Source: Chitinophaga agri (lineage in GTDB: Bacteria; Bacteroidota; Bacteroidia; Chitinophagales; Chitinophagaceae). Taken from it: a DNA stretch of 64,000 nt. Below, piece by piece: positions 1 to 64,000 of the stretch. Below the pieces are notes generated by a model. That model saw only the letters and a program-made list of their open reading frames with translations, had not been told where the DNA came from and ran no database searches. The stretch is from positions 7,458,001 through 7,522,000 of the forward strand of contig NZ_CP048113.1 of NCBI RefSeq assembly GCF_010093065.1. The letters are read 5' to 3'. The stretch's first letter is position 1, and each line of letters opens with the position of its first letter. The translations under genes were made by a program, and so were the position numbers.

Positions 1-130
1 CCCATGAAAATGGAAGCTTGTACTCTTTTCCTGCGGGTAGTACCAGCTGATTGACAGGAATGTCCTGCGCATGACAGCAGAGACAGGTATAGAAGAAGGT
101 GGTGAGTAACAGTACCGTCTTGCGTAGCAT
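1..130 (-). CDS. Secreted protein of unknown function, N-terminus only (cut by window edge)
   Basis: The reverse strand opens with an ATG at 130 (a second in-frame ATG lies at 145) and encodes a short signal peptide: Lys/Arg near the start, a Leu/Thr-rich core, then CHAQ before the mature part that begins around DIPVNQLVLPAG. The reading frame runs off the left edge, so only about 43 residues are visible. The signal peptide is seen directly. The mature domain cannot be assigned from so few residues. It is transcribed away from the XRE gene cluster to its right. Confidence 0.6.
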   Translation of the reverse strand, partial: MLRKTVLLLTTFFYTCLCCHAQDIPVNQLVLPAGKEYKLPFSW

Positions 131-242
131 AAATAATGGGTGCATCTGATGTGTTTTTGATACAGCGAAAGTAGGCGAGGGGATGCGCCGCAACAACGGC
201 ATTTCCACGTCATTTGCACGACATTTATTGTAAACCAATAAG

Positions 243-815
243 TTAAGTCCTTCTTTGAATGCGCATGCTGTTATACAAGATCAGTCCTGCATTCAGGAAA
301 TACATGAAGAAGAACGGGCACAAATAGTGTATGGTGTAATGCTTATTACCCGATATTTTTACTGAGAGAAGGTTATAGGCAAGTGTTAGCAGCATGAGCA
401 ATTGCAAAATGACCACCCAATATACCTGCTGTCGTACTATTTTCCGGCCAAGGGTCAGTGCCTCTCCGTCTATATTTGTTCGCTTTTTTAATAAGAAATT
501 GGGTATCAGAAAATGTGCCCAGGGAATAACGAGATAAGAAAAACAAGATAAGTTGACTAATTTCAAAAAATGGGTAATGTCTTCTGCTGGCAGTGGCGTG
601 CCGGTATCCTGTACCCCCGATCCCGCATTTGTCAATGTTTCATAAGGCACATCCAATGCTTTTGCAATGGCTTTTAGTGTATAACTCCTCGGAACGCTTT
701 CTCCATATTCAACACGCTGTATAGTGCGTACCGTCACCTGCGCGAGATCAGCCAGTTCTTCCTGGGTATATCCTTTATCTTTACGGGCCTTACTGATTCG
801 TTCATTCAGTTTCAT
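243..815 (-). CDS. XRE-family helix-turn-helix regulator with C-terminal membrane segments
   Basis: Residues 1-62 form a classic XRE (HTH_3) DNA-binding domain, with the motif TQEELADLAQVTVRTIQR as recognition region. After a linker of about 20 residues the remaining half is hydrophobic, with roughly three to four predicted membrane spans and short basic loops, ending in RIQRRT. This layout is a membrane-tethered regulator, a form common in Bacteroidota. The ATG at 815 is preferred over the GTG directly before it. The small membrane gene at 894-1076 lies 78 bp upstream on the same strand and may be co-transcribed. Targets and signal are unknown. Confidence 0.85.
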   Translation of the reverse strand: MKLNERISKARKDKGYTQEELADLAQVTVRTIQRVEYGESVPRSYTLKAIAKALDVPYETLTNAGSGVQDTGTPLPAEDITHFLKLVNLSCFSYLVIPWAHFLIPNFLLKKRTNIDGEALTLGRKIVRQQVYWVVILQLLMLLTLAYNLLSVKISGNKHYTIHYLCPFFFMYFLNAGLILYNSMRIQRRT

Positions 816-893
816 CACACAGGATTTACAGAAAAAAACGACGGAACACCAGTTCCGTCTATAAATTCAACGATCAACAGATACCGTTCCCAG

Positions 894-1076
894 TTATTTT
901 TGCCTGGAGGTCCTTACAAGAAAGTAAATAGTCATCAGGAACGTTAATACGTATACAATGCCTATTCCTGTTTCCTGGAATCTAAAAGTTTTAAAGTCGA
1001 ACTGCTTGTAAATGGTCCATCCTAAAACGATTGCTACAATTACCAGTGGAAAAGGTTGTCCTTTTTTGTTGCTCAT
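894..1076 (-). CDS. Small two-span membrane protein, 60 aa
   Basis: This short open frame encodes a basic N-terminus (MSNKKGQ), a hydrophobic segment around residues 9-20, a charged middle and a second hydrophobic segment around residues 37-55, then a basic C-terminal tail. Two membrane spans are likely. It lies just upstream of the membrane-tethered XRE regulator on the same strand, which suggests a shared transcript and perhaps a physical partnership. No family was recognised. The orderly hydrophobic/charged pattern argues that it is real, but size alone keeps this moderate. Confidence 0.6.
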   Translation of the reverse strand: MSNKKGQPFPLVIVAIVLGWTIYKQFDFKTFRFQETGIGIVYVLTFLMTIYFLVRTSRQK

Positions 1077-1341
1077 TAGGTCAAAGGTTTAGTTATCATA
1101 TATGCTATAGTCTTAACCAGCGTAGTAGGCCAGACAAATGTATAATTTTTACACTTAAAATTTTATCAAAATAATTTATTGTCAGCGTTTGGGTTGATAC
1201 TGGCTTTTACGCTGTAGTCTGCTGTTTCGAGTGTAACACCTTTGCATGTACGGTATTGAAAAACTGGGGTGTCGATCCCGGGAGGGTGCCGATAGACATT
1301 CAATCAAATTGTATTAAATTTAGCTGACCAATTAACCCGTT

Positions 1342-3042
1342 ATGAAAAACATTTTATTGACCGGCATTTGTATAGTCTTGAGTCAGGCTTTAACAGCACA
1401 GGTTTCTCCGTCGTCTTTCAAAAACAATCAGACTGCATATGTTGATATCAACCTGGAACAAACAGTAGGCCCTATGAAGCCTGTATGGGCCTGGTTCGGC
1501 TATGATGAACCGAATTATACCTACATGAAGGACGGAAAGAAGTTGCTTTCCGAAATAGCTAAACTCAGTCCTGTTCCCGTATATGTGAGAACACACAGTC
1601 TGTTGGTAACGGGAGATGGTATTGCCGCACTAAAATGGGGCTCGACAAATGTGTATACCGAAGATGGTGATGGTAAGCCGGTTTATAACTGGACTATCAT
1701 GGACAGTATTTTTGATAGCTATATCAGTCGTGGCATGAAACCATTGGCACAAATAGGTTTTATGCCGCAGGCATTATCTACGCATCCCGAACCTTACCGT
1801 CATTATTGGAAGCCAGGTGATCCCTATACGGATATCATTACCGGCTGGGCCTATCCTCCCAAAGATTACGATAAATGGCGGGAGCTGGTGTATCAGTGGG
1901 CAAAGCACGCTATTGAACGTTATGGAAAAGAGGAAGTGGCAAGCTGGTACTGGGAAGTTTGGAATGAGCCGAACGGACACTATTGGAAAGGGAGTCAGGA
2001 AGAATTTTTTAAGTTGTACGACTATGCTGCTGATGGCTTGAAAAAGGCGTTGCCGACAGCCAGAATAGGAGGGATCAATATTGCTGGAACAAGTGGCAGA
2101 ACGGCTACGGAGTGGACAACTAAATTTATTGAACATTGCATTTCCGGTACCAACTACGCTACCGGCGAAACAGGTTCACCCTTGGAAGCGGTGCTGTTTC
2201 ACGCGAAGGGAAGCCCACGACTGATAAAAGGTACAGTGAGAATGAACATGGCTCCGCAACTTCGGGATATTGCTGCCGGATTTCGTATAGCGGCTTCATA
2301 TCCGCAAACCCGTCATCTACCGCTGATCATCGGAGAGTCGGATCCGGAAGGTTGTGCTGCCTGCGGAATGGCCACTAATCCGGAGAATGCCTACCGTAAT
2401 GGCACCCTCTACTCCAGTTATACTGCTGCTTCCTTTGCGCGGAAATATCTCCTGGCAGATCAGTATGCTATTAATTTCCTTGGCGCAGTATCCTGGTCAT
2501 TTGAATTTGAAAACCAACCGTGGTTCTATGGTTTCAGAGACCTTGCTACGAATGGGGTAGATAAACCGGTGCTGAATGTATTCAGGATGTTTGGTATGAT
2601 GTCCGGCGAAAGAGTAGCGGTGTCCGCGAATCGGATGTACCCGCTGCAAACAGTGCTGGATTCCAGTATCAGAGGTGAGCAGACTGAAATCGGGGCACTT
2701 GCTGCCAAAGCCCCCGGGTCAGCAACTGCAATGGTCTGGAACTACCATGATGAAGATAAACAAGGCGCTGCGGAGCCAGTAAATGTAACATTCAGGGGCG
2801 TGCCGGCGAAGCTGGTCTCCACTAAAACTTATCTCATTGACAATGCGCATAGTAATTCCTATGAGGTATGGAAAAAGATGGGCTCACCACAGCATCCAAC
2901 TAAAAAGCAGATCACAATACTGGAGAAAGCCGGCATGTTGCAATGTGTGCAGCAGCAGCAGCAGGCCATTAACAATGGCGAACTAAAGCTCACCCTCCAT
3001 TTACAGCGACAGGCAGTAGCTTTGGTAATATTGAACTGGTAG
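1342..3042 (+). CDS. Secreted glycoside hydrolase, GH39-like (beta-xylosidase family)
   Basis: A signal peptide ends at about residue 20 (TAQ). The body is a clan GH-A type barrel. WYWEVWNEPNG contains the acid/base Glu209 in the classic NEP motif, and LIIGESDPEG around Glu332 is the likely nucleophile, 123 residues later. Similarity of layout points to GH39, whose members release xylose or related sugars from glycans in the periplasm or outside the cell. The C-terminal third looks beta-rich, as in the accessory sandwich of GH39 enzymes. A run of five Gln from CAG repeats lies near residue 538. No SusC/SusD pair is adjacent, so the substrate cannot be inferred from context. Confidence 0.8.
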   Translation: MKNILLTGICIVLSQALTAQVSPSSFKNNQTAYVDINLEQTVGPMKPVWAWFGYDEPNYTYMKDGKKLLSEIAKLSPVPVYVRTHSLLVTGDGIAALKWGSTNVYTEDGDGKPVYNWTIMDSIFDSYISRGMKPLAQIGFMPQALSTHPEPYRHYWKPGDPYTDIITGWAYPPKDYDKWRELVYQWAKHAIERYGKEEVASWYWEVWNEPNGHYWKGSQEEFFKLYDYAADGLKKALPTARIGGINIAGTSGRTATEWTTKFIEHCISGTNYATGETGSPLEAVLFHAKGSPRLIKGTVRMNMAPQLRDIAAGFRIAASYPQTRHLPLIIGESDPEGCAACGMATNPENAYRNGTLYSSYTAASFARKYLLADQYAINFLGAVSWSFEFENQPWFYGFRDLATNGVDKPVLNVFRMFGMMSGERVAVSANRMYPLQTVLDSSIRGEQTEIGALAAKAPGSATAMVWNYHDEDKQGAAEPVNVTFRGVPAKLVSTKTYLIDNAHSNSYEVWKKMGSPQHPTKKQITILEKAGMLQCVQQQQQAINNGELKLTLHLQRQAVALVILNW

Positions 3043-3081
3043 TAATGCGCTGTTTAAGCCGGTGTAATAATAGCGGTATAA

Positions 3082-3124
3082 CATGCGAACACCGGTACGA
3101 CATGAGATGTTCGCATGCTATTTT
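3082..3124. terminator. Hairpin between convergent GH39 and GH92 genes
   Basis: CATGCGAACA at 3082-3091 pairs exactly with TGTTCGCATG at 3108-3117 and is followed by CTATTTTA. It sits between the stop codons of two convergent genes and probably ends the GH39 transcript. The T-run is weak. Confidence 0.6.
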
Positions 3125-5420
3125 ACTGTATGGATGGGGGAGGTGTATGAATACCCCATTTTTCATTAGGCATATTCCCCATTCTCATCAGCAGTTTTCC
3201 TCCTTTCATCAGTTCGTCGCGGTATAGCCATGCGTTATCAAGCGGCTTACCATTAAAGCTGGCCGATTGTACGTAGATGTTTTGCTTACTATTATTTTCC
3301 GTAATGATGACGAGTGTATTGCCGTTACCCAGTTTGATGTCTGCCCGGTCAAACAGTGGGCTTCCCAGTTGGATAACAGGCCGCAGGTCGGTCAGCCCTT
3401 TCACATCGAACAGTCCCAGGGATGCCATCACATACCAGGAACCCAGTTGTCCCTGATCTTCATCCTGTCCGTAGCCATACCCATGGATGCTTTCTGTTCC
3501 ATAAAATTCATCACAGATAGCCCGTGTCCATTTCTGCGTAAGCCAGGGTTTACCAGAATAGTTAAACAGCCAGCTCACATGCAGATTGGGCTGGTTGCCA
3601 TGATTGTAACTGGCCTTTATACCTGCAAATGCATCGATCGTTTTTCCTCCTCCGAAACTGTTTTGCTGAGCTGTGCGGAAGATATCGTCCAGTCTAGCGT
3701 TAAATTCATCTTTGCCAATAGCTGCGATAAGACCCGCAGGATGTTGCGGTACATAAAAGGTGTACTGAATGGCATTACCCTCCTGAAATCCACGCCAGGG
3801 CTCCAGTGGATCAAAATTGCTGATAAATTCACCAGTGGCCGTTTTGGGCTGTATCAGTTTTGAAGCAGGATTGAAAAGCAGTTTCCATCCATTAGACCTG
3901 CTGATGAAATAATCATAGTCAGCCTGCTTGCCCATGGCTTTTGCCATTTGCGCTGCTGCGAATGCACTATAGCTATATTCCAGGGTGTGTGATGCTGAAA
4001 ACCTGGAACCTGTGGAATCAGTTCTATCCTCTTCAAGAAAAGGAGCGTAACCATATTTATTAAAAGCGGATACGTCCAGTTTACCGGAGCCTACGGGTCT
4101 GTTTGTTCCATCTGTTTCGTTTGCCCTGATGGCCTTGTATGCCAGGAGTGTATCGTAATCACGGATGCCACACTGGTAGGCTGCGGCAATTGCCAGTCCT
4201 ACAAAGTTGGTCCCCACGCCGGAGGTGAAATGTCCATTGGAGACACCGTCGGCAAACCAGCCCTTTTTCTGATAGACATCCATTTGTGAACGGACATAGT
4301 CGTTGTAGTGCTCAGGATATGCCAGTGCCCAAAGCTGCGTCAGGTTCCAGAACGCTCCCCAGATTGCGTCAGTATTATAAAGGTTTGTCTGCCCCACATC
4401 GTTGATAATGCCACGGCCCAGGAGTGCATGATATAGTCCGGTGTAAAATTTGGTCTTATCCTGTATATTAGTGCCGGTTACCGCGAGTTTCCCCAGCTCC
4501 CGTTGCCAGATCTGCTGCGCACGTTTTTTCGCCTGGCTGAAATCGAGTTTGGTTGCTTCTGCTTCAAAGTTCATTTTAGCATTTAGTGTTGACGTATAGG
4601 ATAGTCCGATCTTTAATTCTACAGTCTCCTGACTTGTTGTAGCAAATTCAAGGAACAGACCAGCTCCTTTGCCCTTTATCTCCCGGGTGTCCTCTTTTAC
4701 TTCATGATTATTGAACGCGCCTACCGTCTGAGGTTTCTTACTGATCTCGCCATAGAAATACATATTGATCCTGCCCTGTGGGTCATACTTTTGAATATAG
4801 GCTGGGTAGGTGGTGACAAATCCCTCAAAGTGTGTGGCATCAGTCATACGGACGCCTGCATCGATCACTTCACCACTTTCTCCCTGTTTATTGCCAATAT
4901 CGAGTATGATCCTGGCATCCTGACTGGCAGGAAAGGTGTACCGGTGAAATCCTACACGCTCAGTAGCGGTAAGTTCAGCAGTGATATTATAGTCATCAAG
5001 TTTTACCTTGTAATAGCCTGGCTGAGCCACTTCATTCCCGTGGTCAAACAGCGAACGATACCCGTTTTTTACTCCTTTTTCAGCATCTTCCAGCTGTCCG
5101 GGAATCAGTATTCTTTTACCAGTTGCCGGCATGACGACGATACCACCAACCTGCCATTCATGGAAATGAGCGAATCCTTCGATTGACCGGTGTCTTGTGT
5201 CATAACCGACTGCTTCCCACCCACTGGGATTGCCATAATGCCCGTTCGTGGAAGGGGCCAGTTTGGCCATGCCGTGTGGCAATGCGGCTGGAGTGTAGAA
5301 GAACCACCGGCTATGCGCGGTGCCTATACCCGGATCTGCATATCGTAGCAGGTTTTCCTTCTGGGCCGCACAGGAAAAAAGAAATGCTGTTATGACTAGG
5401 AGGTATATATGTCTGTACAT
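3123..5420 (-). CDS. GH92 alpha-mannosidase, lipoprotein
   Basis: The N-terminus MYRHIYLLVITAFLFSC is a lipoprotein signal with a lipobox at Cys17, so the enzyme is probably anchored in a membrane facing outward. GH92 features follow: the N-terminal beta-sandwich region with GFAHFHEWQVGG, the (alpha/alpha)6 region, and the C-terminal motif GQDEDQGQLGSWY holding Asp653, Glu654 and Asp655, which corresponds to the acidic residues that act with calcium in this family. The length of 765 residues is normal. GH92 enzymes remove alpha-mannose from N-glycans or yeast mannan. The gene has its own promoter at 5441-5471 and is convergent with GH39. Confidence 0.92.
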   Translation of the reverse strand: MYRHIYLLVITAFLFSCAAQKENLLRYADPGIGTAHSRWFFYTPAALPHGMAKLAPSTNGHYGNPSGWEAVGYDTRHRSIEGFAHFHEWQVGGIVVMPATGKRILIPGQLEDAEKGVKNGYRSLFDHGNEVAQPGYYKVKLDDYNITAELTATERVGFHRYTFPASQDARIILDIGNKQGESGEVIDAGVRMTDATHFEGFVTTYPAYIQKYDPQGRINMYFYGEISKKPQTVGAFNNHEVKEDTREIKGKGAGLFLEFATTSQETVELKIGLSYTSTLNAKMNFEAEATKLDFSQAKKRAQQIWQRELGKLAVTGTNIQDKTKFYTGLYHALLGRGIINDVGQTNLYNTDAIWGAFWNLTQLWALAYPEHYNDYVRSQMDVYQKKGWFADGVSNGHFTSGVGTNFVGLAIAAAYQCGIRDYDTLLAYKAIRANETDGTNRPVGSGKLDVSAFNKYGYAPFLEEDRTDSTGSRFSASHTLEYSYSAFAAAQMAKAMGKQADYDYFISRSNGWKLLFNPASKLIQPKTATGEFISNFDPLEPWRGFQEGNAIQYTFYVPQHPAGLIAAIGKDEFNARLDDIFRTAQQNSFGGGKTIDAFAGIKASYNHGNQPNLHVSWLFNYSGKPWLTQKWTRAICDEFYGTESIHGYGYGQDEDQGQLGSWYVMASLGLFDVKGLTDLRPVIQLGSPLFDRADIKLGNGNTLVIITENNSKQNIYVQSASFNGKPLDNAWLYRDELMKGGKLLMRMGNMPNEKWGIHTPPPSIQ

Positions 5421-5440
5421 TGGCTGTTGTTATGTATGTA

Positions 5441-5471
5441 CAAACATAAGATTTTAAGTATAGAATGTCAA
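5441..5471 (-). promoter_or_regulatory. Bacteroidota-type promoter of the GH92 gene
   Basis: On the reverse strand a TTG (plus 5469-5471) is followed after 20 nt by TATGTTTG (plus 5441-5448), an exact TAnnTTTG box, about 20 nt before the GH92 start codon. Spacing matches the known -33/-7 arrangement of this phylum. Confidence 0.7.
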
Positions 5472-5481
5472 GGTGAAATAA

Positions 5482-5778
5482 TTTTTCCCAATAAGTGCTG
5501 GTAACCTGACCACCATTGCAGCAATGTCTCCGGATGGCACTAATACCACTAATTATATCTCTTACGACAATAAGATCAACATGCATCAGACCAATGCTAT
5601 CTGGCAGTTAATAGACAGGGATTATAGCGTTAATAATCCATTTACCGCAGTTTCTTATAACTCCTCAGGGCTGCCGACAATTATAGGTGGCGAGTCAAGT
5701 TCGGGGAGATTCCTGGATTATAATTTCACAGGCCAGCTCGAAATATTCTATGACTGTCGTGGCGTTGGCCATTGGTAG
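5482..5778 (+). pseudogene. C-terminal remnant of a secreted beta-rich lipoprotein-like gene
   Basis: The frame is open from just after a TAA at 5479 to 5778. It reads like the tail of a longer protein: GNLTTIAAMSPDG, ISYDNKIN, IWQLIDRDYSVNNPF, then SGRFLDYNFTGQLEI. Repeated Tyr-Asp and Gly-containing strands of this kind end many Chitinophagaceae lipoproteins (DUF4595-like). There is no start codon with a signal peptide: the sequence upstream is the GH92 promoter. I infer that an insertion or deletion removed the 5' part. The family assignment is a guess from pattern only. Confidence 0.5.
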
Positions 5779-6078
5779 CATTTAATGTTTAAATGATGAT
5801 CTGAAGAATGCGTTGAAAGACTTCCAGTGTTCTGTTACCCTAAGATCCTAACAATTCTTACGCATACAGGAACGGGGCATCAGGTACCTGGCGATGAACA
5901 GATCGATCTGGCATGTGAGGCGCTGCATCATGCAGCCGATAGGGTATACAGGCCGATGCACGGAGATGATGTGCAGCTACTACTGGAGAAACATTGTCTG
6001 TGCAAAGGACTGTAAGTTTATCCTTAACTATCAATAAAAGCGGAATGCCTGGTTAATACGCTGCACCTGCTAACAATT
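5779..6078. other. 300 bp without a convincing gene
   Basis: Only a short frame starting with GTG at 5827 and ending at 6015 is open, rich in His and Cys without recognisable pattern. It lies directly after a decayed gene and is best read as further degraded sequence. Confidence 0.4.
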
Positions 6079-6119
6079 AAAGCACATCTTCTCATGGAAA
6101 TCAGGAAGATGTGCTTTTT
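6079..6119. terminator. Strong bidirectional terminator hairpin
   Basis: AAAGCACATCTTC (6079-6091) pairs with GAAGATGTGCTTT (6105-6117), a perfect 13-bp stem with flanking A and T runs on both sides. It lies 31 bp after the stop of the reverse-strand flavoprotein gene, so it can end transcripts from both directions. Confidence 0.85.
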
Positions 6120-6149
6120 CATTATGCGATATTGTAACTGGCGATGTCA

Positions 6150-6692
6150 TCACTGCGCTGCCAATTTCCGGAGAAAGATCAGGTAGTCTTTCGCACTTTG
6201 TTCGATCCGTTCTTCTGTTGCATGGTGTTCTGCTCCATAGAACGCAAAGAGCGGCCGGTAATCGGCCTTCACATAGTCAAAAGTGAGCTCAAATGGTGTT
6301 GTTAGTTGTTGAAGGGTATATTTATACCTGGCTCCCTGATTGTAATCCTCCTCATCAACGCCAGCTGAAATAGCCAGCGCAATTTTTTTGTGTTGCAGCT
6401 TATAGCCGCTCTTGCTACCATAAGCCCATCCGTAGGTGAGTACCTCATCCAGCCATGTTTTAAATAAGGGCGGGCAATTAAACCAATAGAATGGAAACTG
6501 GAAGATGATGTTGTCATGTGCTGATAATAATGCCTGTTCCCGCTCAATATCTATTCTTCCGTCCGGATAACTGGCATGCAGATCGTGTACAGTGTATAAT
6601 TCTTTTTGATCACGTAAAACTTCTATCCATCTTTTGTTCACCTTTGAGCCCGCCAGATCCGGGTGTATCACTATTACCAATGTTTTATTCAT
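6150..6692 (-). CDS. NAD(P)H quinone oxidoreductase-like flavoprotein (Flavodoxin_2 family)
   Basis: The 180-residue protein starts with a beta strand and phosphate loop typical of the flavodoxin fold (TLVIVIHPDLAGSKVNK), followed by the FQFPFYWFNCPPLFKTWLDEV segment split across the FMN site and AYGSKSGYKLQHKK. This is the PF02525 family (YwrO, KefG, MdaB), two-electron NAD(P)H:quinone reductases that avoid semiquinone radicals. It is cytoplasmic. It is divergent from an HxlR regulator with overlapping promoter boxes between them, so it is very likely controlled by it. Which member of the family it is cannot be settled by eye. Confidence 0.88.
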   Translation of the reverse strand: MNKTLVIVIHPDLAGSKVNKRWIEVLRDQKELYTVHDLHASYPDGRIDIEREQALLSAHDNIIFQFPFYWFNCPPLFKTWLDEVLTYGWAYGSKSGYKLQHKKIALAISAGVDEEDYNQGARYKYTLQQLTTPFELTFDYVKADYRPLFAFYGAEHHATEERIEQSAKDYLIFLRKLAAQ

Positions 6693-6715
6693 GTCGCTGC
6701 TTTTTTATCACTTCA

Positions 6716-6733
6716 CAAAAGTATCTAACTTTG
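6716..6733. promoter_or_regulatory. Divergent promoter boxes for flavoprotein gene and HxlR gene
   Basis: Plus 6716-6723 reads TACTTTTG on the reverse strand and plus 6726-6733 reads TAACTTTG on the forward strand; both match TAnnTTTG exactly and lie 2 bp apart. One bound repressor could block both promoters. The -33 elements are not clear. Confidence 0.55.
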
Positions 6734-6786
6734 TAAATTGTGTGTACATCAGATGCTGAATGTAAGGAACTAACAAAAGTGTAACT

Positions 6787-7161
6787 ATGAGTAAGATCAA
6801 ATCATCATCCACCCATCAGGAGAATAAGCAGTTGCTGGAGGCGGAGTGCCCTGAGATCTATGCTGCCAATCAGATCAGCGGGCAATGGACCGTTGCTATC
6901 TGTTGCTGCCTGGCGATCGGCACACGGCGATTTGGAGAACTGAAAAAGGAACTGCCTACTATTACAGAACGTATACTCACACTCGAGTTGAAAAAGCTGG
7001 AGCAAAGGCAGCTGATCGTACGTACGGTATATGCAGAGGTACCCGTACGTGTTGAATACGAATTGACAGAGATCGGTAGAGAGCTGGTGCCCATAATGGA
7101 GCAGTTACAGCACTGGGGAATACGGCATAAGGCATGGGTTTCCCGCGAACAGACCGTATAG
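6787..7161 (+). CDS. HxlR-family regulator with Cys-rich sensor region
   Basis: The protein is 124 residues, normal for HxlR, with a winged helix spanning about residues 17-110: ISGQWTVAI, FGELKKELPTITERILTLEL, and EYELTEIGRELVPI. Cys21 lies in the ECPE position, equivalent to the redox-sensing cysteine near the N-terminus of YodB/HypR-type regulators. Helix 2 carries three consecutive cysteines (39-41), where the family usually has branched hydrophobic residues. The divergent gene is a quinone-reductase-like protein, so a role as thiol-based sensor of quinones or aldehydes is a reasonable inference, by analogy with known YodB-azoreductase control. Confidence 0.88.
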   Translation: MSKIKSSSTHQENKQLLEAECPEIYAANQISGQWTVAICCCLAIGTRRFGELKKELPTITERILTLELKKLEQRQLIVRTVYAEVPVRVEYELTEIGRELVPIMEQLQHWGIRHKAWVSREQTV

Positions 7162-7308
7162 GTTTTAGCGAATGATGTCATTTGTACTGGATATTTTTCT
7201 GCGGCGGCGTTTTTTCTGATGTTTTTTTAAAATAGCTGTAATGTACGTCTGTCGGGTATTTGTGGTGATGATGGTTGTTTTTTATTGAAAATATTTTAAA
7301 TAAAGTGC

Positions 7309-7337
7309 TTGATATTTAAAATTATTGCCTATCATTG
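7309..7337 (+). promoter_or_regulatory. Promoter of first tRNA-Lys
   Basis: TTG at 7309-7311, an 18-nt spacer and TATCATTG at 7330-7337 (one mismatch to TAnnTTTG) lie 25 nt before the tRNA. The arrangement mirrors the exact promoter of the second tRNA-Lys copy at 44894. Confidence 0.55.
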
Positions 7338-7362
7338 CACCCCGATCGAAAAGAAAGGGAAT

Positions 7363-7435
7363 GATTCCGTAGCTCAGTTGGTAGAGCAATACACTTTTAA
7401 TGTATGGGTCCTGGGTTCGAGTCCCAGCGGGATCA
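7363..7435 (+). tRNA. tRNA-Lys (anticodon UUU)
   Basis: The 73-nt gene folds as a full cloverleaf: acceptor GATTCCG pairs with CGGGATC, the D-arm is GCTC...GAGC, the anticodon loop is CTTTTAA giving UUU, and the T-arm is CTGGG-TTCGAGT-CCCAG. The discriminator is A and CCA is not encoded. An identical copy lies at 44951-45023. Confidence 0.97.
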
Positions 7436-7444
7436 CAGAAAATT

Positions 7445-7482
7445 AAACGCTTCAAGTTCTTGAACTTGGAGCGTTTTCACTT
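7445..7482 (+). terminator. Terminator after first tRNA-Lys
   Basis: AAACGCTTCAAGTTC and GAACTTGGAGCGTTTT form a long stem with a 2-nt loop, followed by TCACTTTT, 9 nt after the tRNA. Confidence 0.8.
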
Positions 7483-7492
7483 TTAGGGAGTT

Positions 7493-7809
7493 TCACATAC
7501 TGCTTATATCAACGATTGGTAGGTTAGAGTCTCTTGTCTGCTTTGGCGGCACGATGTTCATTCCCTTTAAAAATGGCCTTGTCTGTGCTATTTGTTTACT
7601 CTTCACTCTTTCATCAAACCAATGCCCAAAGAAATCTGCATAGGTGTCATATGTTTCTTCACTTACAAGACCTCTGATGAAATTTTCAAAGTCCTTCGCC
7701 AGAAAAGTTTTTTATAATTCGATTCCTGGTCGGCATGCAACGCTTCGGGCTCCCGTCTTTTCCTCATTTCGAGTAGCCCAGCATTATAATGGATCTTTAT
7801 TAAAAGCAT
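7493..7809 (-). pseudogene. Frameshifted small accessory gene (about 105 aa when repaired)
   Basis: From an ATG at 7809 the frame reads MLLIKIHYNAGLLEMRKR...DQESNYKK, then meets a run of six A (plus-strand T at 7708-7713). In the annotated frame it stops soon after. A shift of -1 in this run continues into a convincing sequence, TFLAKDFENFIRGLVSEE ... FFGHWFDERVKSKQ ... PKQTR, ending at a TGA at 7493. Loss of one A from an ancestral run of seven explains it, as would a sequencing error or programmed slippage. The gene follows the 129-aa gene at 7820 by 10 bp and so forms a two-gene unit with it. I do not recognise the family. Confidence 0.55.
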
Positions 7810-7819
7810 ATTCCAACAG

Positions 7820-8209
7820 CTAGCTTTTATAGTTATCAATACCAATCTGCATCGACTTCTTTCTGCATTCCTCTGAGGCTGTTTCATCATACCAGGTGAC
7901 TTGAAAATGATCGCATGTAACTGCTGCAGGTAAATCTTCTATCTGATACGTGATTGAATTGCGACCGACACAAATGACGTTGCCAAAAAATGGGAATGCC
8001 TCCAGCACCCCTACACGGAATGCCGGAAGACCTGCATTGGTAAAGGCAAGAGGATCAAACAGCATAGTGAGTCGTTTATTCGGATGTATCATGTCAACTG
8101 TATCGGTGTGCAGGAGCTCTTTTACCTGCTGGTATCGAATGGCTGTTTCTGCTGGCAATATGATTTCTTTCATTGTCTGCTCATAACCGTCGAATAATAT
8201 AGCGCGCAT
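7820..8209 (-). CDS. Hypothetical protein, 129 aa, weakly DUF3846-like
   Basis: The start at 8209 (MRAILFDGYEQ) is preferred to an upstream ATG-like codon at 8248 because the protein begins with a clean beta strand. The layout, an N-terminal strand, a Leu-rich helix, LTMLFDPLAFTNAGLP, then FFGNVICVGRN and a C-terminal acidic part, recalls DUF3846 proteins from mobile elements, but only loosely. It sits between tRNA-Lys and a divergent gene, directly upstream of a frameshifted gene on the same strand. Its place beside a tRNA and its odd composition suggest an accessory origin. Confidence 0.55.
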   Translation of the reverse strand: MRAILFDGYEQTMKEIILPAETAIRYQQVKELLHTDTVDMIHPNKRLTMLFDPLAFTNAGLPAFRVGVLEAFPFFGNVICVGRNSITYQIEDLPAAVTCDHFQVTWYDETASEECRKKSMQIGIDNYKS

Positions 8210-8269
8210 GGGGTATTTATGGTTTGACAACAAAAATAATAAGTTCATTTATTATTTTCGTGATATAAA

Positions 8270-9436
8270 ATGCATGTTATGTATACCCCAAATATGGCAG
8301 ATATCCAACGGATAGCCCTGATTAATGACCCTGTACTGCGCAATGTACTCATTACACAATCTTATTACGAGCTCTCGCAGATTATCATGTCCCGTACAGG
8401 GGCGGTAGCGAATTGGTGCACCTTCGCCACATGGGCGTCCAAGCAGGCCGGGCAGAGTATCCGGAAAGAAGACCTGCAGCGTACACTTGAAGCTCGGGTT
8501 GATATTGGACTGCTGAAAGAATTTCAGGCACTTATTGCCATTGCGGCGGAAATGGGTATTGGCGCCGGGTTGAGCGCCAGGCTTCATATGCTGGTAAAGA
8601 ATAGTCTGCTTGGACGCATCGTTGATCGGACAGCCGAGGCAGTGGCCAGGGGAAATAAAAAGGTATTTGAAGAGATAGGCTTTCAGTTCGCCAGGTTTAT
8701 TACTAGTTGCTTCGACCATGCGGAACCCGATTTACCAGGTTGTGAATCGTTTTGCAGGGAAATGCGTGATGGTGATCCGCCTGACGGGCAGCAATATTTA
8801 AAAAGCGCTTTCACAAATTACTATATGGCTTTTTTCGAGCATGACGAACAATTACGCCTGGAAAAATTACTGCTGGCAAACCTGCTGATCGGATTTCATG
8901 AGCAAACAAGGTTACAACCGGAAATCCTGGATTCTCTTAATGCTGCGTTTACAGGAAAAGATGCTTTTCGCAAAGAGGTGATTGATTTCTTATTTCCTCC
9001 CGGAAGTTGGCGTACGCAGGTACGTTTGCTCTATCTGAAAGCTACCGGAAAGGCTTCCCGCCTGGAGGCCGCAATTGACAGACTGACAACGGAGCTGCAG
9101 CACATAGTACGGAAGCAGATTACCGCCTGCCTGATGACGCTTAGTCTGCCGCATGAGAGACTATTGTTATCCAAAGACCTGCAGCGTACCTACCCCAGGG
9201 AGCTAAGCAAGCTTTCCTGTAAGGACCTGGTTGAATTGATGACAAGAATTGATACGACCCCTGATAGCTTGAAAGAAAGCGGTACTGAAGACTGGGGCGA
9301 TCTCACTGATCGTATGCATTTTATTACGGAGCTTTTCCGTTGTTATCAGTTTGATGAACAGCTGCATCTGTCTGCGTTTGAATCGGTGCAGGTAGCGGCA
9401 ATGAAGAGGGGAGAGGTGCCAACGGGACGGTTATAG
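8270..9436 (+). CDS. Alpha-helical protein of unknown function, 388 aa
   Basis: The protein is soluble, with no signal peptide. A conserved-looking N-terminal block reads MSRTGAVANWCTFATWASKQ followed by AGQSIRKEDL; the rest is helical with amphipathic stretches such as LKSAFTNYYMAFFEHDEQLR and LEKLLLANLLIGFHEQTRLQ. Similar NWxTFATWASKQAG blocks occur, as far as I recall, in uncharacterised actinobacterial and Bacteroidota proteins, but I cannot name a family. Two starts are possible, 8270 and 8294 (MADIQRI). It is divergent from the 129-aa gene with 60 bp between, and ends before a terminator at 9500. Confidence 0.75.
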   Translation: MHVMYTPNMADIQRIALINDPVLRNVLITQSYYELSQIIMSRTGAVANWCTFATWASKQAGQSIRKEDLQRTLEARVDIGLLKEFQALIAIAAEMGIGAGLSARLHMLVKNSLLGRIVDRTAEAVARGNKKVFEEIGFQFARFITSCFDHAEPDLPGCESFCREMRDGDPPDGQQYLKSAFTNYYMAFFEHDEQLRLEKLLLANLLIGFHEQTRLQPEILDSLNAAFTGKDAFRKEVIDFLFPPGSWRTQVRLLYLKATGKASRLEAAIDRLTTELQHIVRKQITACLMTLSLPHERLLLSKDLQRTYPRELSKLSCKDLVELMTRIDTTPDSLKESGTEDWGDLTDRMHFITELFRCYQFDEQLHLSAFESVQVAAMKRGEVPTGRL

Positions 9437-9499
9437 CAATATGCTATCAGGTATAAAGGAGGCGTAATAGCCGGCTTGGACGTCTGATGTCATCAATAA

Positions 9500-9536
9500 A
9501 AAGCCCGGCTTCTTAAGCAAAAGAAAACCGGGCTTT
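9500..9536. terminator. Bidirectional terminator between convergent genes
   Basis: AAAGCCCGG (9500-9508) pairs with CCGGGCTTT (9528-9536), with flanking A-rich and T-containing ends. It separates the 388-aa gene from the bestrophin gene. Confidence 0.8.
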
Positions 9537-9605
9537 GATGAATAGTCTTTTAGTGCATTGCTGTTCCAGACAGCAGTACCGTATTTATTCCATAGATTTG
9601 TAAGC

Positions 9606-10490
9606 CTACATAATATAATAGCTGTCTTCATTTTTTACGAAAACAGGAGCTGGTTCGCCAATGATCTCAAGTAAATTGGTTTCGATTGTCTGACAGATGG
9701 TGGTCATAGGTGTGTCCGTTGGCTTATTCTCAAAAGGGTCCTGCATGATAATTGCCGTTTGTTCAATAGCGATAAACAGCATTGGCACCAGAAATACGAT
9801 CACTATTTCCATCCATTTTAACCTATCCTCTAGCCCAAAGGGCAGTATGGTCATCAATACATAGATCAGAAAATGGATCAGTAAGCTATACGATTTCGGG
9901 AATACCGTTTTCTTTATTCTTTCGCATTTACCCATCGAGTCACATAATCTGGCTAACGTAGCGTCTATCTGAACCTGTCTGTTGGGATCAAGATTGAATT
10001 GCGCAGTAGCATCGGCCAGTACCTCCGCATGTTTGTTCATGAGGAAATTCGGCCAGTTTGTGCTCTCTGTCATGTACATTGACAGATGTGCCTTGACTTT
10101 TTCCGAAGAAGGCGTGCCTCTTAAAGACTCTGACAGTACATAGCACCATATAATCTGGCGGTGAGCAAATGTTGCAACAATCGCTGATGCTTCCTGCTGA
10201 GGCATGAAGAGTCTGACTTGTCTGATTAGTGTGCGGCTGTCGTTGACAATAGCCCCCCAGATAACCCTCGCCTCCCACCAGCGTTCATAAGACTGAGATG
10301 TTCTAAATGCGAGCAGTAATGACAACATCGTTCCTATCAGCGCTGATATGGCAAGTGGAATGGAGAAATTTTTCAACATCCCATAATGATCTAAAGATCC
10401 GGCGACGATGGCATATGCCGCGATAGCTGCAAGATCCCATTTTATGAGATTGATAAAATATGTTATTGAGATGCTTTTATTGAGCAACAT
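9606..10490 (-). CDS. Bestrophin-family anion channel
   Basis: The protein has 294 residues, four membrane regions and the hallmarks of bacterial bestrophins: FRTSQSYERWWEARVIWGAI near residues 62-81, a long helical middle, and the C-terminal MQDPFENKPTDTP motif. Bestrophins form pentameric channels for chloride or other anions in the inner membrane. It follows the metal P-type ATPase on the same strand, 220 bp downstream, with a gene fragment between. Co-transcription with the metal operon is possible but not shown. Confidence 0.9.
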   Translation of the reverse strand: MLLNKSISITYFINLIKWDLAAIAAYAIVAGSLDHYGMLKNFSIPLAISALIGTMLSLLLAFRTSQSYERWWEARVIWGAIVNDSRTLIRQVRLFMPQQEASAIVATFAHRQIIWCYVLSESLRGTPSSEKVKAHLSMYMTESTNWPNFLMNKHAEVLADATAQFNLDPNRQVQIDATLARLCDSMGKCERIKKTVFPKSYSLLIHFLIYVLMTILPFGLEDRLKWMEIVIVFLVPMLFIAIEQTAIIMQDPFENKPTDTPMTTICQTIETNLLEIIGEPAPVFVKNEDSYYIM

Positions 10491-10504
10491 ACCTGTAATA
10501 TGGT

Positions 10505-10675
10505 TTATTGGGGATTTATAACGCTCTCAGCTAATCGTTCAATGTTCATCTGTATTCCAGTGACCAGCTCTCTTGGCACTCTAAAATACTGATGTTTCTT
10601 AAAATAGGCAGTATTTATTTTGTCCGGGTCCGTAGCTAATGGTGCTTTCCCGGATGCCTGGTCGTGATGCAACAA
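10505..10675 (-). pseudogene. Remnant or very short gene between ATPase and bestrophin
   Basis: On the reverse strand a frame runs from just after a TAA at 10676 to a TAA at 10505. It looks protein-like: HHDQASGKAPLATDPDKINT, then AYFKKHQYFRVPRELVTGIQ and NIERLAESVINPQ. There is no ATG near the start, only TTG TTG codons. It may be the C-terminal tail of a lost gene, or a 56-residue protein that starts with TTG. No family recognised. Confidence 0.4.
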
Positions 10676-10710
10676 TTAGCATAGGTACGCTACTAACAAA
10701 CAGGAGCTGT

Positions 10711-12699
10711 TTAATCGTCCATGTTAGTGCGTTGTATACGAACCGCATTAATGATGGACAGTAACGCGACGCCTACATCCGCGATGACCGCCTCCCATAA
10801 AGTAGCAACCCCACTTGCACCCAGCACCAGCACAGCGATCTTAACGGACATCGCCAGTATGATGTTCTGCCAGACAATATTGCGGGTAATTTTGCCGCAC
10901 CTGATAGCAGTCACTATCCTGGATGGCATATCATTCTGTATAACTACATCTGCCGTTTCAATTGTCGCATCACTTCCTAAACCACCCATTGCTATACCAA
11001 CATCTGCCAACGCTACGACTGGCGCATCATTAACGCCGTCCCCGGCGAAAGCTATTTTGGCGCCGTTCGCTTTTAGTGTTGTTACTTTTTTTACCTTACC
11101 ATCTGGCAACAGGTCTCCATATGCTTCCTGGATCCCCGTCTCTTTGGCCACTTTATCTACTACACGCTGTTTATCACCCGATAGCATGACAGTTCTCAAT
11201 TTCAGCGAATGCATGGCTGCTACCGCTTCCCTTGCGTCTTCCCTGACCTCATCTGCTATAGTGATGTAACCTGTGTATTGATCATTTACAGCAGTTACAA
11301 CGATTGTATCCACCTCTTGGCGTACGTCATCAGGGAATGGTATGCCATACTTCTCCAGCAGTTTTACATTTCCTGCCAGTATTGTTTTGCCTTCTACATT
11401 GCCGCTCAATCCATGTCCCGCTATTTCTTCCATCTCATCAACTTTGGGTAGTGGTATCTGATCGCCGGCATATTCCACGATGGCGCGTGCAATAGGATGA
11501 GTGGAAGCGCTTTCCAGTGCTGCTATTAACTTCACCAACTCGGTTTCGCTCATACCTGCCGCAACTACTTTCCGGACTTTGAAGACGCCTTTCGTCAATG
11601 TCCCTGTTTTATCCATCACAATGGTATCCACCTTCGTCAGCGCGTCCAGGAAATTACCTCCTTTAAGCAGTATACCGTTCCGCGCCGCCAGACCAATTCC
11701 GCCAAAGTATCCCAGGGGAATAGATACGACAAGACCACATGGACAGCTAATGACAAGAAAAACAAGTGCGCGGTAGAACCATGTCTGAAAGACATAACTT
11801 TCTACAAAAAATACAGGCAATACAGCAACGGCAAGCGCAAGAAAGAATACTATAGGTGTATATATCTTCGCAAACCGGGATATGAATAACTGCGTCTCGG
11901 ACTTACGCGCAGTTGCATCCCGGACCATGTCCAGTATCTGGCTTAGCTTACTATCCCTGAACAAAGTGGTCACTGTTATTTCCACCACGGTGTTCAGGTT
12001 GACCATACCCGCTAATACAGGGTCTCCCTTGTACTTTGTATCCGGTTTACTTTCGCCCGTTAATGCTGCTGTATTAAAGGAGGCGCTATCAGATAATAGC
12101 AGCCCGTCCAGTGCTACCTTTTCTCCCGGTTTAACCTGTATTTTTTCATTTATAGCTATTGCTGACGGATGTATCATTTCGGCCTTACCCTCTCTTATAA
12201 CAGTTACTTCTTCCGGACGAATATCCAGCATCTTTTTGATATTGGCTTTTGCCCTGTTAACAGCTGCGTCCTGGAACCATTCACCAATACTGTAGAATAC
12301 CATTACGGCAACACCCTCAGGATATTCTTTTATGATAAAAGCACCTATTGTCGCAACGCTCATTAATACAAATTCATTAAACACATCCCCTCGTGTAGCC
12401 TTCCTCCATGCCATTCGGAGTACTTTCCACCCCGACAGCAGATAAGCCGCCAGATTGATGGTTAAGGAAACAGGCTGGGAAAAGGTGATGTTAAAGCCAT
12501 ATTCGAGTATCAGTACAACAACAAGGATAGCCAGCGCGGCTATCAGGTCAATGTGTTCCCGGATGGAGCTACTGCCGCCAGCAGCTCCGTGATCATGCCC
12601 GTCATGCCCGTCCTCATCGTGATCATGAGTACGATTATTAGCTATTATCCGATGTTCGTGGTGCGTTTCAATATTGTTTGCGGAGGTCTTATTATTCAT
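10711..12699 (-). CDS. Zn/Cd/Pb-type P1B ATPase with His-rich N-terminus
   Basis: All core motifs are present: the membrane metal site SCPCG (Cys319, Cys321), the phosphorylation loop DKTGTLTKG (Asp363), the THP motif of the nucleotide domain, and GDGVNDAPV. CPC with Gly-Leu after it and no CPH/SPC variant favours group P1B-2 (ZntA/CadA), which export Zn, Cd, Pb or Co to the periplasm. The usual N-terminal HMA domain is absent; instead residues 11-43 are packed with His and Asp (HDHDEDGHDGHDHG), a probable metal-binding tail. It is the last of three same-strand genes: RND-TolC fusion, adaptor, ATPase, with gaps of 9-20 bp. Confidence 0.95.
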   Translation of the reverse strand: MNNKTSANNIETHHEHRIIANNRTHDHDEDGHDGHDHGAAGGSSSIREHIDLIAALAILVVVLILEYGFNITFSQPVSLTINLAAYLLSGWKVLRMAWRKATRGDVFNEFVLMSVATIGAFIIKEYPEGVAVMVFYSIGEWFQDAAVNRAKANIKKMLDIRPEEVTVIREGKAEMIHPSAIAINEKIQVKPGEKVALDGLLLSDSASFNTAALTGESKPDTKYKGDPVLAGMVNLNTVVEITVTTLFRDSKLSQILDMVRDATARKSETQLFISRFAKIYTPIVFFLALAVAVLPVFFVESYVFQTWFYRALVFLVISCPCGLVVSIPLGYFGGIGLAARNGILLKGGNFLDALTKVDTIVMDKTGTLTKGVFKVRKVVAAGMSETELVKLIAALESASTHPIARAIVEYAGDQIPLPKVDEMEEIAGHGLSGNVEGKTILAGNVKLLEKYGIPFPDDVRQEVDTIVVTAVNDQYTGYITIADEVREDAREAVAAMHSLKLRTVMLSGDKQRVVDKVAKETGIQEAYGDLLPDGKVKKVTTLKANGAKIAFAGDGVNDAPVVALADVGIAMGGLGSDATIETADVVIQNDMPSRIVTAIRCGKITRNIVWQNIILAMSVKIAVLVLGASGVATLWEAVIADVGVALLSIINAVRIQRTNMDD

Positions 12700-12719
12700 A
12701 ACAATTGATTAGAGACTGA

Positions 12720-13910
12720 TTATTCCTCTTCACCTTTATTGGTGAGTTTAGCTAATACAAAAAAGGTTCCTTTGGTAACCAGTAACGCGCCCGCAGGAAT
12801 TGGTTCAACCGGTGTGATCGCAGTATATCCCATGTCCGTTATACCTTTGGCGACAGCCCATTTTTCAAAGAAATATACCGTACCGTCTCCTCCAGATTTG
12901 TCCGCCCGGGTAGATACTTTCTTTTGCAGGATAAATACGTAATCCTGACCTGCATGACTGACGATCGCCTCTGTAGGCACAGCAGGCAGGAATAATGTAC
13001 CTGTGTTAATGATCCCTGTTACATTCATACCCTCTATCAATCCGCTTTTTTCTCCTTTTACAACAGCATGTACTGGAATGGTCTTGGTATTGTTTTCAAA
13101 TGCCGTACCAATGGAAAAGATCTCCGCGTCATACCTTTGACCAGGATTATTGGTAAGTGTAAAGCTAATGCTCTGTTTGGTCTTAAGTAATGGGAGATCT
13201 TTTTCGTACACAAACAAGTCCAGATGTAGTTCGGAATTATTGACGATCTGTGCAATGGGCATTGATGCATTGACCTGCGAACCTATTTGTGCTGATACGG
13301 AACTGATGGTCCCACTGATAGGAGCGGTGATGGCAACAGTCGTATTAATCTTGCCATTAGCAACAGCATTCACCGAAACACCCATGGCTGCTAACTCCTG
13401 CTGCAAGGCATTGCGGCTGGACGTTAAGGTGGTTAGTTCCGTCTGTACACGCTGAAGATTTTTCATGGGCGCCGCGTTCCCCTGTACCAGTTCTTCCTGC
13501 CTGTGCAGCTCTGTTGCTGTCAGTTTGATCTGTGCCAGCGTCGCCTGTAGCTGTTGCTGTGTCTTCGCCAGTGACGGATTCGTCAATGTCGCTATTACCT
13601 GTCCCTGTTTGACATAATCACCAGGTAATACGTGTAATGTTTTGATGACGCCATCGATAACTGAAGTGACAATTGCCTTATTCTGGTTAGGAACGTTCAG
13701 CATACCATTCGCTTTAATCGAATTGGTCAGGTCCCTGTACTGTACGGTATCCGTTTGAATGCCTACAGCGTCTACCTGCTCCTGTGTTATTTCAGCAATT
13801 GTTGTATTCTCGTGAGCTTCGGTCTCCTTTAGGGCTTCCGGCTCCTTCCTGCTGTTGCTGCATGAAGCCAGTGCTGCACCTGTTATTAAAAAAAGAAGTA
13901 GTCTTCGCAT
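12720..13910 (-). CDS. RND efflux periplasmic adaptor (CusB/CzcB type), lipoprotein
   Basis: The start at 13910 gives MRRLLLFLITGAALASC, an ideal lipoprotein signal; a longer upstream frame would add 46 residues that look non-coding and overlap the preceding gene. Membrane-fusion features follow: a first lipoyl half (GVIKTLHVLPGDYVKQGQVI), a long helical hairpin around LQATLAQIKLTATELHRQEE, the second lipoyl half (ITAPISGTISSVSAQIG), and beta-barrel domains. It links the inner-membrane pump to the outer-membrane channel. It lies 10 bp after the CusA-TolC fusion gene and 20 bp before the ATPase, so one operon is near certain. Confidence 0.93.
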   Translation of the reverse strand: MRRLLLFLITGAALASCSNSRKEPEALKETEAHENTTIAEITQEQVDAVGIQTDTVQYRDLTNSIKANGMLNVPNQNKAIVTSVIDGVIKTLHVLPGDYVKQGQVIATLTNPSLAKTQQQLQATLAQIKLTATELHRQEELVQGNAAPMKNLQRVQTELTTLTSSRNALQQELAAMGVSVNAVANGKINTTVAITAPISGTISSVSAQIGSQVNASMPIAQIVNNSELHLDLFVYEKDLPLLKTKQSISFTLTNNPGQRYDAEIFSIGTAFENNTKTIPVHAVVKGEKSGLIEGMNVTGIINTGTLFLPAVPTEAIVSHAGQDYVFILQKKVSTRADKSGGDGTVYFFEKWAVAKGITDMGYTAITPVEPIPAGALLVTKGTFFVLAKLTNKGEEE

Positions 13911-13920
13911 TATAATATTT

Positions 13921-16900
13921 TTACCTGTTAGTATAGTAGTTGAACTGGATAACGGACTGATTGTATTGGTTGAGTACGTCCAGATAATTACGTTGAATAT
14001 CGATTGCCTGGGTAAGGAATTGGGATAACTCGGCAAAGCTGATCTCACCGGCTCTGTAGCTTAGTCCCGCCGCCTTAATAATGGCGTCCGCCTGTTGTAA
14101 TCCGGTGGACTCGTAGTAACGTAGCAATTCTCCGTTTTTGCTGACTTCTTTTAATAGCTGTCGGTACGATGTGCCAATCGCCAGTTGCTGGTATGACAAT
14201 AAAGACTGCTGGTACGCCATTTCGAGTTCGGATGCTTTCACCGAATGACGATAAGCCCCCCTGCCCAACAGGGGAATACCCACGCTGACGGAGAAACCTG
14301 AATAGGGATTGCTCATTCCGTATAGCCGTTGTGTAAAGAAACGTCCCTGAAAGTCAGGCATACGGGAGCGTTTTGTGACCCGCAGTTCAGCCGCAGAAAT
14401 AGCAATGTTCTGCGCCTGCAACGATAGTAGCGGATGCATTTCGTAGTTGTTGGCAGTATCAGCGACCGTCATTTTCTCCAGATGCTTGTTCTCTGGCATA
14501 AAAGGACTGTCGGTATTCATCAGTTTTTTCAATGTTTCCTGTTGCGCTTCTATGTCTTTCGCGATCAGCTGAAGTTGCACAGTAGTCTCTCTTGCCTTGG
14601 CAATGCCTGCAATACTATCCAGACCGGCCGATTCTCCGGTGCGGGCTCTCAGTACCGATGCTGCGGAGAGCGTGGAATATATACTATCCAGCTTTATCCA
14701 TAACCGTTCGCGACTTTGCAGGTACCAAAGTGAGTAATAAGCACTGGACAGCTCTCTTCTTAAATCAAGTACCTTCGCTTGTTTGTTATATTCAAATGAT
14801 CTGCGTTGTTCATTGAATACCTCTCTTCTGGCCTTATAGAGGCCCGGCCAGTCGAGTGTCTGCGACACACCGATCTTTAATATTCCCCTGCTGTCACTGG
14901 GTCTCAGATCTTCGTTCTCCGCAAATATGCCGGTATTAGGAATGGTGAATCCCGTTCTGCCAAGCGCCTCACTTTTTTGTAACTGCAGTTCAGCCCCTTT
15001 TACCTGCAGGTTGTGCTGCAATGCCTTCTCATATGCCTGCTGAAATGTGATGCGTGACGCAGGAGCGCCCTGCTGTGCACGAGTGGCAGTTGCAGCACCC
15101 AGGCATATTAACAGGAGCAGTGTTTTTGTCATTCCAGCTATACTCATCTTTGCTGGTTTGTTAAAGAGGAGATATAATAGTGGCAATACGATCAGTGTGA
15201 GTAGGGTCGCCGTAATGAGTCCCCCGATAACAACTGTGGCCAATGGCTTTTGTACTTCCGCTCCGGCGCCGGTGGAGATAGCCATCGGGAGAAATCCAAG
15301 TGAGGCAACTGTGGCCGTCATCAGTACGGGGCGCAGTCGCTCCATCGTACCTCGCCGTATCCTTTCAAGTGGATCAGTAACGCCCTCTTTTTCCAGGCTA
15401 TTGAATGTTGCAACTAATACGATGCCATTCAGTACCGCAACACCAAACAGCGCAATAAAGCCGACACCAGCAGAGATAGAGAATGGCATACCTCTTAGTA
15501 GAAGCGCAGCGACTCCACCTATTGCTGACAGGGGGATCGCTGTGAAAATAAGCGATGCCTGTTTAAAGGAATGGAAGGTGAAATAAAGTAGCATAAAGAT
15601 CAGCAACAGTGCCGCGGGAACAGCGATCTGTAATCTCGCGGATGCTTTTTGCAGATTTTCAAATGTTCCGCCATAGGTGAGATAATATCCTGTAGGCAGC
15701 TTATAGGTAGCCAGTTTTTCCTGGATCTCCTTCACTACTGTTGCTACATCCCGGCCGCTTACATTAAATCCGATCACCAGCCTTCGTTTTGCATCTTCTC
15801 TGCTTATTTGCGCCGGACCGTCTTTGAAGCTCACTTTTGCTACCTGACTGAGGAGTATCTGGCTGCCATTAGGCAATGGAACAAATAAATTGGCCACGTC
15901 GTCAATAGACTGTCTGTTGACTGTATCCAATCTTACCACCAGATCAAACTTACGCTCATTTTCAAATACTGATCCGGCCACTTCTCCCGCGAATGCGGCA
16001 CTGACAATTTTGTTGATATCAGCAATATTAAGATCATAGTTGGCGATCCGGCTCCTGTCATACTCAACTGTGATTTGTGGCAGACCGGTTGTTTGTTCAA
16101 TTTGAGGAGAAGTGGACCCTTTCACCGATTCGATAATTTTCGCGATCCCGGGCGCTAACGCAGCGAGTGTGTCAATATTCTCTCCAAAGAGCTTGATGGC
16201 GACGTCTTGTCTGATACCCGTCATTAGTTCGTTAAAACGCATTTGTATCGGCTGATTGGCTTCAAAGAATACACCGGGTATTGCTTCCAGTTTATGCTCA
16301 ATCATACTGGCCAGCTCATTGTAATCGTCAGTACTTGTCCACTCATCTTTATTTTTTAGTGTCACGATCAGATCCGTTGCTTCAGGTGGCATAGGGTCGG
16401 TCGGTATTTCTGCACTCCCTGTTTTTCCAATTACCTCTTTTACCTCCGGAAATGTTTTAATGAGGCGGGAAGCCTGCATAGATGTCTCTATGCTCTGCTG
16501 TAAGGATGAACCGGCCGGAAGGATACAATGGAATGCAAAATCGCCTTCCTGCAACTGGGGGATAAATTCACCTCCCATACGACTAAAGAGCAGCACGGTA
16601 ACAGCGGTTAGTACGACCGCGCCTCCTACTACCACATATTTTAATCTGATAGCCCATTCTAATGCCGGACTATATACTCGCTGGAAGAAATGCATCATCC
16701 TGTCTGCAAACGTAACCTTGTGACGCATCTGTTTAGGCAGCATCAATGCGGACATCATCGGGATGTAGGTGAGGGATAATATTAATGCACCGATGATCGC
16801 AAATCCTACTGTCTGTGCCATTGGCCTGAACATTTTTCCTTCTATACCCACAAGTGTCAGTATCGGAACGTATACCACAAGGATGATGATTTCTCCGAAT

Positions 16901-18246
16901 GCTGCACTATTACGGATCCTGGAGGCGGAAACAAACACTTCTTCGTCCATTTCCTCCTGCGTCAGTTTTCCTTTATTGTTTCGCATAGCGAGATGATGCA
17001 ATGTGGCTTCGACAATGATAACAGAGCCATCTACAATAAGCCCGAAGTCAATTGCACCCAGACTTAACAGGTTAGCGGATACGCCGAAGATGTTCATTAA
17101 TGCAAGTGCGAACAGCATGGAGAGCGGTATGGCGGAGGCCACAATTATACCCGCTCTGAAATTACCCAGGAACAATACAAGTACAAGGATAACTATCAGT
17201 GCACCTTCAATAAGGTTTCTTTCTACAGTGCTGATAGCCCGGTTCACCAGGGTGGTCCTGTCAAGGTATGGTTCAATGGTAACGTCGGCTGGCAGCGATC
17301 GTTTGATCTGTTCCAGGCGGGCTTTTACTTTCTTTACAACATCAGCACTATTGGCACCTTTAAGCATCATGATAATACCACCGACAACTTCTCCTTCACC
17401 ATTACGGGTCATGGCCCCATAACGTACAGCACTGCCAAAACGGACATCTGCTACGTCTTTAACATATACTGGTACGCTTCCGGTGTTCTTAACAGCGATC
17501 TGTCTGATATCATCCAGAGAGTTGACCAGACCAATTCCCCTGATGAAATATGCATTGGGCTTTTTATCAATGTAGGCACCACCGGTATTCTCATTGTTTT
17601 TCTGTAATGCACTGAAGATATCAGCGATGCTGACATTCATAGCTTTCAGACGATTAGGATCGACTGCAACTTCATATTGCTTCAGCAAACCTCCGAAGCT
17701 GCTTACTTCTGCCACTCCGGGTGTTCCGTATAATTGTCTGGCGACGATCCAGTCCTGCATAGTCCGCAGATCGGTGGCATTATATTTATGCTCACTTCCT
17801 TTCGCCGGATGGAGCACATATTCATAGATCTGGCCCAATCCTGTACTCACAGGCGCCAGTTCAGGCATATCTACACCTGCCGGGATGTGATCCCTTACAG
17901 CCAGTAAGCGTTCATTAATGAGCTGTCTCGCGAAATAGACGTCTACATCATCATCAAATACAGCTGTCACTACGGAAAGGCCAAAACGCGATATAGAACG
18001 TATTTCGGCCAGATCAGGGAGATTGGCAATACTTTGCTCCACCGGATAGGAAACGAACTGTTCAACTTCCTGCGTCGCAAGGGTAGGGGCATTGGTGATG
18101 ATTTGTACCTGGTTATTGGTAATATCGGGCACAGCATCAATGGGCAACTGAAGCGCACTCCATACGCCCCAGAAGATCAGTGCTACCGTGAAGAAACCAA
18201 TCACCAGTTTGTTTTTTATACTAAACTGAATGATCCTGTCTAACAT
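13921..18246 (-). CDS. CusA/CzcA heavy-metal RND pump fused to a TolC-like outer-membrane channel
   Basis: The start at 18246 (MLDRIIQFSIKNKLVIG) is the standard start of CusA proteins; the upstream extension of 36 residues is Cys/His-rich read-through. Residues 1 to about 1030 are a full RND pump with 12 membrane spans, two large periplasmic loops and the NxxxGxxFFGVAVLNG-like TM11-TM12 region. From Met1034 a new unit begins: MTKTLLLLICLGAATATRAQ looks like a complete signal peptide, followed by a TolC-type outer-membrane efflux domain to residue 1441. Such fusions are known in Bacteroidota. Either the extra hydrophobic stretch acts as a thirteenth span, or translation restarts internally. 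Confidence 0.93.
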   Translation of the reverse strand: MLDRIIQFSIKNKLVIGFFTVALIFWGVWSALQLPIDAVPDITNNQVQIITNAPTLATQEVEQFVSYPVEQSIANLPDLAEIRSISRFGLSVVTAVFDDDVDVYFARQLINERLLAVRDHIPAGVDMPELAPVSTGLGQIYEYVLHPAKGSEHKYNATDLRTMQDWIVARQLYGTPGVAEVSSFGGLLKQYEVAVDPNRLKAMNVSIADIFSALQKNNENTGGAYIDKKPNAYFIRGIGLVNSLDDIRQIAVKNTGSVPVYVKDVADVRFGSAVRYGAMTRNGEGEVVGGIIMMLKGANSADVVKKVKARLEQIKRSLPADVTIEPYLDRTTLVNRAISTVERNLIEGALIVILVLVLFLGNFRAGIIVASAIPLSMLFALALMNIFGVSANLLSLGAIDFGLIVDGSVIIVEATLHHLAMRNNKGKLTQEEMDEEVFVSASRIRNSAAFGEIIILVVYVPILTLVGIEGKMFRPMAQTVGFAIIGALILSLTYIPMMSALMLPKQMRHKVTFADRMMHFFQRVYSPALEWAIRLKYVVVGGAVVLTAVTVLLFSRMGGEFIPQLQEGDFAFHCILPAGSSLQQSIETSMQASRLIKTFPEVKEVIGKTGSAEIPTDPMPPEATDLIVTLKNKDEWTSTDDYNELASMIEHKLEAIPGVFFEANQPIQMRFNELMTGIRQDVAIKLFGENIDTLAALAPGIAKIIESVKGSTSPQIEQTTGLPQITVEYDRSRIANYDLNIADINKIVSAAFAGEVAGSVFENERKFDLVVRLDTVNRQSIDDVANLFVPLPNGSQILLSQVAKVSFKDGPAQISREDAKRRLVIGFNVSGRDVATVVKEIQEKLATYKLPTGYYLTYGGTFENLQKASARLQIAVPAALLLIFMLLYFTFHSFKQASLIFTAIPLSAIGGVAALLLRGMPFSISAGVGFIALFGVAVLNGIVLVATFNSLEKEGVTDPLERIRRGTMERLRPVLMTATVASLGFLPMAISTGAGAEVQKPLATVVIGGLITATLLTLIVLPLLYLLFNKPAKMSIAGMTKTLLLLICLGAATATRAQQGAPASRITFQQAYEKALQHNLQVKGAELQLQKSEALGRTGFTIPNTGIFAENEDLRPSDSRGILKIGVSQTLDWPGLYKARREVFNEQRRSFEYNKQAKVLDLRRELSSAYYSLWYLQSRERLWIKLDSIYSTLSAASVLRARTGESAGLDSIAGIAKARETTVQLQLIAKDIEAQQETLKKLMNTDSPFMPENKHLEKMTVADTANNYEMHPLLSLQAQNIAISAAELRVTKRSRMPDFQGRFFTQRLYGMSNPYSGFSVSVGIPLLGRGAYRHSVKASELEMAYQQSLLSYQQLAIGTSYRQLLKEVSKNGELLRYYESTGLQQADAIIKAAGLSYRAGEISFAELSQFLTQAIDIQRNYLDVLNQYNQSVIQFNYYTNR

Positions 18247-18440
18247 ATTTGTAAGGTTTCCGCTGTTCCCCTGTGTCATATCAGGTATATGGCAAATGCA
18301 GGCATGCTTAATGGACAGACCATTAAATGCAGACTGATGGGTACAGGTTGGCATTAAGCAATTGGTCAGCTTAATACGGCATTGTTATTTAATTATTTGA
18401 TGGATAGAGGCGAAGAGGAACGCCCTTGAATATGGGAAGC

Positions 18441-18743
18441 TCAGGCGACCCTGGGAGGCTGGTAATGGGGCTCGCTATAGGTGGAAAGTATGAAGCTGAG
18501 CGGCCCTGCTACATGCTTTATAAATTGTAAGGGCGCTTCCATACTGAAAGATTGTATTTCCGGTACATTGGCGCCGGCAACACAGGTTGAACACGTTGCT
18601 GCAAACGGAGAACAATCTCCCTGGCTTTTGTTACCATCCTTCTCTGAAGAGGTCGTCTCCTGTGCACAGCTGTCCCAGAGACAACAGGGAGCAACTGTTT
18701 CCAGTAAAATGAATAATGATAATATGATAGCCAGAAAACGCAT
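18441..18743 (-). CDS. Cys-rich small secreted protein, DUF6660-like
   Basis: The 100-residue product has an N-terminal hydrophobic signal and a cysteine array: APCC, DSC, GDCSPF, CSTC. The order PCC ... C ... CSPF-x3-C-x2-C is shared with the divergent gene at 18908, so the two are paralogues. Proteins of this kind sit beside CusA-type pumps in Bacteroidota. Metal capture in the periplasm is a fair inference from Cys content and context. It lies 194 bp upstream of the CusA fusion on the same strand and probably leads that operon. Confidence 0.75.
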   Translation of the reverse strand: MRFLAIILSLFILLETVAPCCLWDSCAQETTSSEKDGNKSQGDCSPFAATCSTCVAGANVPEIQSFSMEAPLQFIKHVAGPLSFILSTYSEPHYQPPRVA

Positions 18744-18895
18744 TACGGGTATAAAGGTATTACATACGTGTAAATCTGCAATAACTAATATTTCAACATT
18801 GTTGCATGTGTACTGTTGTATATCCCTGTTAAAGTAACTGATAAAAGGATCAGCATATCAATATTGAAAGTATACACTTGTAACGAATGAGATAC

Positions 18896-18903
18896 TATAT
18901 TTG
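18896..18903 (+). promoter_or_regulatory. -7 box directly before the second DUF6660 gene
   Basis: TATATTTG matches TAnnTTTG exactly and ends 4 nt before the ATG at 18908. If used, transcription would start at or next to the start codon. No well-spaced -33 element is evident. Confidence 0.4.
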
Positions 18904-18907
18904 CGTC

Positions 18908-19234
18908 ATGAAATGGCTGATGATCCTTGCTTCCATATATGTCCTGCTGCTGTCAGGTATCCCCTGTTGCGGAAATGACGCCTGTTGCAGGGAGGAATAT
19001 GCATGGGCTGAAAGCGGAGCACATCACGACCATGCAGATAATTCTAAACCCGGGCTACCCTGCAGTCCTTTTTTCTCCTGTACTGCCTGTCATGCCCTGG
19101 TTGCCGTAAATCATACGGTCAATATACCCCTTCCAACTGGCATTGAAAAGAAGCTGTTATTTAGCTATATTGATAAATCATTACCGACATTCGCTGCTGC
19201 TGTCTGGCAACCCCCACAGACTATATTTTCTTAA
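18908..19234 (+). CDS. Cys/His-rich small secreted protein, DUF6660-like
   Basis: From the ATG at 18908 the product starts MKWLMILASIYVLLLSGIPCC, a signal peptide. The mature part has CC, ACC, a His cluster (HHDHADN), PCSPFFSCTACH and ends with a polar tail. The PCC ... CSPF-x2-C-x2-C order matches the divergent paralogue at 18441. It is 71 bp upstream of the TonB receptor and on the same strand, so the pair likely forms an operon. Binding of Cu, Zn or a related metal is inferred from residues and neighbours. Confidence 0.78.
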   Translation: MKWLMILASIYVLLLSGIPCCGNDACCREEYAWAESGAHHDHADNSKPGLPCSPFFSCTACHALVAVNHTVNIPLPTGIEKKLLFSYIDKSLPTFAAAVWQPPQTIFS

Positions 19235-19305
19235 ACTGCACTATTTTACTTTCAGCTGTCTTTAAAATAAGGCGGCGCATTTTATTACATAGCTCTAATC
19301 AAAGA

Positions 19306-21477
19306 ATGAAGAAATTATACAGTGCCACGGCGCTGCTGTTTTTTACACAGCTGTGCATGGGGCAATATGCACTAAAGGCCATTGTAAAAGACGCTGATAC
19401 AAAAGAGCGTTTACCCGGGGCGACCGCTGTTCGGTTGCATACTACAAAAGTGGCTCAGTCTGACAATAACGGCTTTGTAACGATTAATGATATTCCTTGT
19501 GGTGAACAGGTGATTGCATTCCGCTTTCTCGGATATCAACAAAGAACGGACACCATTTTGTTCCCGCAGGCGTCCGATACACTGGAAATATTACTGGAGA
19601 AGGAAGGTGAAGAACTAGAGGAAGTAGTGATCTCATCTACCCGTAGTAACCGTAGTATAACAGATATTCCAACACGGGTTGAATTCATTGCGGGCGAGGA
19701 GCTGGAGGAAAAGGGAAATATGAAACCGGGAGATATCAGAATGATGCTCAATGAGAGTACCGGTATTCAGACGCAGCAGGTATCAGCCACCTCAGCTAAC
19801 GCCAGTATTCGCATACAAGGCCTGGACGGCCGGTACACACAACTATTGAAAGACGGATTCCCACTTTACGCAGGTTTTTCCGGCGGACTTGGATTACTGC
19901 AAACTCCTCCGTTAGATCTGAAGCAGGTGGAAGTGATCAAAGGGTCGGCTTCTACCTTATATGGCGGAGGTGCTATAGCAGGATTGGTGAATTTAATCTC
20001 GAAATCGCCCGCTGAAGAAAAGGAACTGCGCTTTTTGATAAATGGTACTTCCGCAGGAGGACTGGATCTTAACGGCTTTTACGGACAACGGTTTGACAAG
20101 GTAGGTGTTACTGTTTTCGCTTCCCGTAACAGTAACAAACCATACGATCCTTCTAATACCGGATTTACAGCCATTCCGCAATTTGAACGGTATGTGCTTA
20201 ATCCAAAGTTGTTTATCTATGCTGGTCCCCGTACGACGCTGAACTTCGGCGTGAATGCAGCTATCGAAGATCGTACCGGTGGCGATATTCAGTACATTAA
20301 AGGTAAAGGAGACAGCACACATAGTTATTTTGAGAAGAATAAAACACAGCGTTTCTCTACGCAGCTCTCTTTTGACCACGCGTTTGATGAGAGCAGCAGG
20401 CTGCGGATAAAGAACTCGGTAAACTATTTTAACCGCAAATTGTCTATACCAGACTATGTATTTGACGGAAGACAGATATCTTCTTATACGGAGGCAACCT
20501 ACAGTAAGCAGTTTGAAAAGACAGACTGGATAGTAGGGTTCAATGCATACACCGATAACTTTAGCGAGCAGCCGGATGATACTATTGCAAAGCGTAACTA
20601 CGATCAGCATACGGTAGGATTATTCGTGCAGAATGTATGGAAGGTAAGTGCACTGTTTCAGCTTGAAACCGGGCTTCGTGGCGATTATGTCAATGATTAT
20701 GGAGTTGCATTATTGCCCCGGATTGCTGCTTTATTGAAGTTTTCTTCAAAATTTTCTTCCAGAATAGGCGGCGGTTTGGGATATAAAACACCTACCATAT
20801 TCACAGAAGAGACCGAAAGAATACAGTACAGAGCCTTATTGCCTGTTAACAGTGAGAGCAACAAACTGGAACGATCCTATGGAGCCAATTTTGACGTAAA
20901 CTACCGCACCTCCCTGTTTGAAGATAGAGTAGGTTTGGGCATCAATCAGCTGTTTTTCTATACACGTATTAATGATCCGCTACTACTCACAGGGTCAGCC
21001 GGGAACCCATATCGCCTGTCTAACGTGAAGGGTTATATAGATACAAAGGGATGGGAGACAAATGTTAAGGTAAGCTATGGCGACTTTAAGCTATTTTTAG
21101 GATATACCTTCACAGACGCCCGGTTAAATAACGATGGAATAAAAATGCAGCAGCCATTGACCGCCAGACATAGGCTCAATAACGTACTGATGTATGAGGT
21201 CGAGGAAAAATGGAAGATCGGACTGGAGGCATATTATTACAGCAAACAGCAGCTAAGTGACGGTACAACAGGTAAGTCATACTGGATATGTGGCTTTATG
21301 GCGGAAAAACTGTGGGAACATTTTTCATTGTTTGTCAATTTCGAGAACTTCCTCGATACCCGGCAAACCAGATTTGATAGCATTTACAATGGGACAGTCA
21401 CCCGGCCGGTATTCCGGGAGATCTATTCACCACTGGATGGTTTTGTTGTAAATGGTGGTCTGAAACTGAATTTGTAG
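19306..21477 (+). CDS. TonB-dependent outer-membrane receptor, probably metal-linked
   Basis: A signal peptide ends near residue 19. Residues 22-95 form a carboxypeptidase-regulatory-like beta sandwich (ADTKERLPGATAVRL), common at the N-terminus of Bacteroidota receptors. EEVVISSTR precedes the plug (about 105-230; SIRIQGLDGRYTQLLKDGFP, VEVIKGSASTLYGGGAIAG). The rest is a 22-strand type barrel ending in an aromatic-poor tail (GGLKLNL). Length 723 is normal. The position next to DUF6660 and the efflux genes suggests a substrate linked to metals, but receptors near efflux genes may also import chelators. The substrate is not shown by sequence. Confidence 0.9.
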   Translation: MKKLYSATALLFFTQLCMGQYALKAIVKDADTKERLPGATAVRLHTTKVAQSDNNGFVTINDIPCGEQVIAFRFLGYQQRTDTILFPQASDTLEILLEKEGEELEEVVISSTRSNRSITDIPTRVEFIAGEELEEKGNMKPGDIRMMLNESTGIQTQQVSATSANASIRIQGLDGRYTQLLKDGFPLYAGFSGGLGLLQTPPLDLKQVEVIKGSASTLYGGGAIAGLVNLISKSPAEEKELRFLINGTSAGGLDLNGFYGQRFDKVGVTVFASRNSNKPYDPSNTGFTAIPQFERYVLNPKLFIYAGPRTTLNFGVNAAIEDRTGGDIQYIKGKGDSTHSYFEKNKTQRFSTQLSFDHAFDESSRLRIKNSVNYFNRKLSIPDYVFDGRQISSYTEATYSKQFEKTDWIVGFNAYTDNFSEQPDDTIAKRNYDQHTVGLFVQNVWKVSALFQLETGLRGDYVNDYGVALLPRIAALLKFSSKFSSRIGGGLGYKTPTIFTEETERIQYRALLPVNSESNKLERSYGANFDVNYRTSLFEDRVGLGINQLFFYTRINDPLLLTGSAGNPYRLSNVKGYIDTKGWETNVKVSYGDFKLFLGYTFTDARLNNDGIKMQQPLTARHRLNNVLMYEVEEKWKIGLEAYYYSKQQLSDGTTGKSYWICGFMAEKLWEHFSLFVNFENFLDTRQTRFDSIYNGTVTRPVFREIYSPLDGFVVNGGLKLNL

Positions 21478-21540
21478 AACATTTTCTTACCTGCTTACAT
21501 ATAGTGCGCATCGGCAGCCTAAATACGCAGATAACGAACG

Positions 21541-21570
21541 GTAGTTGCCGGCACATGCCGGCACTACTAC
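21541..21570. repeat. GC-rich hairpin after TonB receptor gene
   Basis: GTAGTTGCCGGCA and TGCCGGCACTAC form an imperfect inverted repeat with a one-base bulge. There is no T-run, so it may act as a 3' transcript stabiliser or weak terminator rather than a standard terminator. Confidence 0.45.
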
Positions 21571-21675
21571 GCTTCTATAGCCCGGTAGTACCGGATTTTC
21601 AGTCTCGTCTGAATCGCTGACTTGTCTACGCCTGTGATATTTATTATCTTTCGTCGCCCAAACAACAATATATTC

Positions 21676-23601
21676 TTGATCAAAGCAACTACCATATCTG
21701 TCCAAACCTGGCGAAACCGTCTGCTGGCCCTGCTTTTTACTAGTCTGCTGATGCCTGCCTTTCCCTGTTTGGCACAAAATGATGCCGGCTTCACGGGTTA
21801 TGCCGGGGTGCCTGTAAAGACACCAGACTCTCTTTTTAAAAAAGTACATCTTGCTACCGATGTTAAAACCAAAATACAGGCAATACAGCCGTTATTGTCT
21901 TTCCATGCCACTCATGGTACGACCGATTCGGTGATACTTTATGCACTGGATCTGATCGGTGACCTGAATCAAAGCAAGCTGCCGGCAGCGGACCGGCTCT
22001 CCTGCCAGGTTTTCCTTTATCTTACGCTCGCCAACGCGTATAATGAGGAAGGACTGTACGACGAAGCCCTGCGCTTTTATCTTCAGGGGCTAAGGATTGC
22101 AGCGTCTCTCGGTAACGAGGCGGCTGTTAATGATAATAAACTGGGTATTGCAAACGTATATGCTGCCCGTCACGAGCATGAGAAGGCGATAGCCGCATAT
22201 AAGGATCTGCTGGACACGGCGCCTGATGAACGACTGAAGCATTTGGTATATGAAAGGCTGGGAATTATTTTCCTTGAACAAAAAGATCTGCCGCAGGCGA
22301 AACAGTACACTGAAAAAGCATTGGTATATTTCCGGCAGCAACAGCAGGAAAAGAAGGAACTGAAGGCAGAACTGACACTGGGTATTATTGCGGAATATAA
22401 CCAGCAGGGTGAAAATGCCTATTCGATCTATAACGAAGTGAAGAATAAGGCGCAGCAATACCAGTTTTACGATCTGTATATTGAAGCAGGACAAAGGATG
22501 GGAGACCTCCTGATCGCTCAAAAGGAGTACGATAATGCAAGGGCCCTTTTGTCCCTGGTCTATTCCAATGCGCTTCAATGGAACGATCTGAAAGCACAGT
22601 TGAAAGTACTGAACAGTTTACGTAACGTACACGCTGCTATGGGCGATTATCAAAATGCGTATGCGCTCATGACACAGTATCTGGGCGTCTCCCAGGAATT
22701 GCTCACCAGGCAGAATAAGCGGGAGATCAACGAGCTGGAAATAAAATATCAAACTGCCCGGAAGGAGAAAGAGATATTGAACAAGGAAAATGAATTAAAC
22801 TACCAGAAAACAGTAAAATATAGTTTGCTGATCGGGTTCCTTGTTATCCTGCTTCCAGTCATCGGTTTGCTATACATGTATTATCAAAAACTGCAGGCAC
22901 AGAGCAAGCTGAATACTACGCTGGAAGAAATGAACCGGCAGGAGATCGCGGCGCTGCTGAAGGACAAGGAACTTGAGTTACTCAAAGCCTCTGTCAGCGG
23001 ACAGGAAAAAGAAAGGAAAAGGATTGCCGGTGAATTGCATGATAGTATTGGCGGTAACCTTGCTGCCATCAAATTACAACTCTCTAATCACACGGGAACG
23101 GATAAGCTGCAGAACCTTATCCGGCAGGTGGACGATACCTATCACCAGGTACGTGACCTTTCTCATGATCTTGTTCCGCCGCAATTCAGTAACACCGGCT
23201 ATGCAGAACTCATTGCCGGCTATATCAGGCAGTTCAACGTGCCTGGTAATGCTGCTATCACTTTTCATGCTTTTCCCAATGAGGAGATTGACAGGATCGA
23301 AACTTCTCTGAAAGTAGAGATCTATAAGATCATTCAGGAACTGATCACCAATGCGCTAAAACATAGTAAGGCCACTAAAGTAGAAATACAACTCACACAG
23401 CTGGACGGCATGCTGAAGCTGTTATTTGAAGATAACGGTCAGGGATTTTCGCTGGAAACGGTGAAATACGGCCTTGGTTTTCAGAATATTCAAACACGTG
23501 TGAAACTGTTCGATGGGATTTTCACTATCGACTCTTTTCCTTCGAAAGGCACAGTAATTGACATTGAAATACCCTTAAATCAGGAATATTGTGAAGTATA
23601 A
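21676..23601 (+). CDS. TPR-containing sensor histidine kinase (HisKA_3/NarX type)
   Basis: No ATG precedes the signal peptide; TTG at 21676 gives MIKATTISVQTWRNRLLALL..., a complete signal ending near residue 34, and is preferred to the TTG at 21622. Next come TPR repeats (about residues 80-370) expected in the periplasm, a membrane span at about 381-402, a coiled coil, the HisKA_3 box ERKRIAGELHDSIGGN with His455, and an HATPase domain (ELITNALKHSK, DNGQGF). It phosphorylates the response regulator encoded next, whose start overlaps its end by 11 nt. The signal sensed is unknown. Confidence 0.92.
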   Translation: MIKATTISVQTWRNRLLALLFTSLLMPAFPCLAQNDAGFTGYAGVPVKTPDSLFKKVHLATDVKTKIQAIQPLLSFHATHGTTDSVILYALDLIGDLNQSKLPAADRLSCQVFLYLTLANAYNEEGLYDEALRFYLQGLRIAASLGNEAAVNDNKLGIANVYAARHEHEKAIAAYKDLLDTAPDERLKHLVYERLGIIFLEQKDLPQAKQYTEKALVYFRQQQQEKKELKAELTLGIIAEYNQQGENAYSIYNEVKNKAQQYQFYDLYIEAGQRMGDLLIAQKEYDNARALLSLVYSNALQWNDLKAQLKVLNSLRNVHAAMGDYQNAYALMTQYLGVSQELLTRQNKREINELEIKYQTARKEKEILNKENELNYQKTVKYSLLIGFLVILLPVIGLLYMYYQKLQAQSKLNTTLEEMNRQEIAALLKDKELELLKASVSGQEKERKRIAGELHDSIGGNLAAIKLQLSNHTGTDKLQNLIRQVDDTYHQVRDLSHDLVPPQFSNTGYAELIAGYIRQFNVPGNAAITFHAFPNEEIDRIETSLKVEIYKIIQELITNALKHSKATKVEIQLTQLDGMLKLLFEDNGQGFSLETVKYGLGFQNIQTRVKLFDGIFTIDSFPSKGTVIDIEIPLNQEYCEV

Positions 23602-24232
23602 TATTATCCTTGCTGACGACCATAAATTGTTTCTGGAAGGTCTTATGAGGTTGCTTGCGCAGGAAAATGATATTGATGTATGTTATTATGCCCATAATGG
23701 AGCGCTGGTTGTGAAGTATCTTGATCAGCATCCGGGTGAACAGGTAGATCTCGTTATTACAGACATCAGCATGCCGGATATGGATGGCATCACACTTAAT
23801 AACTACATCAAGGAGAAAAGACCCGAGATCAGCACATTGGTGGTAAGTATGCACACTGATGCAAATATGATCGATGCGCTCATCCAGAATAACGTAGACG
23901 GCTTTTTATCAAAGAATGCTGATTCAAATGAATTACTGGAAGCTGTAAGAACCATCCTTAAAGGAAGCAAATATTTTTCAGAAGCGGTGAAGCAGGAATA
24001 CCTGAAGAGTGTATTCAATAAGGAGAAGGAAACCCTTGAAATGCTTACCTCGCGTGAAAAGGATGTGCTTAAGCTGATAGCCGAAGAGTACACCACACAG
24101 GAAATAGCTGATAAACTCTTTCTTAGCAAGCACACTATTGAGAGTTACCGTAAAACCCTCATTATTAAACTGAAAGTGCGAAATCTTGCCGGACTCACCA
24201 GGTACGCGGTCAAGCTGGGGCTCCTCAGCTAA
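23591..24232 (+). CDS. NarL/FixJ-type response regulator
   Basis: The gene starts with GTG at 23591 inside the end of the kinase gene, which implies translational coupling. The receiver domain (residues 1-120) has the acidic pair DD at 9-10, phospho-acceptor Asp58 in ITDISMPDMDG, and a Lys in FLSKNAD. The C-terminal LuxR helix-turn-helix spans about 148-210 (LTSREKDVLKLIAEEYTTQE, LFLSKHTIESYRKTLI). The partner kinase is immediately upstream. The next genes encode a membrane protein and a SIMPL protein, possible targets. Confidence 0.94.
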   Translation: MKYNIILADDHKLFLEGLMRLLAQENDIDVCYYAHNGALVVKYLDQHPGEQVDLVITDISMPDMDGITLNNYIKEKRPEISTLVVSMHTDANMIDALIQNNVDGFLSKNADSNELLEAVRTILKGSKYFSEAVKQEYLKSVFNKEKETLEMLTSREKDVLKLIAEEYTTQEIADKLFLSKHTIESYRKTLIIKLKVRNLAGLTRYAVKLGLLS

Positions 24233-24363
24233 CCCCCTGAAAACAGGGTATCGGATTTCACTGGATACGATGTTGCTCTCCACCTGGCACGGGACTACCT
24301 TTGTTGCATAACAAAACGGAACAATCCCGTGTCAAACCATTTCTTAACTATAAATGCAACATC

Positions 24364-24789
24364 ATGATCTACGGAATAACATTAATCCTGCTGAGTATCA
24401 TCGCCGTTCCTTCTCTTATATTATCCCGGAAGCCTAATGCTAAGGAGCTGCTGGAAAAGGTAGCGCCATACCAGGGATGGATTGGAATTGTGTTTTGTTT
24501 CTGGGGTATCTGGGGACTTGTCACCGCCGTTTTAAACGTAGGCTGGCTTACGGCTGCGCCTATCTGGTGGATCACCCTGACTGCAGGCAGCCTGGTGGAA
24601 GCATGCCTGGGCTTTTTACTCGGATTCCCGCTTATTAACAAGTTCTTCCTCTCCGGCAATGAAAAGGCCAGGGAAAAGGCCGTACGTATTCGTGCACAGG
24701 TAGCACCAAAACAGGGTAAACTGGGTATACTGGGTATCATCGTCGGCGCATGGATGATCGTTGCGTCTTTCCTCTTTACGATTGCCTAG
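24364..24789 (+). CDS. Four-span membrane protein of unknown function
   Basis: The start at 24364 ([20 protein letters not shown]) removes an unlikely charged extension. The 141 residues contain about four hydrophobic spans, with two copies of a related loop, [13 protein letters not shown] and [13 protein letters not shown], which suggests an internal two-fold repeat. Lys/Arg/Glu-rich text lies between spans two and four ([14 protein letters not shown]). It stands between the two-component system and a SIMPL gene, 27 bp before the latter, so the two likely share a transcript. No named family was recognised. Confidence 0.75.
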
Positions 24790-24816
24790 TTTTTTTTCAC
24801 TACTCAACTATCAAGG

Positions 24817-25428
24817 ATGAAAAACGTAATAATGGCCGCCATCATAGCGATGTCGGCATTGGGAAGCCATGCACAGGAGATACGGCCGAACACCATTCAG
24901 GTGAATGGCATCGCTAAAGTGAACCGCGAAGTGGATGCCTACCTGGTGGATGTTACCATAGCAGTGGAGTACGGAGAAATTGAAAGTAAAAAGTCTTTCG
25001 ACGACCTTAAAAACAGCTTTTTCAAGAAGGCAAAGGAGGCGGGGCTGGATCAAAGTCAGTTCAGGGAAGATAAGATGAGATACCAGGCCTTGCAGCTTTT
25101 CAGGGAAGGTAGTTTATACACTTTCACGGCCCGTTCGCAGGACGAAATACTGAAGGTCACCAGACTGGCGAATGGCAGTGTTATTAATATCACCAGTGCA
25201 AGGGTAAAGTTCAAACCTGTGGTGAAAGATGAGAAGCTCTTCGAAGCCGCCCTGCGCAATAGCAGAGAGAAAGCGGCAATCATTGCCAGGACACTCAACA
25301 AAAAACTGGGCGCCGTATCAGGTGTAACAGACCTTACCCCACAGGAAACAACAGTAGAGGAAAATTTTTACTTTAAGCCAGTTGATGATCAATATATCTC
25401 TCTGTTAGTAAGTTTCGCGATTGAATAG
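24817..25428 (+). CDS. SIMPL (DUF541) domain protein, secreted
   Basis: A signal peptide ends at Ala-Gln 20. The mature part starts with the SIMPL hallmark, a strand with a conserved Gly (NTIQVNGIAKVNREVDAYLV), followed by the helix-strand repeat and the C-terminal EKAAIIARTLNKKLGAVSGV block. The length of 203 is slightly short but complete. SIMPL proteins are periplasmic or envelope proteins of unclear role, linked to oxidative stress in some bacteria. A terminator follows at 25455. Confidence 0.85.
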   Translation: MKNVIMAAIIAMSALGSHAQEIRPNTIQVNGIAKVNREVDAYLVDVTIAVEYGEIESKKSFDDLKNSFFKKAKEAGLDQSQFREDKMRYQALQLFREGSLYTFTARSQDEILKVTRLANGSVINITSARVKFKPVVKDEKLFEAALRNSREKAAIIARTLNKKLGAVSGVTDLTPQETTVEENFYFKPVDDQYISLLVSFAIE

Positions 25429-25454
25429 CCGGTCTTCATCCATTGGTTGAAGAG

Positions 25455-25488
25455 GAAGCTTCAGGTTCTATGGCCTGAGGCTTCTTTT
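25455..25488 (+). terminator. Terminator after SIMPL gene
   Basis: GAAGCTTCAGG (25455-25465) pairs with CCTGAGGCTTC (25474-25484), one wobble or mismatch, then TTTT. Confidence 0.85.
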
Positions 25489-26012
25489 GTATAATGATCT
25501 TTTTAATGACCGTTTTCAGCACTCTTCGCTTTTTCCGCCGCCAGCCGGGCCATTCCCTTGTTCCTCGCTTATGGCCGAACTCCGAAAAGTATACCTTTCA
25601 AATAAGGTTCCCGTTTCGTTTTTGCATCTATCGAACACATATTCTTCCGCAGCCACCGGTATTGTGTTCACTTTTGTCGTTGATTAGCTAATATGATAAA
25701 ATAAGTTTCAGCTTCATTATAGAGATTTTAAATGTAAGAAGCAGCAGTGTAAAGGTCGTTCTATCATGGGAAGTTTATTAATTTCTCTCATGTGCTCATC
25801 CATAGCCAGAGCACGATCGCTTTCACCTGGATGGATAAACAGTACCATCTTTCTGCACCGGCGTCCCGGTTTTGCTTCCCGGCTATCAGAAGTACCCATT
25901 CGGCGAAATAAACCCTCCGGGTCAGTTCTCCTGAGTACATTTGACGTGTCACTAACAAACAGATTTAAACACGGTTTTAAATACTGACTATACACTTTAA
26001 ACCAGTAATAAG
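25489..26012. other. About 520 bp with no convincing gene
   Basis: Short frames exist on both strands: 25487-25687 forward, and 25717-25995 reverse overlapping 25766-25987 forward. None has a usual start, coherent domain or neighbour logic, and the two overlapping frames at 25717-25995 exclude each other. A degraded gene or a long regulatory leader of the 26013 gene are both possible. Nothing firm is seen. Confidence 0.4.
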
Positions 26013-26618
26013 ATGAAAGACGTACTCACTCAGGCACTGAATCAAAACAACACAACTACTACCGAGATCAGGCAGACACCTGATAATGCACTATCCGAAT
26101 CATCCGTAAGCGCCATCATTAATGCGCCTATTGAAAAAGTAAATATTGCGGACTGGTTACTCAATCTGCCTGATGCCGAATACCAACGCTGCTCTGTCAA
26201 TCACATAGCTGCTGGCGCCACGGCCACTTTTGATGGGGTACCCATGTCCATCAATGTTGAAACCATTGGTAACGCACTTGTCATACAGCATTACGTAGCA
26301 ACGGTTCATCAACCCGATTACTGCCGTATGCTGTCCGTTTCTGATACGATAACGGCGAGTGGTAGATCAAAAGTACAGGTATTATGGGAGCTGAGGGCCG
26401 AGCGTATTGACGACAATACTACCCGGTACACTAATACTATTCATGCCACAGCAACCCCGGCATTTCTGGACTTTATAAAAGGGCATGGAATCAGTCTGCA
26501 GGACGCCGCAAGAGCCAGACAGGAAGCCTCTGATGCCCATAACAGGGAGGAAACGCCTAACTTCGCGAAGAGCATTGAGAACAAGGCGCTCTACGGACAG
26601 TATAACCTTCCCTTCTAA
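26013..26618 (+). CDS. SRPBCC-like protein of unknown function, 201 aa
   Basis: The protein is soluble with a polar, Asn/Thr-rich N-terminus. SAIINAPIEKVNIADWLLNL is the kind of opening strand plus helix seen in START/SRPBCC folds, followed by several amphipathic strands (CSVNHIAAGATATFDGVPMS, SKVQVLWELRAERIDDNTTR, YTNTIHATATPAFLDFI), and a C-terminal helix. The fold assignment is by pattern and tentative. It lies upstream of a Crp-family gene that has its own promoter box. Confidence 0.65.
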   Translation: MKDVLTQALNQNNTTTTEIRQTPDNALSESSVSAIINAPIEKVNIADWLLNLPDAEYQRCSVNHIAAGATATFDGVPMSINVETIGNALVIQHYVATVHQPDYCRMLSVSDTITASGRSKVQVLWELRAERIDDNTTRYTNTIHATATPAFLDFIKGHGISLQDAARARQEASDAHNREETPNFAKSIENKALYGQYNLPF

Positions 26619-26640
26619 ACGCAGTTAGCACAATATCCTT

Positions 26641-26648
26641 TACATTTG
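26641..26648 (+). promoter_or_regulatory. -7 box of the Crp-family gene
   Basis: TACATTTG, exact TAnnTTTG, 47 nt before the ATG at 26696. The upstream -33 element is poor. Confidence 0.5.
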
Positions 26649-26695
26649 CAGCAGAGATAACCTGGCCAGGTTTACTAACGTATCACATTCTGTTT

Positions 26696-27277
26696 ATGGA
26701 GCAACCAACAGCTAAAAGGATTAAGGAAATATTTGACCCATTCTATAAAGCGGATGTAAGTTTATGGACCGCATTCGCGGAATACCTGCACCCGCGCACG
26801 TTTAAGAAAAACGACATTATAAAGGAATATCATAAAACAGAAAAGTACCTCAACATCCTGATCTCAGGTTCCGTTGCGCATTTCGTTCATGCAAATGAAA
26901 AGGATACCTGTATCAATCTGTATTATGAAGAACAGATCTTCAGCGACTATCTGTCTTTTCTGACCCAGGTACCCAATGTCATAAAGACCCAGGCACTGGA
27001 AGATACCATCGTCTGGTCTATCAGTCATCAGGACCTGAATAACCTGTATGCCAGATCAGCAACAGGTATTTTTATTGGCAAATCTCTTTCAGATGCCATG
27101 TTCATCCGCAAGCAATCCGAGCAGATAAGCTTACTGACCCTTTCACCGACAGAGAGGTACCTGAAACTGATCAGTGAACGGCCTGAGATATTCCAGCGTA
27201 CATCCCTTAAAATTATCTGTTCCTACCTTGGTATTACTGCCGAGAGCCTGAGCCGTATCAGGAAGAAGATTTCCTGA
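26696..27277 (+). CDS. Crp/Fnr-family transcriptional regulator
   Basis: The 193-residue protein has an N-terminal cyclic-nucleotide-binding-like beta barrel (about 25-125, LNILISGSVAHFVHANEKDT) and a C-terminal helix-turn-helix ending FQRTSLKIICSYLGITAESL-SRIRKK. This is the usual short Crp/Fnr type of Bacteroidota. The phosphate-binding cassette of true cAMP receptors is not evident, so the ligand is open. There is no cysteine cluster of the Fnr kind. The CPBP protease gene follows after 77 bp with its own promoter box. Confidence 0.9.
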   Translation: MEQPTAKRIKEIFDPFYKADVSLWTAFAEYLHPRTFKKNDIIKEYHKTEKYLNILISGSVAHFVHANEKDTCINLYYEEQIFSDYLSFLTQVPNVIKTQALEDTIVWSISHQDLNNLYARSATGIFIGKSLSDAMFIRKQSEQISLLTLSPTERYLKLISERPEIFQRTSLKIICSYLGITAESLSRIRKKIS

Positions 27278-27325
27278 GCGATCACTTTCTTACCTTTCGT
27301 CAATTTTTTAGCGGACTTATATTTC

Positions 27326-27333
27326 TACTTTTG
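27326..27333 (+). promoter_or_regulatory. -7 box of the CPBP protease gene
   Basis: TACTTTTG, exact TAnnTTTG, 21 nt before the ATG at 27355, with a T-run about 20 nt upstream. Confidence 0.5.
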
Positions 27334-27354
27334 ACTGGTAATCCAAATATAGAA

Positions 27355-28035
27355 ATGAAGAATAAAGTTAATTATCCCGCTATCATTACTTTTTACATTA
27401 TTGCAGTAGCACTTCGTTATCTGGCCACTAAGACGCCACTTCTGGACGCTGTATCAAATGACTTTTTAAGGGTAGTGCTGCGTGGGATAGGCCCGGCAGT
27501 TGGCGCCCTTGTTGCCTTTTCTGTATTCAGAATAAAGCCTGTGCTCTCATTAAAAGGGAATTACAAACAACTGATCGCTCCATTCGCTTTATACTGGGTA
27601 TTCCCCATTGCCCTCATTTGTGGCATTGAATTCTTTATGAAAGGAAGCATTTCCTTTGTGGCAGTTTCGGCTATCCTGGTCTACGGGCTCATGGAAGAGA
27701 TCGGATGGCGTGGATTTTTACAACAGGAGCTTAAATCATTGCCCCCCATCGTGTCCATACTGATCGTGGCTACCTTATGGTTCCTCTGGCACCTCAACTT
27801 TGATCTGACCAGCTCCAATCTGCTGTTCTTCGGTATTATCATACTCGGTACCTGGGGGATCGGGAAAGTGGCTGATACGACGGCATCCTTGCTTGCAGTA
27901 GCAGCATTTCACTCACTGAATAATCTGTTTTCGGAACTGAACGGGCTTAAAATTATGATCCTGGTGATCCTGATAACCACCTGGGTCGTTTCTCTGATCA
28001 TCAGAAAAAGATACTTTAAAGTGAGCCTGGCTTAA
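27355..28035 (+). CDS. CPBP (CAAX) intramembrane metalloprotease
   Basis: The ATG at 27355 gives 226 residues with about seven membrane spans. The three metal-site motifs are all present: MEEIGWRGFL (Glu114, Glu115, Arg119), FLWHLNF (His146) and FHSLNN (His186, Asn190). CPBP family members cleave membrane substrates or process prenylated or bacteriocin-related peptides; the substrate here is unknown. No peptide or bacteriocin genes are adjacent. It follows a Crp-family gene. Confidence 0.92.
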   Translation: MKNKVNYPAIITFYIIAVALRYLATKTPLLDAVSNDFLRVVLRGIGPAVGALVAFSVFRIKPVLSLKGNYKQLIAPFALYWVFPIALICGIEFFMKGSISFVAVSAILVYGLMEEIGWRGFLQQELKSLPPIVSILIVATLWFLWHLNFDLTSSNLLFFGIIILGTWGIGKVADTTASLLAVAAFHSLNNLFSELNGLKIMILVILITTWVVSLIIRKRYFKVSLA

Positions 28036-28044
28036 ATATTTTTT

Positions 28045-28090
28045 AAACGAGCGGGGTGCTTATTGTATGAAGTAGGCCCACCGCTCGTTT
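28045..28090. terminator. Bidirectional terminator between CPBP and GH127 genes
   Basis: AAACGAGCGG (28045-28054) pairs with CCGCTCGTTT (28081-28090), a perfect 10-bp stem with T and A runs outside, between convergent genes. Confidence 0.8.
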
Positions 28091-28103
28091 ATCGTCCGGC
28101 GGA

Positions 28104-31100
28104 CTATTTTAACTGCACATCGAGGTAAACAGAATGTCTTCCGTATGTTTCGTAGAACGGTTTAAAGATCACATCATCGATCGTAAATTCCAGCTGCTGA
28201 GGATCTCCTTTAATGGATTTACTGATGTCGGCTGCATCCAGGGTGACCTGCCGCCAGGTTGTTCTTGCCGCGGGCTCCTGAGCGGCCAGTAATACCGGGC
28301 CGTAAAAGAGGCTGGCAATATTCTGCTGATCCATCACCGGATCCAGGTGGAACTGGAAAGGCATCTTCAGCTCTATTACGTCGCCATCTTTCCAGTCACG
28401 GCTTATTTTCAGGTAGCTTCCCGGTATAGCCTTGCGGGTCTGTTCCTGACCATTGATCTTTACAAAGAACCCTTTGGTGGCCCAGCCAGGCACCCGCACA
28501 TGGATATCAAATTTGCCATTACCCCTGATAGTCAGACGGGTGTTGTCTTCATGAGGAAAGTTGGTGGTCTGTTCTACGGTCACCTTCCGCTCTGTCCATT
28601 GCAATGTAGAAGGGATATACAGGTTTACATACAGCGCCTGGTCATCTTTGCTTCTGAAGTAGATGGCGTTTTGCAATTTGGTGTTACTTTCAATAGCCGT
28701 GCCATTACAACAGGTAAAGCCAGTCATATTCGGATTGCCGAACTGCTTCATAGATCCGGGTCTAAGTGGCACATGGTATGTATTAGCAGGATTGTCTTTG
28801 GCTACTGACGCCAGAATATGGTTATATAGTGCACGCTCGTAATAGTCCATTAACGCTGCCCGCTGATCGAAGAGGAAGAGATCACTGGTCAGTTTAAGCA
28901 TATTGTATGTGGCACAGGTCTCGTTTTGTCCGCCTTCAGAGAAGCCGTTCTCGTACAATGTCGCCGGCTGACTAATAAAACATTCTGCATTCGCAGGGTT
29001 CCGTGCACCTGCCACACCTCCGATACTGTACATATAGTCGTTAACCGCCTTATACCAGAAGTTATCCGCTATATTGTAATACGCTGGTTTATTAGATACA
29101 CGGTACATTTCAATGCTGCCGACAATCTGAGGAATATGCTGATTCGCATGCAGTCCACGGAAAATATCTACATTCCTGGCTAATCCATGTGAATGTGCCT
29201 TATCGCCAAAGAATACCTTGATATTATCAAATAACTGAGCTGTTTTCAGGTACCTGGATTCACCGGTGATGCGGTACAGACGGGCCATTGCCTCATTCAT
29301 GCCCCCAAATTCACCCGCAATATAGGTGTTCCACATCTTGATCAGCGTATCCTGTGGTAACCGGCTGAGACGGGCGTATACCCAATCACCCATGCCGGTA
29401 GCCACTGACAGGGCTTCCTTATTTCCGCTTACTTCATATACATCCAGTAAGCCGGCCAGGATTTTATGCAGCGTATAGTAAGGCGCCCATACCTGGTTTT
29501 TCTGTCCACCATATTGGGCGCCACCTTCCAGCATGATAAACTGGTCCGGTGGGTAAGCACTGATAAATCCTGTTCCCCAGTTCCAGTAATCGGTTCGTAT
29601 ACCCTCATCACTCAGATCAGAGTCATAGGTAGCCTTTCCTGCGCCTTTGGGCACTGCCGTTGGATCGGACACAAAGGGTGCACCTGCCTCTTTCGCTTTA
29701 CCTGATAATTGCGATAATGTGTATAGGGTATGAACCATATACTGCATTTTGCGGGAGAAGTTGGCCTGAATGGCTGTGTCATAGCCAGTGCTGGCGTACG
29801 CCTGGGCGATTGCTGTCAGGTAATGGCCGGTAGCATGGCCTCTCAATTTGGTATCCTTACTATCCCAGACTTCCAGTGGTTTTGCGCCTTCAGGCTGCGG
29901 CTGCCCGAAAGCGTGCCGGAACATATACAGGAAGGAGTTAGGATCAGTAGTGGCTAGTGTCCTGATGAATTTGTCCCTGTTTTCGGTAAACTTTGTCTCA
30001 TGGCCATGAGCATCGTTTTTTAAAGAAACCTGCGTAAGATCAAATGCCGCCAGCTGCATACGGGGGGTACGCAATGGGGTTGATTTCTTCACTGTCACAA
30101 CTGCTTTTGGCTGGAAATCCGTTCCTGCGACACGTCCTGTGATGGTGTAGTGTCCCGGTTTAAGCACAGCGCTGTTATCTATTGCCGCAGGCCACAATAC
30201 ACGTACCAGGGGACCCTTCATATTATTCCGGTAGGTACCCTGCACATAACTGGGCAGCCGGGGCAGATTACCAACTGCTGTTACGACTGCCACATCCGAC
30301 ACTTTTACCAGATAACTATTATACAACTGTTGCTCATTGGCAGGAAAATGAGGCAGATCATCCTCCTGTTTACCTGTTGTATTCACTGACCCTTCATTAA
30401 TACCTTTCTGTGCATTATTATAGATGCCAGCTACCTGTCTTTTATTCAGCGCCACGCGGTAAATACGGAAATCATGTATCATCGCATTGAGATAGGGATC
30501 TTCCGGTGATAATGACCTGCCGATATACAATGATCTGTTATTGCCCGAAGGCTCACCAAAGACCGCTGAGAGTTCTGAAGGGATATCTTTGGCCTCACCA
30601 GCTGGTTTACCATCCACATATATCACCATTGTTTTTGAGGCCACGTCTATCACGATGGCAAGATGCACCCATTTATTGAGTGGGATGGCCGGTGCAACGG
30701 CCCCTTTGTTATTACCTTTCTTTGCCGTGATCAGCGACTGATAGCCTTCCTGCGTGGTAGTGCCGGTGGGTGCTGAAAAGAAGTGTTTGATTGTATCTTG
30801 TCCGAAATCAAAGAAACGCTGGCCGCGTTGTTTCCCGCGCAGGTATATCCATCCTGATATACTGAGCGATTCGAGATCTGTTAGTGCTTCTCCCGGAAGT
30901 GTTACGAAGGCATTGCTGGTTCCCGGCAGGGACAATACCTTCCCGAACCGGTCGTCATTGATAAACCGGATGGCATCACCGGGGGCTTTGGCGTGTAGAT
31001 TATTGCGGGACCAGTCTTTAAGATCTCCATTAAAAACATAACGTGCAATCATTCCCGTTTCACCAATGCCATCCAATATCTGATCGCCGCTTTGTGCCAT

Positions 31101-31172
31101 GGCGGGGTTTAGCCCCTGCGCCAGCATAAACATACATAGGATGACACGCAAGACTACCTGGTACTTTTTCAT
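28104..31172 (-). CDS. Secreted GH127-like beta-L-arabinofuranosidase with LamG-type N-terminal domain
   Basis: The start at 31172 (MKKYQVVLRVILCMFMLAQG) gives a signal peptide ending at AMAQ. Residues about 30-225 form a concanavalin/LamG-like sandwich (ISGWIYLRGKQRGQRFFDFG). A linker and a strand domain follow, then the DUF1680/GH127 (alpha/alpha)6 barrel. The active-site set is intact: Glu751 and Cys753 in GQNETCATYN, and Cys821-Cys822 in FTCCNGTAIES, matching the Glu/Cys zinc site and nucleophilic cysteine of HypBA1. The enzyme probably acts on arabinose-containing glycans outside the cytoplasm. The sandwich may bind glycan. Confidence 0.9.
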   Translation of the reverse strand: MKKYQVVLRVILCMFMLAQGLNPAMAQSGDQILDGIGETGMIARYVFNGDLKDWSRNNLHAKAPGDAIRFINDDRFGKVLSLPGTSNAFVTLPGEALTDLESLSISGWIYLRGKQRGQRFFDFGQDTIKHFFSAPTGTTTQEGYQSLITAKKGNNKGAVAPAIPLNKWVHLAIVIDVASKTMVIYVDGKPAGEAKDIPSELSAVFGEPSGNNRSLYIGRSLSPEDPYLNAMIHDFRIYRVALNKRQVAGIYNNAQKGINEGSVNTTGKQEDDLPHFPANEQQLYNSYLVKVSDVAVVTAVGNLPRLPSYVQGTYRNNMKGPLVRVLWPAAIDNSAVLKPGHYTITGRVAGTDFQPKAVVTVKKSTPLRTPRMQLAAFDLTQVSLKNDAHGHETKFTENRDKFIRTLATTDPNSFLYMFRHAFGQPQPEGAKPLEVWDSKDTKLRGHATGHYLTAIAQAYASTGYDTAIQANFSRKMQYMVHTLYTLSQLSGKAKEAGAPFVSDPTAVPKGAGKATYDSDLSDEGIRTDYWNWGTGFISAYPPDQFIMLEGGAQYGGQKNQVWAPYYTLHKILAGLLDVYEVSGNKEALSVATGMGDWVYARLSRLPQDTLIKMWNTYIAGEFGGMNEAMARLYRITGESRYLKTAQLFDNIKVFFGDKAHSHGLARNVDIFRGLHANQHIPQIVGSIEMYRVSNKPAYYNIADNFWYKAVNDYMYSIGGVAGARNPANAECFISQPATLYENGFSEGGQNETCATYNMLKLTSDLFLFDQRAALMDYYERALYNHILASVAKDNPANTYHVPLRPGSMKQFGNPNMTGFTCCNGTAIESNTKLQNAIYFRSKDDQALYVNLYIPSTLQWTERKVTVEQTTNFPHEDNTRLTIRGNGKFDIHVRVPGWATKGFFVKINGQEQTRKAIPGSYLKISRDWKDGDVIELKMPFQFHLDPVMDQQNIASLFYGPVLLAAQEPAARTTWRQVTLDAADISKSIKGDPQQLEFTIDDVIFKPFYETYGRHSVYLDVQLK

Positions 31173-31387
31173 ATTTGCATAATTTTCATCAGTCTCCCGT
31201 ATTGATGTATCAATAAGACCTATTGTGAATGTAAATGGTTTTAAATCAATACATTTAGCCTGATAAGGGATTGTTGTATAGTTCCCCATGAAGCTATGAA
31301 TAATCCCTACATGACTATAAGTCTATTTTAGCTGATAATCAAATGATTTTAACAAGTATGCAGGTGGTGGTGGCTGGCGGGCACGTA

Positions 31388-31432
31388 ACACCTATGTTAC
31401 CTCCGGTATGGTACAAGAGGTAACACAGGTGT
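31388..31432. repeat. 16-bp inverted repeat in the GH127 upstream region
   Basis: ACACCTATGTTACCTC (31388-31403) and GAGGTAACACAGGTGT (31417-31432) form an inverted repeat with one mismatch and a 13-nt loop. It lies in the 324-bp gap between GH127 and the PEBP gene, both on the reverse strand. There is no T-run. It could be an operator for GH127, or a terminator-like hairpin after the PEBP gene. The rest of this gap shows nothing further. Confidence 0.55.
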
Positions 31433-31496
31433 GCTGACTGTTATTAAAAACGTCGTGAAACCGGCATTTCAATAACAGCTAGTTAGCATAAAATGC

Positions 31497-32018
31497 TTAC
31501 TGTTTTTGTCCGTAGACGATCAGTGATGCCTTGCCCAGTGTAGAAAAATGCATGTTGAATCCAACGAACGCAGGTGTCACATTTTCATCCAGTTCAAGGT
31601 GCTGACTCAAAGCATGTACGGTGATCAGGTACCGGTGTGCAGGACCTTCATTAGGTGCTGCACCGACATAACCCGGCATGCCGGTATCTGTATTACTCTG
31701 TATCGCACCTTCAGGAAGCAGTTTCTTACTCGTATCTCCTGCATTGGGTACCAGTTCGCTGATATGCGCAGGAATATTAAAAACAACCCAGTGCCAGAAG
31801 CCACTGCCCGTTGGTGCGTCCAGGTCATAGATGGTGACGGCAAAACTTTTTGTCCCTTCAGGAGCATGCTCCCAATAGAGCTGTGGAGACTGATTCCCTC
31901 CGTTAAAACCCCAGCCATTGGCATATTGCTGCAGAGATAGCTGCCCGCCGAGTTCTTTGCTTTTTAGGGTGAATGTCTGTGCAGTTGTGTTGTCGCCGGA
32001 TGTAGTTGCTGTTGCCAT
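31497..32018 (-). CDS. YbhB/YbcL family PEBP protein (Raf kinase inhibitor-like)
   Basis: The 173-residue protein has the bacterial PEBP signature: LKSKELGG, GGNQSPQLYWEHAPEGTKSF, DLDAPTGSGFWHWVVFNIPA, GYVGAAPNEGPAHRY. These residues line the phosphate or ligand pocket. No signal peptide is seen, so it is cytoplasmic like YbhB. It lies 95 bp downstream of the AraC gene on the same strand and may be its target. The biological role of this family in bacteria is unclear. Confidence 0.92.
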   Translation of the reverse strand: MATATTSGDNTTAQTFTLKSKELGGQLSLQQYANGWGFNGGNQSPQLYWEHAPEGTKSFAVTIYDLDAPTGSGFWHWVVFNIPAHISELVPNAGDTSKKLLPEGAIQSNTDTGMPGYVGAAPNEGPAHRYLITVHALSQHLELDENVTPAFVGFNMHFSTLGKASLIVYGQKQ

Positions 32019-32113
32019 AATCTGTTGTGTTTTTGTTTAAATGATGGCTCAAAGGTAGCTGTGGCGACAGGCTGGAATAAACAGATAACCGTTCAGAAAG
32101 TGTTGCTAAACGG

Positions 32114-32974
32114 TCAATTTGATAGTTGATATTGTTTGGGGGTAATGCCGTGTACCTGTTTAAAAGACTGGATGAAACTGGAGAGGTTCTCGTACCCCAG
32201 TTCATAGTAGATCTCACTGGCCTTTCTATTTTCCTGGCGGAGCATTTTGGCAGCCCGTTCCATTCTCTTCTCCAGGAACCATTTGTTCGGACTATTGTCG
32301 TAAATACGGGCGAACCTGCGTTTAAAAGAAGATAGGCTCATATTACACAGGAACGCGAGTTCTTCTACCGATACATTACTTTCTATATGAGATGTGACGG
32401 CCTGACGTACGATCAGATCGTCATTGGTTTCACTGCTCATGTGCCTGATCTGCTGGATCTGTCCCGGGTAATGTATGGCAAGGTATAGGAACAGTTCCTC
32501 CAGTTTTACTTTTTGCAGATGGTGATAGACCGGCTGATCGCCAGTCAGCATGTTGTCGAGGGACTGGGTAAAGCTCACCAGGAAAGGATCTTTATTAAAT
32601 AACAAAAAGGGGAGGTCACCTGCCACTTTTTCCTGCATACCAGGTAGCGCATGGTGCCGCTCAAAAAAGTCGGTCAGTAGCTGACTATCAAATAAGATAA
32701 GGATACTGTGATAATCTGCCTGTGCTGTTGCCACTTTTTCGCTCATAAGGCAGTTTCCCGCAGCCAGCATCACAAACTGGTGAGGCTGGACAGTCACCTG
32801 TGTACCAGCAAAATGGACCGTCTTTTCTCCTTCCAGTAAGAACGTGATCATGTTTTGCTGCAGCATGATCTTCGTTTTCAGCGTAGGTGTATGGGTACGA
32901 TACCGAATGATAGAAAGACGTTCCTCGTCCTTTTTTTCTGCTGCTGGTTTCGTCGCTAAAGCTTTCCTGTCCAT
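32114..32974 (-). CDS. AraC-family transcriptional regulator
   Basis: The ATG at 32974 (MDRKALATKP) is used; a TTG three codons earlier is unlikely. The N-terminal half is a cupin-like sensor (VTVQPHQFVMLAAGNCLMSE), as in ExsA-type regulators, and the C-terminal 100 residues hold two helix-turn-helix units (VSVEELAFLCNMSLSSFKRR, ASEIYYELGYENLSSFIQSF). It precedes the PEBP gene on the same strand. The -7 box ends 6 nt before the start codon. Confidence 0.92.
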   Translation of the reverse strand: MDRKALATKPAAEKKDEERLSIIRYRTHTPTLKTKIMLQQNMITFLLEGEKTVHFAGTQVTVQPHQFVMLAAGNCLMSEKVATAQADYHSILILFDSQLLTDFFERHHALPGMQEKVAGDLPFLLFNKDPFLVSFTQSLDNMLTGDQPVYHHLQKVKLEELFLYLAIHYPGQIQQIRHMSSETNDDLIVRQAVTSHIESNVSVEELAFLCNMSLSSFKRRFARIYDNSPNKWFLEKRMERAAKMLRQENRKASEIYYELGYENLSSFIQSFKQVHGITPKQYQLSN

Positions 32975-32980
32975 AGTGTA

Positions 32981-32988
32981 CAAAGGTA
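32981..32988 (-). promoter_or_regulatory. -7 box immediately before the AraC gene
   Basis: On the reverse strand TACCTTTG (exact TAnnTTTG) ends 6 nt before the ATG at 32974, which would give an almost leaderless transcript. Confidence 0.5.
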
Positions 32989-33145
32989 GGGTATTCCTTT
33001 AATCTCCGGTTGGAAGGGCTGCCTGGTCTTGATAGTATTCCGTATCTTCGCAGCCCTGAATCTCATTCCGGACTTTCTCTGCCCGATAAAACAGGTCCAA
33101 TCCCTGGCTGAGGCAGACACAACATATATAAAACTATTTAGTTAA

Positions 33146-34012
33146 ATGATTTACATTCTTTTAAGTGTAATCTGCAGCGTTACGGTAGGTATTATTCTTA
33201 AACTGGCTAAACGCTACGAGGTCAGTATTCTCCAGGCTATTGCCACAAACTATGTAGTGGCGGGTGGGTTGAGTTATTTCCTGTATAAGCCGGAACTGTC
33301 GATGATAGATGCGCATGCGCCCTGGCAGTTGTTTGCCGGTCTGGCGTTATTGCTGCCTTCTGTATTCTTAATATTAGGGATGTCTGTAAGACAGGCTGGG
33401 ATTGTTAAAACCGACATTGCCCAGCGGCTGTCCCTGTTTATTTCTATCGTGGCCGCCTGGCTATTGTTTAAAGAGACATTCAACAACTATAAGATCATTG
33501 GACTGGTGCTAGGGTTTGTAGCGATATTCTTCGTGCTGAATAAGCCAAAAGTCCAGTCAGACGACAACAAACAGTCGCTTGCGCCCTTGCTGGTATTTTT
33601 AGGGTTTGGTATTATAGACATTATGTTTAAGCAGGTAGCGCTGGCGAAAGAGCTGCCTTATACCACATCACTGACCATGATCTTTATACTATCATTTACA
33701 GTGGCGGTTGTTTTCGTGATCGTGGAGGTACTGCGGAAGAAGACGGTATTACATATGAAGAACATCCTCTGGGGTATGCTGCTGGGTGCTTTTAACTTCG
33801 GAAATATTCTGTTCTATATGAGAGCACATAAGATCCTGCATAACAATCCTTCTACTGTGTTTGCGGCGATGAACCTGGGTGTGATCATACTGGGCAGCCT
33901 GGTGGGGATCACTATTTTCAGAGAGAAACTGAACCGCTACAACTATATAGGTATCGTACTGGCGATTGCTGCTGTGATCTGCATTACATTATCCCAGCTG
34001 TACGCGCGTTAA
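33146..34012 (+). CDS. EamA/DMT-family transporter
   Basis: The 288-residue protein has about ten hydrophobic spans in two related halves, with the typical EamA ends KTDIAQRLSLFISIVAAWLL-FKE at the close of the first half and GVIILGSLVGITIFREKLNR-YNYIG in the second. It is an inner-membrane metabolite exporter or importer of unknown substrate. It stands alone between the AraC gene (divergent) and the DUF4291 gene (convergent). Confidence 0.9.
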   Translation: MIYILLSVICSVTVGIILKLAKRYEVSILQAIATNYVVAGGLSYFLYKPELSMIDAHAPWQLFAGLALLLPSVFLILGMSVRQAGIVKTDIAQRLSLFISIVAAWLLFKETFNNYKIIGLVLGFVAIFFVLNKPKVQSDDNKQSLAPLLVFLGFGIIDIMFKQVALAKELPYTTSLTMIFILSFTVAVVFVIVEVLRKKTVLHMKNILWGMLLGAFNFGNILFYMRAHKILHNNPSTVFAAMNLGVIILGSLVGITIFREKLNRYNYIGIVLAIAAVICITLSQLYAR

Positions 34013-34071
34013 TACCGGTTCTTTACCATTTTCCATCTGAAAGTGGCGGTAGTAGTTCGTCATGTGATTCA

Positions 34072-34653
34072 TCAGCCCAGTTTAAGATCAGGTAAGAGAT
34101 ATGGCTGTTCATCCGGTAATAAAGACAATGCTTCTTCCCGTTTACCTGTTTTCACCAGTTCCCTGATATGCTGCACCCGTGCGGTAATATCATCTATCTG
34201 GGTGATCCATTCATTGACGTACTTCTCAACCGCAATACCTGTTATGCCCACCTGTATGGCCCGGTGTGGTAAAGCATGGAGATCAATGTCCCGCTCAGGG
34301 TCCCATTGCACCCTGGCCGGCGAGATCTTCAGTTGCTTACTCCATGCTGCGGAGGAGGGATAGATGGTATGATCATACTTCGACAGGCACGCATTTCTCA
34401 GCGCCCATTCAAAGCCTTCTCTTTTTATTTTGATAGCTAAAATATACTCCTGGTCCTCCTTTGTCGCCCATCCGGAACGATACATCGTCCAGAGGAATGA
34501 TGGTTTGATCCAGGTCATTCTTTCCATTTTAAACGGAGGGGAAACGAAGGTTTGTTTAGCTACTGCGGATAATGCGATGCTTTTGTTGTAAGCCTGATAT
34601 ACCGTGATCGTTTCTTCATCATATACAGCACGGATCGTTTTTTCTTTCGTCAT
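34072..34653 (-). CDS. DUF4291 family protein
   Basis: The 193 residues show the DUF4291 hallmarks: RAVYDEETITVYQAY near the start, RMTWIKPSFLWTMYRSGWAT in the middle, and VQWDPERDIDLHALPHRAIQ later. Function is unknown in this family; a ligand-binding or nucleic-acid role has been suggested only by its conserved charged residues. It has a close -7 box at 34677 and ends convergent to the EamA gene. Confidence 0.9.
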   Translation of the reverse strand: MTKEKTIRAVYDEETITVYQAYNKSIALSAVAKQTFVSPPFKMERMTWIKPSFLWTMYRSGWATKEDQEYILAIKIKREGFEWALRNACLSKYDHTIYPSSAAWSKQLKISPARVQWDPERDIDLHALPHRAIQVGITGIAVEKYVNEWITQIDDITARVQHIRELVKTGKREEALSLLPDEQPYLLPDLKLG

Positions 34654-34676
34654 ATTCGTTATAATGTATCGGGCTA

Positions 34677-34684
34677 CAAAGATA
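34677..34684 (-). promoter_or_regulatory. -7 box of the DUF4291 gene
   Basis: Reverse-strand TATCTTTG, exact TAnnTTTG, 23 nt before the start codon at 34653. Confidence 0.5.
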
Positions 34685-34691
34685 AGCGACC

Positions 34692-34916
34692 TTATTTAAA
34701 CCGCATGGCTGCCGGCAACATATCTTCCTGTGTAATTCCTTGCATAAATTTCCCTTTTGCGTAGATCAAATCTCGGATCAGCAGATAATGCCATACCGGA
34801 CTGCCGGAGAAATAAACGTTTGCTTACACCAATAGCTGGTGGCCAGGTTTATGTCCGCTGGGCACTTGTATCACCACCACCTCGGTACATCCAACCGATA
34901 AATTGTTCTTATTAAT
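34692..34916 (-). pseudogene. Possible decayed gene upstream of DUF4291
   Basis: The reverse strand reads ANVYFSGSPVWHYLLIRDLI-YAKGKFMQGITQEDMLPAAM-RFK and then stops at 34692. The same frame upstream of one TAA (34824) reads NLSVGCTEVVVIQVPSGHKP-GHQLLV. The text looks like the end of a real protein, with no start codon and an internal stop. I infer a remnant. The rest of the 416-bp gap up to 35069 holds only the promoter of the next gene. Confidence 0.35.
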
Positions 34917-35035
34917 TTAACTCCCCCAAAAGCATAATCTGGCCAGATTGCGATATGATGGTATGTTCACCTGTGTTGTTTTTGATTGATTATCACAGCG
35001 ATAATGCTTGTCGGTAAATTGTATAATCATTTTTA

Positions 35036-35043
35036 TATATTTG
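35036..35043 (+). promoter_or_regulatory. -7 box of the DUF6263-like gene
   Basis: TATATTTG, exact TAnnTTTG, 26 nt before the ATG at 35070; no TTG at the usual distance. Confidence 0.45.
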
Positions 35044-35069
35044 TTTTTTAAAACCAATAGCATTTACCT

Positions 35070-35966
35070 ATGACCAAAAAGAGTGTTGTCCTGTTGACGG
35101 GCCTTATCTTCGTTTCAACGATCCTGACAGGACAGGTAAGAAAGACGATCATTCCAACATTGAATCCTGGAGAGCAGTACATTTTCAAGAACACAACCAT
35201 TAACGACATTCACGAAGACGGTGTACGTACCATTAATCAGACTTATACGGCCAACTGGTTCCTGCGTGTGATAGGAAAGACAGCCGACGGCAAAGTGATG
35301 ATGAAAGCTACTTATCTGAAGATCCAGCAGAGAACAGAACATCTATTCACACATGAGGCGACGGGCTTTAACTCCGATGATTTCAAAGAGTATGTAGTGA
35401 AAAGCCTGAACGATGACTTACATGCGCAGAACGATAGATTGCGTAAATTATGCGAAGGTATGATGGGTAAATCATTTACACTTTACTTCGACGATAACCT
35501 GCGTATAAACAAGGTAACTGGTGTGGATACACTGATTGAAAACGCGCTGATCGGTATGGATGAACAGGCGTCACCTGCTTTACAGAGCTTTCAGAAATCT
35601 ACCAGAGGTACGATCAACAATGAAGAGATCTGGAAGGTCTTCGATGGCGCATTCGTGTACATTCCTGATGAAGCAGTAGGTACAGGTGACAAATGGAGCA
35701 AGGATGAGAATCATAATGTGGGTCCGCTGAAGGTAAATTACGTAGTGAAGAGCGAAGAAGACAACAATATGGAGATTGCCGTATCTTCTGCTGCTGCGAT
35801 CAATAGTGATATCCAGGTGTCTTATTCCAGGAAAGGCACTATTACAGTAGATACTAAAACCGGACTATTGGTACAGTCTTCTATTAAAGATGATATGAAA
35901 CCAAGAGCTGGTAACATTACAAGACTCGTGATCAAGACTGTCAAGAACGAACTGCAAAAGAAATAA
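35070..35966 (+). CDS. Secreted DUF6263-like protein, 298 aa
   Basis: A signal peptide ends near GQV at residue 22. The mature protein is beta-rich with an early Tyr/Phe pattern (LNPGEQYIFKNTTINDIHED) and a C-terminal SYSRKGTITVDTKTGLLVQS segment, as in the DUF6263 family of Bacteroidota envelope proteins. The role is unknown. A strong terminator follows at 35982. Confidence 0.78.
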   Translation: MTKKSVVLLTGLIFVSTILTGQVRKTIIPTLNPGEQYIFKNTTINDIHEDGVRTINQTYTANWFLRVIGKTADGKVMMKATYLKIQQRTEHLFTHEATGFNSDDFKEYVVKSLNDDLHAQNDRLRKLCEGMMGKSFTLYFDDNLRINKVTGVDTLIENALIGMDEQASPALQSFQKSTRGTINNEEIWKVFDGAFVYIPDEAVGTGDKWSKDENHNVGPLKVNYVVKSEEDNNMEIAVSSAAAINSDIQVSYSRKGTITVDTKTGLLVQSSIKDDMKPRAGNITRLVIKTVKNELQKK

Positions 35967-35981
35967 CAGCTAATGCTGGTG

Positions 35982-36014
35982 AAAAAAAGGCTTCAGTTAC
36001 TGGAGCCTTTTTTT
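35982..36014 (+). terminator. Strong terminator after DUF6263-like gene
   Basis: AAAAAAAGGCTTCAG and CTGGAGCCTTTTTTT form a 15-bp stem (one wobble) with a 3-nt loop and a run of T. Confidence 0.9.
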
Positions 36015-36125
36015 ATATATTTATCACCGGAAAAGTCCTATGAGTCATTGTTAACTTCACATGAATCAGCAGATTCCCGGAGAGACGATCTCTCTTTAAT
36101 CCAAACCTGTTTAAAATCATATCGA

Positions 36126-36677
36126 ATGTCAGAACCAAGATCCTTGTACATAAAGCTCAGAATAAGTAAAGAAAACCTGGAAAGCTTCTTCCGGGATGCA
36201 CCTGCTAAAGCTCCAGTAGACGAGCAATGGGAAGCATGGTGGAATAGCCGTGAAATGTATTCCAGGTCGAAGTTGATCGAAATACCAGCCTACTCAGATG
36301 ACACGAATCTTGAAGCCCTCAGGCGCTGGCAGGATGATGGGATAGAAACGCTCAGCACTGAGCTGAACGAAGACGGAGAATGGACGTATACAATCATGAT
36401 GTTCAGCCAGAACTACTTCGATATTCTGCCGATGCTGAACCTGCTGAAAAGCATGGAACGCCATCTGGCTCCTGATGATACTGGTGATGCGATCATTTAT
36501 GATTACATCTGGGGTGGCGGCGATGTAATGGCGCATATCAGGTATGAAGGCCAGCAGGCAGCGCTGCAGCTTACCAGGCATCAGCAGGAACTGGACGCGT
36601 CCGTGCGGAATAAAATGAAGGCGACGATGGATGCCGTCTTTGATAAGCTGAACGAACAATACGGCGACGTAGACTGA
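36126..36677 (+). CDS. Hypothetical protein, 183 aa, cytoplasmic
   Basis: The start at 36126 (MSEPRSLYIKLRISKENLES) is chosen because the upstream frame runs through the terminator hairpin. The protein is acidic and Trp-rich (EQWEAWWNSREM), with helical N- and C-terminal parts and strands in the middle (GEWTYTIMMFSQNYFDILPM). No membrane segment or signal. Its pattern, a strand opening then FFRDAP, recalls immunity-like or SMI1-like small proteins but no family is claimed. Confidence 0.7.
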   Translation: MSEPRSLYIKLRISKENLESFFRDAPAKAPVDEQWEAWWNSREMYSRSKLIEIPAYSDDTNLEALRRWQDDGIETLSTELNEDGEWTYTIMMFSQNYFDILPMLNLLKSMERHLAPDDTGDAIIYDYIWGGGDVMAHIRYEGQQAALQLTRHQQELDASVRNKMKATMDAVFDKLNEQYGDVD

Positions 36678-36722
36678 TGATGAACAGGCCACCGGATATT
36701 ATCAGATGATCGTATGAACAAT

Positions 36723-36755
36723 AAACCCGCTTAAGTAAAGATCTTAAGCGGGTTT
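36723..36755. terminator. Terminator between convergent genes
   Basis: AAACCCGCTTAAG (36723-36735) pairs with CTTAAGCGGGTTT (36743-36755), perfect 13-bp stem. Confidence 0.9.
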
Positions 36756-36780
36756 GTTTGTATTGAAGATGAGGAGATGA

Positions 36781-38265
36781 TCACTCGTTGCTGATCATAT
36801 TACTTTTAATACCCGTCACCCCGATCAGGAAGCACACCAGTGCAATAGCTATCGGATAGAGCAATCCTGCCAGGTGGTTGTGCGTTTCTGTTACCAGTAA
36901 TGTGGCAACAGTTGGCAGCAATCCGCCAAATATCCCGTTCCCTATATGATAAGGCAGGGACATCGAGGTATAGCGGATGCGCGTAGGGAATAATTCCACC
37001 AGGAAGGCGGCTATAGGTCCGTATACCATGGTTACAAAGATCACCTGTATAAACACCAGCAGGATGAGTTGCCATAGCTGAGGCGTACTTACAATGATCT
37101 CACGGGTGGTTTCTGCTTTACCATCCGTAGCAATGGTTGTCTCGCGGAACTTAGAGCCATCAGTGTATGTTTTTGTTTTAATGGACTTCTCTATGTTCTG
37201 CATTTTTTCATTCCGGGAGATGGTGTTCTCAATGCTGTAGCGGCTGGTATCTTCATTTTTCAGGCTGAGATCCGCCACCCTGTCCATACCCGCGTAGATC
37301 GGATAATAGGCGAGTGCTGCCACCAGCATACCTGTCATCATGATCTTTTTGCGCCCTATCTTGTCGGATAATTTACCAAAATAGATAAAGAACGGGGTAC
37401 CGAGCAATAATGCTACTGCGATAATAATATTGGACTGTACAAATTCTACCTGCATGGTTTTCTGGAGGAATGACAGTGCATAAAATTGTCCGGTGTACCA
37501 GATCACGCCCTGACCCATGGTGGCGCCAAACAGTGCGAGCAATACCATGCGCAGGTTCTCTTTTTTACCAAAGCTTTCCTTCAGCGGATTGAGTGATGTT
37601 TTACCTTCTGCTTTCAGCTGCACAAACAGTGGTGATTCTTTCAGTCGTATCCTGATATAATAGGACATGAGTACCAGGAAGATAGACAGCCAGAAGGGAA
37701 TACGCCATCCCCAGGCGTTGAAGTCTTCGGGAGTGAGGCTGGACCGGGTGATCAGGATCACCGCAAGCGATACGAACAGACCGAGTGTGGCGGTCGTTTG
37801 TATGAAACTGGTGTAATAGCCCCGCTGATCATGAGGAGAATGCTCCGCGACGTAGGTGGCCGCGCCTCCGTATTCACCACCGAGGGCCAGACCCTGTAAC
37901 AGCCGGAGGACCAGTACAATAATTGGCGCGACGATGCCGATGCTCTCATACCCGGGTACAAAGCCGATGGCAAAAGTAGAGCCGCCCATAATGAGCAACG
38001 TTAGCAAAAAGGTGTACTTACGTCCCGTGAGATCGCCCAGGCGGCCGAAGACGATCGCCCCGAACGGGCGTACAATAAATCCCACGGCAAAAGTGGCCAA
38101 AGTGGCAATGTAGGCCAGATCAGGATTGCTGGGAGGAAAAAATTTCTGGGAAATGATGGCCGACAGACTACCAAAAATGTAGAAGTCATACCATTCAATG
38201 AGTGTCCCGGCGGAGGAGGCCAGTATTACCTGCCAGATGGTTTGTGAGACTTTGCTGTTGTTCAT
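36781..38265 (-). CDS. MFS transporter, metabolite:H+ symporter type
   Basis: Twelve membrane spans are expected in 494 residues. Family marks include EWYDFYIFGSLSAII near the N-terminus, GRLGDLTGRKYTFL, LALGGEYGGAATYVAEHSP and a PLYPIALAL-like end. These are typical of the MHS subfamily (ProP, ShiA, KgtP), which import organic acids or osmolytes. A long hydrophilic loop of about 60 residues (DLSKNEDTSRYSIENTISRN, then a Thr/Lys-rich stretch) sits between spans eight and nine, longer than usual. Substrate unknown; the gene stands alone. Confidence 0.9.
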   Translation of the reverse strand: MNNSKVSQTIWQVILASSAGTLIEWYDFYIFGSLSAIISQKFFPPSNPDLAYIATLATFAVGFIVRPFGAIVFGRLGDLTGRKYTFLLTLLIMGGSTFAIGFVPGYESIGIVAPIIVLVLRLLQGLALGGEYGGAATYVAEHSPHDQRGYYTSFIQTTATLGLFVSLAVILITRSSLTPEDFNAWGWRIPFWLSIFLVLMSYYIRIRLKESPLFVQLKAEGKTSLNPLKESFGKKENLRMVLLALFGATMGQGVIWYTGQFYALSFLQKTMQVEFVQSNIIIAVALLLGTPFFIYFGKLSDKIGRKKIMMTGMLVAALAYYPIYAGMDRVADLSLKNEDTSRYSIENTISRNEKMQNIEKSIKTKTYTDGSKFRETTIATDGKAETTREIIVSTPQLWQLILLVFIQVIFVTMVYGPIAAFLVELFPTRIRYTSMSLPYHIGNGIFGGLLPTVATLLVTETHNHLAGLLYPIAIALVCFLIGVTGIKSNMISNE

Positions 38266-38429
38266 ATACGTGGTTACTTGGTTGATATCGATGTATAATA
38301 TAGGTAAATTGTTGTAAATGTTATAGTATTTGCATATTTAATAGGGGAAAAGGGGGAATAGTACGTCTTTTATTATAGTTATTTTCTTTTAACTTTAATG
38401 AGACTTCAGGATAGCTCTACAAATCATAT

Positions 38430-40670
38430 ATGCGTAAACGACCGGCTTTAGTTTTTTTATTTATCATACTGTTGCTACCCGCAGCGGTGTTCGCCCAGGA
38501 TGCGGCAAAAAGACCTAAGATAGGTCTGACACTTAGTGGCGGCGGAGCTAAAGGGCTGGCACACATAGGTATTTTGCAGGCGCTCGACAGTGCCGGACTA
38601 AAGGTTGACTATATCACCGGTACCAGTATGGGAAGTATCGTAGGGTCGCTCTATGCTATGGGCTATTCCGGCGATGCAATTGAGAAACTGGCCCGGGAAA
38701 TGGATTGGAGTAACCTGTTTTCGAATCAGCCGGTGCTGACGGACATATCCTTCGAAGAAAAGCGGGAGTATAATAAATACCTGATAGAGATCCCTTTTGA
38801 ATACGGTAAACCCAAACTGGCGTCTGGCGTGATAGCAGGCGAGCAGCTCTGGCTGGAACTGGCCCGGTTGTGCTGGCCGGTGAATAATGTGAGAGATTTT
38901 TCCCAATTTGATATACCCTTTAAATGTATTGCCACAGATGTGACCACAGGAGACATCGTTACGCTGGATACCGGTGATATTGTCATGGCCATCCGCGCCA
39001 GCATGGCTATCCCTTCGGTGTTCACGGCAGTGAAGATTGGCGATAAGAACCTGGTGGACGGAGGGGTGGTACGCAACTTCCCTGTTATTACAGCGAAAGA
39101 TATGGGGGCAGATATCGTGATCGGTTCCAACGTCAGTAGTGGTCTGCGTAAGGCGGAGCAACTCGCAACGCCACTGGATATTATTTATCAGCTGGGCTTT
39201 TACAAGGATGCGGAAGATTTTAAACAGGCAAAGAAACTGACGGATATCTACATACATCATCACCTGGATAATTATACGGCGGCCAGTTTCGGGAGCGTGG
39301 ATTCCCTGCTGGCAATAGGAAAAAAGAAGGGTGATGAGATGTACCCTGTATTTAAACATATGGCGGATTCCCTGAATGCACTATACCCGCCGGCCACGCC
39401 CTTCCGGAAGAACAGGTTACCGTTCACGCCGGATATTGAACTGATAGATATTAAGGTCACCGGACTGGTACATTCAGATGAACGTTTCTTCAAAGGAAGG
39501 CTGGGACTGGTAAAAGGAGGTTGTTATACGCCTACTGATCTGAAAGATGCCGTACTGAATGTATTTGGTACCCGTTTCTATAAAATGATCACTTATGACC
39601 TCGAAGCGAAAGGGAACGGTAAAAGCCTGATGAATGTCCAGGTGGAGGAGAATCCGTTAACCTATGTGAAGTTTGCCTTGCAGTACAACAGTTTTACGAA
39701 TGCCAGCGCTATTATTAATATCACACAGCGCAATTTTGTGGTGCCTAACTCCAGGGCGTTTGTTAGCTTAGCGATCGGGGAAAATCCAAGAGTAAAGGGA
39801 GAATTATTCAAATACCTGGGACCGAAGCGGAATTTTGGTTTCGGACTGGGCGTTGATTTCGAAGACAATGCGCTGACGCTCTACAAAGACTATAAGCGCC
39901 AGATGGAATATCATCTGAAATACCTGAATGGCGAAGCCAAGCTGCAATATACCCTGAACAGTATGATGGCGATAGGCGTAGGCACCCGGTTTGAGTTCCT
40001 GAACATCAGCCCGCGGTATGAGTCTGTGGAGGTTTTAAGGGGCAATGGTAATCAGCTGAATAGCTTCCTGTATTTCGGCGTGAACTCACTCGACAGAAAG
40101 ATCTATCCGCATCGCGGTATGGACCTGCAGTTTGAATCAGGATGGGTGTATCGTCAGCAGACGGGCTACAGGGTATATAAGGACGGAGCGGAGATCATGC
40201 CGGAGGACTATGGTTATAAGTTCAACAATTACCAGCGTACCCTGCTGCGTATGAAGTATAACCTGCCTGTCAATCCTAAAGGTACGATGCAGCTGGAGGC
40301 AGGAGGTGGAGCTAACTTTACGCATCGCCAGGGGCCTATCAATGCCTTCCTGCTGGGAGGATTGAACACCGTGATCCGTAACCAGTTGCCTATTGTGGGT
40401 ATCAGGGAGGCGGAGATCACAACATCAAGTGCGGCGACCCTGCAATTGTCCTATCAATATGAATTTATGCGGAATGTTTATGCGATTCCCCGTGCGGGCG
40501 CAGTGTTGTATGACTTCCTGGGGGATGTATCTTCGAAGTATAAGTATATGAGCGGGTATGGATTAACAGGGGGATATTCTTCCTTTATGGGGCCAATAGA
40601 AGCGTCCGTCATGTATTGTGACCAGGACGGACGCCTGCGGATGTATGTGAATATCGGATTTAATTTCTAG
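38430..40670 (+). CDS. Patatin-like phospholipase with outer-membrane barrel (type Vd secretion type)
   Basis: A signal peptide ends around AQDAAK. The patatin domain carries the oxyanion loop LSGGGAKG, nucleophile Ser66 in GTSMG, and the catalytic Asp210 in VDGG. A POTRA-like segment (about 330-410, IELIDIKVTGLVHSDERFFK) and a C-terminal 16-strand type barrel follow, ending NIGFNF with a terminal Phe. This is the PlpD/FplA layout, where the lipase stays attached to its own outer-membrane transporter. The last codons overlap the convergent miaE gene by 4 bp. Confidence 0.93.
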   Translation: MRKRPALVFLFIILLLPAAVFAQDAAKRPKIGLTLSGGGAKGLAHIGILQALDSAGLKVDYITGTSMGSIVGSLYAMGYSGDAIEKLAREMDWSNLFSNQPVLTDISFEEKREYNKYLIEIPFEYGKPKLASGVIAGEQLWLELARLCWPVNNVRDFSQFDIPFKCIATDVTTGDIVTLDTGDIVMAIRASMAIPSVFTAVKIGDKNLVDGGVVRNFPVITAKDMGADIVIGSNVSSGLRKAEQLATPLDIIYQLGFYKDAEDFKQAKKLTDIYIHHHLDNYTAASFGSVDSLLAIGKKKGDEMYPVFKHMADSLNALYPPATPFRKNRLPFTPDIELIDIKVTGLVHSDERFFKGRLGLVKGGCYTPTDLKDAVLNVFGTRFYKMITYDLEAKGNGKSLMNVQVEENPLTYVKFALQYNSFTNASAIINITQRNFVVPNSRAFVSLAIGENPRVKGELFKYLGPKRNFGFGLGVDFEDNALTLYKDYKRQMEYHLKYLNGEAKLQYTLNSMMAIGVGTRFEFLNISPRYESVEVLRGNGNQLNSFLYFGVNSLDRKIYPHRGMDLQFESGWVYRQQTGYRVYKDGAEIMPEDYGYKFNNYQRTLLRMKYNLPVNPKGTMQLEAGGGANFTHRQGPINAFLLGGLNTVIRNQLPIVGIREAEITTSSAATLQLSYQYEFMRNVYAIPRAGAVLYDFLGDVSSKYKYMSGYGLTGGYSSFMGPIEASVMYCDQDGRLRMYVNIGFNF

Positions 40671-41263
40671 TGCATTCTGTCACCGCGCACTTCCAGGTTT
40701 TGAATGATGTCTGCCTCCAGTGTCAGCCATTCCTGCCAGCGGGCCCTTACCCTCTCTTCCGGTATATATTCATTGGCCAGGTCTATGAACAGGCGGTAAT
40801 GCCCTGCTTCAGATATCATGAATTTGCGGTAAAATTCTTTCAGATAGGCATCTTCCAAACCTTCACTGAGCAGGCGGAAACGTTCCGCACTGCGGGCTTC
40901 AATGAGCGCAAATATGAGTAGTCTGTCCAGCAGTACTGATTGCGGATCACCACCTTTGTTCTGATGGAGCATCAGCGCGTTCACATACATATCTTTGCGC
41001 TGTTTGCCCAGGGAGAACCCACGTTTGCGCATTTCAGCCAGTACCTGCCGGAAATGTCCCCATTCTTCAGTGACGATAGGAGCGAGTTCCTGTACCAGTT
41101 TATCCTTTTCAGGATAACGCTGTATCAGGGATATACAGGAGGTAGCCGCTTTTTGTTCACAGAAAGCATGGTCAGTCAGGATCTCTTCCAGAGAGATAGC
41201 GGCCAGGTTTACCCAGCGCGGGTCAGTAGGGAGGTGTAGCCCTAATATGGAGACTTTACTCAT
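40667..41263 (-). CDS. miaE: tRNA-(ms2io6A)-hydroxylase MiaE
   Basis: The 198-residue di-iron protein shows the paired Glu/His iron-ligand helices: LEEILTDHAFCEQKAA, TEEWGHFRQVLAEM, IEARSAERFRLL and ISEAGHYRLF. MiaE hydroxylates ms2i6A37 in tRNAs. The length matches the family. Its -7 box ends 4 nt before the start codon, pointing to a leaderless transcript. It overlaps the patatin gene end and is divergent from bioF with only 26 bp between starts. Confidence 0.92.
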   Translation of the reverse strand: MSKVSILGLHLPTDPRWVNLAAISLEEILTDHAFCEQKAATSCISLIQRYPEKDKLVQELAPIVTEEWGHFRQVLAEMRKRGFSLGKQRKDMYVNALMLHQNKGGDPQSVLLDRLLIFALIEARSAERFRLLSEGLEDAYLKEFYRKFMISEAGHYRLFIDLANEYIPEERVRARWQEWLTLEADIIQNLEVRGDRMH

Positions 41264-41267
41264 CCGG

Positions 41268-41285
41268 CAAAGTTACTTAGCTTTG
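41268..41285. promoter_or_regulatory. Back-to-back -7 boxes between miaE and bioF
   Basis: Reverse-strand TAACTTTG (plus 41268-41275) and forward TAGCTTTG (41278-41285) each match TAnnTTTG exactly, lie 2 bp apart, and each end 4 nt before its start codon. The whole intergenic region is 26 bp. Confidence 0.65.
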
Positions 41286-41289
41286 GGAG

Positions 41290-42399
41290 ATGAAAGAAGA
41301 TTTTCTTTTGCAGCAACTGGCTCAGCGTGAGGCGCAGCACGCATTCCGCCGTCTGAGACTGCCGGCTCCGGGGGCAGTGGATTTTTGTTCAAATGACTAT
41401 CTGGGACTGGCACAGAGTAACGCTATGCAGGAGGCAGTGCATACGTTGTTACAGGCAAGACCGTATATGCATGGTAGTACAGGTTCGCGATTGCTGGCCG
41501 GTAACTATGCATGGGTGGAGGAGGCGGAAGCGATGCTGGCTGCCTTTCATCAGGCGCAGACTGGCCTGATCTATAACTCAGGATATGATGCCAATGTGGG
41601 CTTGTTCTCAGCAGTGCCACAGAAGGGAGATACGATCATTTACGATCAGTTGATCCATGCCTCTATCAGGGATGGGATACGGTTGTCAAAGGCGCAGGCT
41701 TTTTCTTTTCTACATAATGACATAGCCGATCTGCAGAAAAAACTGCAACATGGTGTGGGAAACATCTTTGTGGCCGTGGAATCGGTATATTCTATGGACG
41801 GAGATTTTGCACCATTACAGGAAGTGGCGGCACTTTGTGAGCAGACAGGGGCCAACCTGATCGTGGATGAGGCGCATGCGACAGGTGTGGTAGGAGAACG
41901 AGGGGAGGGGCTGGTGCAGCATTTACGGTTGCAGGAAGCCTGTTTTGCGCGCGTGCATACATTTGGTAAAGCCGTGGGCTGTCATGGCGCGGTGGTCTTG
42001 GGGAGTGCTCATTTGCGTGACTTTCTGATCAACTTTTCCCGTTCATTTATCTATACGACCGCGTTACCGCCAACTGCTATTGCGGCTATCGTGGCGAGTT
42101 ATGAGTTATTCCCCTATATGCAGTCAGCGCGGGCGCATTTAGCGGCATTGATCACCCGGTTCCGGGAGGGAGCAAAAGGGCGGGCGACGTTATATAGTGA
42201 GACGCCTATTCAGATCGTACTGACACCCGGAAACGAGTATACCCGTGCGCTGGCAGGAGAATTACAGCTGGCCGGATTCGATGTACGCCCGATCCTGCAT
42301 CCGACCGTTCCTAAAGGGAAAGAGCGGTTACGTATCGTATTACACAGCTTTAATACAGCAGCAGAGGTAGACCGCCTTTTGCAGGCACTGGTGAGGTGA
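41290..42399 (+). CDS. bioF: 8-amino-7-oxononanoate synthase-like aminotransferase-fold enzyme
   Basis: This 369-residue PLP enzyme of the alpha-oxoamine synthase family shows VDFCSNDYLGLAQ, STGSRLLAGNY, LIYNSGYDANVGLFSA, VDEAHATGVVGERGEG and the PLP lysine Lys227 in HTFGKAVGCHGAV. These match BioF, which joins pimeloyl thioester and alanine in biotin synthesis. Related members (KBL, ALAS, SPT) share the fold, so the symbol is likely but not proved; no other biotin genes are nearby. The start lies 26 bp from the divergent miaE start. Confidence 0.85.
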   Translation: MKEDFLLQQLAQREAQHAFRRLRLPAPGAVDFCSNDYLGLAQSNAMQEAVHTLLQARPYMHGSTGSRLLAGNYAWVEEAEAMLAAFHQAQTGLIYNSGYDANVGLFSAVPQKGDTIIYDQLIHASIRDGIRLSKAQAFSFLHNDIADLQKKLQHGVGNIFVAVESVYSMDGDFAPLQEVAALCEQTGANLIVDEAHATGVVGERGEGLVQHLRLQEACFARVHTFGKAVGCHGAVVLGSAHLRDFLINFSRSFIYTTALPPTAIAAIVASYELFPYMQSARAHLAALITRFREGAKGRATLYSETPIQIVLTPGNEYTRALAGELQLAGFDVRPILHPTVPKGKERLRIVLHSFNTAAEVDRLLQALVR

Positions 42400-42417
42400 A
42401 GGCAATAGGCTGCATTA

Positions 42418-42425
42418 TAATTTTG
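42418..42425 (+). promoter_or_regulatory. -7 box of the penicillin acylase gene
   Basis: TAATTTTG, exact TAnnTTTG, 26 nt before the ATG at 42452. Confidence 0.45.
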
Positions 42426-42451
42426 TATCTTAGCATAACAAGATAGCACGT

Positions 42452-44875
42452 ATGAGATTTGTTCCCTTTACCGTTTCGGCGGTGATCACCATTGCACTAA
42501 TTATTTGCCTGGACAGGTCCTGGGGCGCACTTCCTCCATTCGGACGGTTGTTAAGTCCACAGGAAGGTTTCTGGCAGAATGCGACCTCTATCAGCAAGGA
42601 TTATAACGAAGAGCTGCAGGTCCCTGGTTTACAGGGAAAGGTAGACGTTTGGCTGGATGACAGGATGGTGCCACATATCTTTGCTGAGAACAGCGCAGAT
42701 GCTTATTATGTGGAGGGATATATGCATGCCCGTGACAGACTGTGGCAGATGGAGCTACAGTGTTTTGCAGCCGCCGGACGTTTGTCAGAGATCCTGGGGC
42801 CTAAGATGATCCCATACGACCGTCAGCAGCGTCGCACGGGGATGTTATATGGAGCGGAACAGGCAGTAAAGGCCATGGAGGCAGATCCGGTGGCTGGTCC
42901 GGCGATAAGGGCCTATGCAGATGGTATTAATGCGTATATCAGTACGCTGACAAAAGCAACACTTCCGTTAGAGTATAAATTGCTTGATTATAAACCAGAG
43001 AAGTGGACAACGCTTAATTCAGGTTTATTGCTGAAAATGATGGCCGCGGATCTGGCTGGCGGAGCGAATGACCTGGTATATACAAATGCCCGCCGTTTAT
43101 TCAGCAAGGCGGATTTTAACCAGTTATACCCTGACTTCGGCGATAGTATTGATCCGATCATTCCGGCAGGTACGTCCTATCCGGCACCGACGGTAAAGGC
43201 TACGCCTCCGGCGGATAGTATATTGACGGCCGCTGGCATTTCCCTGAACTTTAAGGAAGAAAGGCCTGACCCGGATAACGGCAGTAATAACTGGGCTGTA
43301 GCCGGATCAAAGACACGTGCAGGCGCACCGATCCTCTGTAACGATCCGCACCTGGGATTAAGTCTGCCGTCTTTATGGTATGAGGTGCAGCTCCACACAC
43401 CGGAAATGAATGTCTATGGGGCTACATTACCAGGCGCACCGGGTGTGATCATTGGTTTTAATGATCACATCGCCTGGGGAGTGACCAACGCGGCGGAAGA
43501 TGTGAAAGATTATTACCTGATGCAGTTCCGTAACGGCAAGCAACAGTATATGTTCAACGGGACGTATCGTGATGCTGACCTGCGGATTGAGAAGATCAAT
43601 GTGAAGGGCGGACAGCCTTACTATGACACGGTGGCCTATACTGTATGGGGACCAGTAGTCTACGATGCCGGTTTTCCTGATACGGCGACTCATCAGCAGT
43701 TCCTGGCTATGCGCTGGAAAGCCCTTGACCCTTCTGTAGAGATCCGGACATTTCTGGAACTGAATAAAGCGCATAACTATAACGACTATCTCGCTGCTTT
43801 AAAATATTACACCTGTCCTGCACAGAACTTCGCGTTTGCCGCAAAAACGGGAGAAATAGCACTCTGGCATAATGGTCAGTTCCCTTTACGCTGGAAAGAC
43901 CAGGGAAAATGGATCATGCCTGGCGGGGATAGCGCTTTCGCCTGGCAGGGGTATGTGCCACAGGAGCAGAATCCACATATGTATAATCCGGTACGTGGGT
44001 TTGTCAGCTCTGCGAATCAGCATCCGACGGATAGTACTTACCCTTACCGGTATGTGGCAGACTTTGACCTGTTCCGTGGGAAACGTATCAACGAAGTATT
44101 GGCGGCAGACAGTCAGATCACTGTACAGGATATGATGGACCTGCAGAATGACAACCTGAACCCGTTCGCCAGGGCAGCACTTCCACTGATCCGTAAGCAT
44201 TTACCAGCATCCCTGCTGACCGCAGACCAACAGGCCTACTGGAAAATGCTCGATAAGTGGGACTTGCAGAGTAGTCCGGACAGCAAGGGGGCAACACTGT
44301 TTAATATCTTCTGGGATAAGATGCAGTCGGCCATCTGGGACGACGATATAGTGATAGACAAGGTACCGTTGCAACAGCCATGGGAGAAGACTACATTGCT
44401 TTGGCTGTTACGGGATTCTTCTATGAAATACATCGATAATATCCATACAGCAGGAAAGGAAACACTCTCACAGGTGATGCTGAATTGTTTTGCGGCCACT
44501 GCTGATAGTGCCAGATCTCTGGATGCGCAGCAGAAGCTGGAGTTTGGCCGTTTCCGTGGCACGAATATCCGTCACCTGACGAGGTCTATTGCACCATTTG
44601 GGGCGATGAACCTGCGTACCGGCGGAGGGCGTCATATCGTCAATGCGACGAAGCAGACGCATGGTCCGTCCTGGAAGATGGTAGTACAGATGAGCGCGAA
44701 GACGGAAGCGTATGGTATTTATCCAGGTGGTCAGAGCGGAAATCCGGGAAGTCCGTTTTATGACAATGCGGTACAGGACTGGGTACAGGGAAAGTATTAT
44801 CTTTTACATGTGTTTGATAAACAGGAGGATAGCGATCCGGCAGTAAAGTTTAAGATACATTTTACGAAGGGATAA
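42452..44875 (+). CDS. Penicillin acylase family Ntn-hydrolase
   Basis: The 807-residue protein starts with a hydrophobic segment (signal or anchor to residue about 20). The alpha subunit region holds VDVWLDDRMVPHIFAENSAD-AYYVEGYMHARDRLWQME. After a spacer, DNGSNNWAVAGSKT places Ser278 at the start of the beta subunit, the nucleophile exposed by autocleavage after Gly277. Later blocks (ILCNDPHLGLSLPSLWYEVQ, GVIIGFNDHIAWGVTNA) match the family. Such enzymes cleave amide bonds in penicillins or acyl-homoserine lactones; substrate not determined. A tRNA-Lys follows 75 bp after the stop. Confidence 0.93.
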   Translation: MRFVPFTVSAVITIALIICLDRSWGALPPFGRLLSPQEGFWQNATSISKDYNEELQVPGLQGKVDVWLDDRMVPHIFAENSADAYYVEGYMHARDRLWQMELQCFAAAGRLSEILGPKMIPYDRQQRRTGMLYGAEQAVKAMEADPVAGPAIRAYADGINAYISTLTKATLPLEYKLLDYKPEKWTTLNSGLLLKMMAADLAGGANDLVYTNARRLFSKADFNQLYPDFGDSIDPIIPAGTSYPAPTVKATPPADSILTAAGISLNFKEERPDPDNGSNNWAVAGSKTRAGAPILCNDPHLGLSLPSLWYEVQLHTPEMNVYGATLPGAPGVIIGFNDHIAWGVTNAAEDVKDYYLMQFRNGKQQYMFNGTYRDADLRIEKINVKGGQPYYDTVAYTVWGPVVYDAGFPDTATHQQFLAMRWKALDPSVEIRTFLELNKAHNYNDYLAALKYYTCPAQNFAFAAKTGEIALWHNGQFPLRWKDQGKWIMPGGDSAFAWQGYVPQEQNPHMYNPVRGFVSSANQHPTDSTYPYRYVADFDLFRGKRINEVLAADSQITVQDMMDLQNDNLNPFARAALPLIRKHLPASLLTADQQAYWKMLDKWDLQSSPDSKGATLFNIFWDKMQSAIWDDDIVIDKVPLQQPWEKTTLLWLLRDSSMKYIDNIHTAGKETLSQVMLNCFAATADSARSLDAQQKLEFGRFRGTNIRHLTRSIAPFGAMNLRTGGGRHIVNATKQTHGPSWKMVVQMSAKTEAYGIYPGGQSGNPGSPFYDNAVQDWVQGKYYLLHVFDKQEDSDPAVKFKIHFTKG

Positions 44876-44893
44876 AGATTTTTTTTAGAAATA

Positions 44894-44924
44894 TTTGGCA
44901 GGGAATATATAATTCCTATCTTTG
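44894..44924 (+). promoter_or_regulatory. Perfect Bacteroidota promoter of the second tRNA-Lys
   Basis: TTTG (44894-44897), a 19-nt spacer and TATCTTTG (44917-44924), exact to TAnnTTTG. The box ends 26 nt before the tRNA, as for the first copy. Confidence 0.8.
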
Positions 44925-44950
44925 CACTCCCAATCACGGAAAAGGGGAAT

Positions 44951-45023
44951 GATTCCGTAGCTCAGTTGGTAGAGCAATACACTTTTAATGTATGGGTCCT
45001 GGGTTCGAGTCCCAGCGGGATCA
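44951..45023 (+). tRNA. tRNA-Lys (anticodon UUU), second identical copy
   Basis: All 73 nt equal the copy at 7363-7435, with the same acceptor pairs, UUU anticodon and A discriminator; the leader also shares GGGAAT just before the tRNA. It marks the left edge of an AT-rich accessory stretch. Confidence 0.97.
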
Positions 45024-45029
45024 CAAGAA

Positions 45030-45058
45030 AAGACTGCGCGAACAGCGTGGTCTTTTTT
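45030..45058 (+). terminator. Terminator after second tRNA-Lys
   Basis: AAGACTGCGC (45030-45039) pairs with GCGTGGTCTT (45045-45054) using two wobble pairs, followed by TTTT. Confidence 0.8.
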
Positions 45059-45136
45059 GTTTCAGGTGCAATGCCTGAAATTCCTTTAAGAATCCTAAAT
45101 TAATGGGTTAACTTATCGGTCAATAAACCTCTGCAA

Positions 45137-46475
45137 ATGAAAGTCAGAAGCATTACAATCCTGATTTGTATCACTTTCAAAACCTTCATTTAGATCTGAC
45201 GTATCCTGCCGGGCACCCCAAAGCTGGTCGGGCGTTAGACAAAGTTTGTATCATTGGACAGAGTGGAACTGGAAAGACGACCTTATTGAAATTAATTTCC
45301 ATTCTATCATATCGCACTTCTCAATTTGATCAGGTTGGATCGTTGGATAAAATTAAAAACATTGAGATTGAGTTTGAGTTTAGTGATGTGACAGCTACCA
45401 AATATCTCGAAGCTGATATAAGTTCTGACGACACTGTCAAATCATATTGGAGAAATTATTTGAAAGCAGGAGAGCCACTATCACCTGATGCAGTAAACAA
45501 ATTGTGGTCGGAATAAATAGCAGGATATTACCTTTATCAATCTACTTTCCCGCAGATTTGGTCTATGATCTCGAGGCTGATTCCTCGAGTGTGAATGACT
45601 ATACTAAAAAAAGGACTATCGACTTTTCTACGGAAAAAGCTGCAGATATCTGGAGCATTATTCTTAATAAAATTCAGAAATATCAGGAAGAAGAATTGAA
45701 GATCCGGCAACAAATATCGAAGGTTGCGGAGAAGAGTGACAATATTCAGGAGATACAGCGGGCAGTAAAGGAATTGGAAGAATGGCGCCAAAGTGCATTC
45801 AATCCGGTTGAAGATGTTGCCCAAAATTGTTTGAATGATGTATTACATCATTTTGGACTAAGGGTCAAAACAGCGCTTGATTTCCAAAAGAAGGAAGATA
45901 TCGGATTCCTGAAGATAGAAGATTTTGAGAACAATGAAGTTCCGAATGGTTTATTAAGCACTGGGACAAAGCAGGTAATGCTTTCAGCACTCCCCTTATA
46001 TTTACTTAAGCCGAATAAATGTCAGATTTTGTATGATGAGCCTGAGCGTTCATTGTATCCCGACTTACAGCGTTTCATTATTGATTATTATGTGAGTTTA
46101 ACTACTGATTCCCAGTTCTTCTTTTCAACTCACTCTCCCATTATAGCTTCTTCTTTTGAGCCATGGGAGATCGTCGAACTGAAATTCGATGAAAAGTGGT
46201 ATGTGTATAGGGATAAGTACTACGAAGGGGAAAACCATGTGGACAATTACTTTGTTGATCCACGGTATTTAGATTATGACCTGATCCTAAAGAAGGTTTT
46301 TGATCTGAAAGACACCAGTAGCGATCTGCGAATGGAAGCACTGGTGGAATTAAGTATGTTGAAAAATCAGTTAGACACACTGAAACAGGAAGGTAAATTA
46401 CAAACTGAAAAAGCAAAGGCAATCTTGACACGTTATAAATCGCTGGCGCAAAAGCTGGCATGGGAAACCGAATGA
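45137..46475 (+). pseudogene. Frameshifted AAA/ABC-type ATPase, PtuA-like (Septu-type defence)
   Basis: An ATG at 45137 opens MKVRSITIL in one frame; the meaning then continues in another frame from YNPDLYHFQNLHLDLTYPAG through Walker A GQSGTGKTTL to DAVNKLWSE, stopping at 45516. A third frame, reached by adding one A near 45512 (giving WSEINSRILPLSIYFPADLV), runs on to 46475 and holds a coiled-coil insertion, GLLSTGTKQVML (signature-like), Walker B ILYDEPERSLYP and the H-loop region FFSTHSP. Together these are one ATPase of about 445 residues with two frameshifts. The type resembles ATPases of Septu systems, where the partner is an HNH nuclease. Base composition is visibly AT-richer than neighbours. 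Confidence 0.75.
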
Positions 46476-46482
46476 TCCGATC

Positions 46483-46590
46483 ATGCGTAAAATTGATAAG
46501 TCCAGGTTGTTGGCCACCAGATATAAAGAATGGCTGTGGCGCAATTATAACCTCACCCAGCCCCTTTCTTCCCCATGTTTCACAAAATAA
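46483..46590 (+). pseudogene. N-terminal stub of an HNH-nuclease partner (PtuB-like)
   Basis: Eight nt after the ATPase stop an ATG opens MRKIDKSRLLATRYKEWL, which from memory matches the start of HNH-type proteins encoded beside such ATPases. After residue about 19 the frame enters the end region of the reverse-strand M23 gene and stops at 46590, so the nuclease domain is missing. The break lies near 46540. Assignment rests on 18 residues plus position and is an inference. Confidence 0.5.
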
Positions 46591-47852
46591 AACGCCCCAT
46601 TTGTCCCCATCAGCTGTATCCCGCTACCCGCAGGAATAGTCGTTTTCACAGCCGCCAGAGTATCAGGTTGATCTAACAGTGGCACTGCCGCTTTCACTGT
46701 CTGTTTCCTAAACGACGACACTGCCACGCGTTTACCCTCCACAAAGCCTTCCCGGCCATCCATCAGCGATACCTTATACCATGATGCCGTTCCTGCAAGG
46801 ATAGCTATCACACTATTGGCAGGCAGTTTCTCTACGATAATGGCCTTCGGTGAAGGAGCTGCATATAACGGAGTCGTTGTATTTACACGGGCTGTTTGTT
46901 GTAGCAGGGTAGTATCTACATACACTGGTGGAGCAGGTGTCCGTTGCCGTAGTACAAATGGCATAGGATCAATGGCTCCGTTACCAGTATAGATACCGAA
47001 GTGCAAATGAGTAGGCGTATGCCTGGCATTACCTGTATTACCCATTAATCCCAGGGTATCGCCGGTATACACACGCTGCCCTTCCTGTACAAGTTGTGCA
47101 TCAAGATGAGCGTAATATAAGCTGTAGGAAGCGTGGTCGGGGCGCATAAATATGACCTTTCCTCCCAGATTATTCTCCCGTGTACTGGTAACAATGCCGT
47201 CAGCGGCAGCCACCACAGGCGTTCTGAATTTGCCAAAGATATCTATGCCCTCATGGCTGCGTTTACCACCATCCCGGTTGTCACCCCAGAAGCTGCCAAT
47301 GGTAGGATTCGCGTTATTCGGTACCGGAAAGGCTAAGGTTGGTCCTGTACTGATAGACAGATCATAGCCGCCGCTTTTTAGCAACTCGGGTTGTAACCGT
47401 AGGATGAATTGTCCATCAGCTTCTACCACATGTTCCAGTTTCCAGGTAGTAGAATCTGCGGCTGCCAGTAGCGAGGGCGCACTCCCTGGTTTACCGGGTT
47501 GGAGTAGTTCGGCAAAGAGCCGGAACTGACCAGCCGGTTTCATATCTATCTGTATGATAATTCTTTCGCCACGTCTGGCGGAAAACAGCAGGCCGGCAGC
47601 GGCCGGTTTCTCTGCAGCAAAGTACCCGGTTTCTCTATATGGAATGGCGACAGAAAGGGGCTGACTGATCGCTTTTTGCGCAGCGGAAAACCAGCGTATG
47701 CCTAGTTCGGAGGTAGACAGACCGGCGTCTGTGATACGGCTGGCATACTGCTCATGCGCGGACTTTTCCGTAAACAGGCCCTTCCTCGAAGAGGAGCAGG
47801 CCATAGCGAGTATACTGACAGTAAGCAAGAGGCTCCGGGCTGTAGTTCGCAT
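46545..47852 (-). CDS. M23-family (LytM) metallopeptidase lipoprotein with C-terminal SH3-like repeats
   Basis: The start at 47852 gives MRTTARSLLLTVSILAMAC, a good lipoprotein signal; an ATG at 47882 is also possible. The middle holds the LytM zinc motifs HEGIDIFG and THLHFG, with GDTLGLMGNTGNARHTP between, so the peptidase is likely active on peptidoglycan cross-bridges. The C-terminal third has two SH3-like segments (YAAPSPKAIIVEKLPANSVI, LLDQPDTLAAVKTTIPAGSG). Its last bases overlap the nuclease stub. Confidence 0.9.
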   Translation of the reverse strand: MRTTARSLLLTVSILAMACSSSRKGLFTEKSAHEQYASRITDAGLSTSELGIRWFSAAQKAISQPLSVAIPYRETGYFAAEKPAAAGLLFSARRGERIIIQIDMKPAGQFRLFAELLQPGKPGSAPSLLAAADSTTWKLEHVVEADGQFILRLQPELLKSGGYDLSISTGPTLAFPVPNNANPTIGSFWGDNRDGGKRSHEGIDIFGKFRTPVVAAADGIVTSTRENNLGGKVIFMRPDHASYSLYYAHLDAQLVQEGQRVYTGDTLGLMGNTGNARHTPTHLHFGIYTGNGAIDPMPFVLRQRTPAPPVYVDTTLLQQTARVNTTTPLYAAPSPKAIIVEKLPANSVIAILAGTASWYKVSLMDGREGFVEGKRVAVSSFRKQTVKAAVPLLDQPDTLAAVKTTIPAGSGIQLMGTNGAFYFVKHGEERGWVRL

Positions 47853-47961
47853 GGGCGTATTATTTAATGTATGATCTTTCATTACCAGTGAAATAGCTGC
47901 AATTGTCGCGCCACTCATTCCGCTGGTCCTATCTTGGTAGATCATGTGAGCATCATGCGAA

Positions 47962-49746
47962 TTACTTGCCTTCCTCCCTTACAACATGGTACGACGGGGA
48001 CAGTATTTCGATATTGGCTTTTTTGAACATATCCTGGATATGCTCAAGCAGATTGCTGTATATCGCAGCTTGTTTATTTGCTTCTCTGGTATAGGCGTTG
48101 ATCTGATAGGAAATACTAAAATCATCAAGGCTGGTTTGTAATACAAAAGGTTTGGGAGACGCCTGTATATGTATTGTTTTAAGGGCCGCTTCGATCAGTA
48201 GTTCATATACCTGTTGCCACGGCTCATCATAACCGATGGTGACGGTGTAATGTACGATCAGCCCGTCTTTTTCATTTTGCGTATAGCTGGAATAATTCAC
48301 AGTTGAACTGGATAATACGGTCGAATTAGGTACTGTAATATCTTCATTTTTGATTGTTCTTATCCTCGTCACCAGCATTGATTTTTCTACCACATCACCT
48401 ACAACGTCACCAATCTTCACCCTGTCTCCAATTCTGAACGGCCGCATGTACGTAATGACAAGACCTGCAACAATATTACTGATTGCACTGGATGAGCCGA
48501 GAGAGAGCAATATGCCAAGAAACACAGAGACTCCCTGGAATGCTGGTGAACCGGAGCCCGGAAGAAAAGGGAATATCAGTACCACCATGAAAGCATATAG
48601 CGTAACTCTCAGGATATTGAATGTCGGGATGGCCCAGTCAGCATGGAAGCCCCGGAACTGTATACTGCCCCGTTTCAGTTCGTTGAACATATACTTCACG
48701 GCTCTTATCACATACCGGAATATCAGGTATATGATAATTATTTTAAACAGGTTGGGGAGGTAAGCCAATATAGCATTGGCGGCGGACTTCAGCGGCGAAA
48801 GTATCCAGTCAAGAAGGGTATGTGTCCAGGATTTGGTTTCAGGGAAGATACTGAACAAAAGGGGAAGAGATAGATACAATACCAGGATAATGACAAGGAT
48901 CTTTAACAGGAAGTTGACCCTGAGTAAAAGAAATTCGAGATGATCTGCTGTAATTATCTTCAGTTTTTTAAGCCGTAACTCTTTTATGTGTTTTTCCTTA
49001 TTGAGAGATATCATATCTGCTACCCGTCTGAATAGCTTATTCACCAGGAAGACCACAACTGTTAGCAGCATGATGATCAGTAATACCAGTCCCAGACGTT
49101 TTAACAAATTGACCAGGCTATGTTCCTGACGTTCTCCTGTGACCGTCTGTTTGATGGTTCGCAGGTACTCATCCGCCAGGGCAGCGTTGCTTTTACCAAA
49201 CCACAGGCCGTCCAGGTTACCTATACTAACAATTACATCTGTGTTATTGTAGGTGATGTCAAAATATCCTTCATTCTCAACTATCCTTAGTGAATCGGAT
49301 TCGAAAAATGGCATTTTATACAGGTTCTCTATTTTATGTGATACCGACTTCGCCCTTTCCATTGCATTAAAGGAGCCTGTCCTTGTATAAATATAAAATA
49401 ACGTATCCTGGTTAAGTATGACAGGGTATCCTGTAGTTGATTTTTTCAGTGTCTTTAGTTTCTCCAGTTGTGCAATATTTCGCAGGGAATCGCTCACCGC
49501 GATCTTCCGTAACTGGGCTTCGAGTTCCTCCGTACGTTTAACATTGCCAGCCACAGCAGAGAGCTCGCGGGTCAACTGCATTTTGACAAGGGAGTCAATT
49601 CTCCTTTGTTGTTCGTCCTTCATCAATATTGCTTCATTAATAGCAGTGCTGTTTGTGTCATGGGTAGTCGCAGGTTGTTGCGCCAGGCAGCAATGCCTGG
49701 TTACCACGGAGCATAATATCAGTAGTAATATCCTGGAATAAGCCAT
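47962..49746 (-). CDS. Large MscS-family mechanosensitive channel
   Basis: A signal peptide and coiled-coil periplasmic region (about residues 25-110) precede several membrane spans. The conserved MscS core is FLGILLSLGSSSAISNIVAG (pore helix region), YMRPFRIGDRVKIGDVVGDV and VPNSTVLSSSTVNYSS. Length 594 is that of the larger MscS/YbdG-like types. It acts as an osmotic pressure valve in the inner membrane. It is divergent from the marR-rph operon, with two palindromes in the shared 162-bp intergenic region. Confidence 0.92.
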   Translation of the reverse strand: MAYSRILLLILCSVVTRHCCLAQQPATTHDTNSTAINEAILMKDEQQRRIDSLVKMQLTRELSAVAGNVKRTEELEAQLRKIAVSDSLRNIAQLEKLKTLKKSTTGYPVILNQDTLFYIYTRTGSFNAMERAKSVSHKIENLYKMPFFESDSLRIVENEGYFDITYNNTDVIVSIGNLDGLWFGKSNAALADEYLRTIKQTVTGERQEHSLVNLLKRLGLVLLIIMLLTVVVFLVNKLFRRVADMISLNKEKHIKELRLKKLKIITADHLEFLLLRVNFLLKILVIILVLYLSLPLLFSIFPETKSWTHTLLDWILSPLKSAANAILAYLPNLFKIIIIYLIFRYVIRAVKYMFNELKRGSIQFRGFHADWAIPTFNILRVTLYAFMVVLIFPFLPGSGSPAFQGVSVFLGILLSLGSSSAISNIVAGLVITYMRPFRIGDRVKIGDVVGDVVEKSMLVTRIRTIKNEDITVPNSTVLSSSTVNYSSYTQNEKDGLIVHYTVTIGYDEPWQQVYELLIEAALKTIHIQASPKPFVLQTSLDDFSISYQINAYTREANKQAAIYSNLLEHIQDMFKKANIEILSPSYHVVREEGK

Positions 49747-49775
49747 AGTGTTATTTTAGCTAGTTAAGGATCAAT

Positions 49776-49791
49776 GTCTTAAAGATAAGAC
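49776..49791. promoter_or_regulatory. Inverted repeat, possible MarR site near mscS
   Basis: GTCTTA-N4-TAAGAC lies 30 nt upstream of the mscS start (reverse strand). Its TCTTA/TAAGA core is shared with the palindrome at 49861. Confidence 0.55.
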
Positions 49792-49860
49792 ATTCAGTAT
49801 TATTGCCTGTAAAAGAGCGCGTATGTTTTAGCCCCCGGGAAATTTATCTCGTTGTATTTG

Positions 49861-49878
49861 TAAGATAATATTATCTTA
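49861..49878. promoter_or_regulatory. Perfect 18-bp palindrome, probable MarR operator
   Basis: TAAGATAATATTATCTTA is identical to its reverse complement. It lies 30 nt before the marR ATG. Further AAGATA half-sites follow at 49884 and 49901. Autoregulation of marR-rph is the natural reading. Confidence 0.75.
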
Positions 49879-49908
49879 GTGGCTAAGATATTTACCAAAT
49901 AAGATAAG

Positions 49909-50364
49909 ATGAATAACGACGAGATCACCCGTATAAGGCGGCTGAGTCAGCAGTATGCGTACACTTCCATTCATATGCATGAGGCGATTGCCCGAAAAGC
50001 CGGTCTGCCGGGAACGGACCATAAATACCTGGGCTTTTTACTGCAAAAGGGTAGTATGACGGCGGGAGAACTGTCTGCATTCACCGGCCTGACTACAGGG
50101 GCGGTGACCGGATTAGTAGACCGTTTCGAAAAAAAGAAGCTGGTCAGAAGAGAGTTTGCTGCAGATGACAGGCGAAAAGTGATGATCGTGCCCGATACGA
50201 AGAGGATAATGGACCTCTTAGCCCCGCTGTATAAAGACTTCCGGAGTCAGTCTGAACAGCTGATCGCTTCTTTCTCGGATGAAGAAATAAAAGTCCTTGA
50301 AGCCTACTTTTCAAAGGCTATTGAGCTAATGGATAAAACGACCTCCTGGGTCAACAATGCCTAA
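49909..50364 (+). CDS. MarR-family transcriptional regulator
   Basis: The 151-residue protein shows the MarR winged helix: DHKYLGFLLQKGSMTAGELS, AFTGLTTGAVTGLVDRFEKK and the beta-wing with FAADDRRKVMIV (Asp/Arg wing signature). Long N- and C-terminal helices form the dimer. The rph gene follows after 17 nt, so they form an operon. A perfect palindrome upstream is the probable operator. Release by rifamycin or a related small molecule is inferred from the partner gene. Confidence 0.93.
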   Translation: MNNDEITRIRRLSQQYAYTSIHMHEAIARKAGLPGTDHKYLGFLLQKGSMTAGELSAFTGLTTGAVTGLVDRFEKKKLVRREFAADDRRKVMIVPDTKRIMDLLAPLYKDFRSQSEQLIASFSDEEIKVLEAYFSKAIELMDKTTSWVNNA

Positions 50365-50381
50365 TTGTCAAAAGCAGCAAT

Positions 50382-52988
50382 ATGAGTTCGTACATACTTG
50401 GTTTTGAGAGAATAGATAAGACACAACTGGGGCTGGTGGGTGGTAAAGGGGCCAATTTGGGAGAGCTGTCCCGTATTGCAGATGTACAGGTGCCTGGTGG
50501 CTTTTGTGTTACTACAGCCGCCTATAAAGAGGTCATTGGAAATCATCCGGAGGTAAACACACTACTTGATCAACTGGCGATATTGACGATAGACGACAGG
50601 AAAGAGATCGGAGCCTTGTGTGCCCGTATCCGTGAGGTGATTGAACATGCACCTGTTGCCGCGCATATAGCCGGCGAGATCGTCAGCTATCTTACACAGT
50701 ATGATGTACAACAGCCTTTTGCCGTGCGGTCCAGTGCGACGGCCGAAGATCTTCCTGCTGCATCTTTTGCAGGGCAACAGGACTCTTATCTGAATGTTAC
50801 CGGAGAAGGCGCTATACTCAAACATATCCGTAAATGCTGGGCATCACTTTATACTGACCGCGCTGTAATATACCGTCTGCAACAGGGATTTGACCACAGA
50901 AAGGTGTATCTGTCTGTCGTTGTACAGCAAATGATCTTCCCCGAGGTATCGGGCATCATGTTTACCGCAGATCCGGTAACATCAAACCGGAAGATTGTTG
51001 CTATTGATGCGGGCTTCGGGTTGGGAGAGGCCCTGGTTGGCGGACTGGTCACTGCTGATAACTTCACAGTCCGGGAGGGTAAGATCATCAACCGGAAGAT
51101 CGCTGTGAAGAAACTGGAAGTCCGGGCTGTAGCTGGCGGCGGTACAAAGGTGCAGGAAATCGATGCTGAGCGTCAGTGTAAGGCTTCCTTACGAGATGAA
51201 GAGGTGATCTCACTGGAACGTCTCGGACGGAAAATAGCCGCTTATTTTGGCGTTCCGCAGGATATAGAATGGTGTCTGAGCAATGGGACGTTTTATATGC
51301 TTCAGAGCAGGCCGGTCACTACGTTATATCCTGTTCCGGTAAAAAACGACAACGAGCCTCATGTATACATCTCGGTAGGGCATCAGCAAATGATGACAGA
51401 TGCGATGAAGCCGTTGGGATTGTCTATGTTCCTGCTTACGGCCGCCCGCCCGATGGACCATGCCGGTGGGCGGTTGTTTGTAGACGTCGCCCCCGATTTG
51501 GCATCTCCTGCTAAAAGACATGTGCTCATAAATGTGCTTGGCAAAAATGACCCGCTTATAAAAGATGCGCTGACCAGTATTATGGAACGAACGGATTTTA
51601 TACGACCATTGCCGGAGGAAGACAACATCTCCGGGCCAGGTAAAGGTCCGCAACCCCGCGATTTCCAGACACTGAGTAACTATGATCCGGAAGTGGTCAC
51701 GGAGTTAATACATGGGAACCAGAAGTTGATTGACACACTGAAGCAGCAGATTCAGCTGAAATCAGGTACAGATCTGCTCGATTTTATAAAGGACGATGTA
51801 CAGCAATTAAGGAGCGGCCTCTATGACCCGCGTAGTTTCGGTGTGGTGATGACGGCTATGAATGCTGCATCATGGATCAATGAGAAGATGATGCTTTGGC
51901 TGGGTGAAAAGAATGCGGCAGATGTACTTTCTCAGTCTCTTCCTCATAACGTCACTGCTGAAATGGGCCTGGCACTGCTGCATGTCGCAGACGTTGTACG
52001 CCGCTATCCCGCAATAGTTGAGTATCTGCAACGGGTAAAGGACGATAATTTCCTGGATGAACTGAGCCGGTTTACTGGTGGGCTGCAGGTCAGGGATGCC
52101 ATCAATAACTATTTGCAGCAATACGGGATGCGCTGCCCGGGAGAGATTGATATCACAAAAACACGCTGGAGCGAAAAGCCGTCGATGCTGCTTCCTGTTC
52201 TGCTCAGTAACGTTAAAAACTTCCAGCCTGGCGCCGGTGAACAGCGATTTGAGCAGGGACAACACGAAGCAGTAAAAAAGGAAGAAGCATTGCTGTATCG
52301 TTTAAGACAACTACCAGACGGAGAACAAAAGGCGCAGGAAACTAAGCAGATGATCGCCCTTGTGAGGAGCCTGGCGGGTTACAGGGAATACCCCAAATAC
52401 AGTATCGTTAACCGCTATTTCATTTATAAACAGGCATTATTGCAAGAAGCCGGGAAACTGGTTCAATCCGGTGTTATCCGGGAAAAGGAAGATATCTACT
52501 ATCTCACCTTCGGAGAACTGCGAGACGTGATCGCGACTGGTATCATCGATGAGCAGATCATTCAGAAGGCAAAAGCGGAATACGCATTATTTGAAAAACT
52601 AACACCTCCAAGAGTGATCACTTCAGAAGGAGAGGTCCTTTCAGGGAGGTATAAACGGGATGATCTTCCGGCAGGTGCTATCGCGGGGCTGGCCGTTTCT
52701 TCCGGCATAATAGAGGGGCGCGCAAGGGTGATACTGGATATGGGCGCTGCTGATCTGGAAGAAGGGGACATACTGGTGACTACATTTACTGACCCCAGCT
52801 GGACTCCATTATTTGTAGCGATAAGAGGGCTGATCACTGAAGTCGGCGGACTAATGACGCATGGTGCTGTTATTGCCCGGGAGTATGGCCTGCCGGCTGT
52901 TGTTGGTGTGGACAACGCTACGCAACTGATCAGAGACGGACAGCAGATACGTGTAAATGGAACGGATGGATATATAGAGATACTATAA
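50382..52988 (+). CDS. rph: Rifampicin phosphotransferase
   Basis: The 868-residue protein has three domains in order: an ATP-grasp region (GGKGANLGELSRIADVQVPG, FAVRSSATAEDLPAASFAGQ, MFTADPVTSNRK, IEWCLSNGTFYMLQSRPVTT), a rifampicin-binding middle domain after HVYISVGHQQMMTDAMKPLG, and the swivelling His domain near the end with His827 in GGLMTHGAVIAREYGLP. The motif HVYISVGHQQMMTD is a mark of Rph and separates it from PEP synthase, which shares the fold. The enzyme uses ATP to phosphorylate and inactivate rifamycins, giving AMP and phosphate as by-products. It is paired with marR, spaced 17 nt. Confidence 0.93.
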   Translation: MSSYILGFERIDKTQLGLVGGKGANLGELSRIADVQVPGGFCVTTAAYKEVIGNHPEVNTLLDQLAILTIDDRKEIGALCARIREVIEHAPVAAHIAGEIVSYLTQYDVQQPFAVRSSATAEDLPAASFAGQQDSYLNVTGEGAILKHIRKCWASLYTDRAVIYRLQQGFDHRKVYLSVVVQQMIFPEVSGIMFTADPVTSNRKIVAIDAGFGLGEALVGGLVTADNFTVREGKIINRKIAVKKLEVRAVAGGGTKVQEIDAERQCKASLRDEEVISLERLGRKIAAYFGVPQDIEWCLSNGTFYMLQSRPVTTLYPVPVKNDNEPHVYISVGHQQMMTDAMKPLGLSMFLLTAARPMDHAGGRLFVDVAPDLASPAKRHVLINVLGKNDPLIKDALTSIMERTDFIRPLPEEDNISGPGKGPQPRDFQTLSNYDPEVVTELIHGNQKLIDTLKQQIQLKSGTDLLDFIKDDVQQLRSGLYDPRSFGVVMTAMNAASWINEKMMLWLGEKNAADVLSQSLPHNVTAEMGLALLHVADVVRRYPAIVEYLQRVKDDNFLDELSRFTGGLQVRDAINNYLQQYGMRCPGEIDITKTRWSEKPSMLLPVLLSNVKNFQPGAGEQRFEQGQHEAVKKEEALLYRLRQLPDGEQKAQETKQMIALVRSLAGYREYPKYSIVNRYFIYKQALLQEAGKLVQSGVIREKEDIYYLTFGELRDVIATGIIDEQIIQKAKAEYALFEKLTPPRVITSEGEVLSGRYKRDDLPAGAIAGLAVSSGIIEGRARVILDMGAADLEEGDILVTTFTDPSWTPLFVAIRGLITEVGGLMTHGAVIAREYGLPAVVGVDNATQLIRDGQQIRVNGTDGYIEIL

Positions 52989-53105
52989 CTCACTATTCAA
53001 CAGGATTGCCATATATTTACTTTACGGAGCCCCTATTTTGTCTCCTCCCGTTATGTCTGTGTGAATGTTACTCTTAAATGCTAAATCCCCTAATCTCTGG
53101 TTATC

Positions 53106-55229
53106 ATGTCTACAAAAGCAGTTCGCTTCCATGTGGAAGTAAAGGACGTGGAAATCACGTCCGGTCATTATATCGTGCATGCCATTGCGCCGCCCGCAGA
53201 TTTCTCCGCCCAGCAACATTTTACAGGCAATACCTTTGAACATGTTATTTCAGGTGGTAGTCAGTATTTTGCCGTATCCGTGGTCATTACCAGTTATAAA
53301 CAACATGGTCAGTCATATAGCTGTGCAATGCCTGTCAGTCTGCTGGCTACCTTCACATTGCCTGACGCTGTTGATGTCAAGGTGTGCCCCGAGTCCTCAG
53401 TCGCATCTATATATACCTTTGCGGGAATGGCCCATGTGGACGCCCACGGCAACGTACGGATAGCCGGTACTGAACGCAATATGAAGATCGCCTATGGTAT
53501 GAAGCAGCAGCTCTATCGCACAGAAGGTATCGTGGCAGATATGATCAGGCAGTCCCCAAATGGATTTGAAACAAACAGTTACCCAATGTTCAACTCATTG
53601 TGTAACCTGTTCTATTATTGCCTGACTGATACAAAATTTTACGAGGCGTTCCTGGGATGTGTATGGCATCCGGAAGACGTGAAGAACGAAAACTTCCTGC
53701 AGGCATTGCGACATCTGTTGCATGATCCGTTTACAGGTGCCAGCGCTATTTACAGATTGCTGGCTGACAGACCGGAGATATACAAGGACTCGCTTATCTC
53801 GATGAATTTACCGGAAGATAGAAAGGTGCCTGACAACTGGACATTGACCTTAAAACTGAATAGTTCCGGGTCGAAGAACTTTATTCCGAGTGGGTCGGCT
53901 TTTGTTGTATTCGATGCGGATGATAATGCCTGGATAGCGAATAATTTCAGGGCAGGATCAGGAGATTCAGGTACGCATTGCCCTGTTTATAAATACGATG
54001 GCACACCTGCCAGTTTCTCGCCGGTACAGGGAGGCGGTTTGCTGGGTGTAGCATTTGGCGCAGCAATAGATCCTGCTAAAGCATACATCTCTTTCGGGAA
54101 TTTCGGGTGGGGGTCAGAATATAACAATCCACAACAGGGCAGCATCTCCCGGTTTCACAAGGACGGACGACCTGTTTCGCCGGCTAATGGGTTTACCATC
54201 GGGCTCTCCCGTGTGCAAGGTATGGAGTATGACCGTCATGGTAATTTATGGATGGCCTCTGTAGGCTGTCAGGATCCATTTGCGCCGGCGCCGGCAGGTC
54301 TTTATCCTTTTACCAGTGAGCCAAGTGCAGTAGTTGTATACCTGAAACAGGACGATCCTGAAAAGGAGCCTGCCAGGGAAAATGTAGTGATCTGCGATGA
54401 GTTCCCCATAAAACATACGTCCACATCTGACCCTGTATATGCCCGCACGCCTTATCTGAAGATCTTCGATGTAACGCCCGATAATAAAGGAAATGCCTAT
54501 GTCTCGTGTATAGGTAACTACGACAGTGAACATCCGGACCAATGTGTGGTGGCGGCTGTCTATAAGGTAGCGCTGGAGCAGAACAGGCTCGTTGTTAAAT
54601 GCAGCTGGTACAGTGAATATACCAATACCCGCACAGGACAGACTGGTTACGAATCCCTCCGGCAGGTAGCGATTGATGGAGATGGCAATATCGTAGTTGT
54701 TGGTGTAGCCAGTAGCAGGGCTACAGTACTACATCCGGATACGCTGAAGAAGATCACCTATTACGATGTTGAAACCTATAACCCATGGGGCGTAAAGATA
54801 GACCGGAAAAAGACGGTTTTCCTGGCTAATTTCGGCCGGGACGAGGGAGAACGAGCAGGTGATCATACACTTGACCTGCAGGCCCGTTTTGGTGTGACAA
54901 TGCTTCGTGACCCTGCTGACCCTGCCAGTGCGAAGCTACTGACTCTTCCCACGGGTGGCTCGGAAGTAATGCTGGCAAACGGGCATCCGCTATATGGTAA
55001 CCAGACCAGGCCCGGAAAACCAATCCTACTGGTAAAGGGAGAACCCGTTCCCACGCCTGTTCGTATGAAATGTTACCAGCCTATAATGCGGCTGACTTCA
55101 ACCAATATAGACGGTGCGGGTAACCTCTGGTGTATGAATAACTGGAAGCCTGCTGCCCTGGTGGATGTGCTCAGTAACCCTGGTGGTGATGGGGTAGTGA
55201 TCTTTCTCGGTATCGCAGCACCTGAGTGA
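53106..55229 (+). CDS. Large beta-propeller-like protein of unknown function, cytoplasmic
   Basis: The 707 residues have no signal peptide. An N-terminal part (1-110) is strand-rich; residues 110-240 are helical and mixed (TEGIVADMIRQSPNGFETNS, CNLFYYCLTDTKFYEAFLG); from 270 onward repeated blades appear with NHL-like elements: DADDNAWIANNF, YDRHGNLWMASVG, DVTPDNKGNAYVSCIGN, IDGDGNIVVVGVAS, NIDGAGNLWCMNNW. This D-x-x-G-N-x-W/A pattern is that of SMP-30/NHL propellers that bind ligands or proteins. Its neighbour is rph on the same strand with 117 bp between; no terminator is visible there. Function unknown. Confidence 0.72.
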   Translation: MSTKAVRFHVEVKDVEITSGHYIVHAIAPPADFSAQQHFTGNTFEHVISGGSQYFAVSVVITSYKQHGQSYSCAMPVSLLATFTLPDAVDVKVCPESSVASIYTFAGMAHVDAHGNVRIAGTERNMKIAYGMKQQLYRTEGIVADMIRQSPNGFETNSYPMFNSLCNLFYYCLTDTKFYEAFLGCVWHPEDVKNENFLQALRHLLHDPFTGASAIYRLLADRPEIYKDSLISMNLPEDRKVPDNWTLTLKLNSSGSKNFIPSGSAFVVFDADDNAWIANNFRAGSGDSGTHCPVYKYDGTPASFSPVQGGGLLGVAFGAAIDPAKAYISFGNFGWGSEYNNPQQGSISRFHKDGRPVSPANGFTIGLSRVQGMEYDRHGNLWMASVGCQDPFAPAPAGLYPFTSEPSAVVVYLKQDDPEKEPARENVVICDEFPIKHTSTSDPVYARTPYLKIFDVTPDNKGNAYVSCIGNYDSEHPDQCVVAAVYKVALEQNRLVVKCSWYSEYTNTRTGQTGYESLRQVAIDGDGNIVVVGVASSRATVLHPDTLKKITYYDVETYNPWGVKIDRKKTVFLANFGRDEGERAGDHTLDLQARFGVTMLRDPADPASAKLLTLPTGGSEVMLANGHPLYGNQTRPGKPILLVKGEPVPTPVRMKCYQPIMRLTSTNIDGAGNLWCMNNWKPAALVDVLSNPGGDGVVIFLGIAAPE

Positions 55230-55295
55230 AGCGCCCGGTTTTTACCTGTTAGTTGATGAATAGCGCAGATTAGCCAGGGCCCTGGCTGCGTCGGC

Positions 55296-55327
55296 AATCC
55301 CGGCCATCATCTGACGCCGGGATTTTG
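55296..55327. terminator. Terminator between propeller and DUF808 genes
   Basis: AATCCCGGC (55296-55304) pairs with GCCGGGATT (55316-55324), then TTG. Confidence 0.8.
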
Positions 55328-55349
55328 TTTGTATCTAAAGATGTGAAAA

Positions 55350-56216
55350 TTATCGTTTGAACAGTGCGATCAGTTTTTTACTTCCTGTGATCAGCAGTAC
55401 CATGAGCAGACCTGCGATCAATCCGAAAGTCGCTTCTTTTACTATCCCAATCAGATTCGGCATAAAATGATGCAAGTATTCAATATTATGGGCGAAGATA
55501 CCACCGGCCACTAAGATCAGTGCAATGGTCCCCACAACTCCCAGTATCCTGATCACAACCGGCAGTGATTTTACCAGCAGACGGCCCAGCACGGAAAGGA
55601 AGCCTTTATTACGGGAATGCTTGATAAGTTTGTAACCGGCATCATCCATTCTGACAATGATGGCAACAATACCGTATACGCCTATAGTTGCCAGAACAGC
55701 CACAATAGACACAGTAACGATTTGTGTCATCAGAGACTTCTCCAATACAGAACCAAGGGCAATAATTACGATCTCGACGGAGAGAATAAAGTCGGTGGTA
55801 ATGGCAGACTTGATCTTCGCTTTCTCTGCATCCTTCGCATTTTGTTGTGCATCAGCAGCGGCTTCATCGCTTTCATCTGCATGATGGAAGAAGTACTCAA
55901 TAATTTTCTCCACGCCTTCGTATGCCAGGTAAAATCCACCCAGGATCAGTGCTATTTTGATGGCAACAGGTAGGAACGCATTCAATAGTAATGCAATAGG
56001 AACAATGATCAGTTTGTTGATCAGTGAGCCTTTCGTGATGGCCCAGAGCACAGGCAGTTCCCGTGAAGAGAGGAAGCCAGTCGCTTTTTCCGCGTTTACC
56101 GCTAAATCGTCGCCTAATATACCTGCCGTCTTCCTTGTTGCTACTTTAGCCGCCACGGAAACATCATCCATTAGTGTCGCTATATCATCCAGAATTACAA
56201 AGATGCCTGATGCCAT
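55350..56216 (-). CDS. DUF808 family membrane protein (YedI-like)
   Basis: The start MASGIFVILDDIATLMDDVSVA is the family hallmark, followed by GILGDDLAVNAEKATGF and ELPVLWAITKGSLINKLII. Several membrane spans and a charged loop with Asp/Glu/Ala repeats (HHADESDEAAADAQQNAKDA) complete 288 residues. The function of YedI-type proteins is unknown. It is convergent with the propeller gene and lies 105 bp downstream of the amidohydrolase gene end on the same strand. Confidence 0.92.
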   Translation of the reverse strand: MASGIFVILDDIATLMDDVSVAAKVATRKTAGILGDDLAVNAEKATGFLSSRELPVLWAITKGSLINKLIIVPIALLLNAFLPVAIKIALILGGFYLAYEGVEKIIEYFFHHADESDEAAADAQQNAKDAEKAKIKSAITTDFILSVEIVIIALGSVLEKSLMTQIVTVSIVAVLATIGVYGIVAIIVRMDDAGYKLIKHSRNKGFLSVLGRLLVKSLPVVIRILGVVGTIALILVAGGIFAHNIEYLHHFMPNLIGIVKEATFGLIAGLLMVLLITGSKKLIALFKR

Positions 56217-56286
56217 AAAAAGTCATTAATTGGCTGCAAATTATAACTTGGAAGCGACATTTTTTATCAGGATGTTATTAAAAGAA

Positions 56287-56313
56287 AGAGCCAGTGCGTC
56301 AGACACTGGCTCT
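56287..56313. terminator. Hairpin after amidohydrolase gene
   Basis: AGAGCCAGTG (56287-56296) pairs with CACTGGCTCT (56304-56313), perfect 10-bp stem with A-rich flank reading as T on the reverse strand. Confidence 0.75.
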
Positions 56314-56320
56314 CAAATTA

Positions 56321-58210
56321 TTATGCGACGCTCATGTTCGCTTCCTGTGGCTGACTGACATACACCTGTAAGCCACCTACCCATGTTTCAAGTACGGGAA
56401 TGTTCCGTATATGCATATATGGATCCTGTATCGTCAGCGGGTCCGCCTGCAAAATGACGAAATCTGCAAAGTGACCAGTTTTCAGCGACCCTGCCCAGTT
56501 CTCCGCATAACACTGCCAGGCTGCATCGTATGTGATTGCGGTTAATGCCTGGCTTGCAGAGATACATTCATCCGGGTGTAATGACTGGAGGGCCGGATCG
56601 GCTTCCATAATACGTGTAATGGATTGCTCCATCATCCTGAGTGGTCCCAGCGGACTTACATTCTTGTCACTATGCAGGGTGATCCTCATACCTGCTTTCA
56701 GAGCCGAATTACAGCGATCCAGCATTTCACTCTTATCACGGAAGATCGCTTCATGGAAAGCATATCCCCAATAGCCCACGTGGCCGATCAGAAAACTTGG
56801 TGATACACCCAGCGACTTCATTGTAAGCAGGTTGTCCTGGGTGGTCAGCGAGCAGTGTTCTATCCTGTGACGTGTGTCCGTAATAGGCTTTGGTATGTAA
56901 TCTTTGAACATCTCGATACCAAATTCGATAGCACGGTTACCATTGGCATGTAACATCAGCGGCCACCGTTTTTGTCCGATCACCATTTCCATAATGGCCC
57001 TGTATTCATCCGGAGGCGTCAGCGGTCTTTTGGTTTCTTTCTGGCCAAAATTGAATATACCATAGTTGTGCTCGGGCTTACACCTGTAGGGCTCGGCCTG
57101 GTATCCGGTCAGTCCCTGATTCGAACCATCGGAGATCACTTTTACGTGTGAGATATATACATCTTCATATTTATCCGGCGCTTCATAGGTTGGCAGGTCC
57201 GTTGCTTGTTGGAGATCGCTTACTATCTGCGCAGCACCTATACGCACCTGCCGTTTGTGTACGGCGAGATAAACATCCAGCAGCATTTTCAGTTCCTTGT
57301 TCATACCTGCATCATACAGGAAGGTGACACCACGCTGGTTGGCGGTATCAAAGAACTGTTTGATGTATTTAAATGACTGGAGGAACATGTTCACGATCTG
57401 TGCCGGAGGAATGCTGATGAGGGCAGGGTGCATCTGTTCGGCTTCCTGGAGGCGACCATGGGTTGCGATCTTGTAGGCTTCAAATACATCGAGATATTTT
57501 TCCCGCAGTTTTGTATTCCTGGGATGATGGAATATATCATACAGTGCCTTGGTATTCGCATACATAGTATGCATAGACGCACTCATGATCAGCAGGGGTA
57601 CTGCTGTGGTGATGTCATCCATCAGCTGTACATTGATGGTGATCAGTTCCCGGTTGTTATCCTGCAAGGGCATTAATGCGGGATCCAGGCCTGCAGCCAA
57701 TAACCATTCGTTTTCTTTGACGGAATGTACTTTCTCTTTCAGGATGTCGCTGACCATCGTCATGCCATATCCTTCACGTAAAACTTGTTCATGAAATGCG
57801 CCTACATCCACCCATGACATGAGCAATGCCGTAGGTATAATGTGTACATGTGGTTCGATCAGACCAGGTAACAGGGTATGTCCGGGTTCCAGTTCTCTTG
57901 ACGTGTAATCCGGATAGTTTTGTTGCATGTAGTCTGATACATACTGTTGATCACCGGCGGCTACTACTTTGCCATCAGCAAAGCCTACCGCTTCAACTTT
58001 ATCTACGGAGCCATCGATCATAGGTCGGATGGTGCCGCCATAGAACATGATCGCCTGTGGTTCGGCAGTTTCGATATCGTTTTTTTCAGTGGGAAGCGCT
58101 GCAAAGTTCTCTTTACTGAAAAGCTCATCCTTTAAGGCAGTGACAAGAGGGCTGTTGCAACCGCATTGCGTGCAGGAATGGTTGTGTAGGTGTTCGTGTT
58201 GGTTTGACAT
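56321..58210 (-). CDS. Amidohydrolase (YtcJ/Amidohydro_3 type) with metal-binding N-terminus
   Basis: The ATG at 58210 gives MSNQHEHLHNHSCTQCGCNS, an unusual His/Cys-rich head of about 18 residues that could bind metal; the family does not normally have it. The enzyme then follows the Amidohydro_3 plan: LLPGLIEPHVHI with the first metal His pair, KVISDGSNQG near 370, LMLHANGNRAIEFGI, HRIEHCSLT and SDKNVSPLG with the late Asp. Cytoplasmic; members hydrolyse amide or N-formyl bonds. Substrate unknown. The gene stands alone with a terminator at its end. Confidence 0.88.
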   Translation of the reverse strand: MSNQHEHLHNHSCTQCGCNSPLVTALKDELFSKENFAALPTEKNDIETAEPQAIMFYGGTIRPMIDGSVDKVEAVGFADGKVVAAGDQQYVSDYMQQNYPDYTSRELEPGHTLLPGLIEPHVHIIPTALLMSWVDVGAFHEQVLREGYGMTMVSDILKEKVHSVKENEWLLAAGLDPALMPLQDNNRELITINVQLMDDITTAVPLLIMSASMHTMYANTKALYDIFHHPRNTKLREKYLDVFEAYKIATHGRLQEAEQMHPALISIPPAQIVNMFLQSFKYIKQFFDTANQRGVTFLYDAGMNKELKMLLDVYLAVHKRQVRIGAAQIVSDLQQATDLPTYEAPDKYEDVYISHVKVISDGSNQGLTGYQAEPYRCKPEHNYGIFNFGQKETKRPLTPPDEYRAIMEMVIGQKRWPLMLHANGNRAIEFGIEMFKDYIPKPITDTRHRIEHCSLTTQDNLLTMKSLGVSPSFLIGHVGYWGYAFHEAIFRDKSEMLDRCNSALKAGMRITLHSDKNVSPLGPLRMMEQSITRIMEADPALQSLHPDECISASQALTAITYDAAWQCYAENWAGSLKTGHFADFVILQADPLTIQDPYMHIRNIPVLETWVGGLQVYVSQPQEANMSVA

Positions 58211-58258
58211 TGTATTTGAGGTTTGGTTATTGCTAACGAATGTCCGGAACAGCCGCAT

Positions 58259-58701
58259 GCGATCAGAGGGTGGCTGTTACATTAAAAATATGTTCGGTGC
58301 GATTACAGGTAATTACATTCTGTGACAATCAATAAGGTGCCGTGGCGTTTGTTACTCGCTGGTTATTCATTACAGGCGATGGTATGGATAAATGAGGTCA
58401 GGGTATGTAAATTATGGAATTTGTTTGGATTCAGCAAAATGAGATCAAAAGCATATTTAAAATGCTGTTCTATTGGCCTGTGCCAACTTTATGAAAGCGC
58501 GTGATCTGGGTGGCATAATATTAACTGAAGAATACATTGCCAGTTATTGCAAATAACATTTAAAAAAAGTACTTCCCTGTTGCATAATTTGAGCGATTGC
58601 TAAAACATCCTTACATTCGGCGATACAAACCCCAAATTGTACGGGTATTTAATTCTTATAGCTAAATATTAAACTTTATTTGTCATCGTGTAGGAGGATA
58701 A
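58259..58701. other. About 440 bp with no clear gene
   Basis: A GTG-started frame at 58322-58504 on the plus strand lacks any recognisable pattern. Sequence before 58700 is AT-rich, and TTTATTTG (58676-58683), one mismatch from TAnnTTTG, may serve the small ORF at 58702. Nothing else is supported. Confidence 0.4.
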
Positions 58702-58755
58702 ATGAACGTAATCATTACGAGTATCCCTGAAAAGTTAGCAAGTGTAAATTTATGA
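58702..58755 (+). CDS. Possible 17-codon leader ORF overlapping the glycosylase start
   Basis: An ideal Shine-Dalgarno sequence (TAGGAGG, 6-7 nt before the ATG) precedes MNVIITSIPEKLASVNL. The stop codon TGA overlaps the next gene's ATG as ATGA. Strong ribosome sites are rare in this window, so a coupled leader ORF is plausible. It is too short to judge by composition. Confidence 0.4.
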   Translation: MNVIITSIPEKLASVNL

Positions 58756-59273
58756 GCAACAGAATCCAATGTTTCCCCTCCCTGTTCAATGAACATTCCA
58801 AAATTCTTATCCTCGGCACCATGCCTGGCGTGGAATCCCTGGATGCAAAGACTTATTACGCCAATGAGAGCAATCATTTCTGGGACTTTATGTACAGAAT
58901 ACTGCAACCGGATTATCCGGCGTACCAGCCTTTTGATTTTGATACACCCCGTGAAGAGCGTTATCAGTTCTTATTGTCCCATGGTGTGGCATTATGGGAT
59001 ATCATAAAGGATTGCGTACGGGAAGGCAGTAACGATAGTAAGATCGCAGATCCTACCTTTAACGACATCACCGGTTTCCTGGAGGGAAAAGCTATCAAGG
59101 CAGTGCTGTGTAATGGAGAAAAACCGCTGATCTATCTCCGAAGGATCGGGCAGTTGCAGCATATCCGTATCCCGGTGGTGAAGATGAACTCCACCAGCTC
59201 CCTGAATCCGAATAATACCTTTATTGCACTGGAGGAATGGCAGCACCAGGTGACCAGGTGTCTGAATCTCTGA
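58752..59273 (+). CDS. DNA-deoxyinosine (hypoxanthine) glycosylase, UDG superfamily
   Basis: The 173 residues show the motifs of the family: ILILGTMPGVESL with the catalytic-pocket loop, YYANESNHFWDFM, VALWDIIKDCVREGSNDSKI and the late VKMNSTSSLNPNNTF binding loop. It removes deaminated purines or uracil-type lesions from DNA. Length matches the short type. The start overlaps the preceding leader ORF by ATGA. Which base it prefers is inferred only from the family. Confidence 0.88.
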   Translation: MSNRIQCFPSLFNEHSKILILGTMPGVESLDAKTYYANESNHFWDFMYRILQPDYPAYQPFDFDTPREERYQFLLSHGVALWDIIKDCVREGSNDSKIADPTFNDITGFLEGKAIKAVLCNGEKPLIYLRRIGQLQHIRIPVVKMNSTSSLNPNNTFIALEEWQHQVTRCLNL

Positions 59274-59382
59274 GATACCGTCCCGATCTGATCACAGCAG
59301 TCAGACAGACAGCTCCATGGACGAGCCTGTATGGAATGAACAGCATGTCTCATTATTTCTTATTTTCAGATAAAAAATAACC

Positions 59383-59952
59383 ATGTTCCGTCAATTTCTA
59401 CTGCTGAGTGTCATGGTGCTGTCTGTGACCTTTGTAGCTGCACAATCTGCGCCGGTAACGGATGTTTCTACCAGTTTGCTGAACTGGACCAAACACCTGC
59501 ATGCAGATGTTGACAAATATTTCACCCGTGAGAAGGGAGAGGAGCTGAAGCGCAATCTGGACGCCCTGCGGCGGGAACTGACCACCTATGCAAAGGCCAG
59601 AAAGAACCTTTCTGACAGCATCTTCCGGTATAATATTGCTCCCGGCAGGAAGGATCCCCATAACCTGGAACTGCTAAAGACCAGGATGGGAGAAGTCATA
59701 CGCCAGATGCGTAGTGTTACAGACCTTACTAATGACGAATTAAGGGCGGAAGGAGACCGTCTCAACGATCAGATCTACAATGTGCTGAACGGTGAGGGAA
59801 CGCAGTATTTATCCTATCTGGAAGCCTTCCTGGATGGTATGGATATTAGCAGGAAGAACATTGCACTGGATGCCAGCGTGGCATACGACCGGCTGCATCA
59901 GTCCATTGACCTGCTGACTGCCATTCAGGATAAAGTGAGCCGTAAGATGTAG
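59383..59952 (+). CDS. Secreted helical protein of unknown function, 189 aa
   Basis: A signal peptide ends at about residue 20 (VAAQ). The mature part is a series of amphipathic helices with high Lys/Arg/Glu/Asp content (REKGEELKRNLDALRRELTT, KTRMGEVIRQMRSVTDLTND), likely a soluble periplasmic coiled-coil or four-helix protein. No metal or Cys motif. It is close to the DNA glycosylase but on a separate unit. No family recognised. Confidence 0.7.
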   Translation: MFRQFLLLSVMVLSVTFVAAQSAPVTDVSTSLLNWTKHLHADVDKYFTREKGEELKRNLDALRRELTTYAKARKNLSDSIFRYNIAPGRKDPHNLELLKTRMGEVIRQMRSVTDLTNDELRAEGDRLNDQIYNVLNGEGTQYLSYLEAFLDGMDISRKNIALDASVAYDRLHQSIDLLTAIQDKVSRKM

Positions 59953-59969
59953 TGCATCATACCAGGTAG

Positions 59970-60545
59970 TTATACCCGCAGTGCACCACGGAAGCCCCTG
60001 GCTGCGTAATAGGAGGATGCGCCATTGTGATAAATAAACACATGGTCGTACCGGCGGTCGCCAAAGATAGCACCACCATGTTTCCTGATCGCAGGTGGCG
60101 TGACAAGCCAGCTGGATGTTTTTGTGTCGAAGTTCCCCAGTAGCTGCAGGGCCCTGTATTGCTCTTCATTCAGTAGCTCGATGCCCATCGCAGCGGCCAT
60201 GTCCATGACATTGTCTTCCGGCTTGTTTTCTTTGCGGGAATCCAGCGCCTCGATATCATAACAGAGACTTCTGCGATCTTTAGGACTCTCTGCTGAGCAA
60301 TCAAAGAAGATATATTCACCTGTCTTCCTATCGTGATCAACCACATCTGGTTCACCACCTGTCATTTCCATTTCATTGAGTGACCAGAGTTTCTCCGGTT
60401 TTGCCTTCAGCGCAGCGGCTACCTCTTCCCATTCAATACCTTTATGCCGTTGCCTGTTCTTTTCAAAACGTGTTTTTAATGTGGCCGTCAGCGTCGCTGC
60501 TTCATCTGCAGACAATTTCTTTCTGATCGTGGAGGTGTTTTTCAT
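59970..60545 (-). CDS. DUF4256 family protein
   Basis: The 191 residues contain the family marks KLWSLNEMEMTGGEPDVVDH, FFDCSAESPKDRRSLCYDIE and FGDRRYDHVFIYHNGASSYY. Last gene of a four-gene unit read ArsR, SRPBCC, DoxX, DUF4256, with gaps of 6-9 bp or overlaps. Function unknown. Confidence 0.9.
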   Translation of the reverse strand: MKNTSTIRKKLSADEAATLTATLKTRFEKNRQRHKGIEWEEVAAALKAKPEKLWSLNEMEMTGGEPDVVDHDRKTGEYIFFDCSAESPKDRRSLCYDIEALDSRKENKPEDNVMDMAAAMGIELLNEEQYRALQLLGNFDTKTSSWLVTPPAIRKHGGAIFGDRRYDHVFIYHNGASSYYAARGFRGALRV

Positions 60546-60554
60546 AATGGTAAA

Positions 60555-60953
60555 TTATATCGGTGAATAGGCGGGTGTGATTTGCGTTACTTTTCTGTCT
60601 GCTGGTCTGAAATACCAGGAGATGACAGTTAAAGTTAATAGTAATAATGAAGGAAATATCTCTTTGATAGCATCCCCGGCGGCAATATGTGAGAATATCG
60701 CTCCTGACATCACGAAGAAGAAGCCGGCATACGCCCATTCCTTCACTAACGGAAAACGTGGTGCCAGTACGGCGATGACGCCCAGTATCTTCCAGATACC
60801 CAGTAATGTCATGAGGTAAGCCGGATAGCCCAGGTTCTTAACGAAATCCACCTCCTGCTCTGATTTGAGTAACTGTACCAGGCCGGTAGACACCATGCCT
60901 AATGCCAGCCAGAGTGTGGCTATCCAATAGATGATCTTATTTCTCTTTGTCAT
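60555..60953 (-). CDS. DoxX-family membrane protein
   Basis: Four hydrophobic spans are present in 132 residues. The pattern FVKNLGYPAYLMTLLGIWKI LGVIAVLAPRFPLVKEWAYA is split over the first two spans and matches DoxX-like proteins. Start overlaps the end of the SRPBCC gene by 17 nt, so the two are tightly coupled. Role in redox or lipid metabolism is unknown for this type. Confidence 0.9.
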   Translation of the reverse strand: MTKRNKIIYWIATLWLALGMVSTGLVQLLKSEQEVDFVKNLGYPAYLMTLLGIWKILGVIAVLAPRFPLVKEWAYAGFFFVMSGAIFSHIAAGDAIKEIFPSLLLLTLTVISWYFRPADRKVTQITPAYSPI

Positions 60954-61428
60954 GATGAACGGGGTTTAGCCTGCCAGCAATATCCTGTAGTTTATTATGT
61001 GCCATATTGAGTCCCTGCGCGAAAGGCAGTTTCAGCATCTGGTCTCTCATATCGCGGGATTTATAGATGATCTTCATGGTCAGTTTGCTGGTCTCTTCGC
61101 TGAGTGCTTCAAACTCCAGGAATTCCAGTTGCGCGGGATAAGGGGTATTCTCCATCTGAAATGTACGTACGATACGCTCGTTAGGGAGAAACTCATGGAT
61201 CACACCATTGGCACGGAACACCACATTACCTTTGGGATCACGAGTTTCAAACTGCCATCCGCCGTGTTGCCTGTTTTCGAGTTTCAACACATTTGTGCTC
61301 ATCCATTGCGCCACGATCTCCGGTTCTTCATAGGCTTTAAAGAGAAGTTCCAGGGGCAGGTCAAATTCCCTGGTGATCACCAGTTCCTGCTGATTGTCTT
61401 CAGCGTGGATTTTTGTTTTCAGTTCCAT
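60937..61428 (-). CDS. SRPBCC/AHSA1 domain protein
   Basis: The 163 residues follow the AHSA1 layout: ITREFDLPLELLFKAYEEPE, IVAQWMSTN, GGWQFETRDPKGNVVFRANG, IRTFQMENTP, and a C-terminal helix with LKLPFAQGLNMAHNKLQDI. Such proteins commonly sit behind an ArsR gene in Bacteroidota and probably bind a small hydrophobic ligand. It starts 6 nt after the ArsR stop and overlaps DoxX. Confidence 0.9.
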   Translation of the reverse strand: MELKTKIHAEDNQQELVITREFDLPLELLFKAYEEPEIVAQWMSTNVLKLENRQHGGWQFETRDPKGNVVFRANGVIHEFLPNERIVRTFQMENTPYPAQLEFLEFEALSEETSKLTMKIIYKSRDMRDQMLKLPFAQGLNMAHNKLQDIAGRLNPVHHDKEK

Positions 61429-61434
61429 AAGACG

Positions 61435-61761
61435 CTATTTTTTTGATTTGTACTGTTTCATGATGTCTTCGAGTTTGTTGAACCTGTCGTCCCACATCTG
61501 TCGGAAGGGTTCAATGAAATCTGCTATCTCTTTCATTTTTCTGGCATTGATGTGATAGTAAATCTCCCTGCCATCCTGCTCCTGTTTCAGTAGCTCACAT
61601 TCGGTGAGTATCTGCAGGTGTTTTGACACAGTAGGTCTTGCCGTGTCAAAGTTCGATGCGATGGCGCCGGCCGTCATAGACTGTGTCGTGGCCAGTAATA
61701 ACAGGATAGCCCGCCTGGTAGGGTCTGCTATGGCCTGAAATACATCTCGTCTAAGGATCAT
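61435..61761 (-). CDS. ArsR-family winged-helix regulator
   Basis: The 108 residues show the ArsR domain: [60 protein letters not shown], with the recognition helix ARPTVSKHL. No cysteine metal site is visible, so it is a non-metal member, as usual for ArsR-SRPBCC pairs. Its promoter and two palindromic operators lie within 50 nt upstream, so it very likely represses its own operon. Confidence 0.93.
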
Positions 61762-61764
61762 TAT

Positions 61765-61811
61765 GTAGTTATTTGACTACAAATATATGTGTAGTCATTT
61801 AACTACGCAAA
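61765..61811 (-). promoter_or_regulatory. Promoter with two palindromic operators upstream of arsR
   Basis: On the reverse strand TTTG (plus 61808-61811), a 20-nt spacer and TATATTTG (plus 61780-61787) form a full promoter. Two 16-bp repeats of form GTAGT-N6-ACTAC lie at 61765-61780 and 61791-61806, one over the start region and one between -33 and -7. Repressor binding at both would shut off the promoter. Confidence 0.8.
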
Positions 61812-61975
61812 TATTTTATTTCATAGGACCGGGGATTGCCCCGCATACTTTACCTCCATATACACATTCATTATTAATAATCAGCACGTAGTAAGCGTAA
61901 AAAATTAAGCGGATATGCCAGCCGGATTTTTTATCGGCGGAGGTTTACACTATATAAAAATAAATATATATATGT

Positions 61976-61983
61976 TATATTCG
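61976..61983 (+). promoter_or_regulatory. Possible -7 box of the tRNA at 61990
   Basis: TATATTCG differs from TAnnTTTG at one base and ends 6 nt before the tRNA, with TTTA 18 nt upstream. If used, the tRNA would have nearly no 5' leader. Confidence 0.35.
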
Positions 61984-61989
61984 CGGCGG

Positions 61990-62061
61990 TTTGGAGTGGC
62001 ACAATGGAAGCGCATCTGCCCTACACGCAGAGGGTTACAGGTTCGAATCCTGTCTCCGGAC
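61990..62061 (+). tRNA. Atypical tRNA, anticodon UAC (tRNA-Val by anticodon)
   Basis: A full cloverleaf can be drawn: acceptor TTTGGAG/CTCCGGA with two G-U pairs, D-arm GCAC/GCGC with one A-C mismatch, anticodon arm TCTGC-CCTACAC-GCAGA, variable GGGTT, and T-arm ACAGG-TTCGAAT-CCTGT. The anticodon reads UAC (Val). Odd points are C at position 33 instead of U, C as discriminator instead of A for Val, and flanks that add four pairs (GCGG/CCGC) to the acceptor, followed by seven T. It may be a variant tRNA or a decaying one. Confidence 0.75.
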
Positions 62062-62093
62062 CGCATTTTTTTCAGCACCATAAGCAGATCATC

Positions 62094-63464
62094 ATGCAGG
62101 AATTTTCGCAGCAGGAGTGGGATAAGTTTTATGATATTTTGCAGTTCCTCAGCAAGCACCCCTTCGATTCTCCCAACAATGACCGTCTGAAAGGGCTGGT
62201 GACTAAAATTTATAAGACTGCCAAAAAGGACCTGAAGCAGGCCGCCGCCATAGAGCGTAAGGAAGCTAACATGACAGTAATGGCACAGACAGGTGTATTC
62301 AGGCAGGCAATGCAGTTGTCAGTCAGGAAAGTGCCTGAGAAGGTCATCCCCATCCCGATGCAGCAAACCCTGCGTAATGCCATCATTTGTTATGCCTGCA
62401 GAAATCTTTATACAGAGCTGCATCATCATTATCACAGGCTTTGTCCTGTCTGCGCGGAAATACACACACAGAAAAAGGAACAGCGCCTGTCCCTGCACAA
62501 CAGAACGGCGCTCGTCACCGGTGCCCGTATGAAGATCGGGTATGTAACTGCGTTGAAGCTGTTGCGCGACGGGGCGACTGTTATTGCCACCACCCGTTTT
62601 GCAGCAGATGCATTACTGAGCTATAGCAAAGAACCTGATTTCCATGTATGGAAAGACCGGCTGTTTATTTATAGCCTGGATCTTATTTCTATCCCACAGG
62701 TAGAAATGTTCCTGCAATATGTGCACACTAACTTCAACAGCCTGGATATTATTATTAATAATGCCGCGCAGACGATCTCTTATCCTGCTGCCTATTACAA
62801 GCCACTGATAGATAAGAAGCTGGAGTTAGGTACAATCGCACCCGAAGACCAGACCAGGATGCTGGTGAATCCGCTGGTAGGAGCGCCGCTGAAGCTTGAA
62901 ACGAATGAACAGTTACTCGAACAGCATACTTTCTTCCCTGCTCAGCAGACTGATTTCTTTGACCAGCCACTGGATCTGCGGCCCAGTAACTCCTGGACCA
63001 TGAAGCTGGAAGAAGTGGATACCGCAGAAGTCCTGTCAGCGAACCTGGTGAATAATATTGCGCCGTTTATGCTGAACAGCCGTCTGAAGCCACTACTGCT
63101 TAACTCTCCCTACCAGGATAAATATATTATCAACGTAAGTTCCTCCGAAGGTCAGTTCAGCTATAAAGGCAAGACGATCTATCACCCGCATACCAATATG
63201 ACAAAGGCGGCATTGAATATGATGACCCGCACGAGTGGTAGCGATTATGCGGAACACGGTATCTATATGAACAGCGTGGACGTAGGTTGGGTATCTACGG
63301 GTAATCCGATAGAGAAACGTACACGTCTGGAAGGAAAAGGCATTGTACCGCCGTTGATGTTAGAAGACGCTGCTGCCCGCATTTATGACCCCATATACAG
63401 GGGAATGCAGGGCGAAGCGTTGTCCGGAAAGCTCTTCAAGGATTACATAGAGGTAAGCTGGTAA
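62094..63464 (+). CDS. SDR-family protein with N-terminal zinc ribbon
   Basis: The ATG at 62094 (MQEFSQQEWDKFYDILQFLS) is chosen because the longer upstream frame runs through the tRNA. Residues 1-90 are helical; Cys99, Cys102, Cys117 and Cys120 form a CxxC-x14-CxxC ribbon. A Rossmann domain follows (TALVTGARMKIGYVTALKLL, LDIIINNAAQ, INVSSSEGQF). The usual catalytic Tyr of YxxxK is replaced: the helix reads HTNMTKAALN, with Thr where Tyr is expected. Activity may be lost or changed. Eukaryotic-like SDRs with such ribbons exist, but I cannot name a family for certain. Confidence 0.82.
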   Translation: MQEFSQQEWDKFYDILQFLSKHPFDSPNNDRLKGLVTKIYKTAKKDLKQAAAIERKEANMTVMAQTGVFRQAMQLSVRKVPEKVIPIPMQQTLRNAIICYACRNLYTELHHHYHRLCPVCAEIHTQKKEQRLSLHNRTALVTGARMKIGYVTALKLLRDGATVIATTRFAADALLSYSKEPDFHVWKDRLFIYSLDLISIPQVEMFLQYVHTNFNSLDIIINNAAQTISYPAAYYKPLIDKKLELGTIAPEDQTRMLVNPLVGAPLKLETNEQLLEQHTFFPAQQTDFFDQPLDLRPSNSWTMKLEEVDTAEVLSANLVNNIAPFMLNSRLKPLLLNSPYQDKYIINVSSSEGQFSYKGKTIYHPHTNMTKAALNMMTRTSGSDYAEHGIYMNSVDVGWVSTGNPIEKRTRLEGKGIVPPLMLEDAAARIYDPIYRGMQGEALSGKLFKDYIEVSW

Positions 63465-63484
63465 GTAACTGCGTTGCTGACACT

Positions 63485-64000
63485 TTAATCAGCATGATTC
63501 AGCATGTCATTAAGCTGTGTAATAAGCTTGTTTATTTTCTCTGCTGATTGTTTACCTGGTACTGTCAGGTAATAGTTGCGTGTCAGCTTATAAGCAGTTG
63601 CATGCTTGTAGTCAATTTTGTTCAGGTGCAGAATGCCGGCCAATGTGCTCTTTTCGAAATACAACCCTATCCTGACCGGCGCACTGATGTCATACACCGT
63701 ATATAAACCTTCCAGGCAATATGCTGTATAATCACCGTTTGTACACTGCCGGAGGCCGAAGCCTTTGATAAAATCCCGTAGTGCTGACAGTCCGGCGGTA
63801 TTTTCACTGATAATCGCACTGAGTATATTCTCCGGCAGGGTATTCGGTTTTATATTCTGCATCGCGGTATAACCGCCTATTTGGACGGTTTTATTTTCCC
63901 GGTACTGTTGCTCATCCAGATGTATATCATTGAGCGCTTTTCCGACTGTCTTACCCTTCACATATAACGGACTTCCTTTTTCAATAAGATGCTTGGTAAA
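63485..64000 (-). CDS. Hypothetical protein, partial at right edge
   Basis: The reverse frame stays open to the window end: FTKHLIEKGSPLYVKGKTVG then KALNDIHLDEQQYRENK. A GTG at 63961 is only one possible internal start, so the real start lies outside. The visible part ends in amphipathic strands and helices (YTVYDISAPVRIGLYFEKST, AYKLTRNYYLTVPGKQS). No family recognised. It is convergent with the SDR gene and 20 bp away. Confidence 0.6.
   Translation of the reverse strand, partial: FTKHLIEKGSPLYVKGKTVGKALNDIHLDEQQYRENKTVQIGGYTAMQNIKPNTLPENILSAIISENTAGLSALRDFIKGFGLRQCTNGDYTAYCLEGLYTVYDISAPVRIGLYFEKSTLAGILHLNKIDYKHATAYKLTRNYYLTVPGKQSAEKINKLITQLNDMLNHAD

What the first reader, a model, noticed from the sequence alone, without database searches (positions are those of the whole stretch)
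45137..46590. Dead Septu-like defence pair beside tRNA-Lys
An ATPase with intact Walker A (GQSGTGKTTL), signature-like and Walker B (ILYDEPERSLYP) motifs is broken by two frameshifts, and its downstream neighbour begins like an HNH-nuclease partner (MRKIDKSRLLATRYKEW) but is cut after about 18 residues. Order, spacing (8 nt) and the start of the second gene fit an ATPase-HNH defence system of the PtuA-PtuB kind. The stretch is AT-richer than its flanks and sits right after a tRNA. This looks like a defence island caught in decay; relatives in other strains may be intact and possibly a distinct subtype.
Basis: partly seen in the sequence, partly recalled or inferred. Interest (0 to 1): 0.8.

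Follow-up and report, generated by a model that had tools for sequence, protein, structure and literature searches.

The report
Broken Septu defence pair beside tRNA-Lys
A Chitinophaga genome carries the wreck of a two-gene anti-phage system (Septu) just after a lysine tRNA gene; relatives keep intact copies at similar places, so it is a dead member of a known kind, and its repeated placement beside tRNA genes is the curious part.

Summary
At 45137-46536 lies a decayed Septu type I pair. PtuA is split over three frames; its two larger pieces hit the same PADLOC PtuA model. PtuB is cut after 18 codons, which match an intact partner elsewhere 17 of 18. Five other Chitinophaga genomes keep intact pairs of this branch. 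Their PtuB, unmatched in Pfam and named only as hypothetical, has the fold of E. coli Septu and retron Ec78 PtuB, with invariant H, N, N but without the second CxxC cysteine. The genome keeps two other intact Septu pairs. The unexpected part is placement: in Chitinophaga 14 of 15 kept loci of this PtuA family lie 98-186 nt behind a tRNA gene on its strand (Lys in one branch, Asn in the other); none of 31 loci outside the genus has a tRNA in the fetched flanks. The Lys site is a variable integration hotspot, the simplest explanation; two further Septu pairs sit inverted at tRNA ends, which also favours it. A functional tie to tRNA is possible, since E. coli Septu cuts tRNA-Tyr, but untested.

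The parts
44951..45024 (+). tRNA-Lys (TTT), anchor of the locus; one of six identical copies in this genome
   Evidence: ARAGORN; copies
45025..45136 (+). leader between tRNA and ptuA
45137..45165 (+). start of ptuA (MKVRSIT...), in a different frame from the rest
   Evidence: relatives
45166..45516 (+). ptuA piece 1 with Walker A (GQSGTGKTTL); frame open from 45127
   Evidence: PDLC00274 E 2.3e-18
45504..46475 (+). ptuA piece 2 with Walker B (ILYDEPERSLYP) and THSP
   Evidence: PDLC00274 E 5.8e-46; AAA_15 E 1.3e-13
46483..46536 (+). ptuB stub, 18 codons (MRKIDKSRLLATRYKEWL); the frame then runs through unrelated sequence to a stop at 46588-46590
   Evidence: 72% over 18 residues to C. fulva PtuB, E 0.6; 17/18 to P0134
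46545..47945 (-). M23 peptidase gene whose 3' end abuts the stub; right edge of the broken locus, not part of the system

Best explanation
This is a dead Septu type I (PtuA-PtuB) operon in Chitinophaga, at a tRNA-Lys integration hotspot between a core penicillin amidase and variable DNA. In intact relatives PtuA (ABC-type ATPase) would form a complex with PtuB (HNH nuclease) that is activated on phage infection and cuts nucleic acid, aborting the infection; in E. coli relatives tRNA-Tyr or nicked DNA is the reported target. In the window the system cannot work as read: PtuA is broken in frame twice and PtuB is lost after 18 residues. Shown: identity, breaks in this assembly, intact relatives, predicted fold of the partner, hotspot. 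Inferred: mode of action, recency of the death, and arrival by tRNA-directed integration.
Against: The frame breaks are seen in one assembly and no reads could be mapped. The near-identical protein P0001 (99%, 1,570-bp contig) lacks the second break, so that break is not in every copy; it starts at the same internal TTG, hinting that the first is shared. For piece 1 the third-position share is lower (0.49-0.51), which could mean a variable region or relaxed selection. No exact repeat of the tRNA end lies behind the stub and no integrase lies beside the pair. I found no test of this branch against phage; one search for Chitinophaga, 'defense systems' and Septu together gave 0 papers.
Confidence: 0.88

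Rival explanations
1. The frame breaks in ptuA are sequencing or assembly errors, and only ptuB is truly lost.
For: P0001 lacks the second break; piece 2 shows no relaxed selection.
Against: No other clearly split gene in the 64 kb (ORF layout by eye only); ptuB is truncated by a junction, not an indel; P0001 starts at the same internal TTG, as if the first break were shared; other genus copies are broken too (G036, G045, G052).
Confidence: 0.2
2. The tRNA is functionally tied to the pair: each Septu lineage is anchored to the tRNA it senses or cuts, or is expressed by read-through from it.
For: 14 of 15 kept family loci in the genus lie behind tRNA-Lys or tRNA-Asn; further Septu loci lie behind tRNA-Lys (G057, G075) and tRNA-Met (G000, G052, G068), so 19 on the tRNA's strand, while other cargo at the amidase Lys site is 27 same / 26 opposite; Lys linkage needs at least two changes on the PtuA tree; E. 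coli Septu cuts tRNA-Tyr (PMC13096335, passages).
Against: Two further pairs lie at the 3' side of a tRNA but inverted (L149, 85 nt from tRNA-Arg; L155, 174 nt from tRNA-Asp). 23 of 30 loci of the wider genus search have no tRNA in the flanks. 0 of 31 loci outside the genus have one. The tRNA is one of six identical copies. Unrelated cargo uses the same slot. Related loci are not independent.
Confidence: 0.07
3. Another AAA/OLD-family ATPase (AriA of PARIS, MAD3) rather than Septu.
For: AriA and MAD3 models also hit piece 2.
Against: They score far below PtuA in PADLOC; the partner in relatives is a PtuB fold. In NCBIfam MAD3 outranks retron PtuA, both far below cut-off.
Confidence: 0.02

Closest known systems
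Septu type I of E. coli (PtuA-PtuB, 8eea; Septu EcB88)
   Different: About 15% identity in PtuB; the partner branch lacks the second CxxC cysteine; the window copy is dead
Retron-Eco7 (Ec78) PtuA-PtuB effectors
   Different: No reverse transcriptase among the tested neighbours in the window
Septu of PADLOC models PDLC00274 / PDLC00347 (branch 2 in this report)
   Same: Same PtuA model; branch-2 PtuB (G054 second copy) hits PDLC00347 at 8e-71
   Different: Branch-1 PtuB, to which the window's stub belongs, hits PtuB models weakly

Membership tests
Septu type I | PtuA ATPase with Walker A and B | tested here: met
   Both motifs in the window pieces; PDLC00274 hits
Septu type I | HNH partner PtuB directly downstream | tested here: met
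   Stub only in the window; full partner in relatives with PtuB fold
Septu type I | Catalytic H and N of the HNH motif | tested here: met
   H88, N103, N112 invariant in 40 relatives; the window's stub does not reach them
Septu type I | Protection against phage | not testable with these tools
   -
Retron type I-A | Reverse transcriptase and msr-msd next to PtuAB | tested here: not met
   Nearest genes in the window are amidase, M23, MscS (Pfam); Rfam was not searched and relatives' flanks were not scanned for it
PARIS (AriA-AriB) | Toprim partner | tested here: not met
   Partner in relatives is PtuB-like HNH

The most novel reading that the evidence does not exclude
In Chitinophaga, several Septu lineages are wired to a particular tRNA gene (Lys, Asn or Met), sitting directly behind it on its strand because the system senses, cuts or is expressed with that tRNA. 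The window would be a dead copy of the Lys-linked kind.
Probability: 0.07. Interest if true: 0.75.

Novelty: new member of a known kind. Interest (0 to 1): 0.33.

Why it matters
As a dead Septu copy it is ordinary. It points, however, to a poorly covered PtuB branch in Bacteroidota that lacks the usual second cysteine of CxxC yet keeps the H, N, N residues, and to a repeated placement of Septu at tRNA 3' ends in one genus. Since E. coli relatives of Septu cut tRNA, the intact pairs allow a direct test of whether a neighbouring tRNA predicts the target.

Tried and rejected
Another AAA/OLD ATPase: rejected on PADLOC ranks and partner. Retron: no reverse transcriptase among the tested neighbours in the window. 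Integration marks: no tRNA-end repeat in the window or around the five intact branch-1 pairs beyond 8 bp; of 16 loci tested, G054's second copy has a 17-bp exact direct repeat (3 nt behind tRNA-Asn and 86 nt past ptuB; 0 of 300 shuffles as long), G075 one of 11 bp in terminator-like sequence (0 of 300), G056 one of 10 bp (16 of 300); G063 has a second perfect 75-bp tRNA-Asn 6.5 kb on. Terminator behind the window's tRNA: the scanner scored none, though inverted repeats show in relatives. Sequence search of the partner in the PDB found nothing useful; the fold search did.

Rows dropped and limits. In one search, 21 of 79 genomes matched at E<=1e-3; I kept 15 loci in 14 genomes, all with a match at E<=1e-19, and dropped weaker hits (worse than 1e-6) in 7 other genomes (G002, G007, G011, G017, G028, G053, G066) and extra weak hits in G015 and G052. 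Of the 74 amidase sites other than the four with the pair, I fetched 60 (three lie at contig ends, eleven not fetched) and added the four, 64 in all; six showed no tRNA. I aligned 40 of 65 partners. Flanks outside the genus are about 1.5 kb and cut by contig ends in some of the 31 loci; 3 of the 19 loci repeat earlier ones. Four of 34 places got no locus and were not examined; not every ATPase there was shown to have a PtuB.

Full report
What is there. The window is part of a genome of 7,969,925 bp in one contig; its nearest named relatives are Chitinophaga. Behind tRNA-Lys at 44951-45024 lies a run of lower GC (0.37-0.40) with an ATPase gene open in pieces: a start at 45137, a Walker A piece to 45516 and a Walker B piece 45504-46475, each in its own frame. 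Both larger pieces hit the PADLOC PtuA model PDLC00274 (2.3e-18, 5.8e-46). After 7 nt a second gene starts at 46483 and keeps its homology for 18 codons; eight bases later comes the stop codon of an M23 peptidase on the other strand.

Relatives. The protein search gave 893 proteins at E<=0.001, the best 120 listed. P0001 is 99% identical and continuous over the second break, but starts at the same internal TTG as the window's piece, so it may share the first. In the genus I kept 15 loci. Intact pairs stand in G054, G029, G065, G018 (C. fulva) and G062 (branch 1) and in G063, G068, G075, G054 (second copy), G015 and G056 (branch 2). Besides the window, G045 and G052 are broken, and G036 has a 359-aa ptuA with ptuB remnants in several frames. 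So 4 of 15 copies are broken.

Partner. The intact partner (218 aa in C. fulva) has no Pfam match and weak PADLOC PtuB matches. Its predicted structure (pLDDT 95.8) is a PtuB: the best solved matches are retron Ec78 and E. coli Septu PtuB. In 40 aligned partners H88, N103 and N112 are invariant; of 65 homologues 64 carry C[AT]Y-x-E and none of these has cysteine at x, whereas several other Septu partners in the genus show CxxC. That such cysteines bind zinc in HNH proteins is recalled, not tested.

Placement. All six branch-1 loci sit 112-156 nt behind tRNA-Lys and all eight branch-2 loci 98-186 nt behind tRNA-Asn, on the same strand; the G045 relic has no tRNA in 14 kb. Outside the genus 0 of 31 distinct loci have a tRNA in the fetched flanks (8, 7, 16 new). 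C. fulva and G065 carry the unit in different settings; their homology begins 30 bp before tRNA-Lys and ends 16 bp before the end of ptuB. On a tree of 27 PtuA proteins well-supported branches force at least two changes for Lys linkage: G062 groups with an unlinked relative. A second PtuA family search in the genus gave 30 loci, 7 with a tRNA: five on the same strand behind it (G057 at the very same amidase tRNA-Lys; a PtuA fragment in G075 behind a tRNA-Lys; a lineage behind tRNA-Met in this genome, G052 and G068) and two inverted, with ptuB ending 85 nt from the 3' end of tRNA-Arg (L149) and 174 nt from that of tRNA-Asp (L155).

Why there. The amidase is present in 78 of 79 genus genomes. 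Of 64 such sites examined, 58 have tRNA-Lys next to it, and the DNA behind it mostly differs. Among 108 first and second genes at 54 of these sites are five with phage-integrase domains and two resolvases, and defence genes: a Septu pair, TIR-NLR, type I methyltransferase, SduA, HEC-06. An integration hotspot explains the neighbourhood, and one branch-2 copy has a 17-bp direct repeat around the pair. It does not by itself explain the strand bias (19 same, 2 inverted, against 27 to 26 for other cargo at the amidase site), but integration polarity could, and related loci are not independent.

Mechanism. From the passages I read, retron-Eco7 PtuAB depletes tRNA-Tyr, while E. [quoted passage not shown]). 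By homology intact relatives here would do something of this kind; their target is unknown. Other papers were seen only as search listings.

State of the window copy. Neither gene can give a working product as read. The genome keeps two other intact Septu pairs (L171 at C1:5791708 and L153 at C1:3983573), so loss would cost little. Codon-position differences of piece 2 show no sign of long neutral drift, those of piece 1 are less clear. Assembly error in the ptuA breaks is not excluded.

Noticed in passing
L171 (G000:C1:5791708-5792580, same genome): An intact second Septu pair sits directly behind tRNA-Met (CAT), on its strand; the same lineage does so in G052 and G068.
   Followed up: partly
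L153 (G000:C1:3983573-3984250, same genome): A third, intact Septu pair (PtuA 453 aa, PtuB about 258 aa) without a tRNA in the fetched flanks.
   Followed up: partly
L110 / L146 (G057): An unrelated Septu pair (555 and 284 aa) occupies the same amidase tRNA-Lys site, about 160 nt behind the tRNA.
   Followed up: partly
L149 (G045) and L155 (G052): Two further ATPase-HNH pairs lie at the 3' side of tRNA-Arg and tRNA-Asp, but inverted.
   Followed up: partly
L039 (G063): The branch-2 Septu lies between two perfect 75-bp tRNA-Asn copies about 6.5 kb apart, like the ends of an integrated element.
   Followed up: no
L043 (G054, second copy): A 17-bp exact direct repeat flanks the pair: just behind tRNA-Asn and 86 nt past ptuB.
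   Followed up: partly
L071, L101, L081, L117, L123: The amidase tRNA-Lys site holds TIR-NLR, type I methyltransferase, tyrosine integrases and a serine recombinase in other species: an integration hotspot with defence cargo.
   Followed up: partly
L041 (G045): Another broken copy of the pair, with no tRNA within the 14 kb fetched.
   Followed up: no
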